64,000 nt of DNA from Falsarthrobacter nasiphocae (GTDB lineage Bacteria; Actinomycetota; Actinomycetes; Actinomycetales; Micrococcaceae): NCBI RefSeq assembly GCF_031456275.1, contig NZ_JAVDUI010000001.1, positions 1,880,965 through 1,944,964 of the forward strand, written 5' to 3'. The translations under genes were made by a program, and so were the position numbers. Below the pieces are notes generated by a model that was not told where the DNA came from, did no database searches, and worked only from the letters and a program-made list of their open reading frames with translations. Positions 1-64,000 of the stretch are shown in pieces. The stretch's first letter is position 1; every line of letters begins with the position of its first letter.

Positions 1-1
1 T

Positions 2-727
2 CGCTCGGCGGCGCGCATCGTCGTCGCCATCCGCGGATTCCATGCGTTCCTTCTCGCTGAGGGAACGACGACGACGGATCCCGCCGCGCGCGTGCGGCCG
101 CCGTCGCCTCCGTCCCGCCTGCCCAAGGCGCTGACGGTGGACCAGGTGTCTCGGATGCTTGAGTCCGCGTCCGTGGAGGAGCCCCTGGGGCTGCGGGACC
201 GGGCGCTGCTCGAGTTCCTCTATGGGACGGGAGCGCGCGTGTCCGAGGCCGTGGGGCTTGCGCTCGACGACCTCCACCAGGTGGAGGAGGACGACGGGAC
301 TGGGCTCGCGCTCGTGAGGCTCATGGGCAAGGGGAGCAAGCAGAGGCTCGTGCCGATCGGCTCCTTCGCCCTGCGTGCCCTCGACGAGTACCGGGTGCGG
401 GGGAGGCCGGCGCTTGCCGCGAAGAACTCCGGGAAGACGGGCAACGGGGGAGCGCTCTTCCTCAACGCGCGCGGCGGGCGGCTCAGCAGGCAGTCCGCGT
501 GGACCATCATCCAGCGCGCCGCGGAGGCCGCCGGGATCGCGGACCCCGTCTCGCCGCACACGCTGCGCCACTCGTTTGCCACGCACCTCGTGGAGGGCGG
601 GGCGGACATCCGGGCGGTGCAGGAGCTCATGGGGCACGCCTCGATCTCCTCGACGCAGATCTACACCAAGGTCACCGTGGACACGCTGCGCGAGGTCTAC
701 GCGACGAGTCATCCGCGGGCGCGCTGA
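2..727 (+). CDS. xerD: Site-specific tyrosine recombinase XerD (5' end outside window)
   Basis: Tyrosine recombinase that resolves chromosome dimers at dif together with XerC. The frame is open from base 2 and reads as the end of the N-terminal SAM-like DNA-binding domain ([21 protein letters not shown]), so the gene begins upstream of the window and the GTG at 92 is internal. About 241 residues are visible of a usual ~300. The catalytic domain shows the full set of active-site residues: Arg in GTGARVSE, Lys in the GKGSKQR hairpin, HTLRH, the LMGHAS histidine and the nucleophile Tyr in QIYTKV (codon 662-664). The C-terminal tail ([16 protein letters not shown]) resembles actinobacterial XerD more than XerC. 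A convergent crcB gene starts 9 bases after the stop. Confidence 0.93.
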
Positions 728-736
728 CGGGCGCCC

Positions 737-1162
737 TCAGACGAGAACGAGCCGCCCGAGGGCGAGACCGAGCCCGGCACACGCGAGGCCCCCGGCTGCC
801 TGGCCCAGAACCTGGACGAGGGCCGAGCGGCGCTCTGAGCGGCGGGTCACGGCGTCGAGGTCCCGCGCAGCCGCCCAGCGGGAGCGGGCGCCGACGATCC
901 ACGACGACCATGTCGAGAGCCCGCCCGCGAGGCCTGTCGCGAGGACGAGGTGCCATGAGGGCGCGCGCACGGCAGCGGCCGCCCCGATGACGAGGCAGGC
1001 GAGGAGATTCGCGGCCCACAGCCCCCGCGGCTGCCGCGCCCACCAGTTGCCCTGGGCGGATGCGGGGGACGACGTGTCGAGAAGGTAGCGGGCCACGCTG
1101 CCGATGCCGCCGGCCGCAGCCACGGCCGCCGCGACGAGCACGGCCGAGCCCCCCGGCGTCAC
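737..1162 (-). CDS. crcB: Fluoride channel CrcB/Fluc, second subunit
   Basis: Small membrane protein (141 aa) of the CrcB/Fluc family, which exports fluoride as a dual-topology or paired dimer. Four hydrophobic segments are visible. The family motif appears as GGLSTWS (residues 80-86), and the conserved membrane Asn is in LWAANLLAC (N52). The GTG start at 1162 overlaps the TGA of the upstream crcB copy (GTGA), which fits translational coupling; a longer upstream reading would add only Arg/Gly-rich low-complexity sequence. It is the last gene of a minus-strand mntR-like/crcB/crcB operon. Paired, non-identical crcB genes are common in Gram-positive bacteria and are thought to form a heterodimer with fixed, opposite topologies. 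Confidence 0.86.
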   Translation of the reverse strand: MTPGGSAVLVAAAVAAAGGIGSVARYLLDTSSPASAQGNWWARQPRGLWAANLLACLVIGAAAAVRAPSWHLVLATGLAGGLSTWSSWIVGARSRWAAARDLDAVTRRSERRSALVQVLGQAAGGLACAGLGLALGRLVLV

Positions 1163-1593
1163 GGGCGCGCCCCGCGGGCGCCGGCGAGTCGATGACCGGC
1201 CCTTGAGCCGAGGCCCGCGGCCGCCCACCCGAGCGCCAGGGAGACCACCAGCCACAGGGCCGCAGCAGCCGCGCCGAGGATGGCCGTGTCCGGGAGGCCC
1301 AGAGCCGCCAGCACGGCCCCGGGGTGCGCGAGGAGCAGCATGACGGCCGAGAACGTCGTGAACCCGCCCATGAGCCCGGGCCCAATGAAGGCCTTAACTG
1401 TGGGCCCGCTGCGGGCAGTGATCGGCCCGGACGCAGCGAGGACGGCGACTCCCAGCGTGTTGATGCACAGCGTTGCCACCGCCGCGGCAAGAGGAAAGGC
1501 CTCAAACGGCGACTGCACCGCCCACCGCGCCAGCGTGCCGAGCGCGCCGCCCGCGAAGACGGCCCCGAGGACACCCGCGCGGGGCTGTGTCAC
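1159..1593 (-). CDS. crcB: Fluoride channel CrcB/Fluc, first subunit
   Basis: A 144-aa Fluc-type fluoride channel subunit with four predicted membrane helices. The family signature GGFTTFSAVM (residues 76-85) and the pore Asn in TLCINTLG (N45) are both intact, so this copy is closer to the consensus than its downstream partner. The start ATG (1593) overlaps the stop of the DtxR/MntR-like gene by four bases (ATGA), and its own stop overlaps the start of the second crcB, so all three are probably co-translated. The two subunits differ clearly in sequence, which argues for a heterodimer and not a recent duplication. Confidence 0.9.
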   Translation of the reverse strand: MTQPRAGVLGAVFAGGALGTLARWAVQSPFEAFPLAAAVATLCINTLGVAVLAASGPITARSGPTVKAFIGPGLMGGFTTFSAVMLLLAHPGAVLAALGLPDTAILGAAAAALWLVVSLALGWAAAGLGSRAGHRLAGARGARP

Positions 1594-2297
1594 CGCGGGT
1601 CCCCGGAGTCGGCGTCGGACGCCGGGATGGTCTCAAGCGAGCACGACTCGTGCTCCAGGGCCCGCACCCACACGTCACCCGTGACCCCGCGGGCGGTCCC
1701 GCCGTCCGCCGAGACGAGCGCCGAGCCCTTGACCTGCACCCGGGAGCCAGGCTCCAGGCCCGCCTGGCTCAGGGCCCGCAGGGTTGCCGGGTTCGCGTCG
1801 GACACGCGCTCCAGCACGGCGGGATGACCGTCGTCGAGCACAGCGGCGAGGATGGCGCTCGTGTTCTCAAGGGTGCCGTCCGCGCGCGGAATGCGGTCCC
1901 CGTGTGGGTCCGCCGCGGGCCGGCCGAGCAGGGCGTCAAGCCGCTCGATGAAGAGGTCAGAGACGGCGTGCTCGAGCGCATCCGCCTCATCGTGGACTTC
2001 CTCCCACGTATAGCCGAGCTGCCGGACGAGGAAGGTCTCGAGGAGGCGGTGCCGCCGCACCACGCTCAGGGCCACCGTGTAGCCCTCGGGCGTGAAAAGG
2101 ATGGGGGAGTACTTCTCGTGGGAGAGCCAGCCGCGCTGGACGAGCTTGCGGACCATGACCGTCACCGAGGAGTTCGCCACTCCGAGCTCCGCAGCCAGGT
2201 CCGACGAGGTCACGGGCGCGCTCGCCCATTCCGAGAGCGCGAAAACCGCCTTGAGGTAGTCCTCTTCGGCGGTGGTGGGACGAGGGCTCCCTGTCAC
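1590..2297 (-). CDS. DtxR-family metal-dependent repressor, MntR-like
   Basis: A 235-aa DtxR-family regulator: winged helix at residues ~8-70, dimerisation/metal domain ~75-140, and an FeoA/SH3-like C-terminal domain ~150-225. The metal sites can be read by alignment. The ancillary site residues H83, E87 and H102 are kept. At the primary site, DtxR Met10 and Cys102 are both replaced by Asp (D13 in EEDYLK and D106 in EADALEH), while E109 and H110 remain. Carboxylates at these two positions are known from manganese-sensing MntR and disfavour iron, so manganese is the better guess. It is the first gene of an operon with two crcB genes, an unusual partnership. The true regulon cannot be read from the window. 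Confidence 0.82.
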   Translation of the reverse strand: MTGSPRPTTAEEDYLKAVFALSEWASAPVTSSDLAAELGVANSSVTVMVRKLVQRGWLSHEKYSPILFTPEGYTVALSVVRRHRLLETFLVRQLGYTWEEVHDEADALEHAVSDLFIERLDALLGRPAADPHGDRIPRADGTLENTSAILAAVLDDGHPAVLERVSDANPATLRALSQAGLEPGSRVQVKGSALVSADGGTARGVTGDVWVRALEHESCSLETIPASDADSGDPR

Positions 2298-2495
2298 GCG
2301 GGTCCTTCCATCTGGGCCGCGGATGCGCGGCGGGCTGGCTGTTACTACGGTACCTGGGCGGCTGGCAGTGGGGTCCTGCGGGGCCTCCCCGGACCATTCT
2401 TTGTGATCACGACGACGGCGGCTGGCGCCGACTCGAACACTTTGCCAAGAAGTTCGCCGATGCCCGTCAGCGGCATGAAACTGGGCACTCCCTGG
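2298..2495. other. Intergenic region between mntR-like and hxlR-like genes
   Basis: About 200 bases lie between two minus-strand genes. This stretch must contain the promoter of the mntR-crcB-crcB operon. A GC-rich inverted segment (cctgcggggcctccccgg) around 2375-2395 could end the hxlR transcript. I see no convincing small gene, repeat or clear DtxR-type palindrome. Confidence 0.4.
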
Positions 2496-2903
2496 CTACG
2501 GCGTGGCCGCGTCGCCAAGGTGGCTGAGGCGGAGCGCCCTGATGTGCTCTGAGAGGTCCGTCGGGATGGACTCGGGCCCCTCGGAGTCCGGGGCAATCGC
2601 CCGACCCAGGCGAGCAAGCTCCACGATGACCGGGATCGTGGCGAGCCCGAGCTCGGTCAGTGAGTACTGACCCTGCTTGCCTCGCGGGGCGCTGGCCTTG
2701 GTCAGAAACCCGGCGGTCACCAAATCGGTGAGGCGCCGGGAGAGGACCGGCGCACTGATGCCTTCGTCACTCTTCGTCAGGAGCTCGCGGAATGACCTGC
2801 GGTCCCACAGGGCAATGTCCCTCAGAATCAGCAGGCTCCACTGGTCGCCGACCATCTCCAGGGCGCGGTTGATCGGGCAGGCCGAGCGGGCGTCGACGAT
2901 CAT
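2496..2903 (-). CDS. HxlR-family transcriptional regulator
   Basis: A 135-aa winged-helix regulator of the HxlR family. The N-terminus has the conserved Cys (residue 9, SACPINRAL) followed by the signature VGDQWSLLILRDIALWDRRSFRELL, and the recognition helix and wing follow in SAPVLSRRLTDLVTAGFLTK. In YodB/QorR-type members this single N-terminal Cys senses quinones or electrophiles. The gene is divergent from a quinone-oxidoreductase-like gene, which is the classic QorR arrangement and suggests redox or electrophile control of that neighbour. A dyad in the shared promoter region is the likely operator. The effector itself is inference. Confidence 0.88.
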   Translation of the reverse strand: MIVDARSACPINRALEMVGDQWSLLILRDIALWDRRSFRELLTKSDEGISAPVLSRRLTDLVTAGFLTKASAPRGKQGQYSLTELGLATIPVIVELARLGRAIAPDSEGPESIPTDLSEHIRALRLSHLGDAATP

Positions 2904-2928
2904 GGCACCCCTTCAGGCAGTTGCAGGT

Positions 2929-2965
2929 TGTGACTACTCGAGTGTAGCCTCGTCGACTAGTTACA
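2929..2965. promoter_or_regulatory. Candidate HxlR/QorR operator in divergent promoter
   Basis: Between the divergent hxlR-like and quinone-oxidoreductase genes lies the inverted repeat TGTGACTA (2929-2936) ... TAGTTACA (2958-2965), matching 7 of 8 positions. Between the arms is a second, smaller dyad CTAC (2934-2937) / GTAG (2944-2947). Paired TAC/GTA-type half-sites are usual for HxlR-family operators. The position, covering both promoters, fits autoregulation and repression of the oxidoreductase. Confidence 0.5.
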
Positions 2966-3000
2966 TTCTGAAACTACGTGCGGGGTCAGCCCCGCCTGAA

Positions 3001-4056
3001 ATGGACATTCGCATGAAGGCCTTCACTCTGACCACCTACGGCGCTCCCTTTGAAGAGGCCACGCTGCCGACGCCCGTTCCCGGCCCGGGTCAGGTCCTCG
3101 TGCGCATGGCGGCCGCTGGCATCAACCACGCGGACGAGCGCAGCCGCAGCGGTCAGTTCAAGCTCCTCTACCGCCCGAAGCTGCCCGTGATCGCCGGCAG
3201 CGAGCTCTCCGGCGACATCGTCGCCATCGGGGAGGGCGTTTCCGGATTCAGCGTGGGGGACTCGGTTGTGGCCTACACCGGCGTCGTGGACCAGGGCGCG
3301 TGGGCGGAGCTCGCTCTCGTCGAGGCCGCGGCGCTCGCGCGCGCGCCTCGACGCCTCTCCCTGACCGAGGCCGCCGCGCTGCCCGTGGCTGGGCTCACCG
3401 CCTGGCAGGCGCTCGTGGCCATGGGGGATCTCCAGCCCGGCCAGCGCGTCCTCATCCACGGCGGCTCCGGGGGAGTCGGCACCATCGCCATCCAGCTCGC
3501 CAAGCACCTCGGGGCCACCGTCATCACCACGGTGTCGGCGCGCAACGCCGAGTTCGTCCGCAGCCTCGGGGCGGACCAGGTCATCGACTATGCGGCCGAG
3601 GACTTTGTCACCGTCCTGGAGCAGGCACCCGTCGACCTCGTTCTGGACACGCAGGGCGGCGACATCACCATGCGGTCCCTTGAGGTGGTTCGGCGCGGCG
3701 GGCTCGTCGTCGGCATCGCTGGCACCCCAGACCCCGCCATGGCGGATCAGGCCGGCGCACCCCGGCTCGTCAAGGCCGTCCTCGCGGTGGTCAGTGCGCG
3801 CCTGCGCCGTCGTGCCCGCCGGCTGGGCGTCACCTATCGCTTCCTCTTCATCGAGCCGGACGGCGCAGCGCTGTCGAGCCTCGCGGGCCTCGCTGACGAG
3901 GGCACGCTGCGGCCCGTCGTGGGCCGCGTCCTTCCGTTCGACCACACGCCCGAGGCCGTCCAGGCCGTCCTCGCCGGCGGCGCGCGCGGCAAGGTTCTCG
4001 TCAGCACGGACCCCGCGGCCGTCACCGCCGATTCCGCACACCCGGCCGCAGAGTAG
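3001..4056 (+). CDS. NADPH:quinone oxidoreductase-like zinc-independent MDR protein
   Basis: A 351-aa medium-chain dehydrogenase/reductase of the quinone oxidoreductase branch. It has the N-terminal GroES-like fold (residues ~5-125), the glycine-rich nucleotide motif HGGSGGVG (153-160) and a Rossmann domain to ~300. The zinc-binding Cys/His residues of alcohol dehydrogenases are missing, as expected for this branch. It probably reduces quinones or enones with NADPH in the cytoplasm. Two in-frame ATGs (3001 and 3013) are possible and neither has a strong Shine-Dalgarno; 3001 is used here, while most relatives begin at the MKAF of 3013. It is divergent from the HxlR regulator that probably controls it. 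Confidence 0.87.
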   Translation: MDIRMKAFTLTTYGAPFEEATLPTPVPGPGQVLVRMAAAGINHADERSRSGQFKLLYRPKLPVIAGSELSGDIVAIGEGVSGFSVGDSVVAYTGVVDQGAWAELALVEAAALARAPRRLSLTEAAALPVAGLTAWQALVAMGDLQPGQRVLIHGGSGGVGTIAIQLAKHLGATVITTVSARNAEFVRSLGADQVIDYAAEDFVTVLEQAPVDLVLDTQGGDITMRSLEVVRRGGLVVGIAGTPDPAMADQAGAPRLVKAVLAVVSARLRRRARRLGVTYRFLFIEPDGAALSSLAGLADEGTLRPVVGRVLPFDHTPEAVQAVLAGGARGKVLVSTDPAAVTADSAHPAAE

Positions 4057-4106
4057 CGCTGCCCCGCACCCATGACGACGACGACGGCTGCCGCCGTGGC
4101 TGGTCT

Positions 4107-4904
4107 CTAGTCCACTCGGCTGCTGCGGACAAAGGTCCAGACGAACGAGATGTAGGGCAGCTCCAGCACGTCATCCTCGCCGAATCCGAGCTCGCTGCGC
4201 AGGTAGTCGCTGAGGTTGGCCTCGGTGCGCTCCCGTTGCGCAGCTGAGGACGTTCGCCAGCTCGAGCGAGTCCGGGCGAGCTCGGTGATCTGCCCGGGCG
4301 TGGCCCGCTGCGAGAACCTCGCGACGGTGAGCTCGGGGGAGCGCCACCGCCCTCCCGGGCGCGGCGGACGCGCCGGGTCGTAGAAGACGTCTCCGGACCG
4401 CATGATGCGGCTGAGGCGGTGCACCCACGGCACCGTCACATCGAGTTGGTTCCACGCGAGGGCCAACCTCCCCTTGGGGCGGACGAGCCGCGCAGCCTCG
4501 ACGCCGGCCGCCACCGGATCCACCCAGTGCCAGGCCTGCGCGTACGTCACCAGGTGCCAGGACTGCGCTTCGAGCCCGGTGTCCTCCCCGCTCGCCACCC
4601 GCGTGGGGAACCCGCGGTCGCGGGCTCGCAAGAGCATGGCCTCGGAGATGTCGACGGCGACGAACTCCGCCGCCTCACCCCGAGCATCGCTGACGGCGCG
4701 CAGCTGCTCGGTGAAGATCCCGGTGCCCGCCCCGACGTCGGCCACGCGAAGGGACCCGAAGGTGTCCGCGAGCCCCGAGAGGCAGACGCCGGCAATCTCC
4801 GCCGGGTACCCAGGGCGGGCGAGGTCATACTCGCCAGCGCCGTGCGCGTACGCGCTCGCCAGCTCGGCGCGGCGCTCGGGGGCCACCCGGGGACCGTGAT
4901 GCAC
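4107..4904 (-). CDS. Class I SAM-dependent methyltransferase (type 11)
   Basis: A 265-aa methyltransferase. SAM motif I is clear (VADVGAGTG, about residues 54-62), followed by the acidic residue of motif II (AVDIS) and the type-11 motif LVTYAQAWHWVDP. The N-terminus (YDLARPGYPAEI) is typical of the subgroup of small-molecule methyltransferases annotated only as methyltransferase domain-containing proteins. Substrate is unknown. It is convergent with the quinone oxidoreductase gene and lies downstream of hisN on the same strand with an 18-base gap, so it could be the last gene of that operon. Confidence 0.82.
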   Translation of the reverse strand: MHHGPRVAPERRAELASAYAHGAGEYDLARPGYPAEIAGVCLSGLADTFGSLRVADVGAGTGIFTEQLRAVSDARGEAAEFVAVDISEAMLLRARDRGFPTRVASGEDTGLEAQSWHLVTYAQAWHWVDPVAAGVEAARLVRPKGRLALAWNQLDVTVPWVHRLSRIMRSGDVFYDPARPPRPGGRWRSPELTVARFSQRATPGQITELARTRSSWRTSSAAQRERTEANLSDYLRSELGFGEDDVLELPYISFVWTFVRSSRVD

Positions 4905-4921
4905 GTTCTCGGTCCTAGGGC

Positions 4922-5872
4922 TCAGGCCTCGTCGCGATCGACGTCGCGCGTGGACCCGGCCTCAGAACGGACACCCGCTGAACGGGCACCCTCTGAACGG
5001 ACCGCGGAGCTCCCGGCGTCCTCGCCGGCGGGAGCATCCGCCGCGGCGTCCTCGGACTCGTCCACGGGCCACAGGATCCGCAAGGCGCCGTCGTGCAGGA
5101 GCCCGTTGCTTGCCAGCGCATTGGCGCCGAAGGGCCCGTCCGTGCCCTCGAGGTCCGTGAAGCGGCCGCCGGCCTCGGTGACGATGGGCGCGAGGGCGGC
5201 CATGTCATAGAGGTTCAGCTCGGGCTCGGCGGCGATGTCCACGGCGCCCTCGGCGACGAGGCAGTAGGACCAGAAGTCGCCATAGGCCCGCGTGCGCCAC
5301 ACGGCGCGGGTGAGGTCGAGGAACTCGTCCAGGGTGCCGCGCTCCTCCCACCCGGTCAGGCTGGAGTAGGAGAAGGACGCGTCGGACATCTCGGACACAC
5401 GGGACACGCTGATGCGCCGCGCGGAGGACAGGGAGCGCCCCGTGTAGGCGCCGCCGCCCAGCGAGGCCCACCAGCGGCGGCCCAGCGCAGGCGCGGACAC
5501 GAGCCCCACCACGGGCGTGCCGTTGTCCACGAGGGCGATGAGCGTGGCCCACACGGGCGTGCCGCGGACGAAGTTCTTCGTGCCGTCGATCGGGTCCACG
5601 ATCCACTGCCGCGGCCCCGAGCCCGTCACGCCGAACTCCTCGCCGAGGACGCTGTCCCGCGGCCGGACGCGGGCCAGCTGCGACCGGATGAGCGTCTCCG
5701 CGGACGTGTCAGCGTCCGTGACGGGCGTCAGGTCCGGCTTGGTCTCCACCGTGAGGTCGAGCGCCTTGAAGCGGTCCATCGTCAGGCTGTCCACCGAGTC
5801 CGCGAGGACATGGGCCAGGCGCAGGTCCTCGGTGTAGTCGCTCGCGGTCTTGAACTCGCGGGGCTCCGTCAT
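4922..5872 (-). CDS. hisN: Histidinol-phosphatase HisN (inositol monophosphatase family)
   Basis: Member of the Mg2+-dependent inositol monophosphatase fold; actinobacteria use this family for the histidinol-phosphate dephosphorylation step of histidine synthesis. Metal-binding residues are present: GEE (77-79), DPIDGT (93-98) and the C-terminal acidic motif NLYDMAAL. The N-terminus ([14 protein letters not shown]) is typical of HisN. The ATG at 5872 overlaps the stop of rsgA (ATGA). Residues after ~265 form an acidic, Ala/Ser/Arg-rich tail with the repeat [16 protein letters not shown], longer than usual and probably disordered. The order aroA-rsgA-hisN is a familiar actinobacterial cluster. 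Final assignment between HisN and another IMPase rests on that context. Confidence 0.85.
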
Positions 5873-7029
5873 GGGGTTCCTTTCGGCAGGTCCGGCTCCG
5901 GCGCCGGGTGGTGGCCCAGATGCTTCTCGCGCTGGTGCTCGTCCGTCTCCGCCTGGATGAGGCGGCGGAGGGACGCGAGGCGGGCGGGGCCGGTGGGCCC
6001 GGCGTGGCCCTCGGCAACCCAGGCGTCCAGCGCGCAGCCGGGGGCGGTGGGGGAGTGCGTGCATCCCCTCTCGCAGTCGGCAACCGCGGGTGCCAGGTCC
6101 TCGAAGGCGGCGACGACGTTGTCCGGCTCAACGTGAGCCAGGCCGAACGAGCGCACGCCCGGGGTGTCGATGATCCAGGTCCCCGGGTCCGCGTCAGGAA
6201 CGCGGAGCATGAGGGCGGACGACGACGTGTGCCGCCCGCGGCCGGTCACCGCGTTCACGCCGCCCGTGGCCCGGTCCGCCCCCGTGAGGGCGTTGACGAG
6301 GGTCGACTTGCCGACGCCGGAATGGCCGAGGAGCACCGAGACCTTGCCGTTGCAGGCGCGGCGGACGGCCTCGACGGCGCTCTCCTCGACGTCCGCGCTG
6401 CCGCGGGGCTCGTTGGCCTCGGGGGAGTGCGGCGCCGCGTCTCCGCCCGAGTCCAGGGTGCGGGTCGCGAGGACCGTGATGTCAATGGCGCTGTACGCCT
6501 CGATCAGCTCGGTGGGGTCCTTGAGGTCGCACTTCGTGATGCAGAGGACCGGCGTGATCCCGGCGTCGAAGGCCGCGACGAGCGCGCGATCGATGAACCC
6601 GGTCCGGGGCTCGGGGTTTGCGGCGGCAACGACGATGACGAGCTGGTCGGCGTTCGCGACGACGGGCCGCTCAACGGGGTCCGTGTCGTCCGCGCTGCGG
6701 CGGAGGAAGGACGCCCGCTCGTCGATGCGGACGAGGCGCGCCAGCGTGTCCTTGGCCCCGCTCGTGTCCCCGACGAGCTGCACGAGGTCACCCGGCACGA
6801 TCGGCTGGCGCCGCAGCTCCTTGGCCCGGGCCGCGATGACGAGGCGCTCCTCCGGGGTGTCCTCGGCCACGATGGCGCGGTAGCGGCCACGATCCACGGT
6901 GACAATGCGGCCCGTCACCGAGTCCTCGTGGCGGGGCCGATCCTTGGTCCGCGGGCGCGAGCCCTTCTTGTTGGCCCGGATCTTGACGCGGGACTCGTCC
7001 CACTCGCCGAGGCTGCCGAGCCGGCTCAT
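5869..7029 (-). CDS. rsgA: Ribosome small subunit-dependent GTPase RsgA
   Basis: A 386-aa circularly permuted GTPase that helps late maturation of the 30S subunit. An OB-fold domain (~35-110) is followed by G4 TKCD (165-168), then G1 GHSGVGKST (235-243), G2/G3 with DTPG (288-291), and a C-terminal zinc-binding stretch ([15 protein letters not shown]). The permuted G4-G1-G3 order is diagnostic. A short acidic, Pro/Ser-rich insertion (~192-215) separates G4 and G1. The start at 7029 is fixed by the ATGA overlap with aroA and the typical beginning [12 protein letters not shown]; a longer reading would run back into aroA. Confidence 0.93.
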
Positions 7030-8378
7030 CGGGTCTGGCCCAACATGGCGGCCCACATCTGGGGGAAGTCGGGCATCGTCTTGGCGGTCGCGGCGATGTC
7101 GTCCAGCTCCGTGCCGGGCGCGGTCAGCCCCCACACGGCGGCGGCCGTCGCGAGGCGGTGGTCGTGCCACGCCTTGTGAAGTGCCGGGCGCGGGGCGGAC
7201 GTGCCGCGGATGACGAGGCCGTCCGGCGTCTCCTCCGCGTGCGCGCCCAGGGCCTCGATCTCCTCCACGAGCGCCGCGAGACGGTTCGTCTCGTGGCCCC
7301 GGAGGTGCGCGATGCCCGTGAGACGGGACTCCCCGTCCGCCAGCGCCATGAGGGCGGCCAGGACGGGGGCGAGCTCGGCGGCGTCGTCGATCTCAGCGGG
7401 GAGGATGCGCGGCCCGCCCGCCACCGTGAGGGTTCCCGTGCCGGCGCCAGCCGCGTCGTCGTGCGCCAGGTCAACCGAGGCGCCCAGGCGCGGGAGAATC
7501 TCCCGCCAGCGGTCCCCGATCTGCGTGGTGGCCAGGGGCCAGCCCGGCACCTGGACCGTCCCGCCGGCCACGAGCGCGGCCGCGAGGAAGGGGCCCGCGT
7601 TGGACAGATCCGGCTCCACCACAGCCATCGGGCGCGGCGACCGGACCCGGGGAGTGACGCGCCAGGAGTCCTCGGCGAGCTCCTCGACCTCCGCGCCGAA
7701 CTCGCGCAAGGACTCGAGGGTCATGCGGATGTGCGCGCGGCTCGGGATCCTGCCCCCGGCGTGGGAGACGACGACGGGCGCCGCCTGTGCGCAGGCCCCC
7801 AGAAGAAGGGCGGAGAGGAACTGGCTGCTCGCGGTGGAGTCCACCGTGATGCGCAACGGCTCTGTGCGGGCCTGCGGAGCGGTGATGCGGGCAGGAAGGT
7901 GGTCGGTGGCCGGGTCGCCGTCGTCGAGAGAGACGATCTCCGCGCCGATGCCGCGCAACGCGGCGAAGAGGGGGCCCATAGGGCGGGCACGGGCAGACTC
8001 GTGGACGAGCAGGTCCGTCTGACCGCCGAGCAGCGCCGCCACCACGGGGATGAAGCGCATGACCGTGCCGGCCTGGTGCGCGTCAATGACGCGGCGCGCA
8101 CCCGGCTCGGCAGGAGGAATGGGGGAGACGTGGAGCGCGGCAACCCCGTCCGGACCGGCGGACGGGGTGAAACGCGCCCCGAACGCCTCCAGCGCCGAGC
8201 GCATGGCCCGCGCGTCATCCGACTCCAGGGCCCCCAGGACCAGGGTCTCCTCCCCGGACAAGGCCGAGAGCAGGAGAATCCTGTTCGTCAGGGACTTGGA
8301 GCCGGGAAGGCGGACACGTGCCTGAAGGGGACCCGAGGCCGTCGGCGCGGGCCACGCCGCAGGGCGCTCCGGTGTCAT
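7026..8378 (-). CDS. aroA: 3-phosphoshikimate 1-carboxyvinyltransferase (EPSP synthase)
   Basis: Shikimate-pathway enzyme that adds enolpyruvate from PEP to shikimate-3-phosphate on the route to aromatic amino acids. The 450-aa length fits. The phosphate-binding motif LPGSKSLTNR is at residues 24-33, the second substrate loop appears as HQAGTVMRF (usually DAGTAxRF), and the catalytic region NAGPFLAAALVAGG and the C-terminal RGHETNRLAALVEE are intact. It is coupled at both ends: its ATG overlaps the TAA of doxX (TAATG), and its stop overlaps the rsgA start. Confidence 0.95.
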   Translation of the reverse strand: MTPERPAAWPAPTASGPLQARVRLPGSKSLTNRILLLSALSGEETLVLGALESDDARAMRSALEAFGARFTPSAGPDGVAALHVSPIPPAEPGARRVIDAHQAGTVMRFIPVVAALLGGQTDLLVHESARARPMGPLFAALRGIGAEIVSLDDGDPATDHLPARITAPQARTEPLRITVDSTASSQFLSALLLGACAQAAPVVVSHAGGRIPSRAHIRMTLESLREFGAEVEELAEDSWRVTPRVRSPRPMAVVEPDLSNAGPFLAAALVAGGTVQVPGWPLATTQIGDRWREILPRLGASVDLAHDDAAGAGTGTLTVAGGPRILPAEIDDAAELAPVLAALMALADGESRLTGIAHLRGHETNRLAALVEEIEALGAHAEETPDGLVIRGTSAPRPALHKAWHDHRLATAAAVWGLTAPGTELDDIAATAKTMPDFPQMWAAMLGQTR

Positions 8379-8968
8379 TAGTGGCTGACGGCCTTCTGCG
8401 CCTTGGCCACGAGGTCGTGAGCGCCCTTGGTCAGGTCCAGGTTCGCGTGGGCCAGCTGGTTCTGCGCGCCGAGGGCCTTGAACTTGACGTCCTGGCCCAT
8501 GTAGTACGCCTGGCGCTTCGCCTGCTCACCGAGGTGCTCTGCACGCCACGCGAGGCCCGGGCGGCCGTTCGTGTCCACCGTGGCCAGCATGACGGCGCCA
8601 AGGAGGGAGACGTTCTTCAGGAGCGCCTGCGTGCGGGCGCCCTTCGTGGCGGCCGTGTTCGAGGCCTGCTTGTGCTCAACGAACGTGTTCACGGCCTGAG
8701 TGGTGATGAGGACCGCGGAGGCGAGGCGGGGCATCTTGCCGAGGCCCAGGAGGATGCCGGCGCCGACCTGGGCGCCGCCGAGGACGCGGGCCACCAGCAC
8801 GCGGTCACGGGCGATGCCCTTGGCCTGCGGGGGCGCCACCTTCTCCACCGTCTTCAGTGCGGGTGCGATGTACTCGGCCGTCTCCTCGGCCCGGCGAAGC
8901 TGGTTCACGCCGGAAGCGACGAGGCTGGCGGAGAGGAGGGGGCGTGCAAGCGATCGAACTGCGGTCAT
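8378..8968 (-). CDS. DoxX-family membrane protein
   Basis: A 196-aa protein with the DoxX fold: three to four hydrophobic segments (about residues 8-25, 55-80, 95-130) joined by short loops, with the family-typical N-terminus (MTAVRSLARPLLSASLVASGVNQLRR) and the gly-rich segment VARVLGGAQVGAGILLGLG. The C-terminal third is an amphipathic, Lys/Ala/Gln-rich tail. DoxX proteins are small inner-membrane proteins linked to thiol/oxidative stress in mycobacteria. The ATG at 8968 is preferred because longer readings bring in Arg-rich sequence; GGAGA lies upstream. It heads the doxX-aroA-rsgA-hisN operon and is divergent from sigR, a redox-related sigma factor. Confidence 0.83.
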   Translation of the reverse strand: MTAVRSLARPLLSASLVASGVNQLRRAEETAEYIAPALKTVEKVAPPQAKGIARDRVLVARVLGGAQVGAGILLGLGKMPRLASAVLITTQAVNTFVEHKQASNTAATKGARTQALLKNVSLLGAVMLATVDTNGRPGLAWRAEHLGEQAKRQAYYMGQDVKFKALGAQNQLAHANLDLTKGAHDLVAKAQKAVSH

Positions 8969-9101
8969 GAGGAGGATCTCCATCCGGGTGTCGTGTGCGA
9001 CGGTCGATGGACCGTCGTGGGGACGGCAAGAGCGCATGCGCCGAGGGCCGTGACGGAATAACCGCCGTGCCCTCCGCGTTGCGAACTGCATGAGCACTAC
9101 G

Positions 9102-9130
9102 TTAGCGGAACCGCGCGTATCCGTACCATG
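9102..9130 (+). promoter_or_regulatory. Putative sigR promoter region
   Basis: Two readings are possible. A vegetative promoter TTAGCG (9102-9107), 17-base spacer, TACCAT (9125-9130) would put the transcript start at about 9138, that is, on the first ATG of sigR (leaderless mRNA). The same place has GGAAC (9107-9111), the -35 box of SigR/SigH-type promoters, with a weak -10-like GGTA about 20 bases on; autoregulation through GGAAY boxes is known for SigR homologues. The two may overlap. Confidence 0.35.
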
Positions 9131-9137
9131 GGTAGGG

Positions 9138-9797
9138 ATGACACCCATGCCCCAGAACAAGACCACCGCTGCGGAGACTGCTGCCGCCGCCGCTCCGCGT
9201 GAGTCCGACGACGTCCGTGCCACCGAGACCGAGTCTGAGCGTCGAGCACGCTTCGAGCGAGATGCGCTCGTCTACGTGGACCAGCTGTACTCGGCTGCGC
9301 TCCGCATGACGCGCCACCCGTCCGACGCCGAGGACCTCGTCCAGGAGGCCTTCGCCAAGGCGTACTCGGCCTTCCACCAGTACAGGCCCGGGACCAACCT
9401 CAAGGCCTGGCTCTACCGGATCCTGACCAACACGTACATCAACCTGTACCGCAAGAAGCAGCGCGAGCCGTATCAGACCAGTGGCGACGAGCTGCAGGAC
9501 TGGCAGATCGCCGCGGCGGCGGAGCACACGGCCACTGGCCTCAAATCCGCCGAGACCGAGGCGCTGGACCGGCTGCCGGCCAGCAACGTCAAGGATGCCC
9601 TCGCGAGCCTGAGCGAGGACTTCCGCATGGCCGTCTACTTCGTGGACGTCGAGGGCTACTCCTACAAGGAGGCAGCGGACATCCTCGACGTGCCCATCGG
9701 CACGGTCATGTCGCGCCTCCACCGAGGCCGCAAGCTCTTGCGCGCCGCCCTCGTGGACTACGCCGCCGAACAGGGCATCTCGAAGGCCAAAGCATGA
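9138..9797 (+). CDS. sigR: ECF sigma factor of the SigR/SigH (ECF12) type
   Basis: A 219-aa extracytoplasmic-function sigma factor. Region 2 is seen in [53 protein letters not shown] and region 4 in [44 protein letters not shown]. This wording is typical of thiol-oxidative-stress sigma factors SigR (Streptomyces) and SigH (mycobacteria). The next gene is a zinc anti-sigma factor of the RsrA type, which supports the call. Possible starts are 9138 (leaderless if the -10 TACCAT is real) or 9147 (GGTAGGG nine bases upstream); an earlier ATG at 9090 has no ribosome binding site. The N-terminal ~35 residues are low-complexity and Ala/Thr-rich. Confidence 0.92.
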
Positions 9798-9850
9798 CCG
9801 CCGCGACGCCCGCAGACCATCCCACGACGACTGTGGAGGAAAGAGACACC

Positions 9851-10114
9851 ATGACCGATTGCGACAAACTCGGCGACTGCGAGGACTCCCGGCTCCAGCG
9901 CATCTACGAGTATCTCGACGGTGAGCTCAGCGAGGAAGACCTCGCGGCTGTCAAGGACCACCTGGACGCGTGCCCGGACTGTGCGTCCCAGCACGACCTC
10001 GAGTGCGTCATCCGCGCCGCCGTGAAGCGCTCGTGCGAGGAGGCCGCCCCGACGAGCCTCAAGGACCGAATCATCGCGAGCATAGATGCGGCGGGCGACC
10101 ACTCAGCCCACTAG
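9851..10114 (+). CDS. rsrA: Zinc-binding anti-sigma factor, RsrA-like
   Basis: An 87-aa anti-sigma factor of the ZAS family. The redox motif is complete: C10, then H37-x3-C41-x2-C44 (HLDACPDC), matching the C11/H37/C41/C44 set of Streptomyces RsrA. In that system, disulphide stress expels zinc and frees SigR. The N-terminus (TDC...RIYEYLDGELSEEDL) also matches RsrA. The ATG at 9851 follows a good GGAGGAA eight bases or so upstream; an earlier ATG (9794, overlapping the sigR stop) would add 19 residues not seen in relatives. sigR and rsrA are clearly co-transcribed. Confidence 0.9.
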   Translation: MTDCDKLGDCEDSRLQRIYEYLDGELSEEDLAAVKDHLDACPDCASQHDLECVIRAAVKRSCEEAAPTSLKDRIIASIDAAGDHSAH

Positions 10115-10230
10115 GGCGCTGGGCTGGGCTGACCAACCACGCCGGCTTTGACGGGACCACGTCGGCTTTGGCGAGATCGAGGCCCGGAAACAGGCTTCGA
10201 CCATGACCCGCTTGGGTCGATGATGACGCG

Positions 10231-10272
10231 GATCGGCGAGCAGACCGCGCAGACCGGCGAGCAGACCGCGCC
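10231..10272. repeat. Tandem 21-bp repeat, two copies
   Basis: Two adjacent 21-base units (10231-10251 and 10252-10272), each built on GGCGAGCAGACCGCGC, differ at two positions. They lie in the ~170 bases of non-coding sequence between rsrA and the bidirectional terminator. No coding function or known element is recognised. Confidence 0.55.
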
Positions 10273-10282
10273 CCACACGCAC

Positions 10283-10321
10283 AGAAGGGCCCCGGCACAC
10301 ATCGTGTGCCGGGGCCCTTCT
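10283..10321. terminator. Strong bidirectional hairpin between rsrA and bL37
   Basis: A perfect 18-bp stem, AGAAGGGCCCCGGCACAC (10283-10300) with its complement at 10304-10321 and a 3-base loop (ATC). It stands between the convergent rsrA and bL37 genes and probably ends both transcripts. No long T-tract follows, as is usual in high-GC actinobacteria. A closely similar hairpin stands before cspA (61049-61079). Confidence 0.8.
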
Positions 10322-10338
10322 AGGCTGAAACGCAGGGA

Positions 10339-10413
10339 CTAAGCGTTGGGACGCTTGCCGTGGTTTGCGCCGCCGCGCTTGCGATCGCGACGCTTGCGTG
10401 CACGCTTCGACAT
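10339..10413 (-). CDS. 50S ribosomal protein bL37 (AURKAIP1/COX24-like), 24 aa
   Basis: A very short gene encoding MSKRARKRRDRKRGGANHGK followed by RPNA. It is almost entirely Lys/Arg/His and ends in the conserved NHGKRPNA found in the actinobacterial ribosomal protein bL37. A perfect Shine-Dalgarno (AGGAGG) lies seven bases before the ATG at 10413. It is often missed by gene callers because of its length. It is convergent with rsrA and separated from it by the strong hairpin. Confidence 0.93.
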   Translation of the reverse strand: MSKRARKRRDRKRGGANHGKRPNA

Positions 10414-10507
10414 GGCTGCCTCCTACTTGCTCGGTGATGAATAAAGACTGCCTCTGATTCTCCCACAGCCGGGCCGCGTGGCCTAACTGACTCTGAGGCG
10501 GGGGTGG

Positions 10508-11107
10508 CTAGTCTGCCTGCGGGAGGCCAAGCCACTGGTACCAGCCGCGGTGCAGGACGAGCCAGGCGATGAGGCCGTACGCCGTCTGCCCCGGCTGACC
10601 GCCGTTGGCCGCGAGGTCCCGCCGGTAGTTCTCGTGGTCCACGAGGGGGTTGAAGGCGTCCACGTAGGCGTGGCTCCGCCGCGTGGTCACGTCGGCGTAG
10701 GCCGCGTTGAGCTCGCTCAGGACGCGGTTGCGCTCGTCGTCAACCGACGGCGCGGGACCGACGACGAACACGCGGATGCCGTTCTGGCTCGCCGAGTCGA
10801 GGATGTTTGCCAGGTTCAGACGAGAGCGCGCCGTGGACTGGGAGAGGTCGACGTCGCGGTCGTTGAGCGCGACCACGAGCCGGTTGTCCGTGTTCTGCCC
10901 GAAGCGGCGCATGGCCTCCTCGAACCACCGCAGAGACAGCGCCTCCACGGATTCCCCGGGCGCGGGGAGGGAGAAGGACTCGACACGGACCTCCTCGTCG
11001 CTCGTCCGGGCCAGCACCCGTCCGTACCATCCCAAGGCACGGGGGTCACCGACTCCGGCGAGGCGCTCGTCGCCCACTGCAACGATGCGAATCGTCCGTT
11101 CTTCCAC
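10508..11107 (-). CDS. GDSL/SGNH-hydrolase-like protein with altered catalytic residues
   Basis: A 199-aa protein with the SGNH-hydrolase layout: block I near the N-terminus (IRIVAVGDERLAGVGDPRALGWYGRV), an Asn-containing block (LVVALNDRDVDLS), and a C-terminal segment where DGxHP is expected. The catalytic positions look wrong: the nucleophile Ser of GDS is Glu (GDE), and the Asp/His pair reads NGGQPGQ, with Gly and Gln. It may therefore be a pseudo-enzyme or have another activity. Starts at GTG 11107 or GTG 11116 are both possible; 11107 has AGAAGG about six bases upstream. It lies downstream of kgd but a strong terminator separates them. Confidence 0.72.
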   Translation of the reverse strand: MEERTIRIVAVGDERLAGVGDPRALGWYGRVLARTSDEEVRVESFSLPAPGESVEALSLRWFEEAMRRFGQNTDNRLVVALNDRDVDLSQSTARSRLNLANILDSASQNGIRVFVVGPAPSVDDERNRVLSELNAAYADVTTRRSHAYVDAFNPLVDHENYRRDLAANGGQPGQTAYGLIAWLVLHRGWYQWLGLPQAD

Positions 11108-11164
11108 GTTCTTCACCTTCTCATCGTGCCCCGCGCTGGTGCGCGGAGACGGGTTGTCAACAGT

Positions 11165-11197
11165 GCGGGGCAGCCGGTGCGTGACCGGCTGCCCCGC
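11165..11197 (-). terminator. Terminator hairpin after kgd
   Basis: A 14-bp perfect stem GCGGGGCAGCCGGT (11165-11178) with its complement at 11184-11197 and a 5-base loop, 12 bases after the kgd stop on the minus strand. It probably ends the kgd transcript and isolates the GDSL-like gene. Confidence 0.78.
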
Positions 11198-11208
11198 GTC
11201 GGTTCGGA

Positions 11209-14200
11209 CTAGGACTGCTCGAAGAGCTCCCCGAGGAGAGCGTCCTGCTCTCCGGTGTGGCGCTTCATCGAACCAGCGGCGGTGGAGGCCGACGCCGGAC
11301 GGGAGACGACCGTGAGCGGGCGGTCCAGCTCGGGCGCCAGGTTGATGGCCATGAACGGCCACGGTCCCTGGTTGCGCGGCTCGTCCTGGACCCACACGAC
11401 GTCTGCGTTCGGGTACTTCGCGAGCTCAGCCTTGATGGCCTCGACCGGCAGCGGGTAGAGCTGCTCGACTCGCACGATCGCCACCGAGTCGTCGCCCGCC
11501 TTGGCCCGCTTTGCGGCCAGGTCGTAGTACAGGCGGCCCGAGACGAGGAGAACCTTCGTGACGGCGGACGCCGCGGCCTCAGCATCCGGGATGACCGGCT
11601 GGAAGCTGCCCTCGGTGAACGCGTCGACATCCGTCGCCGCAGCCTTCAGACGCAGGAGCTGCTTCGGCGTGAAGACGACGAGCGGCTTGACCTGCTTGCT
11701 GAGGGCGTGGCGGCGGAGGAGGTGGAAGTGGTTCGCGCCCGTCGAGGGGTTGGCGATGACCAGGTTGTTCTCCGCGGCGAGCTGAAGGAAGCGCTCGATG
11801 CGGGCGGACGAGTGGTCCGGGCCCTGGCCCTCGTAACCGTGGGGGAGGAGGAGAGCGACCTTGGAGCGCATGCCCCACTTCTGCTCCGATGACGAGAGGT
11901 ATTCGTCGATGATCATCTGGGCGCCGTTGACGAAGTCGCCGAACTGCGCCTCCCAGATGACGAGCGCATCCGGAGCCTGGACGGAGTAGCCGAACTCGAA
12001 GCCGAGCGCCGCGTACTCCGAGAGCAGCGAGTCGTAGATCTCGAACTTCGCGGCGTCCTCGGTGATCTTCTCGATCGGGTACCACTCGTTGCCGTTGGCG
12101 CGGTCGTGAATGACTGCGTGGCGCTGGACGAACGTGCCACGGCGGGAGTCCTGACCGGCCACGCGGACGCGGATGCCCTCCATCGTCAGCGAGGCGAACG
12201 CGGCGATCTCCGCGAAGCCCCAGTCGATGCCGCCGTTCTTGCTCATCTGCGCGCGCTTCTCGAGCATCTGCTTGAGCTTGGCGTGGACCGTGAAGCCCTC
12301 GGGGTAGTTGACGTGGGCCTCGCCGATAGCGGCGAGGGTGTCCGCCGAGATGGCGGTCTTGACGTCCTGGACTGCATCGTCGTTGCGCGTGTTCCCGGCC
12401 TGCACCACGGGCATGGAGTCCGTCTGCGCGGCGTGAGTCTCCGCGAAGACGCGCTCCAGGCGTTCCTGGTAGTCCCGGAGAGCCTGCTCGGCCTCGTCCT
12501 GGGAGATGTCACCGCGGCCGATGAGGGCCTCGGTGTACAGCTTGCGGACAGAGCGCTTGGCCTCGATGAGGTTGTACATGAGCGGCTGCGTCATCGAGGG
12601 GTCGTCTCCCTCGTTGTGACCACGGCGGCGGTAGCAGATGAGGTCGATGACGACATCCTTGTTGAACCGCTGGCGGTACCGGAACGCGAGCTCGGCAACG
12701 CGGACAACGGCCTCGGGGTCGTCGCCGTTGACGTGGAAGATCGGCGCCTGGACGGTCTTGGCGACGTCCGTCGCGTAGACCGAGGAGCGCGAGCTGCTCG
12801 GCGCCGTGGTGAAGCCGATCTGGTTGTTGACGATGACGTGGACCGTGCCACCCGTCTTGTAGCCCTTGAGCTGCGAGAGCTGCAGGGTCTCCATGACGAC
12901 GCCCTGGCCCGCGAAGGCCGCGTCACCGTGGACGAGGACGGGCAGGACCGGGAAGGTGTTCTCGGCCGGGTCGAGCTGATCCAGCTTGGCGCGCGTGATG
13001 CCCTCGAGAACGGGGTCCACGACCTCAAGGTGCGAGGGGTTCGCGGCGAGGTAGATCTTCGTCTCGTTGCCCGAGTCCGAGGTGTAGGTGCCGGAGGAGC
13101 CGAGGTGGTACTTGACGTCGCCGGAGCCCTCGTTGGAGTCCGTGCGGCCCTCGAACTCGCGGAACACCTGGGCGTAGTTCTTGCCCGCAATGTTCGTGAG
13201 GACGTTGAGGCGGCCGCGGTGGGCCATGCCGATCGTGACCTCGTCCATCCCGTCGTCGGCCGCCTGAGAGGCGAGCGAGTCGAGCAGCGGGATGAGGGAC
13301 TCTCCGCCCTCGAGGGAGAACCGCTTCTGGCCGACGAACTTCGTCTGAAGGAAAGTCTCGAAGGCCTCGGCAGCGTTGAGCTTGGAGAGGATGCGCAGCT
13401 GCTCTTCGCGGCTCGGCTTGGAGTAGGGGTGCTCCAGCTCGTTCTGGAACCAGAGGCGCTGCTCGGGGTCCTGGAGGTGCATGTACTCGATGCCGGTCGT
13501 GCGGCAGTAGGCGTCGCGGAGCACGCCGAGGATGTCCCGCATGAGGAGCTTCGGCTTGCCGCCGAAGCCGCCCGTGGGCCACTCGCGGTCGAGGTCCCAC
13601 AGCGTGAGGCCGTGGGTCTTGATGTCGAGGTCGGAGTGCTTGCGCTGAACGTACTCGAGCGGGTTGACGTCTGCCATGAGGTGGCCGCGCACGCGGTAGG
13701 CGTGGATGAGCTGCTGGATGCGGGCGACCTTGTTGATCTCGTCGTCCGGGTCAACCTGGATGTCGGCGGACCAGCGCACGGGCTCGTACGGGATGCGGAG
13801 GGCCTCGAAGATCTCGTCGTAGAAACCCTGCTCGCCGAGCAGAAGGCCGTGGACGATCTTGAGGAACTCGCCGGAGCCGGCGCCCTGGATGACGCGGTGG
13901 TCGTAGGTCGAGGTCAGGGTGATGACCTTGGAGATCGCGAGGCGGGCGAGCGTCTTCGGGGACGCGCCCTGGTACTCGGCCGGGTACTCGAGGGCGCCAG
14001 CGCCGATGATGGCGGCCTGGCCCTTCGAGAGGCGCGGCACGGAGTGGACGGTGCCGATTCCGCCGGGGTTCGTCAGGGAGATGGTCGTGCCCGCGTAGTC
14101 GTCGGCGCCGAGCTTGCCGTTGCGCGCGCGCTTGACGAGGTCGTCGTACGCGTGCCAGAACTCGGCGAAGTTGAGGGTCTCCGCCTTCTTGATGTTCGGC

Positions 14201-14988
14201 ACCACGAGGAGGCGGGAGCCGTCCGGCTTGGGCATGTCGATGGCGAGGCCGAAGTTGACGTGCGCGGGCTGGATGGCCACGGGCTTGTTGTCCTTGACGT
14301 CGTAGATGACGTTCATGGACGGCATCTGCGTCACAGCCTTGACGATCGCGTAGCCGAGGATATGGGTGAAGGAGATCTTGCCGCCGCGCGCGCGGGCGAG
14401 GTGGTTGTTGATGACCACGCGGTTGTCGATGAGGAGCTTCGCGGGGACAGCGCGCACCGTGGTGGCCGTGGGAACCGTGAGGGAGGCGTCCATGTTCGTA
14501 GCGATCGCCTTGGCCGGTCCGCGCAGAGGCGTGACCTTGTCCTCTTCGGTGGGCTCCTCGCTGGCCTTCTTAGCGGGCAGCTGGGCCGGGATGGGCTTGG
14601 GGGCCTCGGCGGGCCGCGAGGCCTTGGTGGGCTCCGCGGGCGTCACGGCCGGGGCGTTGGCCACGACGTCAGACTGCGGGTTGTCGGCCGGGGCGTCTCC
14701 CTTGCCTGCCTGCGCCTCTGCGGCCTTGGGGCCGTCAGCGACGTGCGCCTTGGCCTCTGCGAGCTTCTGGGGGGAAGCGGACGACGACGCGGCCACGGGC
14801 TGTGCGGCCGCCGGCTTCTCGGCGACGGGCTTGGAGGACGAACCCGACTCGTCGCGGGCCTCAAAGATGGACCACCACTTCTTGTCAACGGAATTCTTGT
14901 CCTTGACGTACTTCTCATAGAGCTCGTCGACGAGCCATTCGTTTCCACCGAACTCGTCGGGGAGCGTGTGGCCTTCATTCGTTGGCAC
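11209..14988 (-). CDS. kgd: Multifunctional 2-oxoglutarate metabolism enzyme (Kgd/SucA fusion)
   Basis: A 1259-aa fusion of an E2 succinyltransferase domain to the E1 part of 2-oxoglutarate dehydrogenase, the actinobacterial TCA-cycle form (Kgd/OdhA). In order: an N-terminal helix (EFGGNEWLVDELYEKYVKDK), an Ala/Pro/Lys-rich linker to residue ~160, the E2 catalytic domain (~165-400) with STYDHRVIQGAGSGEFL, then the ThDP-dependent E1 domain with MAHRGRLNVL, GDAAFAGQGVV and the C-terminal transketolase-like half. There is no lipoyl domain; the E2 of pyruvate dehydrogenase is thought to supply it in this group. The GTG at 14988 has GCGAAGAGAC just upstream and gives the usual start near DEFGGNEW; ATG 15024 would add 12 residues. 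Confidence 0.95.
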   Translation of the reverse strand: MPTNEGHTLPDEFGGNEWLVDELYEKYVKDKNSVDKKWWSIFEARDESGSSSKPVAEKPAAAQPVAASSSASPQKLAEAKAHVADGPKAAEAQAGKGDAPADNPQSDVVANAPAVTPAEPTKASRPAEAPKPIPAQLPAKKASEEPTEEDKVTPLRGPAKAIATNMDASLTVPTATTVRAVPAKLLIDNRVVINNHLARARGGKISFTHILGYAIVKAVTQMPSMNVIYDVKDNKPVAIQPAHVNFGLAIDMPKPDGSRLLVVPNIKKAETLNFAEFWHAYDDLVKRARNGKLGADDYAGTTISLTNPGGIGTVHSVPRLSKGQAAIIGAGALEYPAEYQGASPKTLARLAISKVITLTSTYDHRVIQGAGSGEFLKIVHGLLLGEQGFYDEIFEALRIPYEPVRWSADIQVDPDDEINKVARIQQLIHAYRVRGHLMADVNPLEYVQRKHSDLDIKTHGLTLWDLDREWPTGGFGGKPKLLMRDILGVLRDAYCRTTGIEYMHLQDPEQRLWFQNELEHPYSKPSREEQLRILSKLNAAEAFETFLQTKFVGQKRFSLEGGESLIPLLDSLASQAADDGMDEVTIGMAHRGRLNVLTNIAGKNYAQVFREFEGRTDSNEGSGDVKYHLGSSGTYTSDSGNETKIYLAANPSHLEVVDPVLEGITRAKLDQLDPAENTFPVLPVLVHGDAAFAGQGVVMETLQLSQLKGYKTGGTVHVIVNNQIGFTTAPSSSRSSVYATDVAKTVQAPIFHVNGDDPEAVVRVAELAFRYRQRFNKDVVIDLICYRRRGHNEGDDPSMTQPLMYNLIEAKRSVRKLYTEALIGRGDISQDEAEQALRDYQERLERVFAETHAAQTDSMPVVQAGNTRNDDAVQDVKTAISADTLAAIGEAHVNYPEGFTVHAKLKQMLEKRAQMSKNGGIDWGFAEIAAFASLTMEGIRVRVAGQDSRRGTFVQRHAVIHDRANGNEWYPIEKITEDAAKFEIYDSLLSEYAALGFEFGYSVQAPDALVIWEAQFGDFVNGAQMIIDEYLSSSEQKWGMRSKVALLLPHGYEGQGPDHSSARIERFLQLAAENNLVIANPSTGANHFHLLRRHALSKQVKPLVVFTPKQLLRLKAAATDVDAFTEGSFQPVIPDAEAAASAVTKVLLVSGRLYYDLAAKRAKAGDDSVAIVRVEQLYPLPVEAIKAELAKYPNADVVWVQDEPRNQGPWPFMAINLAPELDRPLTVVSRPASASTAAGSMKRHTGEQDALLGELFEQS

Positions 14989-15065
14989 TGTCTCTTCGCC
15001 TCTTCCCTGATGCTGCGACGTCATGTAAACCGCGCGCGTCCTCGCTCGCGGCTCCGCTTCACCCC

Positions 15066-15095
15066 AGTCTAGTGACACGTTCCGCTGTCTGGCTA
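15066..15095 (-). promoter_or_regulatory. Candidate kgd promoter
   Basis: Read on the minus strand, TTAGCC (15096-15091) and TAGACT (15071-15066) are separated by 19 bases, about 78 bases upstream of the kgd GTG. The -10 is a good match, but the -35 is weak and the spacer long. The divergent CNNM gene has a good -10, TATACT, at 15186-15191. Confidence 0.35.
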
Positions 15096-15285
15096 ACTTT
15101 CCGCCGTGCTCTTCTCCGAGCCGGGGTGCGGGCGGCGTGGAGCCGGCAACGAGGTTCGTTGAAGCCTGTCCCTGGGTTCGTTCCCTATACTGGCAAGACT
15201 ATGGATGACCCTCTGCGAGTCGCGTCTCGCGTCGCCCTGTCCACTCTGCCCCTGCGCTCCGCCTGCCTGGACGGGGGTCTGCCCC

Positions 15286-16656
15286 GTGAATGAGTGGGTC
15301 ATGATCCTCATTGGCCTCGTGCTCATCGCGGGCACAGGCTTCTTCGTGGCCGTTGAGTTCGCGCTCGTGGCCATCGACCAGAGCGCCGTGCAGCGCGCCA
15401 TTGCCGACGGCGACACGCGCGCCGAGCCCCTGCTGCGCTGCCTCAAGACGCTTTCCACTCAGCTTTCGAGCTGCCAGTTGGGCATCACGCTGACCACGCT
15501 GCTGACGGGCTACGTCTTCGAGCCGGGCATGTCCACGATCCTCGGGCAGGCCACGCAGAGCGTGCCGCTTCCCCCGGGCGTCCTGACGACGGTGAGCTTC
15601 CTCCTGTCCATGACGCTCGCGACCTTCATCTCGATGATCCTCGGCGAGCTGGTCCCGAAGAACCTCTCCATCGCCAAGCCGTTCGCCGTGGGCCGAGCCC
15701 TGGCCCCGGCTCAGCTCGCGTTCACGGCGGTCTTCCGTCCGCTGGTCTACGTCATGAACGGCGCCGCGAACCGGGCCCTGCACGGCATGGGCCTTGAGGC
15801 CAAGGAGGAGCTCTCGAGCGCGCGCACGCCGCAGGAGCTTCAGTCCATGGTCCGCCACTCGGCTGAGGCCGGAACGCTGGACGAGGAGACCGCGACGTTC
15901 CTCACCCGCACCCTCCTCTTCTCGGACCGCGTCGCCGCTGATGTCATGACGCCCCGGGTGCGGCTCGAGACGGTCGGCCACGAGGACTCCGTGGAGGATG
16001 TCATCGCCATCGCGCGCCGCACGGGCTACTCCCGCTTCCCGATCATCGGCGAGTCTGCTGACGAGGTGCTCGGCGTCGTCCACGTGAAGAAGGCCGTCCA
16101 GGTCCCGCGGGAGCGGCGCCAGGAGATTCCGGCGATGGCCATCCGCCAGGACATCGTCGTCGTCCCGGAGACGGTTGAGCTGGACGAGCTCTTGACGCTC
16201 TTGCGCGAGTCCAACCTGCAGTTCGCCCTCGTCCTCGACGAGTACGGGGGAACGGCCGGCGCCCTGACGCTCGAGGACCTCGTGGAGGAGATCGTCGGGG
16301 AGGTGGCGGACGAGCACGACCGCATCAAGCCCGGCGTCCTCCAGTCCGTCCGAGGCGACTGGTACTTCCCGGCGATGCTCCGCCCGGACGAGATCTCATC
16401 GCAGATCCGCGTCCTCGACATCCCGACGGACGGGTCCTATGAGACCGTCGGCGGCTTCGTCATGAAGATGCTCGGGCGCATCCCGGCGCGCGGTGACGCG
16501 ATCGAGCTCCCCGGGGGCACCCTCACGGTCGAGCGCATGGACGGGCGGCGCGTGGACCGCGTGCGCTTCCACCCGGCGCCTGAGCCCCAGGATGAGAACG
16601 ACGACGACGCGACGCCGCGGCCCGTGTCCGCCGCCGGAAAGGAGGCCTCGGCATGA
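15286..16656 (+). CDS. CNNM/HCC-family transporter-like protein (DUF21, CBS pair, CorC domain)
   Basis: A 456-aa membrane protein of the CNNM/CorC (hemolysin C-like) family, which acts in Mg2+/divalent cation efflux or balance. The DUF21 membrane domain covers residues ~1-190 with three or four helices (VMILIGLVLIAGTGFFVAVEFALVAI, the motif ILGELVPKN), the CBS pair ~205-330 (VMTPRVRLETV, LVLDEYGGTAGALTLEDLVEEIVGE), and the CorC_HlyC domain ~345-430 (YETVGGFVMKMLGRIP). The GTG at 15286 places the first helix near the N-terminus. Its stop overlaps the next gene (ATGA), a shorter paralogue, suggesting a two-component complex. Confidence 0.88.
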   Translation: MNEWVMILIGLVLIAGTGFFVAVEFALVAIDQSAVQRAIADGDTRAEPLLRCLKTLSTQLSSCQLGITLTTLLTGYVFEPGMSTILGQATQSVPLPPGVLTTVSFLLSMTLATFISMILGELVPKNLSIAKPFAVGRALAPAQLAFTAVFRPLVYVMNGAANRALHGMGLEAKEELSSARTPQELQSMVRHSAEAGTLDEETATFLTRTLLFSDRVAADVMTPRVRLETVGHEDSVEDVIAIARRTGYSRFPIIGESADEVLGVVHVKKAVQVPRERRQEIPAMAIRQDIVVVPETVELDELLTLLRESNLQFALVLDEYGGTAGALTLEDLVEEIVGEVADEHDRIKPGVLQSVRGDWYFPAMLRPDEISSQIRVLDIPTDGSYETVGGFVMKMLGRIPARGDAIELPGGTLTVERMDGRRVDRVRFHPAPEPQDENDDDATPRPVSAAGKEASA

Positions 16657-17699
16657 GCGACCTCGTGGGAATCCTGTGGCTGATCGTCCTCTTGGCGGGA
16701 AACGCCTTCTTCGTGGCGAGCGAGTTCGCCCTCATGAGCGCGCGCCGCTCTCAGATTGAGCCTCTCGCGGAGCAGGGCAATCCGCGGGCGAAGACGACCT
16801 TGTGGGCCATGGAGCATGTCTCGCTCATGCTGGCCTGCGCCCAGCTCGGCATCACGGTCTGCTCCCTGCTCATCCTCCTCGTGGCGGAGCCGGCCATCCA
16901 CCATCTCTTCGCCGTGCCGCTCGAGTTCGTCGGCGTCCCGGTCGGGGTGGCGGACGTCGTGGCTCTCGTCGTGGCAGTCGGCATCGTGACGCTCCTGCAC
17001 GTGATCGTCGGCGAGATGATCCCGAAGAACGTCGCGGTGTCGATCGCGGACCGCGCCGTCCTCGTGCTGGCACCGGCCCTGGTGGCGGTGGCCCGGGCGA
17101 TCAAGCCCGTCATCGCCTTCCTCAACTGGGCGGCGAACGGCATCCTGAGGATGCTCGGGGTCGAGCCGAAGGACGAAGTCGCCTCGACGTTCACGAAGGA
17201 TGAGCTCGCGAACATCGTCGAGGAGAGCCGCAAGGGCGGCCTCGTCGAGGACGATGCGGGCGTCATCTCGTCTGCCCTCGAGTTCTCCAAGCTGCGAGCA
17301 GCCGACGTCATGGTTCCGCTCTCGCAGATGCGGACCGTCGAGGCGCGCTGCACGCCGAACGAGTTCGAGGCGGCGGTCCGCGAGACCGGCTTCTCCCGGT
17401 TTGCGGTGGAAGAGGACGGGGAGCTGACCGGCTACCTCCACCTCAAGGACGTCATGGGGATCAGCGAGCTGCACTCGGACCGGCCGATCTCGGACAACCG
17501 GGTTCGGACGCTCGCCAACATCTCCGCGGATGACGAGGTCGAGGAGGCCCTGGCCCAGATGCAGAAGACGGGCGCGCACATGGCCCGCGTCCTGACGCGC
17601 AGCCGCGAGACCGTGGGCGTCCTGTTCCTTGAGGACGTCATTGAGGAGCTCGTCGGCGAGATTCACGACGCGACGCAGTCCGGGGCCCGGCGCTCCTAG
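16653..17699 (+). CDS. CNNM/HCC-family protein, second paralogue (no CorC domain)
   Basis: A 348-aa paralogue of the preceding gene. It has the DUF21 membrane domain (~1-190, with VASEFALMSARRSQIEPLAEQG and VIVGEMIPKNVAVS) and a CBS pair (VMVPLSQMRTVEARCTPNEFEAAVRETGFSRFAV ... VGVLFLEDVIEELVGEI) but stops right after the second CBS, lacking the CorC_HlyC domain. Such tandem long-short pairs are common in actinobacteria. Four-base overlap with the upstream gene points to coupled translation. A strong hairpin follows 13 bases downstream. Confidence 0.87.
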   Translation: MSDLVGILWLIVLLAGNAFFVASEFALMSARRSQIEPLAEQGNPRAKTTLWAMEHVSLMLACAQLGITVCSLLILLVAEPAIHHLFAVPLEFVGVPVGVADVVALVVAVGIVTLLHVIVGEMIPKNVAVSIADRAVLVLAPALVAVARAIKPVIAFLNWAANGILRMLGVEPKDEVASTFTKDELANIVEESRKGGLVEDDAGVISSALEFSKLRAADVMVPLSQMRTVEARCTPNEFEAAVRETGFSRFAVEEDGELTGYLHLKDVMGISELHSDRPISDNRVRTLANISADDEVEEALAQMQKTGAHMARVLTRSRETVGVLFLEDVIEELVGEIHDATQSGARRS

Positions 17700-17712
17700 C
17701 TCCGCTCCGCAC

Positions 17713-17751
17713 GCAGAAGGGCCCGCCTCGATTCGGGGCGGGCCCCTCTGC
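17713..17751. terminator. Terminator after the CNNM pair
   Basis: A 15-bp stem, GCAGAAGGGCCCGCC (17713-17727) pairing with 17737-17751 with one mismatch, loop of nine bases. It lies between the CNNM pair and the zinc-uptake operon on the same strand. Confidence 0.78.
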
Positions 17752-17786
17752 GCGCGGCTGCCGTGTTTCTGTGTGCGGCCGCCGTG

Positions 17787-17838
17787 TTGCGGACTGGGGA
17801 CGCCCGGCCTAGAGTGAGGTTATTGCAAACGATTCCCA
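17787..17838 (+). promoter_or_regulatory. znu promoter with candidate Zur box
   Basis: TTGCGG (17787-17792), a 17-base spacer and TAGAGT (17810-17815) form a good promoter, with a start expected near 17822. Directly over this start lies TGCAAACGATTCCCA (17824-17838), which matches 12 of 15 bases of the Fur/Zur-type palindrome TGAAAACGATTTTCA. Repression by Zur bound at +1 is the expected arrangement, and a zur-like gene follows the operon. Confidence 0.6.
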
Positions 17839-17878
17839 TTTGTGATTCCCGCTCGCTCTGAAAGGCCTCGCCGCGTCC

Positions 17879-18877
17879 ATGCCGAACCCCGCCGCCCCCC
17901 GCCTCGCCCCGTCCCGCCGCACCGTCCTGGGGACAGCCGGCCTCCTCGGCCTGGGCACGCTCCTCGCGGCGTGCGGCTCGCCGGGGGTCCCGGAGGCAAG
18001 CGGTGGCTCCCTCAAGGTCGTGACCTCCACCGGCGTGTGGGCCGACATCGCCCGGCGGGTCGCCGGCGGGCGGGCCGACGTCGTCGCCCTCATTCCCGAG
18101 GCGCAGGACCCGCACTCCTACGAGCCGAGCGCGAAGGACCGCCTCACCGTCTCCCGCGCCGACCTGATCCTCGCCAACGGAGGGGGATACGACGCCTTCC
18201 TCACCACCCTCGCGAAGGCGGGGGGCAAGGAGGGCGCGGTGCTGGACGCGACGGCCGCGTCCGGTCTGCCGGGTGCCAAGGAGGCCGCCGAGCACGCGGA
18301 GGGTCACGATCACGCCGAGGGGGAGCCCCACTCGCACGAGGACGGCTCGTTCAACGAGCACATCTGGTACAGCGTCTCGGCCGTGACATCGGTGGCCCGC
18401 GCTCTCGCCGCCCGGCTCGGCGAGGCGGACCCCGAGCACCGCGAGGACTACGAGGGGCGCCTGCGCGAGCTCGAGGCAGACCTCGGAAAGATCGAGGAGC
18501 GCATCGCCGCGCTGAGGCCCACGGCCAAGGGCGCGCGCGTTATGGTCACCGAGCCTGCGCCGCAGTACCTCATGCAGGACCTCGGATGCGTCGACGCGAC
18601 GGACCCGAAGCTCGTGGCCGCCGTCGAGAGCGAGACCGACATCCCCGCGACCGTCCTCGCCTCCGCGAAGACCGCCCTCGGGGCGAAGAGGGTGCAGCTG
18701 CTCGCGTTCAACAGCCACACCGCCTCGCCGCAGACACAGCAGCTCGCGGACGCGGCGCGCTCGGCCGGGGTCCCCGTGGTGTCGGTCGCCGAGACGATGC
18801 CCGGGGATACGACATACACTGCCTGGATGACTGGCATCCTCGAATCCATCGCGGCCGGGCTGCGTCGTGGCCGCTGA
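17879..18877 (+). CDS. Zinc ABC transporter substrate-binding lipoprotein (ZnuA-like)
   Basis: A 332-aa cluster A-I (ZnuA/TroA-type) metal-binding protein. The N-terminus has an Arg-Arg pair (SRRTVLGTAGLLGLGTLLAAC) and a lipobox LAAC with the lipidated Cys at residue 32, so export may use the Tat route. Metal-ligand positions are seen as PHSYEPS (H79) and EHIWYS (H161). Between them is the His/Asp/Glu-rich loop EHAEGHDHAEGEPHSHEDG (residues 138-156), which is the mark of zinc and not manganese binding members. It is the first gene of the znuACB operon under a candidate Zur box; the next gene overlaps by 11 bases. Confidence 0.9.
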   Translation: MPNPAAPRLAPSRRTVLGTAGLLGLGTLLAACGSPGVPEASGGSLKVVTSTGVWADIARRVAGGRADVVALIPEAQDPHSYEPSAKDRLTVSRADLILANGGGYDAFLTTLAKAGGKEGAVLDATAASGLPGAKEAAEHAEGHDHAEGEPHSHEDGSFNEHIWYSVSAVTSVARALAARLGEADPEHREDYEGRLRELEADLGKIEERIAALRPTAKGARVMVTEPAPQYLMQDLGCVDATDPKLVAAVESETDIPATVLASAKTALGAKRVQLLAFNSHTASPQTQQLADAARSAGVPVVSVAETMPGDTTYTAWMTGILESIAAGLRRGR

Positions 18878-19739
18878 CCCCCGCGGCGGGCAGGCCCCGC
18901 GCACTGCCGCCGCCGAGCGCCTGCCCCTCGAGGCGGCGGGGACCGGTGCCGCCAGGCCCGCCGTCGCCCTCCGGGATGCCCGCCTCGACTACGGGGGCCG
19001 CACCGTCTGGTCCGGGCTCGACCTCGAGGTGCAGCCGGGCGAGTTCGTGGCGGTCCTCGGGGCCAACGGCTCCGGCAAGACCTCGCTCTTGCACGTCCTC
19101 CTCGGCCTGACGCGCCTGACCTCAGGGCGTGCAGAGGTCGGCGGGGAGCCTGTCACGCGCGGCAGCCGGCGGATCGGCTACATCCCGCAGCAGCGCCTCT
19201 TCCCGCCCGAGACGCCGCTGCGCGGGAGGGACCTCGTCCGGCAGGGGCTCGACGGGCACCGCTGGGGCCCGGGCCTGCGCCCGGGCCGAACCCGTCAGCG
19301 GGTCGACGAGCTCCTTGAACGCGTCGAGGCCGCGCACGTCGCCGACGAGCCGGTGGGCCTTCTCTCCGGCGGCGAGCAGCAGCGGCTCCGCGCCGCGCAG
19401 GCCCTCGCGTCCTCGCCCGACGTGCTCTTGTGCGACGAGCCCCTCCTCAGCCTCGACCTCAAGCATCAGCAGGGCATCAGCGACCTCATCGCCGCCCAGG
19501 CCCGCCGCGGGACGGCCGTGCTCTTCGTGACCCACGAGATCAACCCGATCATCCACCACGTGGACCGGGTCCTCTACCTCGCCAACGGGCGTCACTCCGT
19601 GGGGGCGCCCGACGACGTCCTGCGCAGCGAGGTCCTCAGCTCGCTGTACGGGAGGCCCGTCGAGGTCGTCCGGGTTGGAGGCCGCGTCCTCGTCGCCGGC
19701 GGAGAGGACGCCCACCACATCGAGGAAGGTGCGCTGTGA
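18867..19739 (+). CDS. Zinc ABC transporter ATP-binding protein (ZnuC-like)
   Basis: A 290-aa ABC ATPase with Walker A GANGSGKT (65-72), signature LSGGEQQR, Walker B VLLCDEP and H-loop FVTHEINPI. The segment THEINPIIHHVDRVLYLANG is typical of zinc/manganese importers of the ZnuC/MntB class. The first ~30 residues are Ala/Arg-rich, and the real start may lie a little later than the GTG at 18867; that GTG overlaps znuA. It drives uptake with the neighbouring permease. Confidence 0.9.
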   Translation: MAADPRGGQAPRTAAAERLPLEAAGTGAARPAVALRDARLDYGGRTVWSGLDLEVQPGEFVAVLGANGSGKTSLLHVLLGLTRLTSGRAEVGGEPVTRGSRRIGYIPQQRLFPPETPLRGRDLVRQGLDGHRWGPGLRPGRTRQRVDELLERVEAAHVADEPVGLLSGGEQQRLRAAQALASSPDVLLCDEPLLSLDLKHQQGISDLIAAQARRGTAVLFVTHEINPIIHHVDRVLYLANGRHSVGAPDDVLRSEVLSSLYGRPVEVVRVGGRVLVAGGEDAHHIEEGAL

Positions 19740-20587
19740 GCTGGAGTGACGTGTTCTCCTTCCAGGACTACGGCGAGCTGCTCGGGCTGCTGTACCAGTC
19801 CGTCCTCGCGGGGGCAGTGCTCGGGGTGGTCGGCGGCGTCGTCGGCGTCTTCGTCGTGGCCCGGGGGCTCGCGTTCGCGGTCCACGGCATCGCGGAGCTG
19901 TCCTTCGCGGGTGCGGCGTTCGCCTTGCTCGTGGGGGCGAATGTCGTCCAGGGCTCGCTGATCGGGTCCGTCGTGGCGGCGCTGGCCATCGGTGCGCTCG
20001 GCGTCAAGGCGCATGAGCGCGGCTCTGTGATCGGCGTTCTCATGCCGTTCGGCCTGGGCCTCGGGGTGCTGTTCCTGTCCCTCTATCAAGGGCGCAGCGC
20101 CAACAAGTTCAGCCTCCTGACGGGCCAGATCGTCTCCGTCAACGCGGCGGAGCTGACGACGATGGCCGTGGGCGGGGCGCTGGTCCTCGCAGCGATGGCC
20201 GTCATGTGGCGCCCGCTCATGTTCGCGTCTACGGACCCGTTCGTGGCGGAGGCGCGGGGCATCCCGGTCAGGGGCCTCTCCCTGGCCTTCATGCTCGTGC
20301 TGGGCGTGTCCGTGGCGCTGTCGATCCAGGTGGTCGGCGCGCTGCTCGTCATGGCGCTCATGGTGACGCCCGCCGCCGCGGCGACTCTCGTGGCGAGCCG
20401 CCCGAGCCTCGTTGTCGCGCTGTCGGTCGTGTTCGCGATGGTCAGCGTGTGCGGGGGCATCCTCGTGGCGCTGGGCTCTCGCGTGCCGATCAGCCCGTTC
20501 GTCACCACGATCTCGTTCGGGATCTACGTGGTCTGTCGGCTCGTCGGCAAGCGTCGGCGCGCCCGTCCGGCGGTGGCGGGAGCCTAG
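19736..20587 (+). CDS. Zinc ABC transporter permease (ZnuB-like)
   Basis: A 283-aa integral membrane protein of the ABC-3 family with eight or so hydrophobic helices and the family features FAVHGIAELSFAGAAFALLVG and VVGALLVMALMVTPAAAA. The GTG at 19736 overlaps the stop of the ATPase gene (GTGA). A convergent zur gene ends 12 bases after the stop. Together znuA-znuC-znuB form a complete high-affinity zinc importer. Confidence 0.9.
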   Translation: MSWSDVFSFQDYGELLGLLYQSVLAGAVLGVVGGVVGVFVVARGLAFAVHGIAELSFAGAAFALLVGANVVQGSLIGSVVAALAIGALGVKAHERGSVIGVLMPFGLGLGVLFLSLYQGRSANKFSLLTGQIVSVNAAELTTMAVGGALVLAAMAVMWRPLMFASTDPFVAEARGIPVRGLSLAFMLVLGVSVALSIQVVGALLVMALMVTPAAAATLVASRPSLVVALSVVFAMVSVCGGILVALGSRVPISPFVTTISFGIYVVCRLVGKRRRARPAVAGA

Positions 20588-20599
20588 GCCACGGTCGTC

Positions 20600-21007
20600 T
20601 CAGGCGAGCTCAGCAGTGCAGGCCGGGCACAGCCCAAAGATCTCCATCGTGTGCCGCACGCTCGTGTACCCGTGGGCCTCCGCGGCGCGGGAGACGAGCT
20701 CCTCCACCGCGGGGGTCTCGATCTCCACAGCCCGCCCGCAGCGGGTGCAGACGAGGTGGTGGTGGTGCGCCTCGACCTCGCACCGCCGGTACACGGTCTC
20801 GCCGTCCTCGCGGCGGACGGTGTCGACGAGGCCGTCGTCGGCCAATTGCGTGAGGATGCGGTACGTCGTGGCGAGGGAGACCTTGTTGTCCCCGTCCACG
20901 AGGTAGCGGTGCATCTCCTGCGCGGAGACGAAGTCCGGGAGCGCCTGGAGGGCGTCCGAGACGGCGACGCGCTGCTTGGTGATGCGCTGTCCGGTCGGTG
21001 AGGCCAT
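20600..21007 (-). CDS. zur: Fur-family zinc uptake regulator Zur
   Basis: A 135-aa Fur-family repressor: winged helix ~5-75 (ITKQRVAVSDAL, SLATTYRILTQLADDGLVDTV) and dimerisation/metal domain 76-135. The structural zinc site has two CxxC pairs, C87/C90 and C127/C130, and the His run EAHHHHLVCTRCG is typical of Zur. Its position next to znuACB and the Zur-like box before znuA support zinc over iron or peroxide sensing. It is convergent with the transporter operon, so it is transcribed on its own. Confidence 0.92.
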   Translation of the reverse strand: MASPTGQRITKQRVAVSDALQALPDFVSAQEMHRYLVDGDNKVSLATTYRILTQLADDGLVDTVRREDGETVYRRCEVEAHHHHLVCTRCGRAVEIETPAVEELVSRAAEAHGYTSVRHTMEIFGLCPACTAELA

Positions 21008-21147
21008 GCTCTCCAGCCTAGCAACGACGACGCGGGCGGGCGCCGGGGGAGCCCCGCCGGGAGGCTCAGGCCCGCGTCAGGACGCGCTGAGGGGCCCGCC
21101 GACGCGCAGGGACGGACCGGAAGGCCCCGACGCGGGCCGGGGAGACG

Positions 21148-22143
21148 TCAGACGTACCGCGAGGCCGAGTCGCAGGCGAGGGTCGCGATGGTCCCCGTGC
21201 GCCCTTCGCGCCGCATGGCCTCGGCGAGGCGGATGACGCCGGCCATGTTCGTGCCCGTCGATGGCCCCGCGTGCACGCCGAAGGTCCTCGCGGCCTCGGC
21301 GGCCCACTCGAAGGACTCGGCGTCGGGAATGCGGTACATCTCGTCAACGACCTCGGGGACGAAGCTCGGCTCCACGCGCGCCCGGCCGATCCCCTCGATC
21401 TTCGAGGGCCGGATCTCCTCCTCGGCGTCCCATTCGCGCCCGCGCAGGCGCGCCCAGTGCGGGTAGAACGCGGATCCCTCCGGGTCGACGACGGCCAGAC
21501 GCGCCTCGGACCCGCAGTAGCGGATATGGCGTCCCAGGGTGGCGCTCGTCCCGCCCGTCCCCGCCCCGACGACGATCCAGTCCGGGCACGAGCCCGTGGC
21601 GTCGCGGGCCTGGCTCAAGAGCTCCTCGGCGAGATTGTGGTTGGCCCGCCAGTCCGTGGCCCGCTCGGCGTTGGTGAACTGGTCCAGGTAGCAGCCGTTC
21701 GACTCTCGCTCGAGGCGCGCTGCCACCTCGTAGACGCCCGTCGGGTCGTCGACGAGCTCGCAGCGGGCGCCGGCCTCCTCGACGAGGCGCACCTTGGCCG
21801 GGGAGGTGCTGCGGGCCATGACGGCGACGAACGGGAGGCCGAGCTCCCGGCAGAAGTGGGCCTCCGAGACCGCCGTCGAGCCGCTCGAGGCCTCGATGAT
21901 GAGCGTGTCCGGGCCGATCCGCCCGTTGACGAGGCCCTGGAGGAGGAGCGAGCGGGCCAGGCGGTGCTTCAGGCTGCCGGTCGGGTGCGCTGACTCGTCC
22001 TTGATGAGCACGTCGATGCCCGGGTAGCCGGGGAGGGCGTGGCGGGTCATCGGGGTGGGCGTCGAGGTGTCGGCGTCGTGCCGGAGGTGTCTGACGGCGT
22101 CGGCGACGAAGGCCCGGTGGGATCGAGACAGCGGCTGGTCCAT
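21148..22143 (-). CDS. PLP-dependent cysteine synthase/desulfhydrase family protein (Cds1-like)
   Basis: A 331-aa fold-type II PLP enzyme. PLP-binding Lys is K59 in HPTGSLKHR, the phosphate/substrate loop is SSGST (86-90), and a Gly-rich PLP-phosphate loop GAGTGGTSA follows. TGSLKHR and SSGSTAVSEAHF are characteristic of the actinobacterial group that includes mycobacterial Cds1, a cysteine desulfhydrase, and differ from CysK (TGSxKDR/TSGNTG). Degradation of cysteine to pyruvate, H2S and ammonia is therefore more likely than synthesis, but this is inference. Start ATG 22143 has GGAGG nearby; GTG 22176 is an alternative. No operon partner is evident. Confidence 0.85.
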   Translation of the reverse strand: MDQPLSRSHRAFVADAVRHLRHDADTSTPTPMTRHALPGYPGIDVLIKDESAHPTGSLKHRLARSLLLQGLVNGRIGPDTLIIEASSGSTAVSEAHFCRELGLPFVAVMARSTSPAKVRLVEEAGARCELVDDPTGVYEVAARLERESNGCYLDQFTNAERATDWRANHNLAEELLSQARDATGSCPDWIVVGAGTGGTSATLGRHIRYCGSEARLAVVDPEGSAFYPHWARLRGREWDAEEEIRPSKIEGIGRARVEPSFVPEVVDEMYRIPDAESFEWAAEAARTFGVHAGPSTGTNMAGVIRLAEAMRREGRTGTIATLACDSASRYV

Positions 22144-22354
22144 GCCTCCGATCCTCTCAGAGATTTCCCTCCCCACGAGGGACGCCCCTGCCCGCCTCCC
22201 TCACGCCCCCTGCCCGCCTCCCGCACGCACCCCCGGTCCTCCTCCATCCCGTTCCGGGCGGCGTTCGCACGCGGGGGCGCCGTTCTCTGTGCGGAAGTCG
22301 CCGCGCAACGGGGAGGGGGCGGGATGTGAGGGCGCCGGTGGCATGATGGGGAGC

Positions 22355-23527
22355 ATGAGCCAAGACCGCCTGGAGCCCCTGTCCGCCGCAGCATCCCCCG
22401 AGACCGCGCATGACGGCGCGGCCCGCCGCGTGAGCGCCGTCGGCGGGGTGAGCGCGGACGAGCCCCTGCGCCCCCTCGCCATTGAGCGCCGCGAGCCGGG
22501 CGCGCGGGACGTCGTCATCGAGATCGAGTACTGCGGCCTGTGCCATTCAGACGTCCACATGGTGCGCGGCGAGTGGCGGGAGGTCGAGTACCCGCTCGTG
22601 CCGGGCCACGAGATCGTGGGGCGCGTGAGCGAGGTCGGCGCGGACGTCACGGCGTTCGGGATCGGGGACCGGGTCGGCGTCGGCTGCCTCGTGGACTCGT
22701 GCCGCACGTGCGAGGCGTGCCGGGATGGGCTCGAGCAGTTCTGCTCCGGCAACGAGCAGGGGGCCGGCGTCGGCACCTACGGGTCCGTGGACTACCGCAA
22801 CGGCGGGGGCCGCACCCAGGGCGGCTACTCCCAGGCCATCGTCGTGGACGCGGACTACGTGCTGCGCGTGCCCACGTCGCTGGACGCGGCGTCCGCAGCG
22901 CCGCTGCTGTGCGCCGGCATCACGACGTATGCGCCGCTTCGCCGCGCCGGCGTGGGTGAGGGGACGCGAGTCGGCGTCGTCGGCCTGGGAGGCCTGGGGC
23001 ACATGGCCGTGAAGCTCGCCAAGGCGATGGGCGCGAGCGTCACCGTCTTCTCCCGCACGGATTCAAAGGCCGACGACGCCGGGCTGCTCGGGGCGGACCA
23101 CTTCGTCGTCTCCTCGGACCCGGACGCCATGGCGGCCGCGAGGCAGAGCCTCGACGTCGTCATCGACACGGTGGCCGCGCCGCACGAGCTGGACCCGTAC
23201 CTGGCCACGATCGCCCGCGACGGCCGCCTCGTCCAGGTGGGCCTGCCCGCGGACCCGATGCCGCCCGTCAACCCCCGCATCCTCGCCGCCCAGCGCGTCT
23301 CCTACACGGGCTCGTTCATCGGCGGGATCGCCGAGACGCAGGAGATGCTGGACTTCTGCGCTGAGCACGGCGTGAGCGCCCAGATCGAGATGATCGGCGC
23401 GGACGAGATCAACGAGGCGTACGAGCGCATGGTCGCCGGAGACGTGGCGTATCGGTTCGTCCTCGACATTGCGACCCTGCCCGAGCCCGAGTCGCTCGAG
23501 GCGGGTGCGGGCGCTCGCCTGAGCTGA
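22355..23527 (+). CDS. Zinc-dependent NAD(P) alcohol dehydrogenase (YahK/Adh-type)
   Basis: A 390-aa zinc MDR enzyme. Catalytic zinc ligands are in CGLCHSDVH and GHE (VPGHEIVG), the structural zinc Cys set in CLVDSCRTCEACRDGLEQFC, and the nucleotide motif is GLGGLG. The stretch FCSGNEQGAGVGTYGSVDYRNGGGRTQGGYSQAIVV is typical of the cinnamyl/YahK branch that reduces broad-range aldehydes with NADPH. The N-terminal ~35 residues are longer than in relatives and low-complexity. In-frame ATGs exist at 22343, 22346 and 22355; the last gives MSQDRLEP and has GGGGAG just before it. Confidence 0.87.
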   Translation: MSQDRLEPLSAAASPETAHDGAARRVSAVGGVSADEPLRPLAIERREPGARDVVIEIEYCGLCHSDVHMVRGEWREVEYPLVPGHEIVGRVSEVGADVTAFGIGDRVGVGCLVDSCRTCEACRDGLEQFCSGNEQGAGVGTYGSVDYRNGGGRTQGGYSQAIVVDADYVLRVPTSLDAASAAPLLCAGITTYAPLRRAGVGEGTRVGVVGLGGLGHMAVKLAKAMGASVTVFSRTDSKADDAGLLGADHFVVSSDPDAMAAARQSLDVVIDTVAAPHELDPYLATIARDGRLVQVGLPADPMPPVNPRILAAQRVSYTGSFIGGIAETQEMLDFCAEHGVSAQIEMIGADEINEAYERMVAGDVAYRFVLDIATLPEPESLEAGAGARLS

Positions 23528-23571
23528 GCAGCCCCGGCCTCTGACACACACGAGACACGAAGGAGCACACT

Positions 23572-23961
23572 GTGAGCACGGTGTTCACGAAGATCATCAA
23601 CCGCGAGATCCCGGGCCGGTTCGTCCACGAGGACGAGAAGTGCGTGGCGTTCCTCGACATCACCCCGCAGACCGAGGGCCACGTCCTCGTCGTCCCGCGC
23701 GAGGAGATCGACCAGTGGACCGACCTCCCGGAGGAGCTCGCGAGCCACCTCATGGTCGTCGCGCAGCGCATCGCCAAGGCGCAGAAGCAGGCGTTCGGCT
23801 CGGCGAGCGTCGGCCTGGAGATCGTTGGCTTCGAGGTGCCGCACACGCACATCCACGTCTTCCCGACCAACGAGATCGCCGACCACGAGCTGGGCCGCGC
23901 CAAGCCCGCCTCGGACGAGGCCCTCGACGCGGCGCACGCCAAGCTCCTCGCCGCCCTCTAG
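23572..23961 (+). CDS. HIT family protein (HinT-type nucleotide hydrolase)
   Basis: A 129-aa histidine-triad protein. The active-site motif is PHTHIHVFP, and the N-terminal FTKIINREIPGRFVHEDEKCVAFLDITPQTEGHVLVVPREE is standard for the HinT/PKCI branch, which hydrolyses AMP-N phosphoramidates. GTG start with AAGGAGCACACT upstream. The last codon overlaps the stop of the convergent hrpA gene (shared CTAG). HinT-like enzymes can cleave aminoacyl adenylates and microcin C-type phosphoramidates, which is worth noting given the E1-peptide locus 4.3 kb away, although HinT is a housekeeping protein in nearly all bacteria. Confidence 0.92.
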   Translation: MSTVFTKIINREIPGRFVHEDEKCVAFLDITPQTEGHVLVVPREEIDQWTDLPEELASHLMVVAQRIAKAQKQAFGSASVGLEIVGFEVPHTHIHVFPTNEIADHELGRAKPASDEALDAAHAKLLAAL

Positions 23962-26900
23962 AACCCCTTGAGGGCCTGCCGGACGCGCTTCTCGGAGACG
24001 GTGTACGCCGTCTTCATGCCCGGGGCGAAGAGGCTGACGCGCAGCTCCTCGATCATCCAGCGGACCTCGGCGAGCCTCGCCGGGATGGCGCGGGTCTTCG
24101 GGACGCGGGCCACCGCGTCGTCGTAGGCGTCCTCGAGGTCCTGGATGAGCGTCATCGTCGCGGTGTCCTTGGCGATCGCGTTCGGGGCGCGGTCGAGCCG
24201 CACCTGGGCCGCCTGGAGGTAGCGCGGCAGGTGCTGCAGATGCTCGTGCCCCGTCGCGGCCACGAACCCCGGGTACACGAGCTGGGACAGCTGCGAGGAG
24301 ATGTCGGCCGCGAGGGGGGCGAGGGCGGGCGTCGGGCTCTTGACGGCCACCGTGAGCGTCAGTGCGCGGGAGAGCGTCTGCTCGACGACGGCCGTCACCT
24401 GGAAGACCGTGTCGATCAGCTCGGCGCGAATCTCGTCGAAGACCCTGTCGAACGCCGCCTTTGTGCGCGGCAGCCGCTCCGGCACGCGAGTGAGCAGCTT
24501 GTCCACGGCGGCCTGCGTGCAGTCGTCCACGAGCGCCGCCACCGAGCCGTGCGGGTTCTGGCTGAACGTCAGTCTCTCCTTGTTGCTCAGGTGGTCGACG
24601 ACGTACCGCTGTGGTGAGGGCAGCGTGCAGACGAGGAGCCGGATCAGGCCCTGGCGGTGCGCTGTGTCGGCCTCCTCCCGCTCGGAGAAGATCCGCACGC
24701 CCGCGGTCGCCTTGCCGCTCGCGGGCTTCTCGTCGACGAGGGCCGGATAGCCTGTGACGGCGTGACCGGCGGATGTGCCGCCCACGGTCGCCGGCAGCTC
24801 ATCGAGGTCCTTGGGCCATGAGGTGAGCCCCGTGCGCTCGCGGGCTGCGGAGGTCGCCGCGGCTGTGCCTGCGGGGGTCGCGAGGGGCCCCGGAAGGCTG
24901 GCCGTCTTGCCGCCTGGCCCGCCCTTGCGGCCGGCCTGAGGACGGGCTGCGCCCTGATCTGCGGGCGTCCCCTGCGCGCCCCGCCCGCTCTGGCCCTTCT
25001 TCGGCGCGCGCCGCTTGGCGGCGTCGAGGTGGGCTTGCATCGCCGTCGGGTCGACGGACGCGGCCACGGCCGTGCGGACCTGGGGGGCGAGCTCGTCCTG
25101 GAGCGCGGCGAGGTCCATGCTCTCGCCGAGCATCTGGCCGCGCGCGCCCAGGACCCGGTACGTCATGCGCAGGTGGGGCGGGACCTTGTCCCACTCGAAG
25201 GCGGACGGGTCCACGACATGGCCCTTGAGGCGGCGCAGCGTCAGCGCGAGGGCCTCCGGGAGGTCGTCGGTCTCGGGGGAGAAGTCCTCCGTGAGCTTCG
25301 CCAGCGCCTGCCGGGCCACGTCCGGGGCGGGGACGAAGTGGCGGCGCTCGGACTTCGGCAGGGACTTGATGAGCGCCGTGATGAGCTCCTCTCGCAGGCC
25401 CGGGATGAGCCAGAGGAACGGCCGCTCCGAGAGCTGGTTGAGGATGACGACGGGCACGTGGACGGTGACGCCGTCCGCCGGGTTGGGCGCCGCTCCGGGC
25501 GCCACGGGGTGGAACTCGTAGGACAGGTCCAGGTCCACCGCGCCGAACGGCCACGTCTTGGGAAAGTCGTCGATGTTGAGCTCGTCCGCCGCGTCGCTCG
25601 CGGCGCTGTCCCGGTCGAGGTGCAGGAGCTCGGGGTCCTCCCGGGAGGCCTGCTTCCACCACGAGTCGAAGTGTCGCTCCGAGACGACCTTGGGGCCGAT
25701 CCTCGCGTCGTAGAACTCGAACAGGGCCTCGTCGTCGAGGCGCAGGTCCGCACGCCGAGTGCGCGTCTCGAGGTCCTCGAGCTCGGCGAGGACGGCCCGG
25801 TTGTGGTGGAAGAACGCGTGCCGCGTCTGCCAGTCGCCCTCGACGAGCGCGTGCCGGATGAACAGCTCGCGGGCCAGGGCGGGGTCCACGCGGCTGTAGT
25901 TGACGCGGCGCTGGGAGACGAGCGTGACGCCGAAGAGCGTGACCTTCTCGTACGCCATGACGGCGCCCTGCTTCCGGGACCAGTGCGGCTCGGAGTACTG
26001 GCGCTTGACGAGGTGCGGGGCCACGAGCTCCACCCAGGCCGGGTCGATCGCGGCGACCGTGCGGGCCCACAGGCGGCTCGTCTCCACGAGCTCGGCCGCC
26101 ATGACGAACTCGGGCTTCTTCTTGAACAGCGCGCTGCCCGGGAACACGTTGAAGCGGATCCCGCGGGCGCCGGCGTATTCGCGCTTGGCGTCGTCGTACG
26201 CACCGATCTGGCCGAGGAGGCCCACGAGGAGGCTCTGGTGGATCGTGTCCTCGCGGCCGGCCGGGTCCACCGCGCTAGAAGGCACGGGGATGCGGATCTG
26301 CTTGAGGACGCGGCGCAGCTGCGTGACGAGCTCTTGCCACTCGCGCACGCGGAGGTAGTTGATGTGCTCCGCCTTGCAGAGGCGGCGGAAGGCGCTCGAG
26401 GACAGCTCGGCCTGCTTCTCCTGGAGGTACACCCACAGGTTGAGGAAGCCGATGAAGTCGGACTTGTCGTCCGCGAAGCGCTTGTGGAGGGTGGCCGCGC
26501 GCTCCTTGGCGCCCTCGTCCTGGCTGGGGCGCTCGCGGGGGTCCTGGATGGTCAGGGCGGCCGTGAGGACCACGACCTCCTGGAGCGCGCCCCGGGACTC
26601 GGCCTCGAGGACCATGCGGGCCAGGCGCGGGTCGAGGGGGATGCGGGAGAGCTTGCGGCCCAGGGGCGTGAGCGTGCCGTTCTTCTCGAGGGCACCGAGC
26701 TCGGTCAAGAGGGCCACGCCGTCGCTCACCGCGCGGGACGCGGGAGGCTGGACGAACGGGAACGCGGCGACCTCCTTGGCCTCGCGGGCCACGCCGATGC
26801 TCGCCATCTGGAGGATGACGGAGGCGAGGTTGGTGCGGAGGATCTCGGGGTCCGTGTACTCCGGCCGGGACTCGAAGTCCTCCTCGGAGTAGAGGCGGAT

Positions 26901-28049
26901 GGCGATGCCGTCGCTGACGCGGCCAGAGCGGCCGGAGCGCTGACGGGCGCTCGCCTGGCTGATCCGCTCGATGGGCAGGCGCTGGACCTTGGTCCGCGGC
27001 GAGTATCGCGAGATGCGCGCCGTGCCCGTGTCGATCACGTACTTGATGCCCGGCACGGTCAGGGACGTCTCGGCGACGTTCGTGGCGAGCACGATCCGCG
27101 GGCGGCCCGAGGGCTTGAAGATCCGCGACTGCTCCTCGAGGGACAGGCGGCCGTAGAGGGGGAGCACTTGCGTTCCCGTGAGGCGCCGGTTGCGCTCGAT
27201 ATGTCCCTCGAGCATCTGCGCCGCCTCGCGGATCTCGCGCTCGCCGGAGAAGAACACGAGAATGTCGCCGGGCGCCTCCTTGGACAGCTCGTCCACGGCG
27301 TCCCGAACCCCGTCGAGCGGGTCCCTGTCGTCCTCCAGCTCGTCGTCGAGCTCCTCGTCCGCGGCCGCCTCGAGCGGCCGGTACCGGATCTCCACCGGGA
27401 AGGTGCGCCCCGAGACCTCGATGATGGGCGCCAGGGCGGGCCCGTCGTCGCCCCCAGAGCCCGACGACGACCCGCCGGACTCTTCCGCCGCTGTCTCCGC
27501 GGCCCCCGCCGCGAAGTGGGCGGCGAAGCGCTCGGGGTCGATCGTCGCGGACGTGATGACGATCTTCAGGTCCGGCCGCTGCGGCATGATCCGCCGGAGG
27601 TAGCCCAAGAGGAAGTCGATGTTGAGGCTGCGCTCGTGGGCCTCGTCGACGATGATCGCGCCGTACTTGGTGAGGAGGGGATCGTGCTGGATCTCCGCGA
27701 GGAGGATGCCGTCCGTCATGAGCTTGACGCGGGTGGCGCGCGAGGACTCGTCCGTGAAGCGGACCTGGTAGCCCACGGTCTCGCCGAGCTTCTCCCCGAG
27801 CTCTTCCGCGATGCGCTCCGCGACGGAGCGGGCCGCGATACGGCGCGGCTGGGTGTGGCCGATGATCCGCGGGCGGCCGTCGGGGCCGGGCTCGGCGAGG
27901 CCGAGCTCGAGCAGCATCTTCGGCAGCTGGGTGGTCTTGCCGGAACCGGTCTCGCCGGCGACGATGACGACCTGGTTCTCGCGGACGGCCTTCATGATGT
28001 CGTCCCGGCGCGCGGAGACGGGAAGGGAAGCGGGGTACGTGATGTCCAT
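23958..28049 (-). CDS. hrpA: ATP-dependent RNA helicase HrpA (DEAH box)
   Basis: A 1363-aa DEAH-box helicase. Motif I GETGSGKTTQ is at residues 32-41, motif II is DEAHERSLN, then come motif III (TSATID), motif V/VI (ATNVAETSLTVPG, QRSGRSGRVSDG), the ratchet-like and OB-fold regions and the large DUF3418 C-terminal part typical of bacterial HrpA. In E. coli, HrpA rescues stalled or collided ribosomes on mRNA. A low-complexity Gly/Ala/Pro insertion (about residues 1010-1090) separates the C-terminal modules. The gene is divergent from the peptide/E1 cluster, sharing a 239-base intergenic region. Confidence 0.95.
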   Translation of the reverse strand: MDITYPASLPVSARRDDIMKAVRENQVVIVAGETGSGKTTQLPKMLLELGLAEPGPDGRPRIIGHTQPRRIAARSVAERIAEELGEKLGETVGYQVRFTDESSRATRVKLMTDGILLAEIQHDPLLTKYGAIIVDEAHERSLNIDFLLGYLRRIMPQRPDLKIVITSATIDPERFAAHFAAGAAETAAEESGGSSSGSGGDDGPALAPIIEVSGRTFPVEIRYRPLEAAADEELDDELEDDRDPLDGVRDAVDELSKEAPGDILVFFSGEREIREAAQMLEGHIERNRRLTGTQVLPLYGRLSLEEQSRIFKPSGRPRIVLATNVAETSLTVPGIKYVIDTGTARISRYSPRTKVQRLPIERISQASARQRSGRSGRVSDGIAIRLYSEEDFESRPEYTDPEILRTNLASVILQMASIGVAREAKEVAAFPFVQPPASRAVSDGVALLTELGALEKNGTLTPLGRKLSRIPLDPRLARMVLEAESRGALQEVVVLTAALTIQDPRERPSQDEGAKERAATLHKRFADDKSDFIGFLNLWVYLQEKQAELSSSAFRRLCKAEHINYLRVREWQELVTQLRRVLKQIRIPVPSSAVDPAGREDTIHQSLLVGLLGQIGAYDDAKREYAGARGIRFNVFPGSALFKKKPEFVMAAELVETSRLWARTVAAIDPAWVELVAPHLVKRQYSEPHWSRKQGAVMAYEKVTLFGVTLVSQRRVNYSRVDPALARELFIRHALVEGDWQTRHAFFHHNRAVLAELEDLETRTRRADLRLDDEALFEFYDARIGPKVVSERHFDSWWKQASREDPELLHLDRDSAASDAADELNIDDFPKTWPFGAVDLDLSYEFHPVAPGAAPNPADGVTVHVPVVILNQLSERPFLWLIPGLREELITALIKSLPKSERRHFVPAPDVARQALAKLTEDFSPETDDLPEALALTLRRLKGHVVDPSAFEWDKVPPHLRMTYRVLGARGQMLGESMDLAALQDELAPQVRTAVAASVDPTAMQAHLDAAKRRAPKKGQSGRGAQGTPADQGAARPQAGRKGGPGGKTASLPGPLATPAGTAAATSAARERTGLTSWPKDLDELPATVGGTSAGHAVTGYPALVDEKPASGKATAGVRIFSEREEADTAHRQGLIRLLVCTLPSPQRYVVDHLSNKERLTFSQNPHGSVAALVDDCTQAAVDKLLTRVPERLPRTKAAFDRVFDEIRAELIDTVFQVTAVVEQTLSRALTLTVAVKSPTPALAPLAADISSQLSQLVYPGFVAATGHEHLQHLPRYLQAAQVRLDRAPNAIAKDTATMTLIQDLEDAYDDAVARVPKTRAIPARLAEVRWMIEELRVSLFAPGMKTAYTVSEKRVRQALKGF

Positions 28050-28204
28050 GGTTGCACTCGAGTCTACCGAGCGGGCCCGAGAGCCGCGGCGGGTGGCGGG
28101 GCCGAGCGTTGAGCCGCCGTTGCTGCGCTAGCCGCACCCTTGCCTCGCCTGAGAGACAAGAAGAGCCGCAGTGGAGCGTCCTCACTGGGATAGAGACCAC
28201 AGAC

Positions 28205-28233
28205 TTGTCTTGTACGCATGGATGTGATATATA
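28205..28233 (+). promoter_or_regulatory. Promoter of the peptide/E1/ABC cluster
   Basis: TTGTCT (28205-28210), an exact 17-base spacer and TATATA (28228-28233) form the most consensus-like promoter in the window, set in an AT-rich pocket unlike the surrounding DNA. The start would fall near 28240, giving a ~49-base leader before the peptide ATG at 28289. Confidence 0.7.
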
Positions 28234-28288
28234 TTGCAGTAGGCGCGATCAAGCGTCGCTTGGCTCGAGTCGGAGAGAGGAGGGAGTC

Positions 28289-28348
28289 ATGACGTTTGCA
28301 GCAGCAGCCCCGGTCCGGGACATCCAGATCAGCTGGGGTGTCGTCTAG
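28289..28348 (+). CDS. Candidate 19-aa precursor peptide of an E1-modified ribosomal peptide
   Basis: A tiny gene encoding MTFAAAAPVRDIQISWGVV. It has a very strong ribosome binding site (GAGAGGAGGGAG, 28275-28286) four to eight bases before the ATG and sits just downstream of a consensus-like promoter, followed by a stem-loop and then an E1/MccB-like gene. The layout matches microcin C (mccA, hairpin, mccB) and pantocin-type loci, where a short unprotected peptide is adenylated by the E1 enzyme. The N-terminal part is hydrophobic (FAAAAPV) and the C-terminus polar then aromatic (RDIQISWGVV). It ends in Val, not the Asn required by MccB. That the peptide is made and modified is inference; the strong signal for translation is seen directly. 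Confidence 0.68.
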   Translation: MTFAAAAPVRDIQISWGVV

Positions 28349-28359
28349 GAACCTACGCG

Positions 28360-28392
28360 GTGTGCCGCATCGTCAGTGGCGGTGCGGCACAC
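28360..28392 (+). terminator. Stem-loop between peptide and E1 genes (attenuator-like)
   Basis: A perfect 10-bp stem GTGTGCCGCA (28360-28369) / TGCGGCACAC (28383-28392) with a 13-base loop, followed by TTCTT. It starts 11 bases after the peptide stop codon. A partial terminator here would give much more peptide mRNA than enzyme mRNA; in the microcin C operon a hairpin at the same place does exactly this and is controlled by the ribosome on mccA. Confidence 0.68.
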
Positions 28393-28423
28393 TTCTTGAA
28401 GTTTTCGCGGAAGGAGAGAATAG

Positions 28424-29566
28424 GTGCAGCTTAAGCTAAAAGAGTCTATTCCATACTATCGAATGGAAAGTGGCCGCATTCGGGTTGGCGCTGAAAGAGG
28501 CGTAACAATGGAGTTCGATGACCCGGATGGTCAGCTTCTGACGATGCTGGAGGTGTTGGATGGGCGATCCGTCGAGTCTATCGTTTCCCATGTGCGTCAG
28601 CGGCATTCTGGTCTTTCGGAAACCGATGTTCATGAGGGCCTTCGAGTTCTCGACCAGTACGGGTTCCTTAAGGATGTCGACGCGCGTGAGGGTTCAGTTG
28701 AGAAGTCTCTCATTCCGACGCAAAATTTTTTCGACGGGTTTCATCGTGTTTTCGATAGGAAGCGCCCGAGGGTTGAGGCTATTTCTGAGGCGCGCGTTGT
28801 TGTCCTTGGTCTAGGCGGTGGTGGTAGCAACGTTGCCACAATGCTTGTAGGGGCTGGGGTTCGGCAATTGACCATTCTGGACTTCGACCTCGTGGAGACA
28901 GGAAATCTCGGCCGGCAATTTCTATACAAACTCGATGATGTCGGTCTCTCCAAAGTGGACGTGGCGACACGGAACCTCTCGCGGATGGCAGAATCTCTGA
29001 ACATTACTCCGGTTGAGATGAAAGTTACGTCATCAGAAGAGCTTAGACCGATCATCAAGGGAGCGGACATCGTTGTCTGCTTGATCGATGAGCCGAGGTT
29101 CCTCATCCAGCGAATGGTGAATCAGGCCTGTGTTCGCGAGGGTGTGACCTGTGTCTATGGATTTTCGTTCAATTTCACGGGCCGAGTTTACTCCGTCATT
29201 CCGCATGACTCGGGGTGCTTCGACTGCCTCCAGGTATACTACTCCCGCGTCGATCCAGAATTCGCAGACCAGTTCAAAGCCCTGGAGGATAGTGGATTTA
29301 GACCACCCTCTTCGGCCTATCCTCCGGCGATGATGCAACTATGCAGTTCAATCTCGGATGAAGTGGTACGTCTTATCAACTCGTACAGTGAGCCTATGTC
29401 TGTGGGTCGGCAGCTCGAGGTCAACTATGTCAGTCGTCGGTGCGAAACGGTTCTTGAATGGGATCGTGACGAGCGTGACTGCCCTACATGTGGATCCGGG
29501 AACTATGACGACTGGCCGATCTTTCAAATCCAGAATCGATTCCACCCATCCGCAGGGCAGAAATGA
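28424..29566 (+). CDS. ThiF/MccB-like E1 adenylating enzyme with N-terminal RRE-like region
   Basis: A 380-aa E1-superfamily enzyme. Residues ~1-90 look like a PqqD/RRE-type winged fold (short strands SGRIRVG, GVTMEFDDPDGQLLTMLEVLDGRSVESIV, and helix DVHEGLRVLDQYGFL), as in MccB and PaaA. The adenylation domain has GLGGGGSN (129-136), the signature DFDLVETGNLGRQF (153-166) and later D222 in CLIDEP. Four zinc Cys are present in two CxxC pairs: C265/C268 and C353/C356. There is no obvious catalytic Cys for thioester transfer, which again resembles MccB. Known relatives adenylate a peptide carboxylate with ATP; the substrate here is most likely the upstream 19-mer. GTG start with AAGGAGA seven bases upstream. 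GC content is visibly below that of neighbours, with many codons ending in A/T, suggesting transfer. Confidence 0.85.
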   Translation: MQLKLKESIPYYRMESGRIRVGAERGVTMEFDDPDGQLLTMLEVLDGRSVESIVSHVRQRHSGLSETDVHEGLRVLDQYGFLKDVDAREGSVEKSLIPTQNFFDGFHRVFDRKRPRVEAISEARVVVLGLGGGGSNVATMLVGAGVRQLTILDFDLVETGNLGRQFLYKLDDVGLSKVDVATRNLSRMAESLNITPVEMKVTSSEELRPIIKGADIVVCLIDEPRFLIQRMVNQACVREGVTCVYGFSFNFTGRVYSVIPHDSGCFDCLQVYYSRVDPEFADQFKALEDSGFRPPSSAYPPAMMQLCSSISDEVVRLINSYSEPMSVGRQLEVNYVSRRCETVLEWDRDERDCPTCGSGNYDDWPIFQIQNRFHPSAGQK

Positions 29567-29581
29567 GGAGGTGCTTCGAAG

Positions 29582-30484
29582 ATGTTGCGCATCGAGTCCA
29601 TCTCAAAGCGGTACGGAAAGGGGCCGCTCGTCAATGACGCGGTCTCGATCGAGCTTCGTCCGGGCGAGCTGACGGCGCTCATCGGGCACAACGGGGCCGG
29701 GAAGACGACGCTCCTGTCCCAAATCTGCGGGGTCGTGCGCCCCACGAGCGGCGACATCCGGTTCGGGGAAGTCTCGTTCGTGTCCCAGCCGGACCTGGCG
29801 CGGCGCGCGTGTTCGCTCATGGCCCAGCTCCACGCGCCCATTCAGGGGATGACGCCGCGGGCCATGATCTCGTCCGTGGCGCGCCTCAGGGGCGCGTCGG
29901 CGGCGGACGCGCAGGCGCGGACGGCCGATGTCATCGAGCGGTTGAGCATCGGCGAGTGGGCGGACAAGCCCGGCCAGAAGCTCTCGGGCGGCCTCAGGCG
30001 CATGACGAGCTACGCCATGGCCGTGGTCCTGCCGCCGCCAATCCTCCTCATCGACGAGCCGACGAACGACGTCGACCCGCAGCGCCGCCCCGTCATCTGG
30101 CGGGACCTTCGGGGGCTCGCGGAGGACGGGCACATCGTCGTCGTCGTGAGTCACAACCTCCTGGAGGTGGAGCGCGCCGCTGACCGAGTTGTCCTCATGA
30201 AGGAGGCCAAGGTGGTCATGGACGGCACGCCCCAGAGCATTGCAGCGGCGGCCGGGGCGTCCACGCTCAAGGTGCTCTGGGCGGGGGAGTCCCAGGCAGA
30301 GGGCCTCCCGCCGAACCTCGGGGTTAGCGCCGAGCTGCCCCGCCAGACGAGCATCCTCCTCGCCCCGGCGCAGGTCCCGGACGCCGCTCGGTGGGCTGCC
30401 GGCCTCACCGAGTCCGGCGTGGCCGAGTCCTTCGTCCTCGAGCCGATGAGCCTTGAGAACGTCTACGGAAAGGCGCACGAATGA
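29582..30484 (+). CDS. ABC transporter ATP-binding protein of the peptide cluster
   Basis: A 300-aa ABC ATPase: Walker A GHNGAGKT (35-42), signature LSGGLRR (134-140), Walker B ILLIDEPTNDVDP (154-166), H-loop VVVVSHN. Residues ~215-300 form an extra C-terminal domain as in ABC-2 exporters of the drug/bacteriocin type. GAGGAGGTG lies right before the ATG, and the gene begins 15 bases after the E1 stop, so it is in the same operon. It probably powers export of the modified peptide and/or self-protection. Unlike the E1 gene, its base composition is like the chromosome, so the operon is a mosaic. Confidence 0.88.
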   Translation: MLRIESISKRYGKGPLVNDAVSIELRPGELTALIGHNGAGKTTLLSQICGVVRPTSGDIRFGEVSFVSQPDLARRACSLMAQLHAPIQGMTPRAMISSVARLRGASAADAQARTADVIERLSIGEWADKPGQKLSGGLRRMTSYAMAVVLPPPILLIDEPTNDVDPQRRPVIWRDLRGLAEDGHIVVVVSHNLLEVERAADRVVLMKEAKVVMDGTPQSIAAAAGASTLKVLWAGESQAEGLPPNLGVSAELPRQTSILLAPAQVPDAARWAAGLTESGVAESFVLEPMSLENVYGKAHE

Positions 30485-31254
30485 AGACCACCTCACCGGA
30501 CCTCGCCATCCCGAGGGGCCACAGCGCACTTCGGTCCTACGTCGAGCTGACGCGGTTCACGTTCCTGCGAAACAAGGGGGAGCTGCCGTTCTATCTCATC
30601 CTGCAGATGCTCGTCAGCGGCTCCGTCATCTTCGGCCTGGCCATTATGGCGGACACGTCCCAGGCGGAGTGGACGCGGCACCTGGCCGCTGGCTCGTGGG
30701 CACTGAGCCTCATGATGATCGGCTGCCTCGTGGTTCCCACCAAGATGGCGTCCTCCCTCCTCGATGGCTTCCAGGAGTTCCAGAGGACGCTGCCCATCCC
30801 GCGGCCCGTCCTCCTCCTGGCGGACGCCACCGTCTGGTCGCTCGCGTGTCTGCCGGGATTCCTCGTCTCCATCGGGCTCGCGGTTCTGCACCTGGGCGTG
30901 CGGCCCACGGTGGACGGCCGGACGCTCATCCTCGTCCTGGCCGCGCTCCTCGCGTACCTCATGATCGGCTACTCGGTGGCCCTGTGGATCCCGCCCGCCA
31001 TGGCCGGCCTCGTCCAGCAGGTGATCATCCTCGGCGCCATGCTGTTCTCGCCCATCACGTACCCCGCGGACCGGATCCCGGACTGGGCCGTGGTGGTGCA
31101 CAGCATCCTGCCCTTCACACCCGCAGCGAACCTCGTCCGGGAGGGCTTCTTCCCCACGGGGGCTGGCCCGGCGTGGACGGACCTCGTCTCGGTCGTCGCG
31201 TGGGGCGCGCTCTTCTTCGTCCTCGCCCTCAAGGGGGTCGCGCGGCGCGGCTGA
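30481..31254 (+). CDS. ABC-2 type permease of the peptide cluster
   Basis: A 257-aa membrane protein with six hydrophobic segments (about residues 35-58, 64-85, 108-135, 145-170, 178-198, 230-252), the ABC-2 exporter layout. The ATG overlaps the ATPase stop (ATGA), and no other membrane partner is nearby, so the two form one transporter. The motif around LFSPITYPADRIPDWAVVVHSILPFTPAANLVREGFF is typical of ABC-2 permeases for drugs, lipids or peptides. Last gene of the cluster, followed by two hairpins. Confidence 0.85.
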   Translation: MKTTSPDLAIPRGHSALRSYVELTRFTFLRNKGELPFYLILQMLVSGSVIFGLAIMADTSQAEWTRHLAAGSWALSLMMIGCLVVPTKMASSLLDGFQEFQRTLPIPRPVLLLADATVWSLACLPGFLVSIGLAVLHLGVRPTVDGRTLILVLAALLAYLMIGYSVALWIPPAMAGLVQQVIILGAMLFSPITYPADRIPDWAVVVHSILPFTPAANLVREGFFPTGAGPAWTDLVSVVAWGALFFVLALKGVARRG

Positions 31255-31268
31255 CGCGCAGGCGGGCC

Positions 31269-31353
31269 GGCACCCTGCACAGGGGTGCCCGCCGCCGCAC
31301 ACACGAGACGCGCGAGAGGCCCGCGTCTCCCGGGTCTGGGAGGCGCGGGCCTC
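31269..31353 (+). terminator. Double hairpin ending the peptide operon
   Basis: Two stems follow the permease stop. The first is GGCACCC (31269-31275) with GGGTGCC (31283-31289). The larger second one is GAGGCCCGCGTCTCCC (31316-31331) pairing with 31338-31353 with one mismatch. They stand between the operon and the convergent RclA-like gene and may serve both. Confidence 0.72.
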
Positions 31354-31397
31354 GCGCGGCTTGAGGCACCGTGACTGCGCCGCTGAGATCTACGTGA

Positions 31398-32843
31398 TTA
31401 GATCCCCGCGAGCAGCTCGTTGAGGCCCTCGCTCGAGGACGGGTGCGTGTAGATCGCGTCCCGCAGTGCCGTGTAGGGCAGGTCGTGCTTCATGGCCATC
31501 GTGACCAGGTTGATGACCTCCTGGCTGTCCACCGCGAAGAGCGTGGCGCCGAGGATCCTCCCGGAGGTCTTGTCGACCACGACCTGGTAGAAGCCGTCCG
31601 TCTGCCCGAGCGCCTTGGGCCGCGGCATTGCCGCCAGCTCGGCCACCTTCTTTCGGGCCACCGCCACGTCCCAGCCTTCGTCGGCCGCGCGCTCGCGGGC
31701 CTCGCGCTCCGTGAGACCCACGCGGGAGAACGGGGGCGTGAGGAAGGTCGTGCTCGGGACGGGCCCGCGGTCCTCCGTGGTGCGCCCGGACTCGCCCTTG
31801 CCCGCGAGCAGCTGGTCCTTGAGGATGCGGAAGTCGTCGAACGACACGTACGTGAACTGCGGCCCTCCCTTGACGTCGCCCACGGCCCAGACGCCGGGAG
31901 CGCTCGTGCGCAGGAGGGAGTCGACGACGACGGCGCCTGACTCGTCCGTCTCAACCCCCGCCTCGGCGAGGCCCAGCCCCTCGGTGGCCGGGATGCGGCC
32001 GGCGGAGATGAGCAGGACGTCCGCCTCGACCCGCTCGGCGCTGTCCCCGCCCGCGAGGTTCAGGGTGAGCGGCCCGCCGTCGTCGCCCGCAGAGACGGAC
32101 TCGAGGGTGCGCCCGAGCTTCAGGGCGACCCCCTGCTTCTCCAGGAGCTCCGCGATGGCCTCGGACGCCGCCTCGTCTTCGCGGGGCGCGAGGCGGTCCT
32201 CGCGGCCGATGACCGTGACCTCCGAGCCGAAGCCGGAGTACATGCTCGCGAACTCGAGGCCGATGAAGCCGGAGCCGAGGATTGCGAGGCGGCGCGGCAG
32301 CTCGGTGCGGTCGATGAGCTCGGTGCTCGTGACCACGCGGGGGTCCTCCAGGGGGTTCTCCGGCAGGCCCTCGATGCTCGGCAGGCGGGGCGTGGCGCCC
32401 GTGCCGATGACGACGTTGTCCGCCGTGATCCGAAGGCGGTCCTCGCCGGCCGTCACCTCGACGGTGCGCTCGCCCACGAAGCGGGCCCGGCCCGTGACCA
32501 CCGTGGCGCCCGGGGTCTCCACCATGGCCAGGTTCGCGGCGTTCATCTTCTCCCGGAGCGTCTCCTTGCGCTCCACGGCGCTCGCGTAGAACTCCTCAGG
32601 GGAGGGCGACGACGGGGCCTCGCGGCGCACGTCGGCACTGTGCACGAGGGTCTTGGTGGGCACGCAGCCGATGTTGATGCACGTGCCGCCGTACATGCGG
32701 GAGCTCTGCTCGATGAGCGTCACCTGGCGTCCCGCCTTGGCGAGCTGCACGGCGAGGGACTTTCCCGCCTTGCCGAAGCCGATCACGAGGGTCTCGACAT
32801 GGGTGGATTCGTGGGTGTCAGGGGTGCTGGTCGCGTCAGTCAT
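31398..32843 (-). CDS. RclA-like flavin disulfide reductase
   Basis: A 481-aa FAD-dependent pyridine nucleotide-disulfide oxidoreductase. FAD motif VIGFGKAGKSLAVQLAKAG (19-37), redox Cys pair GGTCINIGCVPTKTLVH (C55, C60), NAD(P) motif LGSGFIGLEFASMYSGFGSEVTV, second FAD motif APGVWAVGDVKGGPQFTYVS, and the C-terminal dimer domain with YTHPSSSEGLNELL. These stretches follow E. coli RclA closely (GFGKAGKTLAV, GGTCINIGCIPTKTLVH, THPSMSESLNDL); RclA is a copper(II) reductase that protects against hypochlorous acid and epithelial stress. The start 32843 begins with a Thr/Ser/His-rich tail before the FAD motif, with AAAGG upstream. Confidence 0.86.
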   Translation of the reverse strand: MTDATSTPDTHESTHVETLVIGFGKAGKSLAVQLAKAGRQVTLIEQSSRMYGGTCINIGCVPTKTLVHSADVRREAPSSPSPEEFYASAVERKETLREKMNAANLAMVETPGATVVTGRARFVGERTVEVTAGEDRLRITADNVVIGTGATPRLPSIEGLPENPLEDPRVVTSTELIDRTELPRRLAILGSGFIGLEFASMYSGFGSEVTVIGREDRLAPREDEAASEAIAELLEKQGVALKLGRTLESVSAGDDGGPLTLNLAGGDSAERVEADVLLISAGRIPATEGLGLAEAGVETDESGAVVVDSLLRTSAPGVWAVGDVKGGPQFTYVSFDDFRILKDQLLAGKGESGRTTEDRGPVPSTTFLTPPFSRVGLTEREARERAADEGWDVAVARKKVAELAAMPRPKALGQTDGFYQVVVDKTSGRILGATLFAVDSQEVINLVTMAMKHDLPYTALRDAIYTHPSSSEGLNELLAGI

Positions 32844-33022
32844 GGCTGCCTTTCGCTCGAAGTGTCCACGTGTCATCAATTCTCTCGCGTTCAACGTCCG
32901 GGCGGCGGTGGCGTATTCCGCGTGTCGAGCAGGAGGCGGGGCAGGGGCGTCGGGAACATGCGAAGGCCGCCCACCGTGCAGGTGAGCGGCTGTGCGCCGT
33001 GGCGCGCGGCACCTCCGCAGGA

Positions 33023-33601
33023 TCAGAAGACCTGGTCTCCCTGGTTCTCGAACGTCTGGGTGACGCCATTGATCTGGAGTCGGTTGGTGATTCGGCCCCC
33101 GAGGATTCCGCCGTCGCCGGCGTGCAGCGTGGTGTAGAAGCGGTGCTGCCCGTTGAGGCGGTACACGTCGCTCGGGTTGAACGTGATGACCCACTCGTAG
33201 TCGGTGCCGCCGATCGGGTGGTGCTTGGTCTTGGCCACGTCGTAGGTCTTGACGACCTGCGTGATGCGGTCCAGCTGGGCGAGTGTCACGGTGCGGAACC
33301 GGTTGACGCTGCCCGCGTTGCGGGTGACGGTCACGGTGAGGCTGACCGTGCTGATGTCATCGGGAGCAGCGCAGCCGCCCACGGGCTGGGTGCCGGGCTC
33401 GACGACGGTCCAGAACGAGACGGTGCCGAGCGCCCCGTCGATGCCAACGTATTGGACATTCTCGATCCTGTAGTTCCAGTTGCTCCAGGGGGTGCAGTGC
33501 TTGGAGGCGGCGCGGGCCGGGGCTGCAGAGGCCAGCGCGACGGCGGGGGCGGACCACGCGGCGCCTGCGGCGATCTTGCGACGTGGGATGGACTGTGCCA
33601 A
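33023..33601 (-). CDS. Secreted protein of unknown function with Tat-type signal
   Basis: A 192-aa precursor. The N-terminus has twin Arg and a hydrophobic stretch ending in a signal-peptidase site (PRRKIAAGAAWSAPAVALASA, then APARA|AS, cut near residue 31), the pattern of many Micrococcaceae secreted proteins. The mature part (~160 aa) is predicted mostly beta (SLTVTVTRNAGSVNRFRTVTL, TDYEWVITFNPSDVYRL) and has two Cys (C36 and one in GGCAAPDD) that could pair. No family is recognised. TTG 33601 is chosen as start because GAGGAG lies seven to twelve bases before it; TTG 33631 has none. A DtxR/IdeR-type palindrome core lies ~50 bases upstream, suggesting iron control. Confidence 0.7.
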   Translation of the reverse strand: MAQSIPRRKIAAGAAWSAPAVALASAAPARAASKHCTPWSNWNYRIENVQYVGIDGALGTVSFWTVVEPGTQPVGGCAAPDDISTVSLTVTVTRNAGSVNRFRTVTLAQLDRITQVVKTYDVAKTKHHPIGGTDYEWVITFNPSDVYRLNGQHRFYTTLHAGDGGILGGRITNRLQINGVTQTFENQGDQVF

Positions 33602-33626
33602 GGGTGTCTCCTCATTCGGGTGGGTG

Positions 33627-33646
33627 GACAATTGTTTTCAATTGTC
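33627..33646. repeat. Perfect 8-bp inverted repeat GACAATTG-TTTT-CAATTGTC
   Basis: Arms at 33627-33634 and 33639-33646 with a TTTT spacer, 25 bases upstream of the TTG start of the secreted-protein gene. Its position over the likely leader or promoter suggests an operator or an mRNA hairpin near the ribosome site. Confidence 0.55.
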
Positions 33647-33649
33647 ATC

Positions 33650-33660
33650 GTTAGCCTAAC
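33650..33660 (-). promoter_or_regulatory. DtxR/IdeR-type palindrome core GTTAGCCTAAC
   Basis: A perfect 5-1-5 palindrome identical to the centre of the 19-bp iron box (TTAGGTTAGSCTAACCTAA) bound by DtxR/IdeR. The outer four bases on each side do not match well, so this may be a half-strength site. It lies ~50 bases upstream of the secreted-protein start on the minus strand. Confidence 0.45.
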
Positions 33661-34148
33661 TAGATGTTGAATAAGTAGTCAAGGCGTTCGTCTTACTTTT
33701 TGGACACCTGGGTTCGCAGTGGTGCTTGTGCGCACTGAGCCTTCCATGCCGCTTGTCGCTTGGGGCGCCCCCTGGGGCCGGGTCGGATGTCCCAGTCAAT
33801 GAACCACCCAGATCGCTCCTGTCTGGCGGGCGCGGGTGGCCTCGCGGGCGGGGAGGGGTCACGCCGCGGGGGTACCGCTCGCGTGGGTTCTTCGGCCGCG
33901 CACTCGGGCACGAGCCCTATGCAACAGTCGCGTGGCCCAAAGGCGAGGCCTGGGGTTTCGGTGACCAGGGACTCGCGGGTGCAGGTGGCCTAAGGGGCCT
34001 CCGGATGAGTGTCGGTCTGCGCCATGAATGATCGAACTGCGCTCGGAGCGGAGCCTGATGTCGCGGGTCGAAGGCCGGGAAGCTGACGTGGATCGGCTGA
34101 CGATGCCGTGAATCGGCAGGCGGGGACCGCGGGGCCCCGACAGACAGC

Positions 34149-34195
34149 GAGAGCCCCCGCCCGTTCAGCGCATTGACTGACAGGCGGGGGCTCTC
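34149..34195 (-). terminator. Terminator of tRNA-Arg
   Basis: Stem GAGAGCCCCCGCC (34149-34161) / GGCGGGGGCTCTC (34183-34195), 13 bp, with TCAG/CTGA pairs inside the loop that can extend it. It starts six bases after the CCA end of the minus-strand tRNA gene. Confidence 0.82.
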
Positions 34196-34200
34196 TTGTG

Positions 34201-34276
34201 TGGTGCCCGCGACAGGATTCGAACCTACGACCTTCTGCTCCGGAGGCAGACGCTCTATCCACTGAGCTACGCGGGC
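34201..34276 (-). tRNA. tRNA-Arg (anticodon CCG), CCA encoded
   Basis: Reading the minus strand: acceptor GCCCGCG pairs with CGCGGGC; D-arm region TAGCTCAGTGGATAGAGC; anticodon stem TCTGC/GCAGA with loop CTCCGGA giving anticodon CCG; T-arm with GTTCGAATC; discriminator A and genomic CCA (34203-34201). Total 76 nt. It decodes CGG, a frequent Arg codon in high-GC genomes. argS, which charges it, lies next door on the other strand. Confidence 0.95.
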
Positions 34277-34460
34277 CGCTTGCGCATGAAACACGCGCAT
34301 CACCGAGATTAGCAGTTCTTGACGGGGGATGAGGAATCGGCGGCCCCGTCGTCGTGATCCCTGAGGGAAGACGGACCGGACACCCGCCCCCGCACCGTCA
34401 AGGGGAGGCCAGGGCGGGCCGGCGCCTGCGGACGCCCGAGCGGTCCAGCGCCGTGCCGCC

Positions 34461-34466
34461 TAGAAT
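34461..34466 (+). promoter_or_regulatory. argS: argS -10 element, leaderless arrangement
   Basis: TAGAAT (34461-34466) is a strong -10 box placed only six bases before the argS GTG at 34473, so transcription should begin on or next to the start codon. No Shine-Dalgarno is present. A good -35 is not visible. Leaderless mRNAs are frequent in actinobacteria. Confidence 0.55.
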
Positions 34467-34472
34467 GGGCGG

Positions 34473-36122
34473 GTGACTCCAGAACAACTCTCCGCAGCCC
34501 TGACCGCCGCCCTCTCCGCCGCTATCGAGGCGGGGGACCTCCGCCTCCCCGAAGGCGAGTCCCTGCCCGAGGTCCGAGTGGAGCGCCCCAAGTCGCGAGC
34601 TCACGGAGACTGGGCCACGAACATCGCCCTCCAGCTGGGCAAGAAGGCAGGCATGGCGCCGCGCGCGCTCGCCGAACTCCTCATCCCGCGCTTCACGGAG
34701 ATCGAGGGCGTCTCGAGCGTCGAGATCGCCGGCCCGGGCTTCCTCAACCTCCGTCTCGACGCGGCCTCGACGGGCCAGCTTGCCGCCGCGATCCTCGAGC
34801 AGGGCGCCGCCTACGGGCGCAACGACTCCCTCGCCGGGCAGGTCATCAACGTCGAGTTCGTCTCCGCCAACCCGACCGGCCCCCTCCATATCGGCCACAC
34901 CCGCTGGGCCGCGCTCGGCGACGCGCTGGGCCGCGTCCTCTCCGCCAGCGGCGCGGACGTCACCCGCGAGTACTACATCAACGACGCCGGCACGCAGATG
35001 AACGTCTTCGCAGCCTCGATCCTCGCGCGCCTCAAGGGGGAGAGCGTCCCCGAGGGCGGGTACCCCGGCGCGTACGTCCAGGAGCTCGCGGACGCGATCG
35101 CCGCGGACCACCCTGACGTCAAGGAGCTCACGGACGAGGCCGCGCTCCCCGTCCTCCGGGCCGAGGGCTACGCGCTCCAGATGCAGGACATCAAGGACAC
35201 GCTCGCGGCCTTCAACGTCGAGTTCGACACCTACTTCTCCGAGTCTGACCTGCACGAGTCGGGCGCCGTCGAGAAGGCTGTCGAGCGCCTCCGCGAGCAG
35301 GGCCACGTCTACGAGCAGGACGGGGCGGTCTGGCTGCGCACCACCGACTTCACGGACGACAAGGACCGGGTCATGATCCGCGCCAACGGCGAGCCCACCT
35401 ACTTCGCCGCCGACGCCGCCTACTACCTCTCCAAGAAGGACCGCGGCTACGACCAGAAGATCTACCTCCTCGGCGCCGACCACCACGGCTACATCGGCCG
35501 CCTCAAGGCCATCGCCAGCGCGGCGGGGGACAACGCGGACCACAACATCGAGATCCTCATCGGCCAGCTCATCAGCGTCAACGGGGCCCGCCTGTCCAAG
35601 CGGGCCGGCAACATCATCGAGCTCAAGGACCTCGTCGAGTGGCTCGGCACGGACGCGCTGCGCTACTCCCTGGCGCGCTTCCCGGCGGACTCGCCCATGA
35701 CGATCGACCCGGACCTGCTGCGCTCGCGGACCAACGACAACCCCGTCTTCTACGTCCAGTACGCCCACGCTCGCTCCTGCTCCGCAGCGGAGAAGGCCGA
35801 GGCCGCCGGCGTGACGCGCACCGGTTTCGAGCCGGCCCGCCTCGATTCGGCGGGCGACGAGGCACTCTTGGCCGCGCTGAGCCGCTTCCCCGCCGTCGTC
35901 GCCGAAGCCGCCCGCTTCCGCGAGCCGCACCGGGTGGCGCGCTATCTCGAGTCCCTCGCGAGCGACTACCACTCCTGGTATGGGGAGAACCGCATCGCGC
36001 CGCGCGCGGGCGAGGACCTGACCCCCGCGCACCACGCGCGCCGCCACCTCAACGACGCGACGACGCAGGTCTTGGCCAATGGACTCGCGTTGCTCGGCGT
36101 CTCCGCTCCGACAAGGATGTAG
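34473..36122 (+). CDS. argS: Arginyl-tRNA synthetase
   Basis: A 549-aa class I synthetase. N-terminal Arg-tRNA recognition domain (~1-100), catalytic HIGH motif at residues 139-142 (NPTGPLHIGHTRW), the KMSKS-equivalent region GARLSKRAGN, and the all-helical DALR anticodon-binding domain at the C-terminus (RVARYLESLASDYHSWYGENRI). The GTG start sits right behind a TAGAAT -10 box. Downstream lysA starts three bases after the stop; argS-lysA-hom-thrC-thrB is a well-known actinobacterial order. Confidence 0.95.
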   Translation: MTPEQLSAALTAALSAAIEAGDLRLPEGESLPEVRVERPKSRAHGDWATNIALQLGKKAGMAPRALAELLIPRFTEIEGVSSVEIAGPGFLNLRLDAASTGQLAAAILEQGAAYGRNDSLAGQVINVEFVSANPTGPLHIGHTRWAALGDALGRVLSASGADVTREYYINDAGTQMNVFAASILARLKGESVPEGGYPGAYVQELADAIAADHPDVKELTDEAALPVLRAEGYALQMQDIKDTLAAFNVEFDTYFSESDLHESGAVEKAVERLREQGHVYEQDGAVWLRTTDFTDDKDRVMIRANGEPTYFAADAAYYLSKKDRGYDQKIYLLGADHHGYIGRLKAIASAAGDNADHNIEILIGQLISVNGARLSKRAGNIIELKDLVEWLGTDALRYSLARFPADSPMTIDPDLLRSRTNDNPVFYVQYAHARSCSAAEKAEAAGVTRTGFEPARLDSAGDEALLAALSRFPAVVAEAARFREPHRVARYLESLASDYHSWYGENRIAPRAGEDLTPAHHARRHLNDATTQVLANGLALLGVSAPTRM

Positions 36123-36125
36123 GGC

Positions 36126-37532
36126 ATGAACGCGCACGCCCCTGCCTGGCTCACGGTCCCAGACGACGTCAACGCCCTGCGCCCGGATGAGTGGGCGGCC
36201 GACGTCGCCCGGTCGGCCGCGGGGGAGGTGTCCGTCGCCGGCCTCCCCGCGGCGGAGCTCGCGCGCGAGTTCGGCACCCCGCTCTTCGTCCTGAGCGAGG
36301 AGGACTTCCGCCGCCGAGCGCGCCTGTTCCGCGACACCTTCGCGGAGGCGTTCAAGAGGATCGGTGCCGAGGCCGAGGTCTACTATGCGGGCAAGTCGTT
36401 CCTCTGCACGGAGGTCGCGCGCTGGGTCGAGTCCGAGGGTCTCGGCCTGGACACGTGCTCGGCGGGGGAGATGCTCGTGGCCAGGCGGGCCGGCTTCCCG
36501 GCCGCGCGGGTCGCGCTCCACGGCAACAACAAGTCGGCGGCGGAGATCGCGCGGGCATTGGACGACGGCGTTGGCCGCATCGTCTCGGACTCGCTCGACG
36601 AGCTGAGCCTCGTTGAGCGGATCGCGCGGGAACGCGGCGTCGTCGCCCCCGTCATGCTCCGGCTCAAGACCGGGGTGCAGGCGCACACCCACGAGTCCAT
36701 CGCCACGGCGCACGAGGACCAGAAGTTCGGCCTCTCGATGGCCTCAGACGAGGGACGCAGCGAGGCGCACGAGGCCGCCGCCCGGGCCATCGCGAGCGAG
36801 CACCTCGAGCTCCTCGGCGTCCACGCCCATGTGGGATCGCAGATCTTCGAGCCCACGGGCTTCGAGCAGAGCGCTGCGCGTCTCATCGCCTTCCTTGCGG
36901 AGATCCGGGACGAGCACGGGGTTGAGCTGAGTGAGCTGGACCTCGGCGGCGGACACGGCATCGCGTACACCCCCGAGGACACGCCCCGCCCCGTCGCGGA
37001 GCTCGCCGAGGCGAGCGCGGACGTCGTCGCCCGCGAGTGCGCGGCCCACTCCCTGGCCGTCCCGAGTGTGTCTGTGGAGCCCGGCCGCGCCATCGTCGGC
37101 CCCACGACCTTCACGCTCTACGAGGCCGGGACGGTCAAGGATGTCCGCCTCGAGTCCGGCGCGGGTGGCGCGGTGCGGCGCTATGTCGCGGTGGACGGCG
37201 GCATGAGCGACAACCCCCGTCCCGTCCTCTACGGGGCGGACTACTCGGTGACGCTCGCCTCGCGCACGTCTGCTGCGGAGCCGGTCCTCAGCCGGGTCGT
37301 CGGCAAGCACTGCGAGTCCGGTGACATCGTGGTCCGCTACGCCTACCTGCCCGGCGACGTGGCCGCTGGGGACCTCCTCGCGGTTCCGGCCACGGGCGCC
37401 TACTGCTGGGCGCTGTCCAGCAACTATAACTACCTTCCCCGCCCGGCCGTCGTCGCGGTGCGCGGCGGCGAGGCGCGGCTGATCGTCCGCCGTGAGACGG
37501 AGGACGACCTGCTGGCGCGCGACATCGGCTGA
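36126..37532 (+). CDS. lysA: Diaminopimelate decarboxylase
   Basis: Final step of lysine synthesis: PLP-dependent decarboxylation of meso-diaminopimelate. 468 aa with an alanine-racemase-like barrel; PLP Lys is K90 in EVYYAGKSF. The HVGSQIFEP motif, the PLP-phosphate loop LGGGHGIAY, the substrate residues around VEPGRAIVG, and the C-terminal GKHCESGDIV and GAYCWALSSNYNYLPRPAVV are all present. Co-transcribed with argS (3-base gap). Confidence 0.95.
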   Translation: MNAHAPAWLTVPDDVNALRPDEWAADVARSAAGEVSVAGLPAAELAREFGTPLFVLSEEDFRRRARLFRDTFAEAFKRIGAEAEVYYAGKSFLCTEVARWVESEGLGLDTCSAGEMLVARRAGFPAARVALHGNNKSAAEIARALDDGVGRIVSDSLDELSLVERIARERGVVAPVMLRLKTGVQAHTHESIATAHEDQKFGLSMASDEGRSEAHEAAARAIASEHLELLGVHAHVGSQIFEPTGFEQSAARLIAFLAEIRDEHGVELSELDLGGGHGIAYTPEDTPRPVAELAEASADVVARECAAHSLAVPSVSVEPGRAIVGPTTFTLYEAGTVKDVRLESGAGGAVRRYVAVDGGMSDNPRPVLYGADYSVTLASRTSAAEPVLSRVVGKHCESGDIVVRYAYLPGDVAAGDLLAVPATGAYCWALSSNYNYLPRPAVVAVRGGEARLIVRRETEDDLLARDIG

Positions 37533-37619
37533 GCACGGCTGACCGGCGCCGGGCCCCCGCCGTCAACGACGCCGCCCTGAAGGACCCAGACCTGACCCCG
37601 TTCTAGGAGACCGCACATC

Positions 37620-38933
37620 ATGGCCCCGAGCCCCACTGCACTCTCCGTAGCCCTCCTCGGCTGCGGCACTGTCGGCCAGGAAGTGGCCCGCATTCTCATG
37701 GAGGACGCGGAGGAGCTCGCCGCGCGCACGGGGGCCCGTCTGGACCTCGTCGGGGTGGGCGTGCGGGACACCTCGGCTGATCGCGGGCCGCACGTGAGCC
37801 GAGACATCGTCACTGCGGACCTCGAGGGGCTCGTGGACCGGGCCGACATCGTCGTGGAGCTCATGGGCGGCCTTGAGCCGGCCGGGTCGCTCATCCTCCG
37901 GGCCCTGCGCGCGGGCAAGACCGTCGTCTCCGCGAACAAGGCGCTCATCGCCGCCCGCCTCGAGGAGCTGTCGACGGCTGCCACGGAGAGCGGAGTGCAG
38001 TTCTCCTACGAGGCTGCCGTTGCGGGAGCCATCCCCATCCTGCGCCCCATCCGGGACTCGCTGGCCGGCGACCGGATCACGTCCATCATGGGCATCGTCA
38101 ACGGCACGACGAACTACATCCTCGACATGATGACCACGCACGGCTCGGGGTTCGACGACGCGCTGGCGCGTGCCCAGGAGCTCGGTTACGCGGAGGCGGA
38201 CCCCACGGCCGATGTCGGGGGCGGGGACGCCGCGGCGAAGGCGGCCATCCTGGCCTCCCTCGGCCTGCACACCGTCTTCCCCCTCGAGGCTGTGCACACC
38301 GAGGGCATCACCGAGGTGACGAGCCGCGACATCGAGGCCGCACGCGCGTCCGGCCACGTCATCCGCTTCTTGGCCATCGCCGAGCGGGTGGCACGCGAAG
38401 GCGGCGCGGACGCCGCCTCGGTCCGTGTTCACCCCACGCTCGTGCCCGCCGATCATCCGCTCGCGGCCGTCCGCGGCGCGTTCAACGCCGTCTACGTCAC
38501 CGCGGACAACGCGGGCGAGCTGATGTTCATGGGCCAGGGTGCGGGCGGCGCCCCCACCGCCTCGGCCGTCATGGGCGACCTGGTCTCGGCGGCCCGGCGG
38601 GTCGTCGCCGGCGGACCGGGCCGGACGGAGGCGGCGGCCCGAAGCATCGAGGCGCTGCCCTTCGCTGAGTCGCGGACGAGGTACGCAGTCGCTGTCGTCG
38701 TCGAGGACCGCCCGGGCGTCCTGGAGCAGATTGCGCGCGTCTTCTCGGCGCACGGCCAGTCCATCGAGTCCATGTCCCAGGGCCGTGCGCCCGAGGGAGC
38801 GGACGCGGCGGCGGAGCTCCGCATCATCACCCACGAGGGCGCGGAGGGGGACCTGCACGCGACCGTCCAGGACCTCGCCTCCCTGCCGTCCGTCATCCGC
38901 AAGCCCACCTTCATGCGAGTAGGAGCGAAATAG
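37620..38933 (+). CDS. hom: Homoserine dehydrogenase with ACT domain
   Basis: Reduces aspartate semialdehyde to homoserine on the path to threonine and methionine. 437 aa: NAD(P) motif GCGTVG (14-19), catalytic domain with [14 protein letters not shown] and [20 protein letters not shown], and a C-terminal ACT domain (~355-430, [34 protein letters not shown]) that in corynebacteria gives feedback inhibition by threonine. A GGAG precedes the ATG. Confidence 0.95.
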
Positions 38934-38935
38934 CC

Positions 38936-40036
38936 ATGGCCCATGTCTGGCGCGGAGTGATCCGCGAGTATGCCGACCGCCTCCCCGTCACCGAGGAGAC
39001 GCGCGTCATCACGCTCGGCGAGGGCGGCACCCCGCTCGTTGAGGCGCCGAAGCTCTCCGCGCACACGGGCAACCGGGTCCTCCTCAAGGTCGAGGGGATG
39101 AACCCCACCGGCTCGTTCAAGGACCGCGGCATGACGATGGCCGTGACGAGCGGGATCGCGGACGGGGCCGAGGCCGTGGTCTGCGCCTCGACGGGCAACA
39201 CGTCCGCGTCCGCCGCGGCCTACGCCGCGCAGGCGGGCATCACGTGCGCCGTTCTCGTGCCCAACGGGAAGATTGCGATGGGCAAGCTCTCGCAGGCCGT
39301 GGCGCACGGCGCGGAGCTCCTGCAGGTCGAGGGCAACTTCGACGACTGCCTCGAGATCGCCCGCAAGCTCTCCGAGAACTACCCTGCGTACCTCGTCAAC
39401 TCCGTCAACCCGGCACGCATCGAGGGCCAGAAGACGGCCTCCTTCGAGGTCGTCGACCTCCTCGGCGACGCCCCGGACTTCCACTTCCTGCCCGTCGGGA
39501 ACGCCGGGAACATCACCGCGTACTGGAAGGGGTACAAGGAGTATGCGGAGGAGTTCACGACGGCGGACGGGCGTGTGCTTCCCGCCGTCTCGACGAAGCG
39601 ACCCGCCATGATGGGCTTTCAGGCGGCCGGCGCGGCGCCGCTCGTGGCCGGCTACCCCGTCACGGAGCCGGAGACCATCGCCACGGCCATCCGGATCGGC
39701 AACCCCGCCTCGTGGGACGGCGCCATTGCGGCGCGGGACGAGTCCGGGGGGCGGATCGACTCGGTCTCGGACGAGGAGATCCTCGAGGCTCACCGCTGGC
39801 TCTCCGCGAAGGAGGGCGTGTTCGTCGAACCCGCCTCTGCGGCGGGAGTGGCCGGGCTGCTCAAGATGCACGAGGCGGGGGAGCTGCCGAGCGGCAAGAC
39901 CATCGTCATCACCGTGACGGGACACGGGCTCAAGGACCCCCAGTGGGCGCTGCGGGCCGCGGACGGCTCGGACATCACTCCGACGGTCGTCGAGAACGAC
40001 GTCGTCCAGGTGGCCGCTGCCCTGGGCCTCGCGTGA
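38936..40036 (+). CDS. thrC: Threonine synthase
   Basis: PLP enzyme converting O-phosphohomoserine to threonine. 366 aa; PLP Lys K62 in [10 protein letters not shown], Gly/Ser/Asn loop [15 protein letters not shown], and the [13 protein letters not shown] motif. It begins three bases after hom and its stop overlaps the thrB start, so the thr genes are tightly coupled. Confidence 0.96.
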
Positions 40037-41028
40037 GCCCCGCCGGCGGCATTCTCCGCCTGGGGGAGGTCGTCACGGTCTCCGTGCCCGCGACGAGCGC
40101 GAACCTGGGCCCCGGATTCGACTCGGCCGGCCTCGCGCTGGGCCTCCGCGACTCCGTGACCGCCCGCCTCGAGCGCGCCGGCGAGGAGAGCGCACCGTTC
40201 TCGGCCCAGGTGCGCGTCTCCGGCCACGGTGCGGACAGCCTGCCCTCGGACGCGACGCACCTCATCGCGGACCTCATGGCCCGCTCCTGGAGGGAGCTCG
40301 GCGCCGACCTCACCGGGCTCGTCCTGGAGCTCTCCTGCGAGAACGTCATTCCCCACGCACGGGGACTGGGCTCGAGCGCGGCGGCAATCGTCGGCGCGCT
40401 CTCCGCCGCCGCGGCCCTCGTCGAGGACCCGGATCTGAGGCCCTCACAGGCGGACATCTTCCAGCGGGCGAGCCGCCTCGAAGGGCACCCGGACAACGTC
40501 GCCCCAGCCGTGTTCGGCGGCCTGAGCGTCTCGTGGACGGAGGACGCTGGGGGCGGGCGCTTCGAGACGGCCGTGGTCCAGCCCTCGGCGGGGGTGACGC
40601 CCGTCGTCGGCATCCCCGAGTTCGAGGTGAAGACGGAGGCGGTGCGCGCCGCCCTCCCCGCCGCCGTGCCCCACGCGCTCGCCGCCGCGAATGCGGGGCG
40701 CGCGGCACTTCTGCTCCTCGCCTTCACCGAGCGGCCCGAGCTCCTCATGGCCGCGACTCGCGACTACCTGCACCAGGACGCCCGGGCGAGCGCGATGCCC
40801 GAGGCCTATGAGGCGATGCAGTCGCTGCGCTCGGCGTCCGTCGCTGCGGCGATCTCCGGTGCGGGCCCCACGGTCATCGCGCTCGCCCGGGACGCGGGGG
40901 AGGCCGACGCCGCCTCGCAGGAGTTCGCACGGCGCGGCTTCGCCGTCCTGACGCCCGAATTCACGGACTGCGGTGCTAGGGTGGAGTTGTCGTCGAATCG
41001 CGAGGCCGCCTCTGGAACCTCGGGTTGA
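40033..41028 (+). CDS. thrB: Homoserine kinase
   Basis: GHMP-family kinase that phosphorylates homoserine. 331 aa; N-terminal [22 protein letters not shown] loop GLGSSAAA (111-118) and the C-terminal GHMP motif [11 protein letters not shown]. The GTG at 40033 overlaps the TGA of thrC. The last ~25 residues are poorly conserved. A candidate -10 for rho lies within its 3' end. Confidence 0.94.
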
Positions 41029-41303
41029 CGCGAACCCGGCCAGACGAGTCTTGCTCGCATGTGTGCCGTGAACCGGACCCCGTCCTGCGGTTGACCCGCC
41101 TTGACGCTCCGCTCATGAACCACCCTGTCTGAGAAGACTCGCCGCATCAGCCGCCGGACAGCCTCTTTCGAGTCTTCCCTGATGAATCGGCGCGTGCGCC
41201 GAGCAGATCGGCATATGCCGGCCACAGTGGCCAGGCCCGAAGACACACACACCGCGCTCCCCGCCTTGCCGAGGGGGCGCCCGACGAGGGGGAAGGAACC
41301 TTC
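41029..41303 (+). other. Long leader region upstream of rho
   Basis: A 275-base non-coding stretch. A TGCTAGGGT extended -10-like element at 40973-40981 inside thrB would give a leader of ~315 bases. TTGAC sequences at 41024 and 41091-41105 offer alternatives. The ribosome site of rho is GGGGGAAGGAA just before its GTG. Long leaders that let Rho attenuate its own mRNA are known from other bacteria. No small gene is convincing. Confidence 0.4.
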
Positions 41304-43334
41304 GTGACCGAATCCACCGACCTGACGCCAGGCACGGAATCGACCTCTCCGGCACGCTCCACTGCGGGCGCCGGACTCGCGAGCCTCAAGCTCGCCCAGC
41401 TTCAGAACCTCGCATCGCAGCTCGGGATCACCGGGGCCAAGCGCATGCGCAAGTCGGACCTCGTGTCCGCCATCCAGGATCACCAGCGCGGCTCCGCCAT
41501 TGTGGCGAAGGACCAGGCTGAGGACCGCGCACGCGCCGAGAAGGCCGCGGCGCCGGAGCAGGCCGCTGAGCCTGCCGCAGAGAAGCCCGCGCGCCAGCGT
41601 CGCGCGCCGAAGGCCGAAGAGGCCCCCGCAGCGGACGCGCCTCAGGCCGAGCAGACCGAGGCCCCGGCCGAGGAGAGCGGCAGCCGCCGCGGCCGCACCC
41701 GCCGCAAGGCCACGAGCCCCGCAGGGGCGCCGAGCGAGGCCGCCGCAGAGAGCTCTTCCGAGCAGCCCGCCGAGAAGGCCGAGAAGCAGGACGGCGGCCA
41801 GGACAACGGCCAGGACAACGGCCAGGACGGCGAGCGCCCCAGCCGCAACCGCCGCAACCGCAACCGTCGCGGCCGCGACGGCGAGGCCGAGAACACCCAG
41901 GACCGAGGCGAGAAGAACGAGCGCCGCGGGGACAAGAGCGCCAATGGCTCCGAGAAGAGCGAGCGCAACGACGAGCGCAACTCGCAGTCGGACCGCAACT
42001 CGCAGTCGGACCGCGGCGGGCGCAACGGCCGCAACGGCGACTCGGACCAGGACGGGGACCGCCGTTCGCGGCGCAACCGCCGGGACCGCAACCGGAACGA
42101 CCGCAACGATCGCACCAACCGCCGCCGCGGCGGACAGCCGGATGTCGACGACACCGAGCTGACCGAGGACGACGTCCTCCTGCCCGTGGCTGGCATCCTC
42201 GACGTCCTGGACAACTACGCGTTCGTCCGCACCTCCGGGTACCTCCCGGGCCCCAAGGACGTCTACGTGACGCTCAACCAGGTCAAGAAGTACAACATGC
42301 GCAAGGGCGACGCCGTGGTCGGCGCCGTGCGCGCGCCCCGCGACGGGGAGGAGCAGAACCGCGGCAACTCCGCTCGCGCCAAGTTCAACGCCCTCCTGCG
42401 CGTGACGACGATCAACGGGCGCCCGGCCGAGTCCAACCAGGATCGCGTCGAGTTCAACAAGCTCGTGCCCCTCTACCCGCAGGAGCGCCTGCGACTCGAG
42501 ACCGAGCCGAAGAAGGTGGGCACGCGCGTCATCGACCTCGTGGCGCCCATCGGCAAGGGCCAGCGCGGCCTCATCGTCTCGCCGCCCAAGGCGGGCAAGA
42601 CGATGGTCCTCCAGTCCATCGCCAACGCGATCACGACGAACAACCCTGAGGTCCATCTCATGATGGTGCTCGTCGACGAGCGCCCCGAAGAAGTCACGGA
42701 CATGCAGCGCTCCGTCAAGGGCGAGGTCATCGCCTCGACCTTCGACCGCCCTGCCGACGACCACACGACCGTCGCCGAACTCGCGATCGAGCGCGCGAAG
42801 CGCCTTGTCGAGATGGGCAAGGACGTCGTCGTCCTCCTCGACTCGATGACTCGCCTGGGGCGCGCGTACAACCTCGCGGCCCCGGCCTCGGGCCGCATCC
42901 TCTCCGGAGGCGTGGACTCGGCGGCGCTGTACCCGCCCAAGCGCTTCTTCGGTGCAGCCCGCAACATCGAGAATGGCGGCTCGCTGACCATTCTCGCCAC
43001 GGCGCTCGTCGAGACCGGGTCCAAGATGGACGAGGTCATCTTCGAGGAGTTCAAGGGCACGGGCAACATGGAGCTTCGGCTCTCGCGCCAGCTCGCGGAC
43101 CGCCGCATCTTCCCGGCCGTGGACGTCAACGCGTCCGGCACGCGCCGCGAGGAGAACCTCATGTCCAGCGAAGAGGTCAAGATCATGTGGAAGCTCCGCC
43201 GCGTCCTCTCGGGTCTGGACACCCAGCAGGCGCTGGAGCTGCTCACGCAGCGCATCCGCGAGACGGGCTCGAACGTCGAGTTCCTCATGCAGGTGCAGAA
43301 GACCACGCTCGGCGTCAAGTCCGACGACGACTAG
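41304..43334 (+). CDS. rho: Transcription termination factor Rho with long disordered insert
   Basis: A 676-aa Rho. Rho_N domain at ~27-62, then a 225-residue insert (63-287) that is first Ala/Glu/Pro-rich and then Arg/Asn/Asp/Gln-rich with short repeats (GQDNGQDNGQDG, RNSQSDRNSQSDRGGRNGRN), then the RNA-binding cold-shock domain from ~288 (GYLPGPKDVYVT) and the ATPase core with PPKAGKT, DERPEEVTDM and VNASGTRREENLM. Such inserts are typical of high-GC actinobacteria and are thought to increase RNA affinity or termination on GC-rich RNA. GTG start with a good GGAAGGAA. Confidence 0.95.
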   Translation: MTESTDLTPGTESTSPARSTAGAGLASLKLAQLQNLASQLGITGAKRMRKSDLVSAIQDHQRGSAIVAKDQAEDRARAEKAAAPEQAAEPAAEKPARQRRAPKAEEAPAADAPQAEQTEAPAEESGSRRGRTRRKATSPAGAPSEAAAESSSEQPAEKAEKQDGGQDNGQDNGQDGERPSRNRRNRNRRGRDGEAENTQDRGEKNERRGDKSANGSEKSERNDERNSQSDRNSQSDRGGRNGRNGDSDQDGDRRSRRNRRDRNRNDRNDRTNRRRGGQPDVDDTELTEDDVLLPVAGILDVLDNYAFVRTSGYLPGPKDVYVTLNQVKKYNMRKGDAVVGAVRAPRDGEEQNRGNSARAKFNALLRVTTINGRPAESNQDRVEFNKLVPLYPQERLRLETEPKKVGTRVIDLVAPIGKGQRGLIVSPPKAGKTMVLQSIANAITTNNPEVHLMMVLVDERPEEVTDMQRSVKGEVIASTFDRPADDHTTVAELAIERAKRLVEMGKDVVVLLDSMTRLGRAYNLAAPASGRILSGGVDSAALYPPKRFFGAARNIENGGSLTILATALVETGSKMDEVIFEEFKGTGNMELRLSRQLADRRIFPAVDVNASGTRREENLMSSEEVKIMWKLRRVLSGLDTQQALELLTQRIRETGSNVEFLMQVQKTTLGVKSDDD

Positions 43335-43340
43335 CGGCCC

Positions 43341-43402
43341 GGCGCCCGTCCCGCCCCGTACCCTGCCCCCATCCGGGGCGGGGGCGGAGTGGGGCGGGCG
43401 CC
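43341..43402 (+). terminator. GC-rich hairpin after rho
   Basis: GGCGCCCGTCCCGCCCC (43341-43357) can pair with GGGGCGGGCGCC (43391-43402) around an inner CCCCC/GGGGG stem. It lies seven bases after the rho stop and before prfA; possibly a terminator or partial terminator. Confidence 0.45.
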
Positions 43403-43476
43403 GTCGTCGTACCCCGGGGGCGGAAGCCCCCACGCCGATACCCTGGTGAGGCAGCCGCCTCACGGTGAGAGGAACC

Positions 43477-44559
43477 ATGTTCGAATCAGTCAAAGGCCTG
43501 CTCGACGAGCACGCCGAACTCCAGATCCGTCTCTCTGACCCGGCTGTCCACGCCGACGCCTCCCTGGCGAAGAAGCTCGGGCGCCGCTACGCGGAGCTGA
43601 CGGGCATCGCGGACGCGCACCGTCGCTACACGCAGCTCACCGAGGACCTCGAGGCAACGCGGGAGCTCGCGGCGGAGGACGCTGAGCTGGCGTCGGAGAT
43701 CCCCCAGCTCGAGGCCGACCTCGAGCAGGCGCAGGAGAAGCTGCGCCGCCTCCTCATCCCGCGGGACCCCAACGACGCGCGCGACGTCATCCTTGAGGTC
43801 AAGGGCGGCGAGGGCGGCGACGAGGCCGCGCTCTTCGCCGGCGACCTCCTGCGCATGTACGAGCGCTACGCGAACACGCGCGGCTGGAAGACGGAGATCA
43901 TCTCGGCCACCGAGTCGGACCAGGGCGGGTACAAGGACGTCCAGATGGCCATCCACGGCAAGTCCAACGACCCGGCCCAGGGCGTGTACGCGTCCCTCAA
44001 GTTCGAGGGCGGCGTCCACCGCGTCCAGCGCGTGCCGGTGACCGAGTCTCAGGGCCGCATCCACACGTCGGCGGCGGGCGTGCTCGTGCTGCCGGAGGTG
44101 GACGAGCCCGAGGAGATGGAGATCCACCAGAACGACCTCAAGATCGACGTCTACCGCTCGTCCGGCCCGGGCGGCCAGTCCGTCAACACGACTGACTCCG
44201 CCGTGCGCATCACGCACCTGCCCACGGGCATCGTCGTCGCCATGCAGAACGAGAAGTCGCAGCTGCAGAACCGCGAGGCCGCCATGCGCGTGCTCCGCTC
44301 GCGCCTGTTGGCGCACCAGCAGGAGCAGATCGACGCCGAGAACGCCGAGCAGCGCAAGTCGCAGATCCGCACCATGGACCGCAGTGAGCGCATCCGCACG
44401 TACAACTTCCCCGAGAACCGCATCGCGGACCACCGCACGGGGTACAAGGCGTACAACCTCGACCAGGTCCTCAACGGCGACCTCCAGGCCGTAATCCAGT
44501 CCTGCATCGACGCCGACGAGGCGAGCCGGCTGGAGGCCATCGGTGGCACTGGCGAGTAG
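43477..44559 (+). CDS. prfA: Peptide chain release factor 1
   Basis: RF1 recognises UAA and UAG. 360 aa; the tripeptide anticodon-like motif PVT (187-189, the RF1 version of PxT) and the GGQ motif (232-234, [11 protein letters not shown]) are present. The ATG at 43477 follows GAGAGGA. It overlaps prmC by 17 bases, the enzyme that methylates its GGQ Gln. Confidence 0.96.
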
Positions 44560-45454
44560 CGCAGAGGCGCACCTGCCCGGAATCGGCCCCGGCGTCTCGG
44601 TCAGGGAGGCCCACCGGGCCGTGGAGCGAGTGCTCCGCGAGGCCGGCGTGGACTCTCCGGGGCACGACGCGCGGGCGCTCACCGCGGCGGCCGTCTCCGC
44701 TGAGCCCCGCGACCTCATCCTGCCGAGTGTGGGGGACAGGCCGCTGACGGACGAGGAGGCGGGCCGGCTGACGGCGGTGGCGCTGCGCCGCCGCGAGCGG
44801 GTCCCCCTTCAGCACGTCCTCGGCACGGCCCCGTTCCGGCGTCTGGAGCTGCAGGTCGGCCCGGGCTGTCTCGTCCCCCGTCCCGAGACGGAGCTCCTCG
44901 TGGACCTTGTCCTTGAGCGCATCGACGTCAACGGCGCGATGGATGTCATCGATCTCGGCACGGGGTCGGGGGCCATCGCAGCCGCCGTAGCGCAGGAGAG
45001 GCCCCAGTCGCGCGTGACCGCCGTCGACATCTCCCCGGAGGCCCTCGCGTGGGCCGCCCGCAACCTTCTGGGGACGCGCGTGCGTCTCATCGAGGCCGAC
45101 GCGACCGCGCCGAGCGAGGACTTCCTCTCCTCCTTCGATGTCGTCGTCGCCAACCCGCCTTACGTGCCCGACGACGACCGCCCCACCCAGCCCGAGGCCG
45201 CCGCCGACCCGGCCATCGCCCTCTACGGGGGCGGGGCGGACGGCCTGCGGCTGCCGCTCCTGTTCGCGGAGCGGGCCGCGGAGTGGCTGCGCCCGGGCGG
45301 GTTCCTCGTCATGGAGCACGGTGAACGGCAGGGCCAGCCCTTGCGCGAGGCTCTCACGGGCCTTGGCTTCGAGGACGTGCGCTCGTCGCCGGACCTCACG
45401 GGGCGGGAGCGAATGACCCACGGCGTGCTCAGACATGGAAGGATGACATCGTGA
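44543..45454 (+). CDS. prmC: Release factor glutamine methyltransferase PrmC
   Basis: N5-glutamine methyltransferase acting on the GGQ of RF1/RF2. 303 aa: N-terminal helical domain, SAM motif DLGTGSGAI (137-145), catalytic NPPY (204-207) followed by VPD, and a C-terminal [14 protein letters not shown]. The GTG start lies inside the end of prfA. Its stop overlaps the next gene start (GTGA). Confidence 0.94.
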
Positions 45455-46461
45455 GCCAGTTCTTTGACATGACGGACCCCATCCAGCGCCGTGAGGGCCT
45501 TGCCGCCGCCTCGGCCATCATTCAGGACGGCCGCCTCGTGGTGCTGCCGACCGACACGGTGTACGGCGTGGGCGCCAACGCCTTCGAGCCGCACGCGGTG
45601 GGCCTTCTTCTCGCTGCGAAGGGCCGAGGGCGCTCCATGCCCGCGCCGGTGCTCGTTCACCGGCCTGAGGCGCTCGACGGCATCGGGACGGAGATCTCTC
45701 AGGAGGTCCGGGACCTGACTGCCGCCTTCTGGCCCGGTGCACTGACGGTGATCGTCCACCAGCAGCCGAGCGTCAACCTCGATCTCGGGGATTCCATGGG
45801 CACGGTCGCTGTGCGCATGCCGGACGACGATGTCGCCCTCGATCTTCTCGCCTTCACCGGACCGCTCGCGGTCTCGTCTGCGAACCGCACGGGCCATCCT
45901 GCCGCGGAGACGGCCGAGGACGCTCAGGAGCAGCTCGGAGAGGCGGTGGACGCGTACCTTTCGGCGGGTCCGCGCGGCGGGGGCGAGGGCGTCGCCTCGA
46001 CGATCGTCGACGCCACCGGCGAGGTCTTGCGCGTCGTCCGTCAGGGGGCCATCAGCCTTGAGGCGCTGCGGGACGTGGTGCCGTCCATCCTTGGCCTCGG
46101 TGAGGAGGCTCCCTCGCAGGAGCCTGAGACGCCAGGCGAGGCGGTGGGCGAGGCCAGCGAGCCGCCCGCGGAGGGCGTCGAGGCGGAGTTCGCAGGCGGG
46201 GTGCACGACGACGCGCCTGCGGCAGCAGCGGAGGCCGCGGACGAGCCGGACCCGGCGGTCGCGGTGCTCGACGACGCGCCGCCCGCACAGGTTGACCCCG
46301 CCGGCACGCCGGGCCCCGACGAGGCGGTACAGGAGCACGCGTCTCCCGCCGGGCCGCGCCGGGCGGACACGACGCGCGACGCCGTCAACCTCGATCCGCT
46401 GCCCAACCTCGCGGACGAGGACGTGCCGCGGCCCTCGACGGAGCCGCGCCGCGCCCTCTAG
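45451..46461 (+). CDS. L-threonylcarbamoyladenylate synthase (TsaC/Sua5) with acidic tail
   Basis: Makes threonylcarbamoyl-AMP for the t6A modification of tRNAs. The YrdC-type domain (~1-205) is clear: VLPTDTVYGVGANAF, ATP/threonine-binding PAPVLVH, FWPGALTVIV, VAVRMPDDDVALDLL, AVSSANRTGHPAAET. Residues ~215-336 are a long Ala/Glu/Pro/Asp-rich low-complexity tail not needed for the fold and different from the Sua5 domain. GTG start overlaps prmC. The stop overlaps the stop of the convergent epimerase gene. Confidence 0.91.
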   Translation: MSQFFDMTDPIQRREGLAAASAIIQDGRLVVLPTDTVYGVGANAFEPHAVGLLLAAKGRGRSMPAPVLVHRPEALDGIGTEISQEVRDLTAAFWPGALTVIVHQQPSVNLDLGDSMGTVAVRMPDDDVALDLLAFTGPLAVSSANRTGHPAAETAEDAQEQLGEAVDAYLSAGPRGGGEGVASTIVDATGEVLRVVRQGAISLEALRDVVPSILGLGEEAPSQEPETPGEAVGEASEPPAEGVEAEFAGGVHDDAPAAAAEAADEPDPAVAVLDDAPPAQVDPAGTPGPDEAVQEHASPAGPRRADTTRDAVNLDPLPNLADEDVPRPSTEPRRAL

Positions 46462-47522
46462 CGTGAACGGGCGGTGTCAGCCAGCACGCCGTGAATCTCG
46501 GATGGCCCCGCGAGGAGACTCGCTCGGGGCCATTCGTCTGTCTGGGGCTGCCCGCGCCACAAGAGCTCGAGCCTGCGCTGTGCCGCGGACGCCTTCTGCC
46601 CGGCGGGTCCCGGCACACGCCCTGCAGAGCTCGCCGCCCACAGGGCTGCCCGAGCGGCGGGGGCGGGGACGCGGCGCGCCGGTCCGAGTCCAGCCGCGGT
46701 TCGGGCTGCGTCGAGGGCGGAGCGCGTCGTGGCGCCTTCCCAGGGCTGGAGGACCCGGCGCGGAACGTCCCTTCCAGCAGCGGCGTCCTCCGCGAGCCCC
46801 ACGGTCAGCCGCGCGAGGGACAGGGCAGAGGTGAGCGGCGTCGGCGCGTCGTCGCTCCATGTGCCCGCGGGGGAGCAGGCGAGACGGGCGAAGGCGCGTG
46901 TCGTGGCGCGCTCTGGCCCCTGGACGCTCGTGGCGCGCACAATGCACACCGGCGAGCCGGCGGAGTCGAGTGCGAGCTCGCCGGCCGCCTTGGACGCCGA
47001 GTAGTCGGAGAACGGCGCGCACTCCGCCGCGCTCGTCAGCGGGCGGTCCCCGAGGACGGCCGCCGAGGAGAGATGGATGAGGGGCGCGCCGCTGGCCCGG
47101 GCGAGGAGGGGCGGCAGGACGGCGTTGGCCCCGAGGAGGGCAGCCTCGGCGGCCCCGTCGGGCCGGGCGAGGCCCGCCGCGTTGATGACGATGTCGGCGC
47201 GCCCCAGGGCCCTCGCGGCGTCGGCGGGCACGGTCAGGCTCGCGGCAAACTCCGCCGCGCGGTGGGCGAGGGCCTCGTGCTCGCGCCAGAGCGGGGCGCG
47301 GCCGCCGCGAAGCGGGGCGTCAAGGCGGGGCGCTCTGACGCGGAGCACCCGGTGCCCTCTCGCCTCGGCCTCCGCCGCGACGTGCCGGCCGACGAAACCG
47401 CTGGCCCCGACGACGGCGATGGTCAGCGGGCCCGTTCCCGCGGCGCGCCGTGCTGCCTCGCGGGCGTCGAGGGCGCCCGCCTGGCCAGCGTGCGAGGGCA
47501 GCGGTCCACGGGGTGCGCTCAC
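46458..47522 (-). CDS. NAD-dependent epimerase/dehydratase (SDR) family protein
   Basis: A 354-aa extended SDR. The NAD motif is VVGASGFVGRH, followed by DIVINAAG, HLSSAAVLGDRP and the catalytic YSASK (YxxxK). The first ~33 residues are an Ala-rich extension. Neighbouring glycosyltransferases suggest it acts on a nucleotide sugar or a surface glycan precursor, but the substrate is unknown. The GTG start overlaps the stop of the upstream glycosyltransferase on the minus strand. Confidence 0.82.
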   Translation of the reverse strand: MSAPRGPLPSHAGQAGALDAREAARRAAGTGPLTIAVVGASGFVGRHVAAEAEARGHRVLRVRAPRLDAPLRGGRAPLWREHEALAHRAAEFAASLTVPADAARALGRADIVINAAGLARPDGAAEAALLGANAVLPPLLARASGAPLIHLSSAAVLGDRPLTSAAECAPFSDYSASKAAGELALDSAGSPVCIVRATSVQGPERATTRAFARLACSPAGTWSDDAPTPLTSALSLARLTVGLAEDAAAGRDVPRRVLQPWEGATTRSALDAARTAAGLGPARRVPAPAARAALWAASSAGRVPGPAGQKASAAQRRLELLWRGQPQTDEWPRASLLAGPSEIHGVLADTARSR

Positions 47523-48583
47523 GGCAGGGGCCCCAGGTCGAGCCGCCCCGATCTGACCTGCCTGGCCTCGCGCAGGCCCCGGGCGATGGCGGCCGCCGAG
47601 CGCGCGGCCCTGGCCGCCGCCGCCCGAACCCCGTCCTCCCGGACTGCGGCCGGCGCCTCGACAGCGAGGAGGCGGACGGCCTCCTTGGCGGCGGTCAGCG
47701 CCGTGCCCAGGGCGAATCTCGCGGGGGAGTGGGCACCGACGCGCGCGAGGTGCTGAGCCATGAGCGCCCGGTTGCGCAGGGTGAGTCGCCGGGAGAGATC
47801 TGAGGCGTCGTTGAGGTGCCGTACGCGGAGGTCGATCGACGCCTGGGCGCGCATCTTGCGCAGCAGCGGCTCATCGCACACGACCACGCGGACGGCACGG
47901 GAGGCCAGAAACCCGTAGGTCGTGTCGTCCGAGCCGAGGAAGAACCGCGCGTCAGGCAGCCCCACGGTCTCCGCCGTCAGCGCCGAGACGAGCGCGCCCT
48001 CGAAGCACGCGACGTTCGTCTCCGCGACGGGGGCGCTCCTGGCGGGCTCCCGCATGGGCCAGTGCACGCCCGTCGCCGGGTCGAGCACGTGCCGCCAGAA
48101 GAAGGGCGTCCCGTCCGCGTTGAGCCGCGCGCCGTGGATGACGTCCGCGCGGAGCTCCCGGGCCGCAAGGCGTGCGAGCCCGCCCGGGATGAGCGCGACG
48201 TCGTCGTCCATGAGCCAGACCCACCGCTCCTCCCGGGGGACCAGCGCGTCGAAGCGCTCCGAGAGCGCGAGCTCCATGCCGCGCCGGAAGCCGCCTGCCC
48301 CACCCGTGTTGCGGGGCAGGCGCTCCACCACGAGCGGCACGGTGTGGCCGCGGGGGCCTTCGAGGCCGCCTGCGAGACCCTCCAGGAGCGCGGGCGTCTC
48401 GTCCTCGCTCGCGTTGTCAATGACGACGACGGCGGCTGGCGCGACGGGTTCCCGCGCGATCGACTCGAGCAGCCCAGCCAGCAGGCTCGCCCGGTTGTAG
48501 GTCGTGATGACCGCGATGGTCCGCCCCGGAGTCAGGAGCGGGGAGCCGGCGTACGGGGCCGTGACCGGGGGACGCGGTGTCAC
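47519..48583 (-). CDS. Family 2 glycosyltransferase
   Basis: A 354-aa GT-A type enzyme: nucleotide-sugar motif TIAVITTYNRASLLAGLLESI, the acceptor loop RNTGGAGGFRRGME, and the metal-binding DDD at 126-128 (WLMDDDVAL). The GG(A)GGF plus WVWLMDDD wording matches the galactofuranosyl/rhamnosyl-type GT2 branch found next to actinobacterial cell-wall glycan genes. The C-terminal ~60 residues are Arg/Ala-rich helices that may touch the membrane. The GTG at 48583 begins one base after the stop of the upstream GT2 gene. Confidence 0.86.
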   Translation of the reverse strand: MTPRPPVTAPYAGSPLLTPGRTIAVITTYNRASLLAGLLESIAREPVAPAAVVVIDNASEDETPALLEGLAGGLEGPRGHTVPLVVERLPRNTGGAGGFRRGMELALSERFDALVPREERWVWLMDDDVALIPGGLARLAARELRADVIHGARLNADGTPFFWRHVLDPATGVHWPMREPARSAPVAETNVACFEGALVSALTAETVGLPDARFFLGSDDTTYGFLASRAVRVVVCDEPLLRKMRAQASIDLRVRHLNDASDLSRRLTLRNRALMAQHLARVGAHSPARFALGTALTAAKEAVRLLAVEAPAAVREDGVRAAAARAARSAAAIARGLREARQVRSGRLDLGPLP

Positions 48584-48584
48584 G

Positions 48585-49592
48585 TCAGTCTCCCGTGTGG
48601 GGCGTGGGGGCAGGCGCGGCGCCGCCAGCCGCGGACCGGGGCGCCGCCTGACCAGGCTGGGCGGCCGGCGCAGCCTCGGGGGCGGAGAACCCGCGGCCCC
48701 GGAGCCCGTCGAGGAAGGGGCGCGACCACTCGCGCAGGCCCGCCAGGTCACGCGTGCGAGCGAAGTGGACGGGGTATCCCACGGCGTCCGCCACGAACGA
48801 CTTCAGGCGGCGGTGGCGGCGGATGAGATAGCCGCGGTTGCGGAAGAACGCCTCGCGCTTCATCGCCGTGTCGGGGACCAGCACGTGCCAGCGCTCGCCG
48901 AGCACGGGGCGGACCTCGGACCATCCCGTCGGGTGGCGCAGCGCCGTCGTCGACACCGTGCCGAAGGGGATGTCAGCGCGGCGCAGGCGCAGCATGAAGT
49001 CTGTCTCGTCCCCGCGGATGAAGAGCTTGAGGTCGGGCAGGCCCACGCGGAAGAACACGTCACGGTGGACGAGGGCCCCGTTGAAGAAGTGGCCCACGTC
49101 CGGCAGGAAGCCCTTGCGCTCCACGGCGTTCCGGCTGAACTCGAGCCGCCCGTCGAGGCGGAAGCCGAAGGAGAGGCGGCGCTCGTCCTCGGGGGACGCG
49201 ACAATCGGCAGGACGACGGGCAGGGAGCGGGCGCGCGCCTCGGACAAGAGGACAGACAGGCAGTCAGGGTCTTCGGGGCGCGCATCGTCGTCCATGATCC
49301 AGACCCACTGAGCGCCTGAGGCGAGAGCGTGGAGGATGGCGAGGGAGAACCCGCCGGCCCCGCCGAGGTTGGCCTCGCTGCGGATGACGTCGAGCTCCGT
49401 CCCGGCGGCGGCGAGCCCCGGGCGGGCATTCTCCAGCACATCCGACGCCGGCTGAGTCCCCGAATCGACGACGCTGATGCGTACGATGGTCTGTGACTGG
49501 GACCCCAGGGCGCCGAGGAGGACCGCAAGATCCTGCGGCCGGTTGTACGTCACGGCCGCCACGGCCACGGAGTCGGCGTCCAGCAGGGGCAT
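48585..49592 (-). CDS. Family 2 glycosyltransferase, GlfT1-like
   Basis: A 335-aa GT2 enzyme. VAVAAVTYNRPQDLAVLLGALGSQSQTI, SEANLGGAGGFSLAILHALASGAQWVWIMDDDARPED (DDD at 101-103) resembles mycobacterial GlfT1 (RNLGGAGGFALGMLHALAQGADWVWLADDD), which starts galactofuranose chains on a lipid-linked acceptor. A galactofuranose-containing or similar cell-wall glycan is therefore plausible. The C-terminal tail is Ala/Pro-rich. Start ATG 49592 or 49607; neither has a strong ribosome site. It is divergent from the FlaA1-like gene. Confidence 0.86.
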   Translation of the reverse strand: MPLLDADSVAVAAVTYNRPQDLAVLLGALGSQSQTIVRISVVDSGTQPASDVLENARPGLAAAGTELDVIRSEANLGGAGGFSLAILHALASGAQWVWIMDDDARPEDPDCLSVLLSEARARSLPVVLPIVASPEDERRLSFGFRLDGRLEFSRNAVERKGFLPDVGHFFNGALVHRDVFFRVGLPDLKLFIRGDETDFMLRLRRADIPFGTVSTTALRHPTGWSEVRPVLGERWHVLVPDTAMKREAFFRNRGYLIRRHRRLKSFVADAVGYPVHFARTRDLAGLREWSRPFLDGLRGRGFSAPEAAPAAQPGQAAPRSAAGGAAPAPTPHTGD

Positions 49593-49708
49593 GGTTCTCG
49601 CTTTCATCGGCGGGAGGCTCGGCGGCAGAGGCTGCTCGCCCGAGCCGCACCCCACAGTCTAGTTCCACAGCCGCACCGTCCACCGGGACCGAGGAGAGCA
49701 AGCCCACG

Positions 49709-51544
49709 ATGAGCCCCACCGCCCGCGCCGTCGTCGCCGACGAGAAGCCGCGCCTCTGGATCGTGGTCCAGTGTCTCTGCGACGCATTGAGCTGGTGCGT
49801 GGCCATCATCCTCGGCCTGGTGCTGCGCTACGAGCTCACGGTGGACACGATCGACTGGAGCGGCTTCGCCGTCTTCGCGTCCCTCGCGGTCACGGCTCAG
49901 ATGATCATCGGGTGGCTGGCGGGCCTGTACCGGGGAAAGCACCCCTTCGGCAGCTTCGAGGAGCTGCGTCTGCTCGTCGTCGTCACGGGCGCGGTGACCG
50001 CGCTCCTGGTGACGACGAGTCTCTTCTTCGGCCTCGCCCTCGGCATCCCCCGCTCCTCCGGCATCATCGCCTTCCCCTTCGCGTGCCTCTTCATGGCGAG
50101 CGTGCGCTACTTGAAGCGCATGTACGTCGAGGGCAAGGCGCGGCCCGCGGCTCCGGTGCGGCGGGCCCTTGTCGTGGGTGCGGGCTTCCTCGGCACGGGG
50201 ATGGTCAACCAGATGATGCACGACCCGGCGGGACAGTTCCAGGTGGTCGGCATGGTCGACGACGACCCCCACAAGAAGTACCTGCGGGTGGCCTCGGTCC
50301 CCGTGGTCGGGTCCACACGGGATCTCGGCGCGCTCGTGGAGAAGCACCGCGCGGACGTCGTCGTCGTTGCCGTTGCCCAAGCGGACCCCGCGATGCTCCG
50401 CCGGCTCAACGAGCAGCTGAGGGACACGGGCGCTCGCCTGCTCCGCATGCCCCGGCTCTCCGAGCTCCTGCACCCCGAGGACAACGCCCTCGCGGACCAG
50501 CTGACAGAGGTGCGCCTTGAGGACCTGCTCGGCCGCACGCCCGTTGACCTCGACGTCCCCAGCCTGCGCTCCTACATCGAGGGCCGCCGCGTGCTCGTCA
50601 CGGGTGCGGGCGGGTCCATCGGCTCGGAGATCTGCCGGCAGGTCGCCGAGCTCGGGCCCGACGAGCTCATCCTGCTGGAGCGGGACGAGTCAGCGATGCA
50701 GGCCACGAGCCTCTCCCTGACGGGCACGGGCCTCCTCACCGGCTCGGAGACCGTCCTCGCGGACATCCGCGACGCCCAGGCCCTCGAGGAGATCTTCACG
50801 AGCCGCAGGCCCGAGGTCGTCTTCCACGCGGCGGCCCTCAAGCACGTCCCCCTCCTGGAGCAGTACCCGCTCGAGGCGTGGAAGACCAACGTCCTCGGCA
50901 CCGCCAACGTTCTCATCGCCTCCATCAACACGGGCGTCGAGACCTTCGTCAACATCTCCACGGACAAGGCGGCCGACCCCTCCACCGCCCTGGGGCACGC
51001 GAAGCGGCTGGGGGAGCGCCTGACCTCCTGGGCGGCCGGGGTGTCCAACGCGCGCTACGTCTCGGTGAGGTTCGGCAACGTCATCGGCTCCCGGGGCTCC
51101 GTGCTTCCGCTCTTCACCCAGCAGATTGAGCGCGGCGGGCCTGTCACCGTGACGGACCCCAACGTGGAGCGGTACTTCATGACCATCCCCGAGGCCACGG
51201 CGCTCGTGCTCCAGGCCGGGGCGGTGGGACGCGGGGGAGAGGTCCTCATCCTCGACATGGGCCAGCCGGTCAAGATCATCGACGTTGCCCGCCAGCTCAT
51301 TGCCCTCTCCGGCCGGGACACGGAGATCGTCATCACCGGTCTGCGCCCTGGGGAGAAGATGACGGAGGCGCTTGTCCGCGAGGACGAGGAGGTCTGCTCG
51401 CCCTTCCATCCCCTCATCGCCCACACCGCCGTCCCGCCGCTCGCCCCGGGAGAGCTGGACCTTGACCTCTTCCGTCAGGGCCGCGCCTCCCGCCCCGCCA
51501 CCGAGGCCCTGCGCGTGGCCCGCCGGATCACGCCGGAGTCCTAG
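49709..51544 (+). CDS. Membrane nucleotide-sugar dehydratase/epimerase (FlaA1/CapD/WbpM type)
   Basis: A 611-aa polysaccharide biosynthesis protein: four N-terminal membrane helices (~15-120), a CoA-binding-like Rossmann domain (VVGAGFLGTGM), then an extended SDR domain (GAGGSIGSEICRQV) with DIRD, HAAALKHVPLLE, STDKAADPSTALGHAKRLGE. In place of the SDR Tyr this family has Met (MGxxK); here the position is Leu (LGHAK). The enzymes make 4-keto-6-deoxy HexNAc sugars. GAGGAGAG lies eight or so bases upstream of the ATG. It probably works with the WecA-like transferase next door. Confidence 0.9.
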   Translation: MSPTARAVVADEKPRLWIVVQCLCDALSWCVAIILGLVLRYELTVDTIDWSGFAVFASLAVTAQMIIGWLAGLYRGKHPFGSFEELRLLVVVTGAVTALLVTTSLFFGLALGIPRSSGIIAFPFACLFMASVRYLKRMYVEGKARPAAPVRRALVVGAGFLGTGMVNQMMHDPAGQFQVVGMVDDDPHKKYLRVASVPVVGSTRDLGALVEKHRADVVVVAVAQADPAMLRRLNEQLRDTGARLLRMPRLSELLHPEDNALADQLTEVRLEDLLGRTPVDLDVPSLRSYIEGRRVLVTGAGGSIGSEICRQVAELGPDELILLERDESAMQATSLSLTGTGLLTGSETVLADIRDAQALEEIFTSRRPEVVFHAAALKHVPLLEQYPLEAWKTNVLGTANVLIASINTGVETFVNISTDKAADPSTALGHAKRLGERLTSWAAGVSNARYVSVRFGNVIGSRGSVLPLFTQQIERGGPVTVTDPNVERYFMTIPEATALVLQAGAVGRGGEVLILDMGQPVKIIDVARQLIALSGRDTEIVITGLRPGEKMTEALVREDEEVCSPFHPLIAHTAVPPLAPGELDLDLFRQGRASRPATEALRVARRITPES

Positions 51545-51550
51545 GCCGGC

Positions 51551-52591
51551 ATGCACTCAGACCACCTTCTCGTCGCGGCAGCGCTCTCGCTGCTCGCGTC
51601 CCTCGCGGCGCCCGTGTGGCTGCGGCCTCGCCTCGAGCGCCTCGGAGTCGTGGACGTCGCCTCGGCGCGCTCCTCGCACGTGGGGACGGTGGTGCGCGGT
51701 CTCGGTCTCTCGTGCGTGCTCGCCATGGCCATTGCGACGCCGGCTGCCCTCTACCTCTCTCACCGCCTCGAGAGCGCGGGCCTCGGCTGGGCGAGTCTCG
51801 CCTGCGGCCTCGCGTGCGGGGCGCTCGGGTGGCAGGAGGACCTGAGGGGGGTGTCCATTGTTGGGCGCATGGCCGTCCAGGCCGGGATCGGCCTCGTGAC
51901 GTGCGCCATCATGCTCGCGTCCGTCGACATCAGCCCGTGGTTCCTCCTCGCGGGCGCGGCCGCGGTGCCCGTGCTGGTCAACGCCGTGAACTTCATGGAC
52001 GGCGTGAATGGAATCTCGGGCCTGTACGGGCTTGTGGCGGGTGGGTTCTTCGCCCTGCAGGGGGCCGAGTACGCGGAGCCGTGGCTCGCCATCGCGGGCC
52101 TCACCCTTGCTGGCGCGTTCGTCGGCTTCTTGCCGTGGAACTTCGGCTGGTTCCGCTGGCCCGCCTCCTTCATGGGGGACTCCGGCTCGTACCTGCTCGG
52201 GGGAACGCTCGCGGCCCTTGCGCTCGGCGCGTTCTTCGTCGGTGTGCCGATCGAGCGCGTCGCCGCACCGTTCCTCATCTATCTCGCGGACACGGGCTAC
52301 ACCCTTGCCCGGCGGGTCATCACCGGCGCACAGGTCACCCTCTCGCACCGCGAGCATGTCTACCAGCGGCTGACCGACGTCGGCTTCTCCCACGTGGGCG
52401 CGGCGGGCACGGTCATCGGCTTCACGGTGCTGACGTGCGTCCTCGGCACGCTCGGCGCGTCTGGCCAGGGGAACCGGCTCAACGTTGCCGCCTTCGCCAC
52501 GGTGGCGGCCATCATCATCTACCTGGTGCTGCCCGAGGCGGTGCGCGCACTGCGCGGCCCCTCCCGCCCGCACCGCGAAGGAGTCTCGTGA
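51551..52591 (+). CDS. MraY/WecA-family phospho-sugar transferase (undecaprenyl-phosphate)
   Basis: A 346-aa polytopic membrane protein with ~10 helices. The signature NAVNFMDGVNGISG and the Mg-binding FMGDSGSY mark polyprenyl-phosphate N-acetylhexosamine-1-phosphate transferases (WecA/TagO/MraY); HREHVYQRL is the conserved cytoplasmic His loop of the WecA branch. It starts seven bases after the dehydratase stop and probably loads the sugar made there onto undecaprenyl phosphate. A wecA-like gene directly before the ATP synthase operon is common in actinobacteria. Its stop overlaps the next start. Confidence 0.88.
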   Translation: MHSDHLLVAAALSLLASLAAPVWLRPRLERLGVVDVASARSSHVGTVVRGLGLSCVLAMAIATPAALYLSHRLESAGLGWASLACGLACGALGWQEDLRGVSIVGRMAVQAGIGLVTCAIMLASVDISPWFLLAGAAAVPVLVNAVNFMDGVNGISGLYGLVAGGFFALQGAEYAEPWLAIAGLTLAGAFVGFLPWNFGWFRWPASFMGDSGSYLLGGTLAALALGAFFVGVPIERVAAPFLIYLADTGYTLARRVITGAQVTLSHREHVYQRLTDVGFSHVGAAGTVIGFTVLTCVLGTLGASGQGNRLNVAAFATVAAIIIYLVLPEAVRALRGPSRPHREGVS

Positions 52592-53046
52592 CCACGGATA
52601 CGGGCGGCGCCGCCATCGGGCGCCAGCACTGGGATCAGCTCAAGACGGGGAGCCTGGCGTCCCTCGCGCTTGCGGTGCTCGCCGGGGCCTGGGCGCTTCT
52701 TCCTGGCCACGACGCCGGCCTGTCGGCGCTTCTCGGCGTCGGCGTGGTGTGGGTGTCCTTCGGCGCCTCGGCCGTGATCATGGCCGTGCTGGCGCCGCGC
52801 CTGGGGCAGGGCATTGTCTTTGCGGGTATCGCTGTCTACGTGCTGAAGGTCTTCGTGGTTGCGATTCTGGTCTTGACGTTGAGCGCGCCTGGTTGGCTGC
52901 GTCCTGTTCCTGCGGTTCTGGCCGCGGGCGTGGCCGTGCTGATGTGGCAAGCCGTCGCCTTCCGTGCGGTCGCGCGCTCCCGGGTTCTGCTCTTCGACTC
53001 GCCAACCGGCGACTCGACTCCGACGGTCGAAAGGGGACGGCGATGA
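52588..53046 (+). CDS. Small membrane protein, AtpI-like
   Basis: A 152-aa protein with four hydrophobic helices (about residues 22-40, 46-66, 72-98, 104-124), the layout of the ATP synthase protein I family. The GTG at 52588 overlaps the upstream stop (GTGA), and the next gene overlaps its own stop. Its place directly before atpZ-like and atpB fits AtpI, a helper for c-ring assembly or Mg2+ supply. Sequence similarity alone is weak. Confidence 0.7.
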   Translation: MTTDTGGAAIGRQHWDQLKTGSLASLALAVLAGAWALLPGHDAGLSALLGVGVVWVSFGASAVIMAVLAPRLGQGIVFAGIAVYVLKVFVVAILVLTLSAPGWLRPVPAVLAAGVAVLMWQAVAFRAVARSRVLLFDSPTGDSTPTVERGRR

Positions 53047-53258
53047 AGGCCTCCTACCTCGTTCAGTACATCCTCGGCGGTCTCATCGCCTGGTTTTTGA
53101 TAGGCTGGGGGCTGGATGCGCTGTTCCATGTGAACTTCCTGAGATACGTAGGCTTGTTGGTCGGTCTGGCTGGCGGGGTCTACATGGCTTTCCTGCGGCA
53201 GAGGATGGACGAGAAGAACGCCGGGCAACCCCCGGCAGACTCCGAAGACCGTCCCTGA
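53043..53258 (+). CDS. AtpZ/AtpI-type two-helix membrane protein
   Basis: A 71-aa protein with two membrane helices (YLVQYILGGLIAWFLIGWGLDALF and YVGLLVGLAGGVYMAF), the AtpZ/putative F0F1-ATPase subunit pattern, with the GLxxGxxxG-like second helix. It overlaps the AtpI-like gene (ATGA) and precedes atpB. It probably assists assembly of the membrane sector. Confidence 0.78.
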   Translation: MKASYLVQYILGGLIAWFLIGWGLDALFHVNFLRYVGLLVGLAGGVYMAFLRQRMDEKNAGQPPADSEDRP

Positions 53259-53396
53259 CGAGGCCCTCAAGGACGAACAGTGCGGCCCCCGGGGACTTCT
53301 CGGGGAAGCCGCTCAGAACGCCGCGAAACCAAGTCTTCCCTGACACAAGACAGGGCGGACGTTGCCCGACGACGGACACAGCAGAGAGGAAACGCG

Positions 53397-54191
53397 TTGA
53401 ACGCGCTTGCACTCCCGGCCGGGGCGGAGAAGTTTGTTCCTCCGACCCTGGAAGATCTTCACTTGCCCCCCATTTTCGAGATTGGGGACTTCGGGCTCAC
53501 GAAGCAGATGCTGCTCCTCGTTCTCTCGGTGATCCTCATCGCCGGCTTCTTCCTCGTGGCCATCCGCCACCGAGCCATGGTGCCGGGCAAGCTGCAGTTC
53601 GTGGCGGAGGAGGGCTACGCATTCGTGCGCAACTCCCTGGGCCGCGAGATCATCGGCCAGGGCTTCCTCAAGTGGGTCCCGCTCCTGTTCACGGTGTTCT
53701 TCTTCGTCCTCGTCAACAACATCTTCGGGCTCATCCCGATTCTCCAGTTGCCGAGCTTCTCTCACGTGGGCAGCGCCTATGCCATCGCAGCCATGATCTA
53801 CGTGACGTGGGTCGGGGTCGGCATCAAGAAGTACGGCCTGAAGTTCTTCAAGCTCATGGTCGTCCCCGCGGGTGTCCCCTTCATGCTTCTGTTCATCCTC
53901 GTGCCGATCGAGATCATCTCGAACTTCATCGTCCGGCCCGTGACACATTCGCTGCGACTCATGGCCACCATGCTGGCGGGCCACCTCATCGCAGCCCTCG
54001 GTGCCACGGGTGCCGAGTACCTCATCACGGTCCAGGAAAACCTCTTCCTCAAGGGCGCGGGCATCTTTGTCATCGGCGGCGCCGTGGCCATGGGACTCCT
54101 CGAGGCCCTCATCATGGTTCTCCAGGCCTTCGTCTTCGCGCTCCTCACGGCGATCTACATTCAGGGTGCCGAGCACGCTGACGCGCACTAG
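53397..54191 (+). CDS. atpB: ATP synthase F0 subunit a
   Basis: A 264-aa membrane subunit forming the proton half-channels. Five or six helices; the essential Arg is in ISNFIVRPVTHSLRLMATMLAGHLI, with the conserved downstream AFVFALLTAIYI. A TTG at 53397 is the best start: GAGAGGAAACG lies just before it and it gives the usual N-terminal length, whereas a GTG reading from ~53280 would add 39 Arg/Ser-rich residues. Confidence 0.94.
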   Translation: MNALALPAGAEKFVPPTLEDLHLPPIFEIGDFGLTKQMLLLVLSVILIAGFFLVAIRHRAMVPGKLQFVAEEGYAFVRNSLGREIIGQGFLKWVPLLFTVFFFVLVNNIFGLIPILQLPSFSHVGSAYAIAAMIYVTWVGVGIKKYGLKFFKLMVVPAGVPFMLLFILVPIEIISNFIVRPVTHSLRLMATMLAGHLIAALGATGAEYLITVQENLFLKGAGIFVIGGAVAMGLLEALIMVLQAFVFALLTAIYIQGAEHADAH

Positions 54192-54235
54192 TTCCCGTGC
54201 GGTTCAGCCGCCGGAGCTCACAGATTCCTAGTTTT

Positions 54236-54251
54236 CCCCCGCTTGCGGGGG
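54236..54251 (+). repeat. Hairpin between atpB and atpE
   Basis: CCCCCGC (54236-54242) pairs with GCGGGGG (54245-54251). It lies in the ~117-base gap before atpE and may affect mRNA stability; the c subunit has to be made in large excess. Confidence 0.5.
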
Positions 54252-54308
54252 GATGACCTCCCAATTAAACCTCCAAGGTAAGAGTCCTTGGCATCGAAAG
54301 GAAACACA

Positions 54309-54512
54309 ATGGAAGGCAACCTCAACCTCGTCGGCTACGGTCTCGCGGCAATCGGCTCCGCCATCGGCGTCGGCCTCATCTTCGCGGCGTACATCAACGG
54401 TGTTGCTCGCCAGCCCGAGTCCCGCGCGGTCCTCAACCAGATCGCCCTCCTCGGCTTCGCGCTGACCGAGGCCCTCGCCATCCTCGGCCTGGTTCTCGCG
54501 TTCGTTCTCTAG
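54309..54512 (+). CDS. atpE: ATP synthase F0 subunit c
   Basis: A 67-aa two-helix proteolipid of the c-ring. The polar loop ARQPE (34-38) and the ion-binding Glu54 ([10 protein letters not shown]) are present; no Na+-binding Gln/Ser-Thr set is obvious, so it is proton-coupled. AAAGGAAACAC precedes the ATG. Confidence 0.95.
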
Positions 54513-54550
54513 TCCGTCCCAGGTGCGAGGCAATCATTATTGCTCGTTGA

Positions 54551-55125
<575 letters not shown>

Positions 55126-55126
<1 letters not shown>

Positions 55127-55935
55127 TGGCTAGCGTCTCGAGTGAATCGCTGGCAACGGCGCGGGCAGCGCTGGAGGGAAGCCGCGACTCCGTCTCCTTG
55201 AAGACGGCAACGGACCTCTTCGGCGTGTTGGGTGTCCTCGACGAAAACCCGGCCCTCCAGCGGGCCCTGACGGACCCGGCCCGGAGCACGGAAGAGCGTG
55301 GTGCACTGGCACGGCGGCTCTTCAGTGGCCAGGTGTCGGACATCGTCGTCGATCTCGCTGCGCAGGTTGCCGGAAGCCGTTTCTCCTCCATGGGCGACTT
55401 CCTCGATACGTTCGAGACGCTCGGTGTCGACGCGACCTGCCTCGTGGCAGAGCGCGGCGGCGAGACCGGCATCGCACGGCTCGAGGACGAGCTGTTCGCC
55501 TTCCGCAACGCTGTCGGTGACAGCCACGAGCTGCAGCGGGCGCTGAGCATGGTCTCGGCTCCCCGCGAATCTCGTGAACGACTCGCGCAGGGGCTCACGG
55601 CACACGTGTCCGAGCCCGCTCGTGTCCTGATCACGCAGGCAGTGCTGAGCCCCCGCGGGCTCAAGGTCGTCACCCTCGTGGAGCGTTTCTCGCAGTTCGT
55701 GGCAGCCCGCCACAACCTGTGGATCGCGCACGTGGAGACGTCGCAGGAGCTGACCCCGGAGCAGGGTCAGCGTTTGGCTGAAGCGCTCACGCGCTACTTC
55801 GGCCGCGAACTGAAGATCAACGCGACGACGCTCCCGTCGCTCATCGGCGGCGTGCGCATCACCGTCGGGGACGAGGTCATCGACTCCTCGGCCCTCGCGC
55901 ACATCAACCGCCTCAAGCAGCGGCTAGCGAGCTAG
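55126..55935 (+). CDS. atpH: ATP synthase F1 subunit delta
   Basis: A 269-aa stalk subunit. It is longer than the ~180-aa E. coli delta, as is normal in this group. The C-terminal signature [48 protein letters not shown] is the OSCP/delta family mark. Translationally coupled to atpF. Confidence 0.93.
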
Positions 55936-56053
55936 TCACCCCCGTCCCCGGCCCAAGCCGGGCGGGAGCAGTACACGACGATCCGCTCCGGATCACTCCG
56001 GCAGAGCCGGCACCATGGAGCGAATCCCAAGACACGGAGAGCAGGGAGCACAG

Positions 56054-57613
56054 ATGGCCGAGTTGACCATCAATGCCGATGACGTCCGCAGTGCGTTGAA
56101 CGAGTTCGCGGCGTCATACGAGCCGGGCAAGGCCGACCGCGTAGAGGTCGGACGCGTTATCACCGCGAGCGATGGCATCGTTCGCGTCGAGGGACTTCCG
56201 TCCGTCATGGCGAACGAGCTCGTTCGCTTCGAGGACGGCACCCTGGGCCTCGCCCAGAACCTCGACACGCGAGAGATCGGCGTCGTCGTCCTCGGCGACT
56301 TCGACAAGATCGAAGAGGGCCAGGAAGTTCAGCGCACGGGGCAGATCCTCTCTGTCCCCGTCGGCGACAACTTCCTCGGCCGCGTCGTTGACCCGCTGGG
56401 TCAGCCCATCGACGACCTCGGCGAGATCGTCCCCGAGGGCCGCCGCGCCCTCGAGCTTCAGGCGCCGGGCGTGACCGAACGCAAGTCGGTTCACGAGCCG
56501 CTTCAGACCGGCATCAAGGCCATCGACGCCATGATCCCGATCGGCCGCGGACAGCGCCAGCTCATCATCGGCGACCGCCAGACCGGCAAGACCGCCATCG
56601 CGGTGGACGCCATCATCAACCAGCGGGCCAACTGGGAGTCCGGCGACGTCAACAAGCAGGTTCGCTGCATCTACGTCGCCATCGGTCAGAAAGCCTCGAC
56701 GATCGCGGCCGTGCGCCAGACCCTCGAGGACAACGGCGCGCTGGAGTACACGACCATCGTGGCCTCGCCGGCCTCCGACCCGGCCGGCTTCAAGTACCTC
56801 GCCCCGTACGCCGGATCGGCGATCGGTCAGCACTGGATGTACGGGGGCAAGCACGTCCTCATCGTCTTTGATGACCTCTCCAAGCAGGCTGAGGCCTACC
56901 GCGCTGTCTCCCTCCTCCTCCGCCGTCCGCCGGGACGCGAGGCATACCCGGGTGACGTCTTCTACCTGCACTCCCGCCTCCTCGAGCGTTGCGCCAAGCT
57001 CTCTGACGAGCTCGGTGCGGGCTCGATGACGGGTCTGCCGATCATCGAGACGAAGGCCAACGACGTCTCGGCGTTCATCCCGACCAACGTCATCTCCATC
57101 ACCGACGGCCAGATCTTCCTGCAGTCGGACCTCTTCAACGCCAACCAGCGCCCGGCGGTCGACGTCGGTGTCTCCGTCTCCCGAGTCGGCGGCGCAGCGC
57201 AGGTCAAGGCCATGAAGAAGGTCTCCGGCACGCTGAAGCTCGAGCTCGCCCAGTACCGCGACATGCAGGCATTCGCCATGTTCGCCTCGGACCTGGACGC
57301 CGCCTCGCGCCAGCAGCTCACGCGAGGCGCGCGCCTCATGGAGCTCCTCAAGCAGGGCCAGTACCAGCCGTACCCGGTCGAAGACCAGGTCGTCTCGGTG
57401 TGGGCCGGCACGAACGGCTACCTCGACGACATCCCCGTCGCCGACGTCCGCCGCTTCGAGTCGGAGTTCATCGGTCACCTGCGCCACCGCAGCCAGGTCC
57501 TCACCACGCTCGCCGAGACCGGCAAGCTCGAGGACTCCACGGTTGACGAGCTCAAGGCCCAGATGTCCGAGTTCAAGTCCGGCTTCCAGCCGAGCGAGAC
57601 GACAGCCAACTAA
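56054..57613 (+). CDS. atpA: ATP synthase F1 subunit alpha
   Basis: A 519-aa non-catalytic nucleotide-binding subunit. P-loop GDRQTGKT (173-180); the family signature [14 protein letters not shown] is complete. AGGGAG ten bases before ATG 56054 fixes the start; an earlier ATG (56015) lacks a ribosome site. Confidence 0.96.
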
Positions 57614-57631
57614 GGCCGCTGATCCCTCGGT

Positions 57632-57658
57632 CCCGGGGCGTCGAGACGACGCCCCGGG
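57632..57658 (+). repeat. Intra-operon hairpin between atpA and atpG
   Basis: Perfect 12-bp stem CCCGGGGCGTCG (57632-57643) / CGACGCCCCGGG (57647-57658) with an AGA loop. It looks like a terminator but lies inside the operon, so it may be a processing, stability or partial read-through site. Confidence 0.7.
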
Positions 57659-57682
57659 CCGGGTGGGCAAGAAAGGAAGAGC

Positions 57683-58576
57683 ATGGGAGCCCAGATTCGG
57701 GTCTACCGCGAGAAGATCAAGTCGACCCAGTCGATGGCCAAGATCTTCAAGGCGATGGAACTGATCGCGACCTCTCGCATCGGCAAGGCGCGTCAGCGCG
57801 TCTCCGCTGCGGGCCCGTACGCGGATGCCATCTCGCGCGCGGTGGCCGCCGTGTCCGCCCAGGCGGACATCGACCACACGCTCACGACCCAGCGGGCCGT
57901 TGTGAAGCGATCCGCGGTCCTCATCATGACGAGCGATCGCGGGCTTGCCGGCTCCTACTCCTCGTCAGTCCTCAAGGAGGCCGAGGCGCTCATTGAGCAG
58001 CTCCAGGCTGCCGGTCAGGACGTCGATGTGTACCTCTATGGCCGCAAGGGACAGGCATACTTCGATTTCCGCCAGATGCCGTACAAGGCGTTCTGGACCG
58101 GGAACACGGACGCGCCCGTCCACGAGACGGCCGTCGAGATCGGCGAGGCCCTCCTCGAGCAGTTCGTCAAGGGATCGGAGAACGGGGGAGTGGACGACGT
58201 CCACCTCGTCTACACGCGCTTCGACTCCATGGTCGTCCAAGAGCCCACCTCCGGGATGCTCCTGCCCCTGACCAAGGACGAGGTCGACGCCGAGGCCAAG
58301 GCTGCCGGCCCGCTGCCGCTGTACGAGTTCGAGCCAGACGCCTACAGCGTCCTGGACGAGCTCATGCCGCGCTACATCGAGTCCAAGGTCTTCAGCGCCA
58401 TGCTTCTCGCGGCGGCCAGTGAGCTGGCGGCGCGTCAGCGAGCCATGAAGGCTGCCGGCGACAACGCCGGGGAGCTCATCAAGAAGTTCACGCGACTGCG
58501 CAACAACGCCCGCCAGGCGGAGATCACGCAGGAGCTGTCCGAGATCGTTGCCGGCGCCGACGCGCTCAGCGCCTAA
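57683..58576 (+). CDS. atpG: ATP synthase F1 subunit gamma
   Basis: A 297-aa central rotor subunit. The N-terminal helix ([34 protein letters not shown]) and the C-terminal helix with [16 protein letters not shown] are typical; [15 protein letters not shown] matches the conserved GLCG-like region. GAAAGGAAGAGC precedes the ATG. Confidence 0.95.
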
Positions 58577-58635
58577 CCACACCTCATGCCGGGCGAAGCA
58601 GCCCAGCAACCTGACCGTTTTTGCCATCAACCTGA

Positions 58636-60108
<1,473 letters not shown>

Positions 60109-60110
60109 CC

Positions 60111-60419
60111 ATGGCCGCTTCCGAACTTCACGTTGAGATCGTCGCGCCGGACTCTCAGGTCTGGTCCGGCGCGGCGTCGATGATCCGCGTGCGCACCACG
60201 GAAGGCGAGATCGGCATCCTGCCGGGGCACCAGCCCCTCCTCGCCGTCCTGGGCGCGGGCGAGCTCGTCGTGGCCGCGGCGGGCGGCGCGCGCGAGCACT
60301 TCCACGCCGACGGCGGATTCCTGTCCGTCGAGGGCGATGGCGGCCGCGTGATCGTCGTAGCGGACAACTGCACACGGACAGAGGCCCCCGCCGCAGGGCC
60401 GGTCTCTGTCGCTTCATAG
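60111..60419 (+). CDS. atpC: ATP synthase F1 subunit epsilon
   Basis: A 102-aa subunit that has only the N-terminal beta-sandwich (LHVEIVAPDSQVWSGAASMIRVRTTEGEIGILPGHQPLLAVL) and almost none of the C-terminal helical hairpin that inhibits ATP hydrolysis in E. coli. Shortened epsilon is common in actinobacteria. It begins two bases after atpD. Confidence 0.94.
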   Translation: MAASELHVEIVAPDSQVWSGAASMIRVRTTEGEIGILPGHQPLLAVLGAGELVVAAAGGAREHFHADGGFLSVEGDGGRVIVVADNCTRTEAPAAGPVSVAS

Positions 60420-60441
60420 ATGGTGATTCTCTAGCACCAGC

Positions 60442-60912
60442 ATGAATCACCACGGGTTCTGGTTGATCGGAGTCTGCGCAGCCCTTGCGGGCCTTGCGCT
60501 CTTCGGCACGCTCGGAATCCGAATGGCATCAAGGGTGCGTCGCAGGCAACTGCGGCGCACCCTTGGTGCGTTCCCGGCTCTCCTCCTGCGCGACGGCGTC
60601 TGGCACGAGGGGACAGCCCATACGCGCCCCGACGCCATCCACTGGTACAAGGACGCGTCGGTGCGCCCTGGTTCCTGCCTGCGCCTGGGCAGGAGGCGGC
60701 TGGACATGCAGCGCCTCGCCCCCGAGTCTGCCCTCACGCGCTCTGTGCGGGACTCCGGCGGTCCTGAGAGGCACGGGTGGGTCGTCGTCCGCTTCTCGTC
60801 TCCAGACCTCGTCTACGACGAGTTCCTGGCCATGGACTTCGCGGCCTCCGCCGGGGTGTGCGCGTGGATCGAGGCGCTCGGAGTCGTCGGGCTGGGGGAC
60901 TGGCGGGAGTAG
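60442..60912 (+). CDS. DUF2550 family membrane-anchored protein
   Basis: A 156-aa protein with one N-terminal membrane helix (FWLIGVCAALAGLALFGTLGIRMA), a basic stretch (RVRRRQLRR) and a cytoplasmic beta-rich domain. DUF2550 proteins regularly follow atpC in actinobacteria; their role is unknown. The gene is probably the last of the atp operon (22-base gap). Confidence 0.82.
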   Translation: MNHHGFWLIGVCAALAGLALFGTLGIRMASRVRRRQLRRTLGAFPALLLRDGVWHEGTAHTRPDAIHWYKDASVRPGSCLRLGRRRLDMQRLAPESALTRSVRDSGGPERHGWVVVRFSSPDLVYDEFLAMDFAASAGVCAWIEALGVVGLGDWRE

Positions 60913-61048
60913 CTGGGGGACTGGCAGGACGGGCGCCCGCGGTGCCCAGCAGCGGCTACGGTCCCCAAGGAGCGCCCACGGTGCCCACGAGCGCCCACGG
61001 GGCGCATGGTCTACCTGATCGGCCCCCAGGCGTCCTCTGGGCATGCGA

Positions 61049-61079
61049 AAGGGCCCGCACACATTGTGTGCGGGCCCTT
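61049..61079. terminator. Bidirectional terminator between atp operon and cspA
   Basis: Perfect 14-bp stem AAGGGCCCGCACAC (61049-61062) / GTGTGCGGGCCCTT (61066-61079), loop ATT. It separates the convergent DUF2550 and cspA genes and closely resembles the rsrA/bL37 hairpin at 10283-10321. The ~130 bases before it contain short GCGCCCACGG/GTGCCCA repeats but no gene. Confidence 0.8.
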
Positions 61080-61149
61080 CCTGCTATCTCAGGCGCGGTC
61101 GCTCAAGGCCGGAGCCGAGGGGCGCGAAGCGCCGGTGAGACGCGAGTGC

Positions 61150-61353
61150 TTAGAGGGGGCTGACGCCGGTGGCCTGCGGGCCCTTGGCGCCCTCGCCGAT
61201 CTCGAAGGAAACGCGCTGCTCGGGCTCGAGCGTGCGGAATCCGTTCGTGGAGATCTCGGAGTAGTGGACGAAAACATCGTCGTTCGAGCCGTCCGGGGTG
61301 ATGAACCCGAAGCCCTTTTCAGCGTTGAACCACTTGACAGTTCCTTCAGCCAT
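61150..61353 (-). CDS. Cold-shock protein (CspA family)
   Basis: A 67-aa OB-fold nucleic-acid chaperone. RNP1 KGFGFIT and RNP2 VFVHYS are intact, [16 protein letters not shown] is the usual start. AAGGAG lies seven bases before ATG 61353. The upstream leader is long (see promoter at 61492-61520), as in cold-inducible csp genes. Confidence 0.95.
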
Positions 61354-61687
61354 GATGTGCTCCTTCAAGCATTATGCGGACCAATGTTCTTGGAACGCGT
61401 GAGTGAGATAAAAAGCGAGAAGGGTTTAGCTGGTAATGCAAATGGTGCCCTACGCTTTCACGACCTGCCTGGATGACGGGCCGCTTCTGTAAGCATGGCA
61501 CGCCCTTGAGGGCTTGTCAATTGCCTGAGGCGCCGCATGGCCTGCTCGGGCTCAGGCGCGAATGGCCGAGATCTGGCTCATTTCTCGCGGGATGCCGGTC
61601 ATTTGAGCGAGGATTTCAGGCGGGTGCCGAAAAGCCCATAAATGGATCCTGGGTGAATAATGGCCAAACCCTGAGGTGCGGATTGGA
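61354..61687. other. Region between cspA and nucS: cspA leader, no gene
   Basis: This 334-base stretch is clearly less GC-rich than its surroundings (AT-rich runs at 61365-61450 and 61600-61670). On the minus strand it holds the cspA leader and a promoter. nucS ends at 61688, so its transcript would run into this region. I see no open frame with a ribosome site and no known RNA family. Confidence 0.5.
61492..61520 (-). promoter_or_regulatory. Candidate cspA promoter with long leader
   Basis: Minus strand: TTGACA (61520-61515), a perfect -35, then 17 bases and CATGCT (61497-61492). The transcript would have a leader of ~130 bases before the cspA ATG, a feature of cold-shock genes in which the leader acts as an RNA thermosensor. 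Confidence 0.5.
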
Positions 61688-62383
61688 TCAGAACAGGCGG
61701 GTGTGCGAGTCGTCGACGCCGCGCATCTCGTCGTAGTCCAGCGTCAGGCACGTGATGCCGCGATCCTCCGCGAGAACCCGCGCCTGGGGCTTGATCTGCT
61801 GCGCCGCGAAGACCCCTCGGACCGGCGCCAGGCGCGGGTCACGGTTGAGGAGAGTGAGGTACCGGGAGAGCTGCTCCACGCCGTCGATGTCCCCGCGCCG
61901 CTTCAATTCGACCGCGACGCAGCCGCCTGTCGCGTCGCGCGCGAGGATGTCCACCGGGCCGATGGCGGTCGGGTACTCGCGGCGGACGAGGGTGAACCCC
62001 TCGCCGAGGCGATGGATCTGTTCGGCCAGGAGGCGTTGGAGGTCAGCTTCGACGCCGTCCTTGACGAGCCCTGGGTCGACTCCAAGCTCGTGCTCGGAGT
62101 CCGAGTGGACCTCGTGGATGTGGATCACGAGCTTGTCGTCGCTCTTGGCGTGCTGGACGATCCACGACTCAGCCACGCCCTCGCCGGCCCCGCTTTCCTC
62201 CGGAGTGGCGATGCGCAGGCGCGCGGGCGGCGACATCCAGTTGAGCGGCTTGTAGGAGCCGCCGTCGGAGTGAACGAGGACGGAGCCGTCCGCCTTGACG
62301 ACGATGAGTCGTCGGGCAAGGGGGAGGTGGGCGTTGAGGCGCCCGATGTAGTCCACTGAGCAATCGGCAATGAGTAGTCGCAC
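61688..62383 (-). CDS. nucS: Mismatch-specific endonuclease NucS/EndoMS
   Basis: A 231-aa nuclease that replaces MutS-MutL in most actinobacteria by cutting at mismatches. N-terminal DNA-binding domain ([20 protein letters not shown]), C-terminal RecB-like nuclease with D145 (GPVDILARD), E159 and K161 (VELKRRGD), and a C-terminal LF motif (HTRLF) like the sliding-clamp binding tail of mycobacterial NucS. GTG start. The usual neighbour atp operon is close by. Confidence 0.95.
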
Positions 62384-62435
62384 GAGATCCCACTCTACGG
62401 CGTGGGGGCGCTTCCCGCCCGGCTCCGGGGAGGTT

Positions 62436-63527
62436 CTAGCGCCTGTCCTGGCGTGGGATGACGACCTCGCGGAGGAGGTGCATCACGGCCGCCGCCGTCG
62501 GGATGGCGATGAGCGCCCCGAGGACGCCGAGGACGGAGCCGCCCGCGATGACCGCGATGACCGCGACCGGCCCCGGAACCGAGACAGCGCGCTGCATGAT
62601 GCGCGGTGAGATCAGGTAGGCCTCGACCTGGAGGTAGACCATATAGGGAATGGCGAAGCCGACGGCGGTGCCCCACCCCTCCGTCAGGGCGACGAGAGAG
62701 ACGACGACGAGGGCGATCGGCGGCCCCACGAGAGGAATGACGGCGAGGAGGGCGACCACGCAGAAGAAGAGCCAGGGGAAGGGGACGCCCACGATGAGCA
62801 TGACAATGAGCGCGAACGTCGCATTGAGGGCCGCGACGGTCGTCTGGCCGAGAACGTACGAGCCGACGGACTTCGTGATGTCCTCGGTCAGCTCGGAGAC
62901 CCGCTTGCGCCGCGAGCTGGGAACGAGGCTGTAGAACCAACTCTTCATCGTCGGCAGGGAGACGAGGAAGTACAGCGTCAGCACCAGGACGATCAGGGTG
63001 CCGAAGAGTCCGTTGACGATGGCCTGCCCCGCGGAGATGGCCCGCTCGATGAGGCCGCCGGGGTTCGTGGCGTCCTTCGCAAGCTTGTTGATGGCCTGTG
63101 TCAGTTGGTCCTGGACGCCGATCGCCGAGTTGATCTTCTGGAACGTGGGCGTCTGGGTCGCTTCCTCGAGCGTGCGCGGGAGGGACTGGAAGAACATGGT
63201 CAGCTGGCTGACCGTCACGGGGACGATGAGGCTGACGAAGAGTGCGACGACGCCCGCCACGCCGAGGAAGACGATGAGGACGCCGGCGCCGCGGGGCACC
63301 TTCCGGTTCTGGAGGAACCGGACGACCGGGTCGAGGCCCAGGGCGATGAAGAGGGCGGCGGTGATCCACATCGGGAGGGGGCCGGTGTGGTCGAAGATGT
63401 AGTACAAGAGGAGAGCGAGGCCGACCCCGACGGTGCCGAAGAAGCCCACGGCCAAGGGGCCCTGGGGCCGCAGCCCGCGGTGGTCGTGGGGGCGATTTCG
63501 CTGCTGGGGGAGGGAAGAACTGCTCAC
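62436..63527 (-). CDS. AI-2E family transporter
   Basis: A 363-aa polytopic protein with ~8 membrane helices. The central soluble stretch ([26 protein letters not shown]), the region [39 protein letters not shown] and the C-terminal [20 protein letters not shown] / [15 protein letters not shown] are diagnostic of the AI-2E (PerM/TqsA) family. Members export AI-2, Na+ or other small molecules; the substrate here is unknown. GTG 63527 is the best start. Confidence 0.88.
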
Positions 63528-63696
63528 CTGTCCACGATAGTCCACGGGCGTCCTCGCCTCCCGGCCCGGTCGGTGAGGCATCGGGCCCGGCGCCCGCGCC
63601 GAGGCGGGCGTTCGATACGATGGAATCTGGCCATTTTCCCGTGCCCAGAGCGGCGACGGGCTGCTATCCCCATCTCTGAGACGTCAGGTACGAGTC

Positions 63697-64000
63697 GTGC
63701 GAACAAAACTACCCATCGTGGCCGCCATCGTCGGCCTCTTTCTCGCCCTGGTCGGCGCCGCCGGCCTCACCTTCCTGAAGACCACGGAGCAGTCCACGGT
63801 CAACGTGGCCATGCCTGCGGGCAGTGAGCACTCGAAGATCCTGCGCATCCCCGCCGAGGTCGGCGGCCAGGACGGCCTGGACCTGACCATCGACGGGCAG
63901 GGCCCGTGGAACGTGTCCCTCATCCGCTCCCTGGACGTCAAGGCCTGGGCCGGGGACGCGCAGCAGACGGTCGTCTCCCGTGCGGGCGGCGACCTCTCGG
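63697..64000 (+). CDS. Membrane-anchored hypothetical protein (3' end outside window)
   Basis: An open frame from GTG 63697 to the window edge (101 codons seen). The product starts RTKLPIVAAIVGLFLALVG, a basic end plus one membrane helix (~residues 5-30), then an extracytoplasmic region (TTEQSTVNVAMPAGSEHSKI, GQDGLDLTIDGQGPWNVSLI). Codon use and GC third positions fit the genome. A -10-like TACGAT lies at 63616-63621. Micrococcaceae often carry such a protein of unknown function before a glycosyltransferase gene; that context lies outside the window. Confidence 0.75.
   Translation, partial: MRTKLPIVAAIVGLFLALVGAAGLTFLKTTEQSTVNVAMPAGSEHSKILRIPAEVGGQDGLDLTIDGQGPWNVSLIRSLDVKAWAGDAQQTVVSRAGGDLS

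Follow-up and report, generated by a model that had tools for sequence, protein, structure and literature searches.

The window, a stretch of 64,000 nucleotides from the single-contig, 2.195-Mb genome of Falsarthrobacter nasiphocae, contains a compact cassette with the following features.

28051..31404, strand not assigned: inserted cassette of 3.35 kb, in place of which the same-genus genome G002 (L119) has ~118 bp between the flanking genes (blastn)
28278..28283, plus strand: Shine-Dalgarno sequence AGGAGG, 6/6 match, with a 5-base spacer before the peptide ATG
28289..28348, plus strand: precursor peptide gene, from ATG at 28289 to a TAG ending at 28348, encoding 19 aa (MTFAAAAPVRDIQISWGVV) with a predicted Trp16-Val19 ring, by analogy with IndF (PMC12150305)
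28360..28392, plus strand: hairpin of 15 pairs between the peptide gene and the E1 gene, MFE -34.7, z -3.0
28424..29566, plus strand: E1/ThiF-like enzyme of 380 aa with a GTG start, Pfam ThiF 2.2e-48
29582..30484, plus strand: ABC transporter ATPase, probable exporter, PF00005 3.4e-25, with a homologue near E1 in related loci
30481..31254, plus strand: ABC-2 type permease, partner of the ATPase, PF12698 3.1e-10 and PF01061 5.3e-9

The cassette contains the peptide, E1, ATPase and permease genes only, and its definition as a unit of peptide, E1 and exporter follows from two comparisons. Positions 28051-31404 are absent from G002, in which the flanking genes (by reading, DEAH-helicase-like and pyridine nucleotide-disulphide oxidoreductase-like) adjoin, and homology of G001 to the window ends at 28071 and restarts at 34152. 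Neither an E1 relative (E <= 1e-25) nor an ATPase relative (E <= 1e-60) was found in two other genomes of the genus. The GC content of the E1 gene (52.6%; GC3 56%) is well below that of the ABC genes (69-70%; GC3 91-93%) and of the window (69.7%), and thus the E1 part looks newly arrived and the exporter does not. Base composition suggests that E1 and peptide may have a different history from the exporter, the ATPase of which was closest, among the loci compared, to those of the actinobacterial WW clusters described below (55% to L021). The sole tRNA found in the window, a tRNA-Arg (CCG) at 34201-34276 on the minus strand, lies ~3 kb from the right end of the cassette. A second ThiF-domain match in the same genome (L002, C1:2133710-2134123), within a 535-aa frame and 33% over query residues 119-259, is probably an unrelated ThiF/MoeB-type protein. 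The best reading of the locus is a minimal RiPP cassette without a dedicated protease.

The peptide MTFAAAAPVRDIQISWGVV ends in ISWGVV, lacks Asn, Cys, Glu and Lys, and carries Trp at position 16 of 19, that is, fourth from the C-terminus, as in indolylamide RiPPs. MccB turns the Asn of its precursor via a succinimide into an N-P linked nucleotide, and to our knowledge all MccA-type peptides end in Asn. The first-pass annotation of this DNA had read the peptide as ending in ...QISWGVV rather than in Asn, and had held the Asn-succinimide reaction to be impossible; the translation confirms both points, as there is no Asn anywhere in the peptide. Another small Asn-ending gene beside E1, named in that annotation as the finding that would speak against this substrate, did not appear: positions 27950-28520, 29500-29660 and 31200-31420 contained, on both strands, no ORF of 5-80 aa (ATG, GTG or TTG start) ending in Asn. 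Scans of 28050-28450 for promoters and terminators returned nothing, the simple terminator scan seeing no T-rich tail. The hairpin that follows the peptide gene is possibly an attenuator favouring the peptide mRNA, and a structure at this place has z <= -2 in 14 of 22 loci and a negative z in 22/22; we take it as a structural hint only.

The AlphaFold2 model of the E1 enzyme (pLDDT 90.7, pTM 0.87) matched MccB with a Z of 32.4 (rmsd 3.6 A, 330 aligned, residues 1-358) and PaaA with a Z of 26.3, and MccB was the best PDB relative by sequence as well as by fold. Because the MccB match extends across residues 1-358, the N-terminal peptide-binding (RRE-like) region is present in the modelled enzyme. 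The VIA-align list was dominated by the ThiF core, such that the absence of other folds from it is uninformative, and of 32 models from the defence-system library that matched the E1, the 25 listed are all named E1-E2 and cover the ThiF core.

Relatives of the enzyme occur in Actinomycetota and Bacillota. A single-protein search of genome contigs gave 49 pattern matches, none of them a relative, and relatives were collected instead with a profile from a four-sequence alignment, of which the best 80 of 199 were taken. Among these best 80, E1s with 38-47% identity occurred in Mobiluncus, Corynebacterium, Actinomyces, Tessaracoccus, Nonomuraea and others, as well as in Streptococcus, Lentilactobacillus and Amphibacillus, with Niallia also found separately; the 47% refers to the best segment only of L055, an E1 broken by a frameshift. 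In near full-length alignments the window E1 was 37-43% identical to its relatives and about equally far from the Trp-clade E1s defined below. The family yielded an E1 match in 1/395 genomes, the window genome itself (E <= 1e-25), and at E <= 1e-40, own genome included, matches occurred in 6/396 genomes of the order and 2/394 of the class. At the same threshold, 10/284 Streptococcus genomes had an E1 match (six with Trp-type and four with ...VEG/...VEGR peptides) and 9/284 matched the ind-type E1. Phage records gave 9 E1 matches, each with <=59% of the query covered, and viral contigs gave 8, of which five aligned over residues 1-346 at 26% identity and the other three were partial (31-39% over ~100 residues).

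Upstream of related E1s lie peptides of ~20 residues with WW ends (WWIII, WWIVF, WWIIV, WWILF) or SW/LW ends (SWGVF, SWGII, SWIVF, SWVIV, LWVVF), and ind-type peptides end in NWYFI or NWNFI. Trp is fourth from the C-terminus in all 30 tabulated loci and in 23/23 distinct peptides. In those 23, it is preceded by W (13), S (6), N (3) or L (1) and followed by I (14), G (4), V (2), Y (2) or N (1). The peptides nearest to that of the window are MSFTVNRVPTDKKISWGII, from the same order and at the same place (L094), and the streptococcal MKNIQVRKVIAKTDISWGVF; these nearest peptides (L094, L015) retain the Trp and an aliphatic or Phe C-terminus, whereas R10 and D11 are not conserved in them. Some loci are near copies (e.g., L021/L022, L015/L016/L026/L105, L027/L106), and thus locus counts do not equal independent events. 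L055 was counted among the peptides and left out of the E1 alignments. The streptococcal E1 at L027 4986-6122, also seen in L106, which is probably the same genome, has an early in-frame TAG beside an intact WWIIV peptide. Comparison of last residues across homologous loci, the check suggested by the first-pass annotation, told against its expectation, as non-Asn ends are common among short-peptide E1s.

Phylogenetic analysis grouped the E1s by their peptides. In a tree of 44 rows, all 22 that have a Trp-fourth peptide fell into one clade against 22 others with support of 95/91; in an earlier tree, which included a broken IndF-type row, the Trp clade had 21 rows at 100/99. The IndF pair was sister to the rest of the clade (89/88, 44-row tree), and 17 rows, the WW type with streptococcal SW/LW rows nested among them, formed a clade of their own (100/96). 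Outside these 17 rows lay the E1s of the window, L094 and L023, in no firm order, and in both trees the window E1 had no firm place near the base of the Trp clade. By tree path the WW-type E1s are nearer the window than IndF is; EnfB itself is not in the tree. MccB and a Pantoea E1 lay outside the Trp clade on long branches. Left out of both trees as near-identical were L016, L022, L026, L093, L105 and L106; the second tree was also built without L048, L102 and L006, and the rows of L027, L102, L106 and L107 are E1s from open pieces. L095, from the same order as the window and not in the trees, has an E1 of 32% identity in which position 226 is not aromatic and position 296 is Ser/Thr, and its candidate peptide, MLKKTKTTYSASAGTAKG, has no Trp.

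The Trp-clade list was built from E1 similarity and the peptides were then chosen by eye or with a Trp filter, and loci with other E1 types and resampled sequences were therefore run as controls for an automatic peptide test (within 450 bp upstream of E1, an ORF of 15-40 aa that has a Shine-Dalgarno match and carries Trp as its fourth-last residue). The test was passed by 27/28 Trp-clade loci, window included, compared with 117/5600 first-order Markov resamples and 1/41 loci with other E1 types; the 28th locus, L017, has a Trp-type ORF with a Shine-Dalgarno match of 3 of 6. That the window ORF is not a gene, or that the E1 acts on another protein, is very improbable. This exact ORF occurs in one genome only among those compared and 19 aa is short, but its Shine-Dalgarno sequence is perfect and its position and C-terminal pattern are those of the loci that passed, far beyond the resampled rate. 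Moreover, the ORF list of the cassette shows no apparent gene for a ubiquitin-like protein or a sulphur carrier. We conclude that the window ORF is very probably the substrate of the E1, a possibility already raised in the first reading of the sequence.

Rajput et al. 2025 established by NMR that IndF of Streptococcus pneumoniae forms a bond between the W6 indole N and the C-terminal residue, I9, in the core EDTTNWYFI, and a W6A substrate gave no conversion (PMC12150305). Ala variants of IndF at K256, Y228, T298 and K179 lost most activity and Q167A lost little, with Y228 or K256 proposed as the general base (PMC12150305). IndF or a near copy is carried by L124, L125 and L126; L124 and L126 encode the core EDTTNWYFI, and the L124 E1 equals IndF at all five positions with identical numbering. 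By alignment, IndF Q167/K179/Y228/K256/T298 correspond to Q165/K177/F226/R254/S296 of the window enzyme, in which the Lys at 177 is kept and F226, R254 and S296 are conservative changes. The proposed base, Tyr or Lys in IndF, is thus Phe or Arg in the window, which argues against simple carry-over of the base.

Positions that mark the clade were sought with our own cut-offs (93% inside, 35% outside, by residue groups) in 28 Trp-clade rows, of which the window is one, versus 24 others. Eight positions separated the clade (window residues G133, I221, F226, Y245, S248, L269, S296 and T355), and two of them, F226 and S296, are IndF Y228 and T298, which are two of the three IndF residues close to Trp/Ile that proved important. 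Position 226 is F/Y and position 296 is S/T in 28/28 Trp-clade E1s. When the control was widened to 52 other E1s, position 226 was aromatic in 3 and position 296 was Ser/Thr in 4, and 7/8 positions still passed, with position 269 failing to separate; R254 is not specific, as Arg/Lys is found there in 14/52. Two Paenibacillaceae E1s outside the clade, L033 and L050, carry both an aromatic 226 and Ser/Thr 296, and thus the pair is not proof of Trp chemistry; the L033 peptide (4671-4733) ends in ...TTGLAFN and no peptide was found at L050. The MccB residue at 226 is Asn or Phe, varying with the alignment.

Comparison with known systems places the window among its relatives without assigning it to one of them. 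Microcin C resembles it in the MccB fold (RRE plus adenylation) and a short precursor, and in E. coli a hairpin likewise follows the microcin C peptide gene. Unlike the window, with no Asn and an ABC exporter, microcin C has an Asn-ending precursor, an MFS exporter and another active-site signature. In pantocin A (PaaA) and GRC (GrcB), a ThiF-like enzyme similarly activates a peptide carboxyl. Pantocin forms its bicycle from Glu residues. Both Glu and Cys are required for the GRC thiolactone (PMC12250964), and the window peptide has neither.

The ind system is closer. IndF, like the window enzyme, is an RRE-ThiF fusion and belongs to the same 22-row E1 clade, and IndA likewise has Trp fourth from the C-terminus and an aliphatic last residue (PMC12150305). 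By contrast, the IndA core is NWYFI behind a longer acidic leader whereas the window core is SWGVV, the ind cluster has an M16 peptidase whereas the window cassette has none, and the ind-type E1 is distant from the window E1 (31% over 243 residues of piece L102). Enterofaecin, as described in PMC12250964, shares a peptide of ~20 aa with the same C-terminal layout, and the catalytic Arg/Lys/Asp trio given there for EnfB, R167/K180/D225, has equivalents in window R164/K177/D222 with the same spacing (13 and 45). WW-type E1s, with which EnfB is placed by description and not by sequence, are 38-43% identical to the window E1, and both have ABC exporter homologues. The window differs in lying outside the 17-row WW clade, in lacking the M50 protease gene present in 17/17 WW loci, and in a core that keeps the Trp of the EnfA motif WWI[IV]x but not its second Trp and Ile, with Gly at the place of EnfA Ile19. 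The (V/I)RKA leader motif described in PMC12250964 is also absent, residues 9-12 of the window peptide reading VRDI. Streptococcal SWGVF/SWGII clusters (L015, L016, L026, L105, L107) share both the ISWG[VI]x end and the E1-ATPase-permease order without a protease, but their E1s (L015 and L107 in the trees) nest within the WW clade and the window E1 does not; the SWG end thus either arose twice or is ancestral. We conclude that the window locus has Trp-clade features and is to be filed under neither enterofaecin nor ind, because it lacks the strict enterofaecin motif and the ind cluster make-up.

The chemistry that we favour, and consider rather more probable than the alternatives taken together, is ATP-dependent adenylation of Val19 followed by closure on Trp16 as an indolylamide and export through the ABC transporter. 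The N-terminal RRE-like domain of the E1 would hold the leader part of the 19-mer, and the ThiF domain would use ATP/Mg to adenylate Val19 at its C-terminal carboxylate. Trp16, which lies three residues back, would then attack the acyl-AMP through its indole N1 and close an indolylamide ring of four residues (Trp16-Gly17-Val18-Val19). One water would be lost (-18.011 Da), taking the predicted monoisotopic mass from 2031.061 to 2013.051, or from 1900.021 to 1882.010 for the peptide without Met, and the product would exit through the two-gene exporter. C-terminal activation, ring closure, the attacking nitrogen and export are all predicted steps. A macrocycle had been among the alternatives listed in the first-pass annotation; another of them, modification of Asp/Arg within RDIQISW, was set aside, as R10 and D11 are not conserved in L094 and L015. 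Thiocarboxylate formation was also set aside, as no sulphur-supplying enzyme is apparent in the cassette.

The most serious competitor, although an unlikely one, is a backbone imide, in which the amide N of Gly17 would attack the activated carboxyl of Val19. According to PMC12250964, EnfB of E. faecalis adenylates the C-terminus of the 21-aa EnfA (WWIVI) with one ATP, attack by the Ile19 backbone N gives a cyclic imide, amidation occurs if amines are present, and EnfA Trp17 and Trp18 are crucial for binding and catalysis. By path, the window E1 has its nearest relatives among the WW-type E1s, whose peptides and catalytic spacing fit EnfB, and an imide and an indolylamide have the same mass change, such that mass alone cannot tell them apart. 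Against the imide, the residue that would give the nitrogen varies (I, G, V, Y, N) while the Trp is invariant in the 23 distinct peptides, a pattern of conservation that favours Trp as the nucleophile, although Trp could be conserved for binding only. Moreover, the sister enzyme IndF uses the indole N, and Rajput et al. state that more detailed NMR work is required to define the exact enterofaecin structure (PMC12150305). The wider control of 52 E1s required no change in the weight given to either the indole or the imide.

Capture of the acyl-AMP by an external nucleophile such as an amine or thiol, leaving an amide or thioester end, is less probable still. EnfB amidates in vitro when supplied with amines, as PMC12250964 reports, and MccB is reportedly used for C-terminal thioesterification of proteins (PMC13255007); however, the 3.35-kb cassette shows no apparent enzyme for supplying an amine or sulphur, and a conserved Trp would not be expected. 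Least probable of all is nucleotidylation of the peptide end as in microcin C: MccB being the best PDB relative speaks for it, but the peptide has no Asn, MccB lies outside the Trp clade with differing active-site stretches, and the window exporter is not of the MFS type found beside mccB. We therefore retain the indolylamide between Trp16 and Val19 as the working model.

Exporter and protease are exchangeable around this core, as an MFS-like gene replaces the ABC pair at the L094 locus (by reading, in the larger stretch L121), an M16-like peptidase was seen by eye at L102, of the ind type, and WW loci have M50. Peptide plus E1 is the constant pair. The M50-type protease gene, with HExxH present in six query proteins, adjoins E1 in 17/17 WW loci and in 0/10 SW/LW loci, window included; given near-copy loci and only one or two changes on the tree, the coupling of WW with M50 is a lead and not a law.

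Other E1 groups carry short peptides of their own. VEGR-type E1s, with an ABC ATPase next to E1, formed a separate clade (100/100, earlier tree), and their peptides of 16-19 aa end in ...VEGR, ...PSGR or ...VEPR (L044 1143-1193, L047 4819-4869, L048 4268-4318, L051 4817-4867, L004 3825-3884). A Pro-Gly/Leu-Gly group has 20-aa peptides ending in SFPG, SFLG, ALPG or GVPG (L028 1575-1637, L030 4779-4841, L005 3869-3931, and two copies in L032, 4692-4754 and 4832-4894). Upstream of the E1s of L035, L037, L039 and L045 lie related peptides (MKKIKIKKVEKLV...) ending in HHN, HHA, HYF and HNA, and thereby Asn and non-Asn ends occur within one E1 clade; judging from the peptide ends, a switch between nucleotidylation and another reaction is possible there. 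Three tandem copies of MKKIVVRKLATVTVPQLRPGT precede a Priestia plasmid E1 (L006 3600-3876), and an Exiguobacterium plasmid (L007 3491-3786, minus strand) has, by eye, three nearly identical genes for 20-aa peptides that are transcribed divergently from E1, the copy nearest E1 being MKTVVIKKNSVRAKVVLGYN.

Short-peptide E1s without a C-terminal Asn are thus common (WW/SW types, ...VEGR, ...SFPG, ...HHA, ...AGGA). The earlier proposal that this peptide implies a new reaction for short-peptide E1s did not hold, as non-MccB chemistry has been published for EnfB and GrcB (PMC12250964) and for IndF (PMC12150305), and the window reaction is therefore no first for the enzyme class. The reaction class is already in print (2024-2025, other bacteria) and the locus is a stripped-down variant. 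New here are an SWGVV form that falls outside the WW group, a cassette of four genes that has no protease and for which an empty site is seen, the link between Trp and E1 clade, and the coupling of WW with the M50 protease. Neither the SWG type nor actinobacterial members were found in print, within the main texts of a library that has few subscription papers.

The analysis ties the imide chemistry of EnfB and the indolylamide chemistry of IndF to one enzyme clade and one conserved substrate residue, and shows that clade in actinobacteria as a four-gene inserted cassette. The link between clade and Trp makes the question of the enterofaecin/EnfB structure directly testable, and the window substrate, with one Trp and a Gly, should allow the imide and indole mechanisms to be told apart cleanly. 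Chemists, too, would find use for an enzyme able to acylate the indole N, a poor nucleophile, on short peptides without protecting groups. As the window cassette has no protease, its product may be the lariat-like peptide at its full length of 18-19 residues, and a role for it as signal or antagonist is a guess. The chances seem evenly balanced that the Trp-clade E1s of Actinomycetota and Bacillota (ind, WW/enterofaecin, SW and LW) all make a ring from the Trp indole to the C-terminus. If they do, the enterofaecin product, for which a backbone imide has been reported, would instead be an indolylamide, and no form of the family smaller than the window cassette, with its peptide, cyclase and exporter, would be known.
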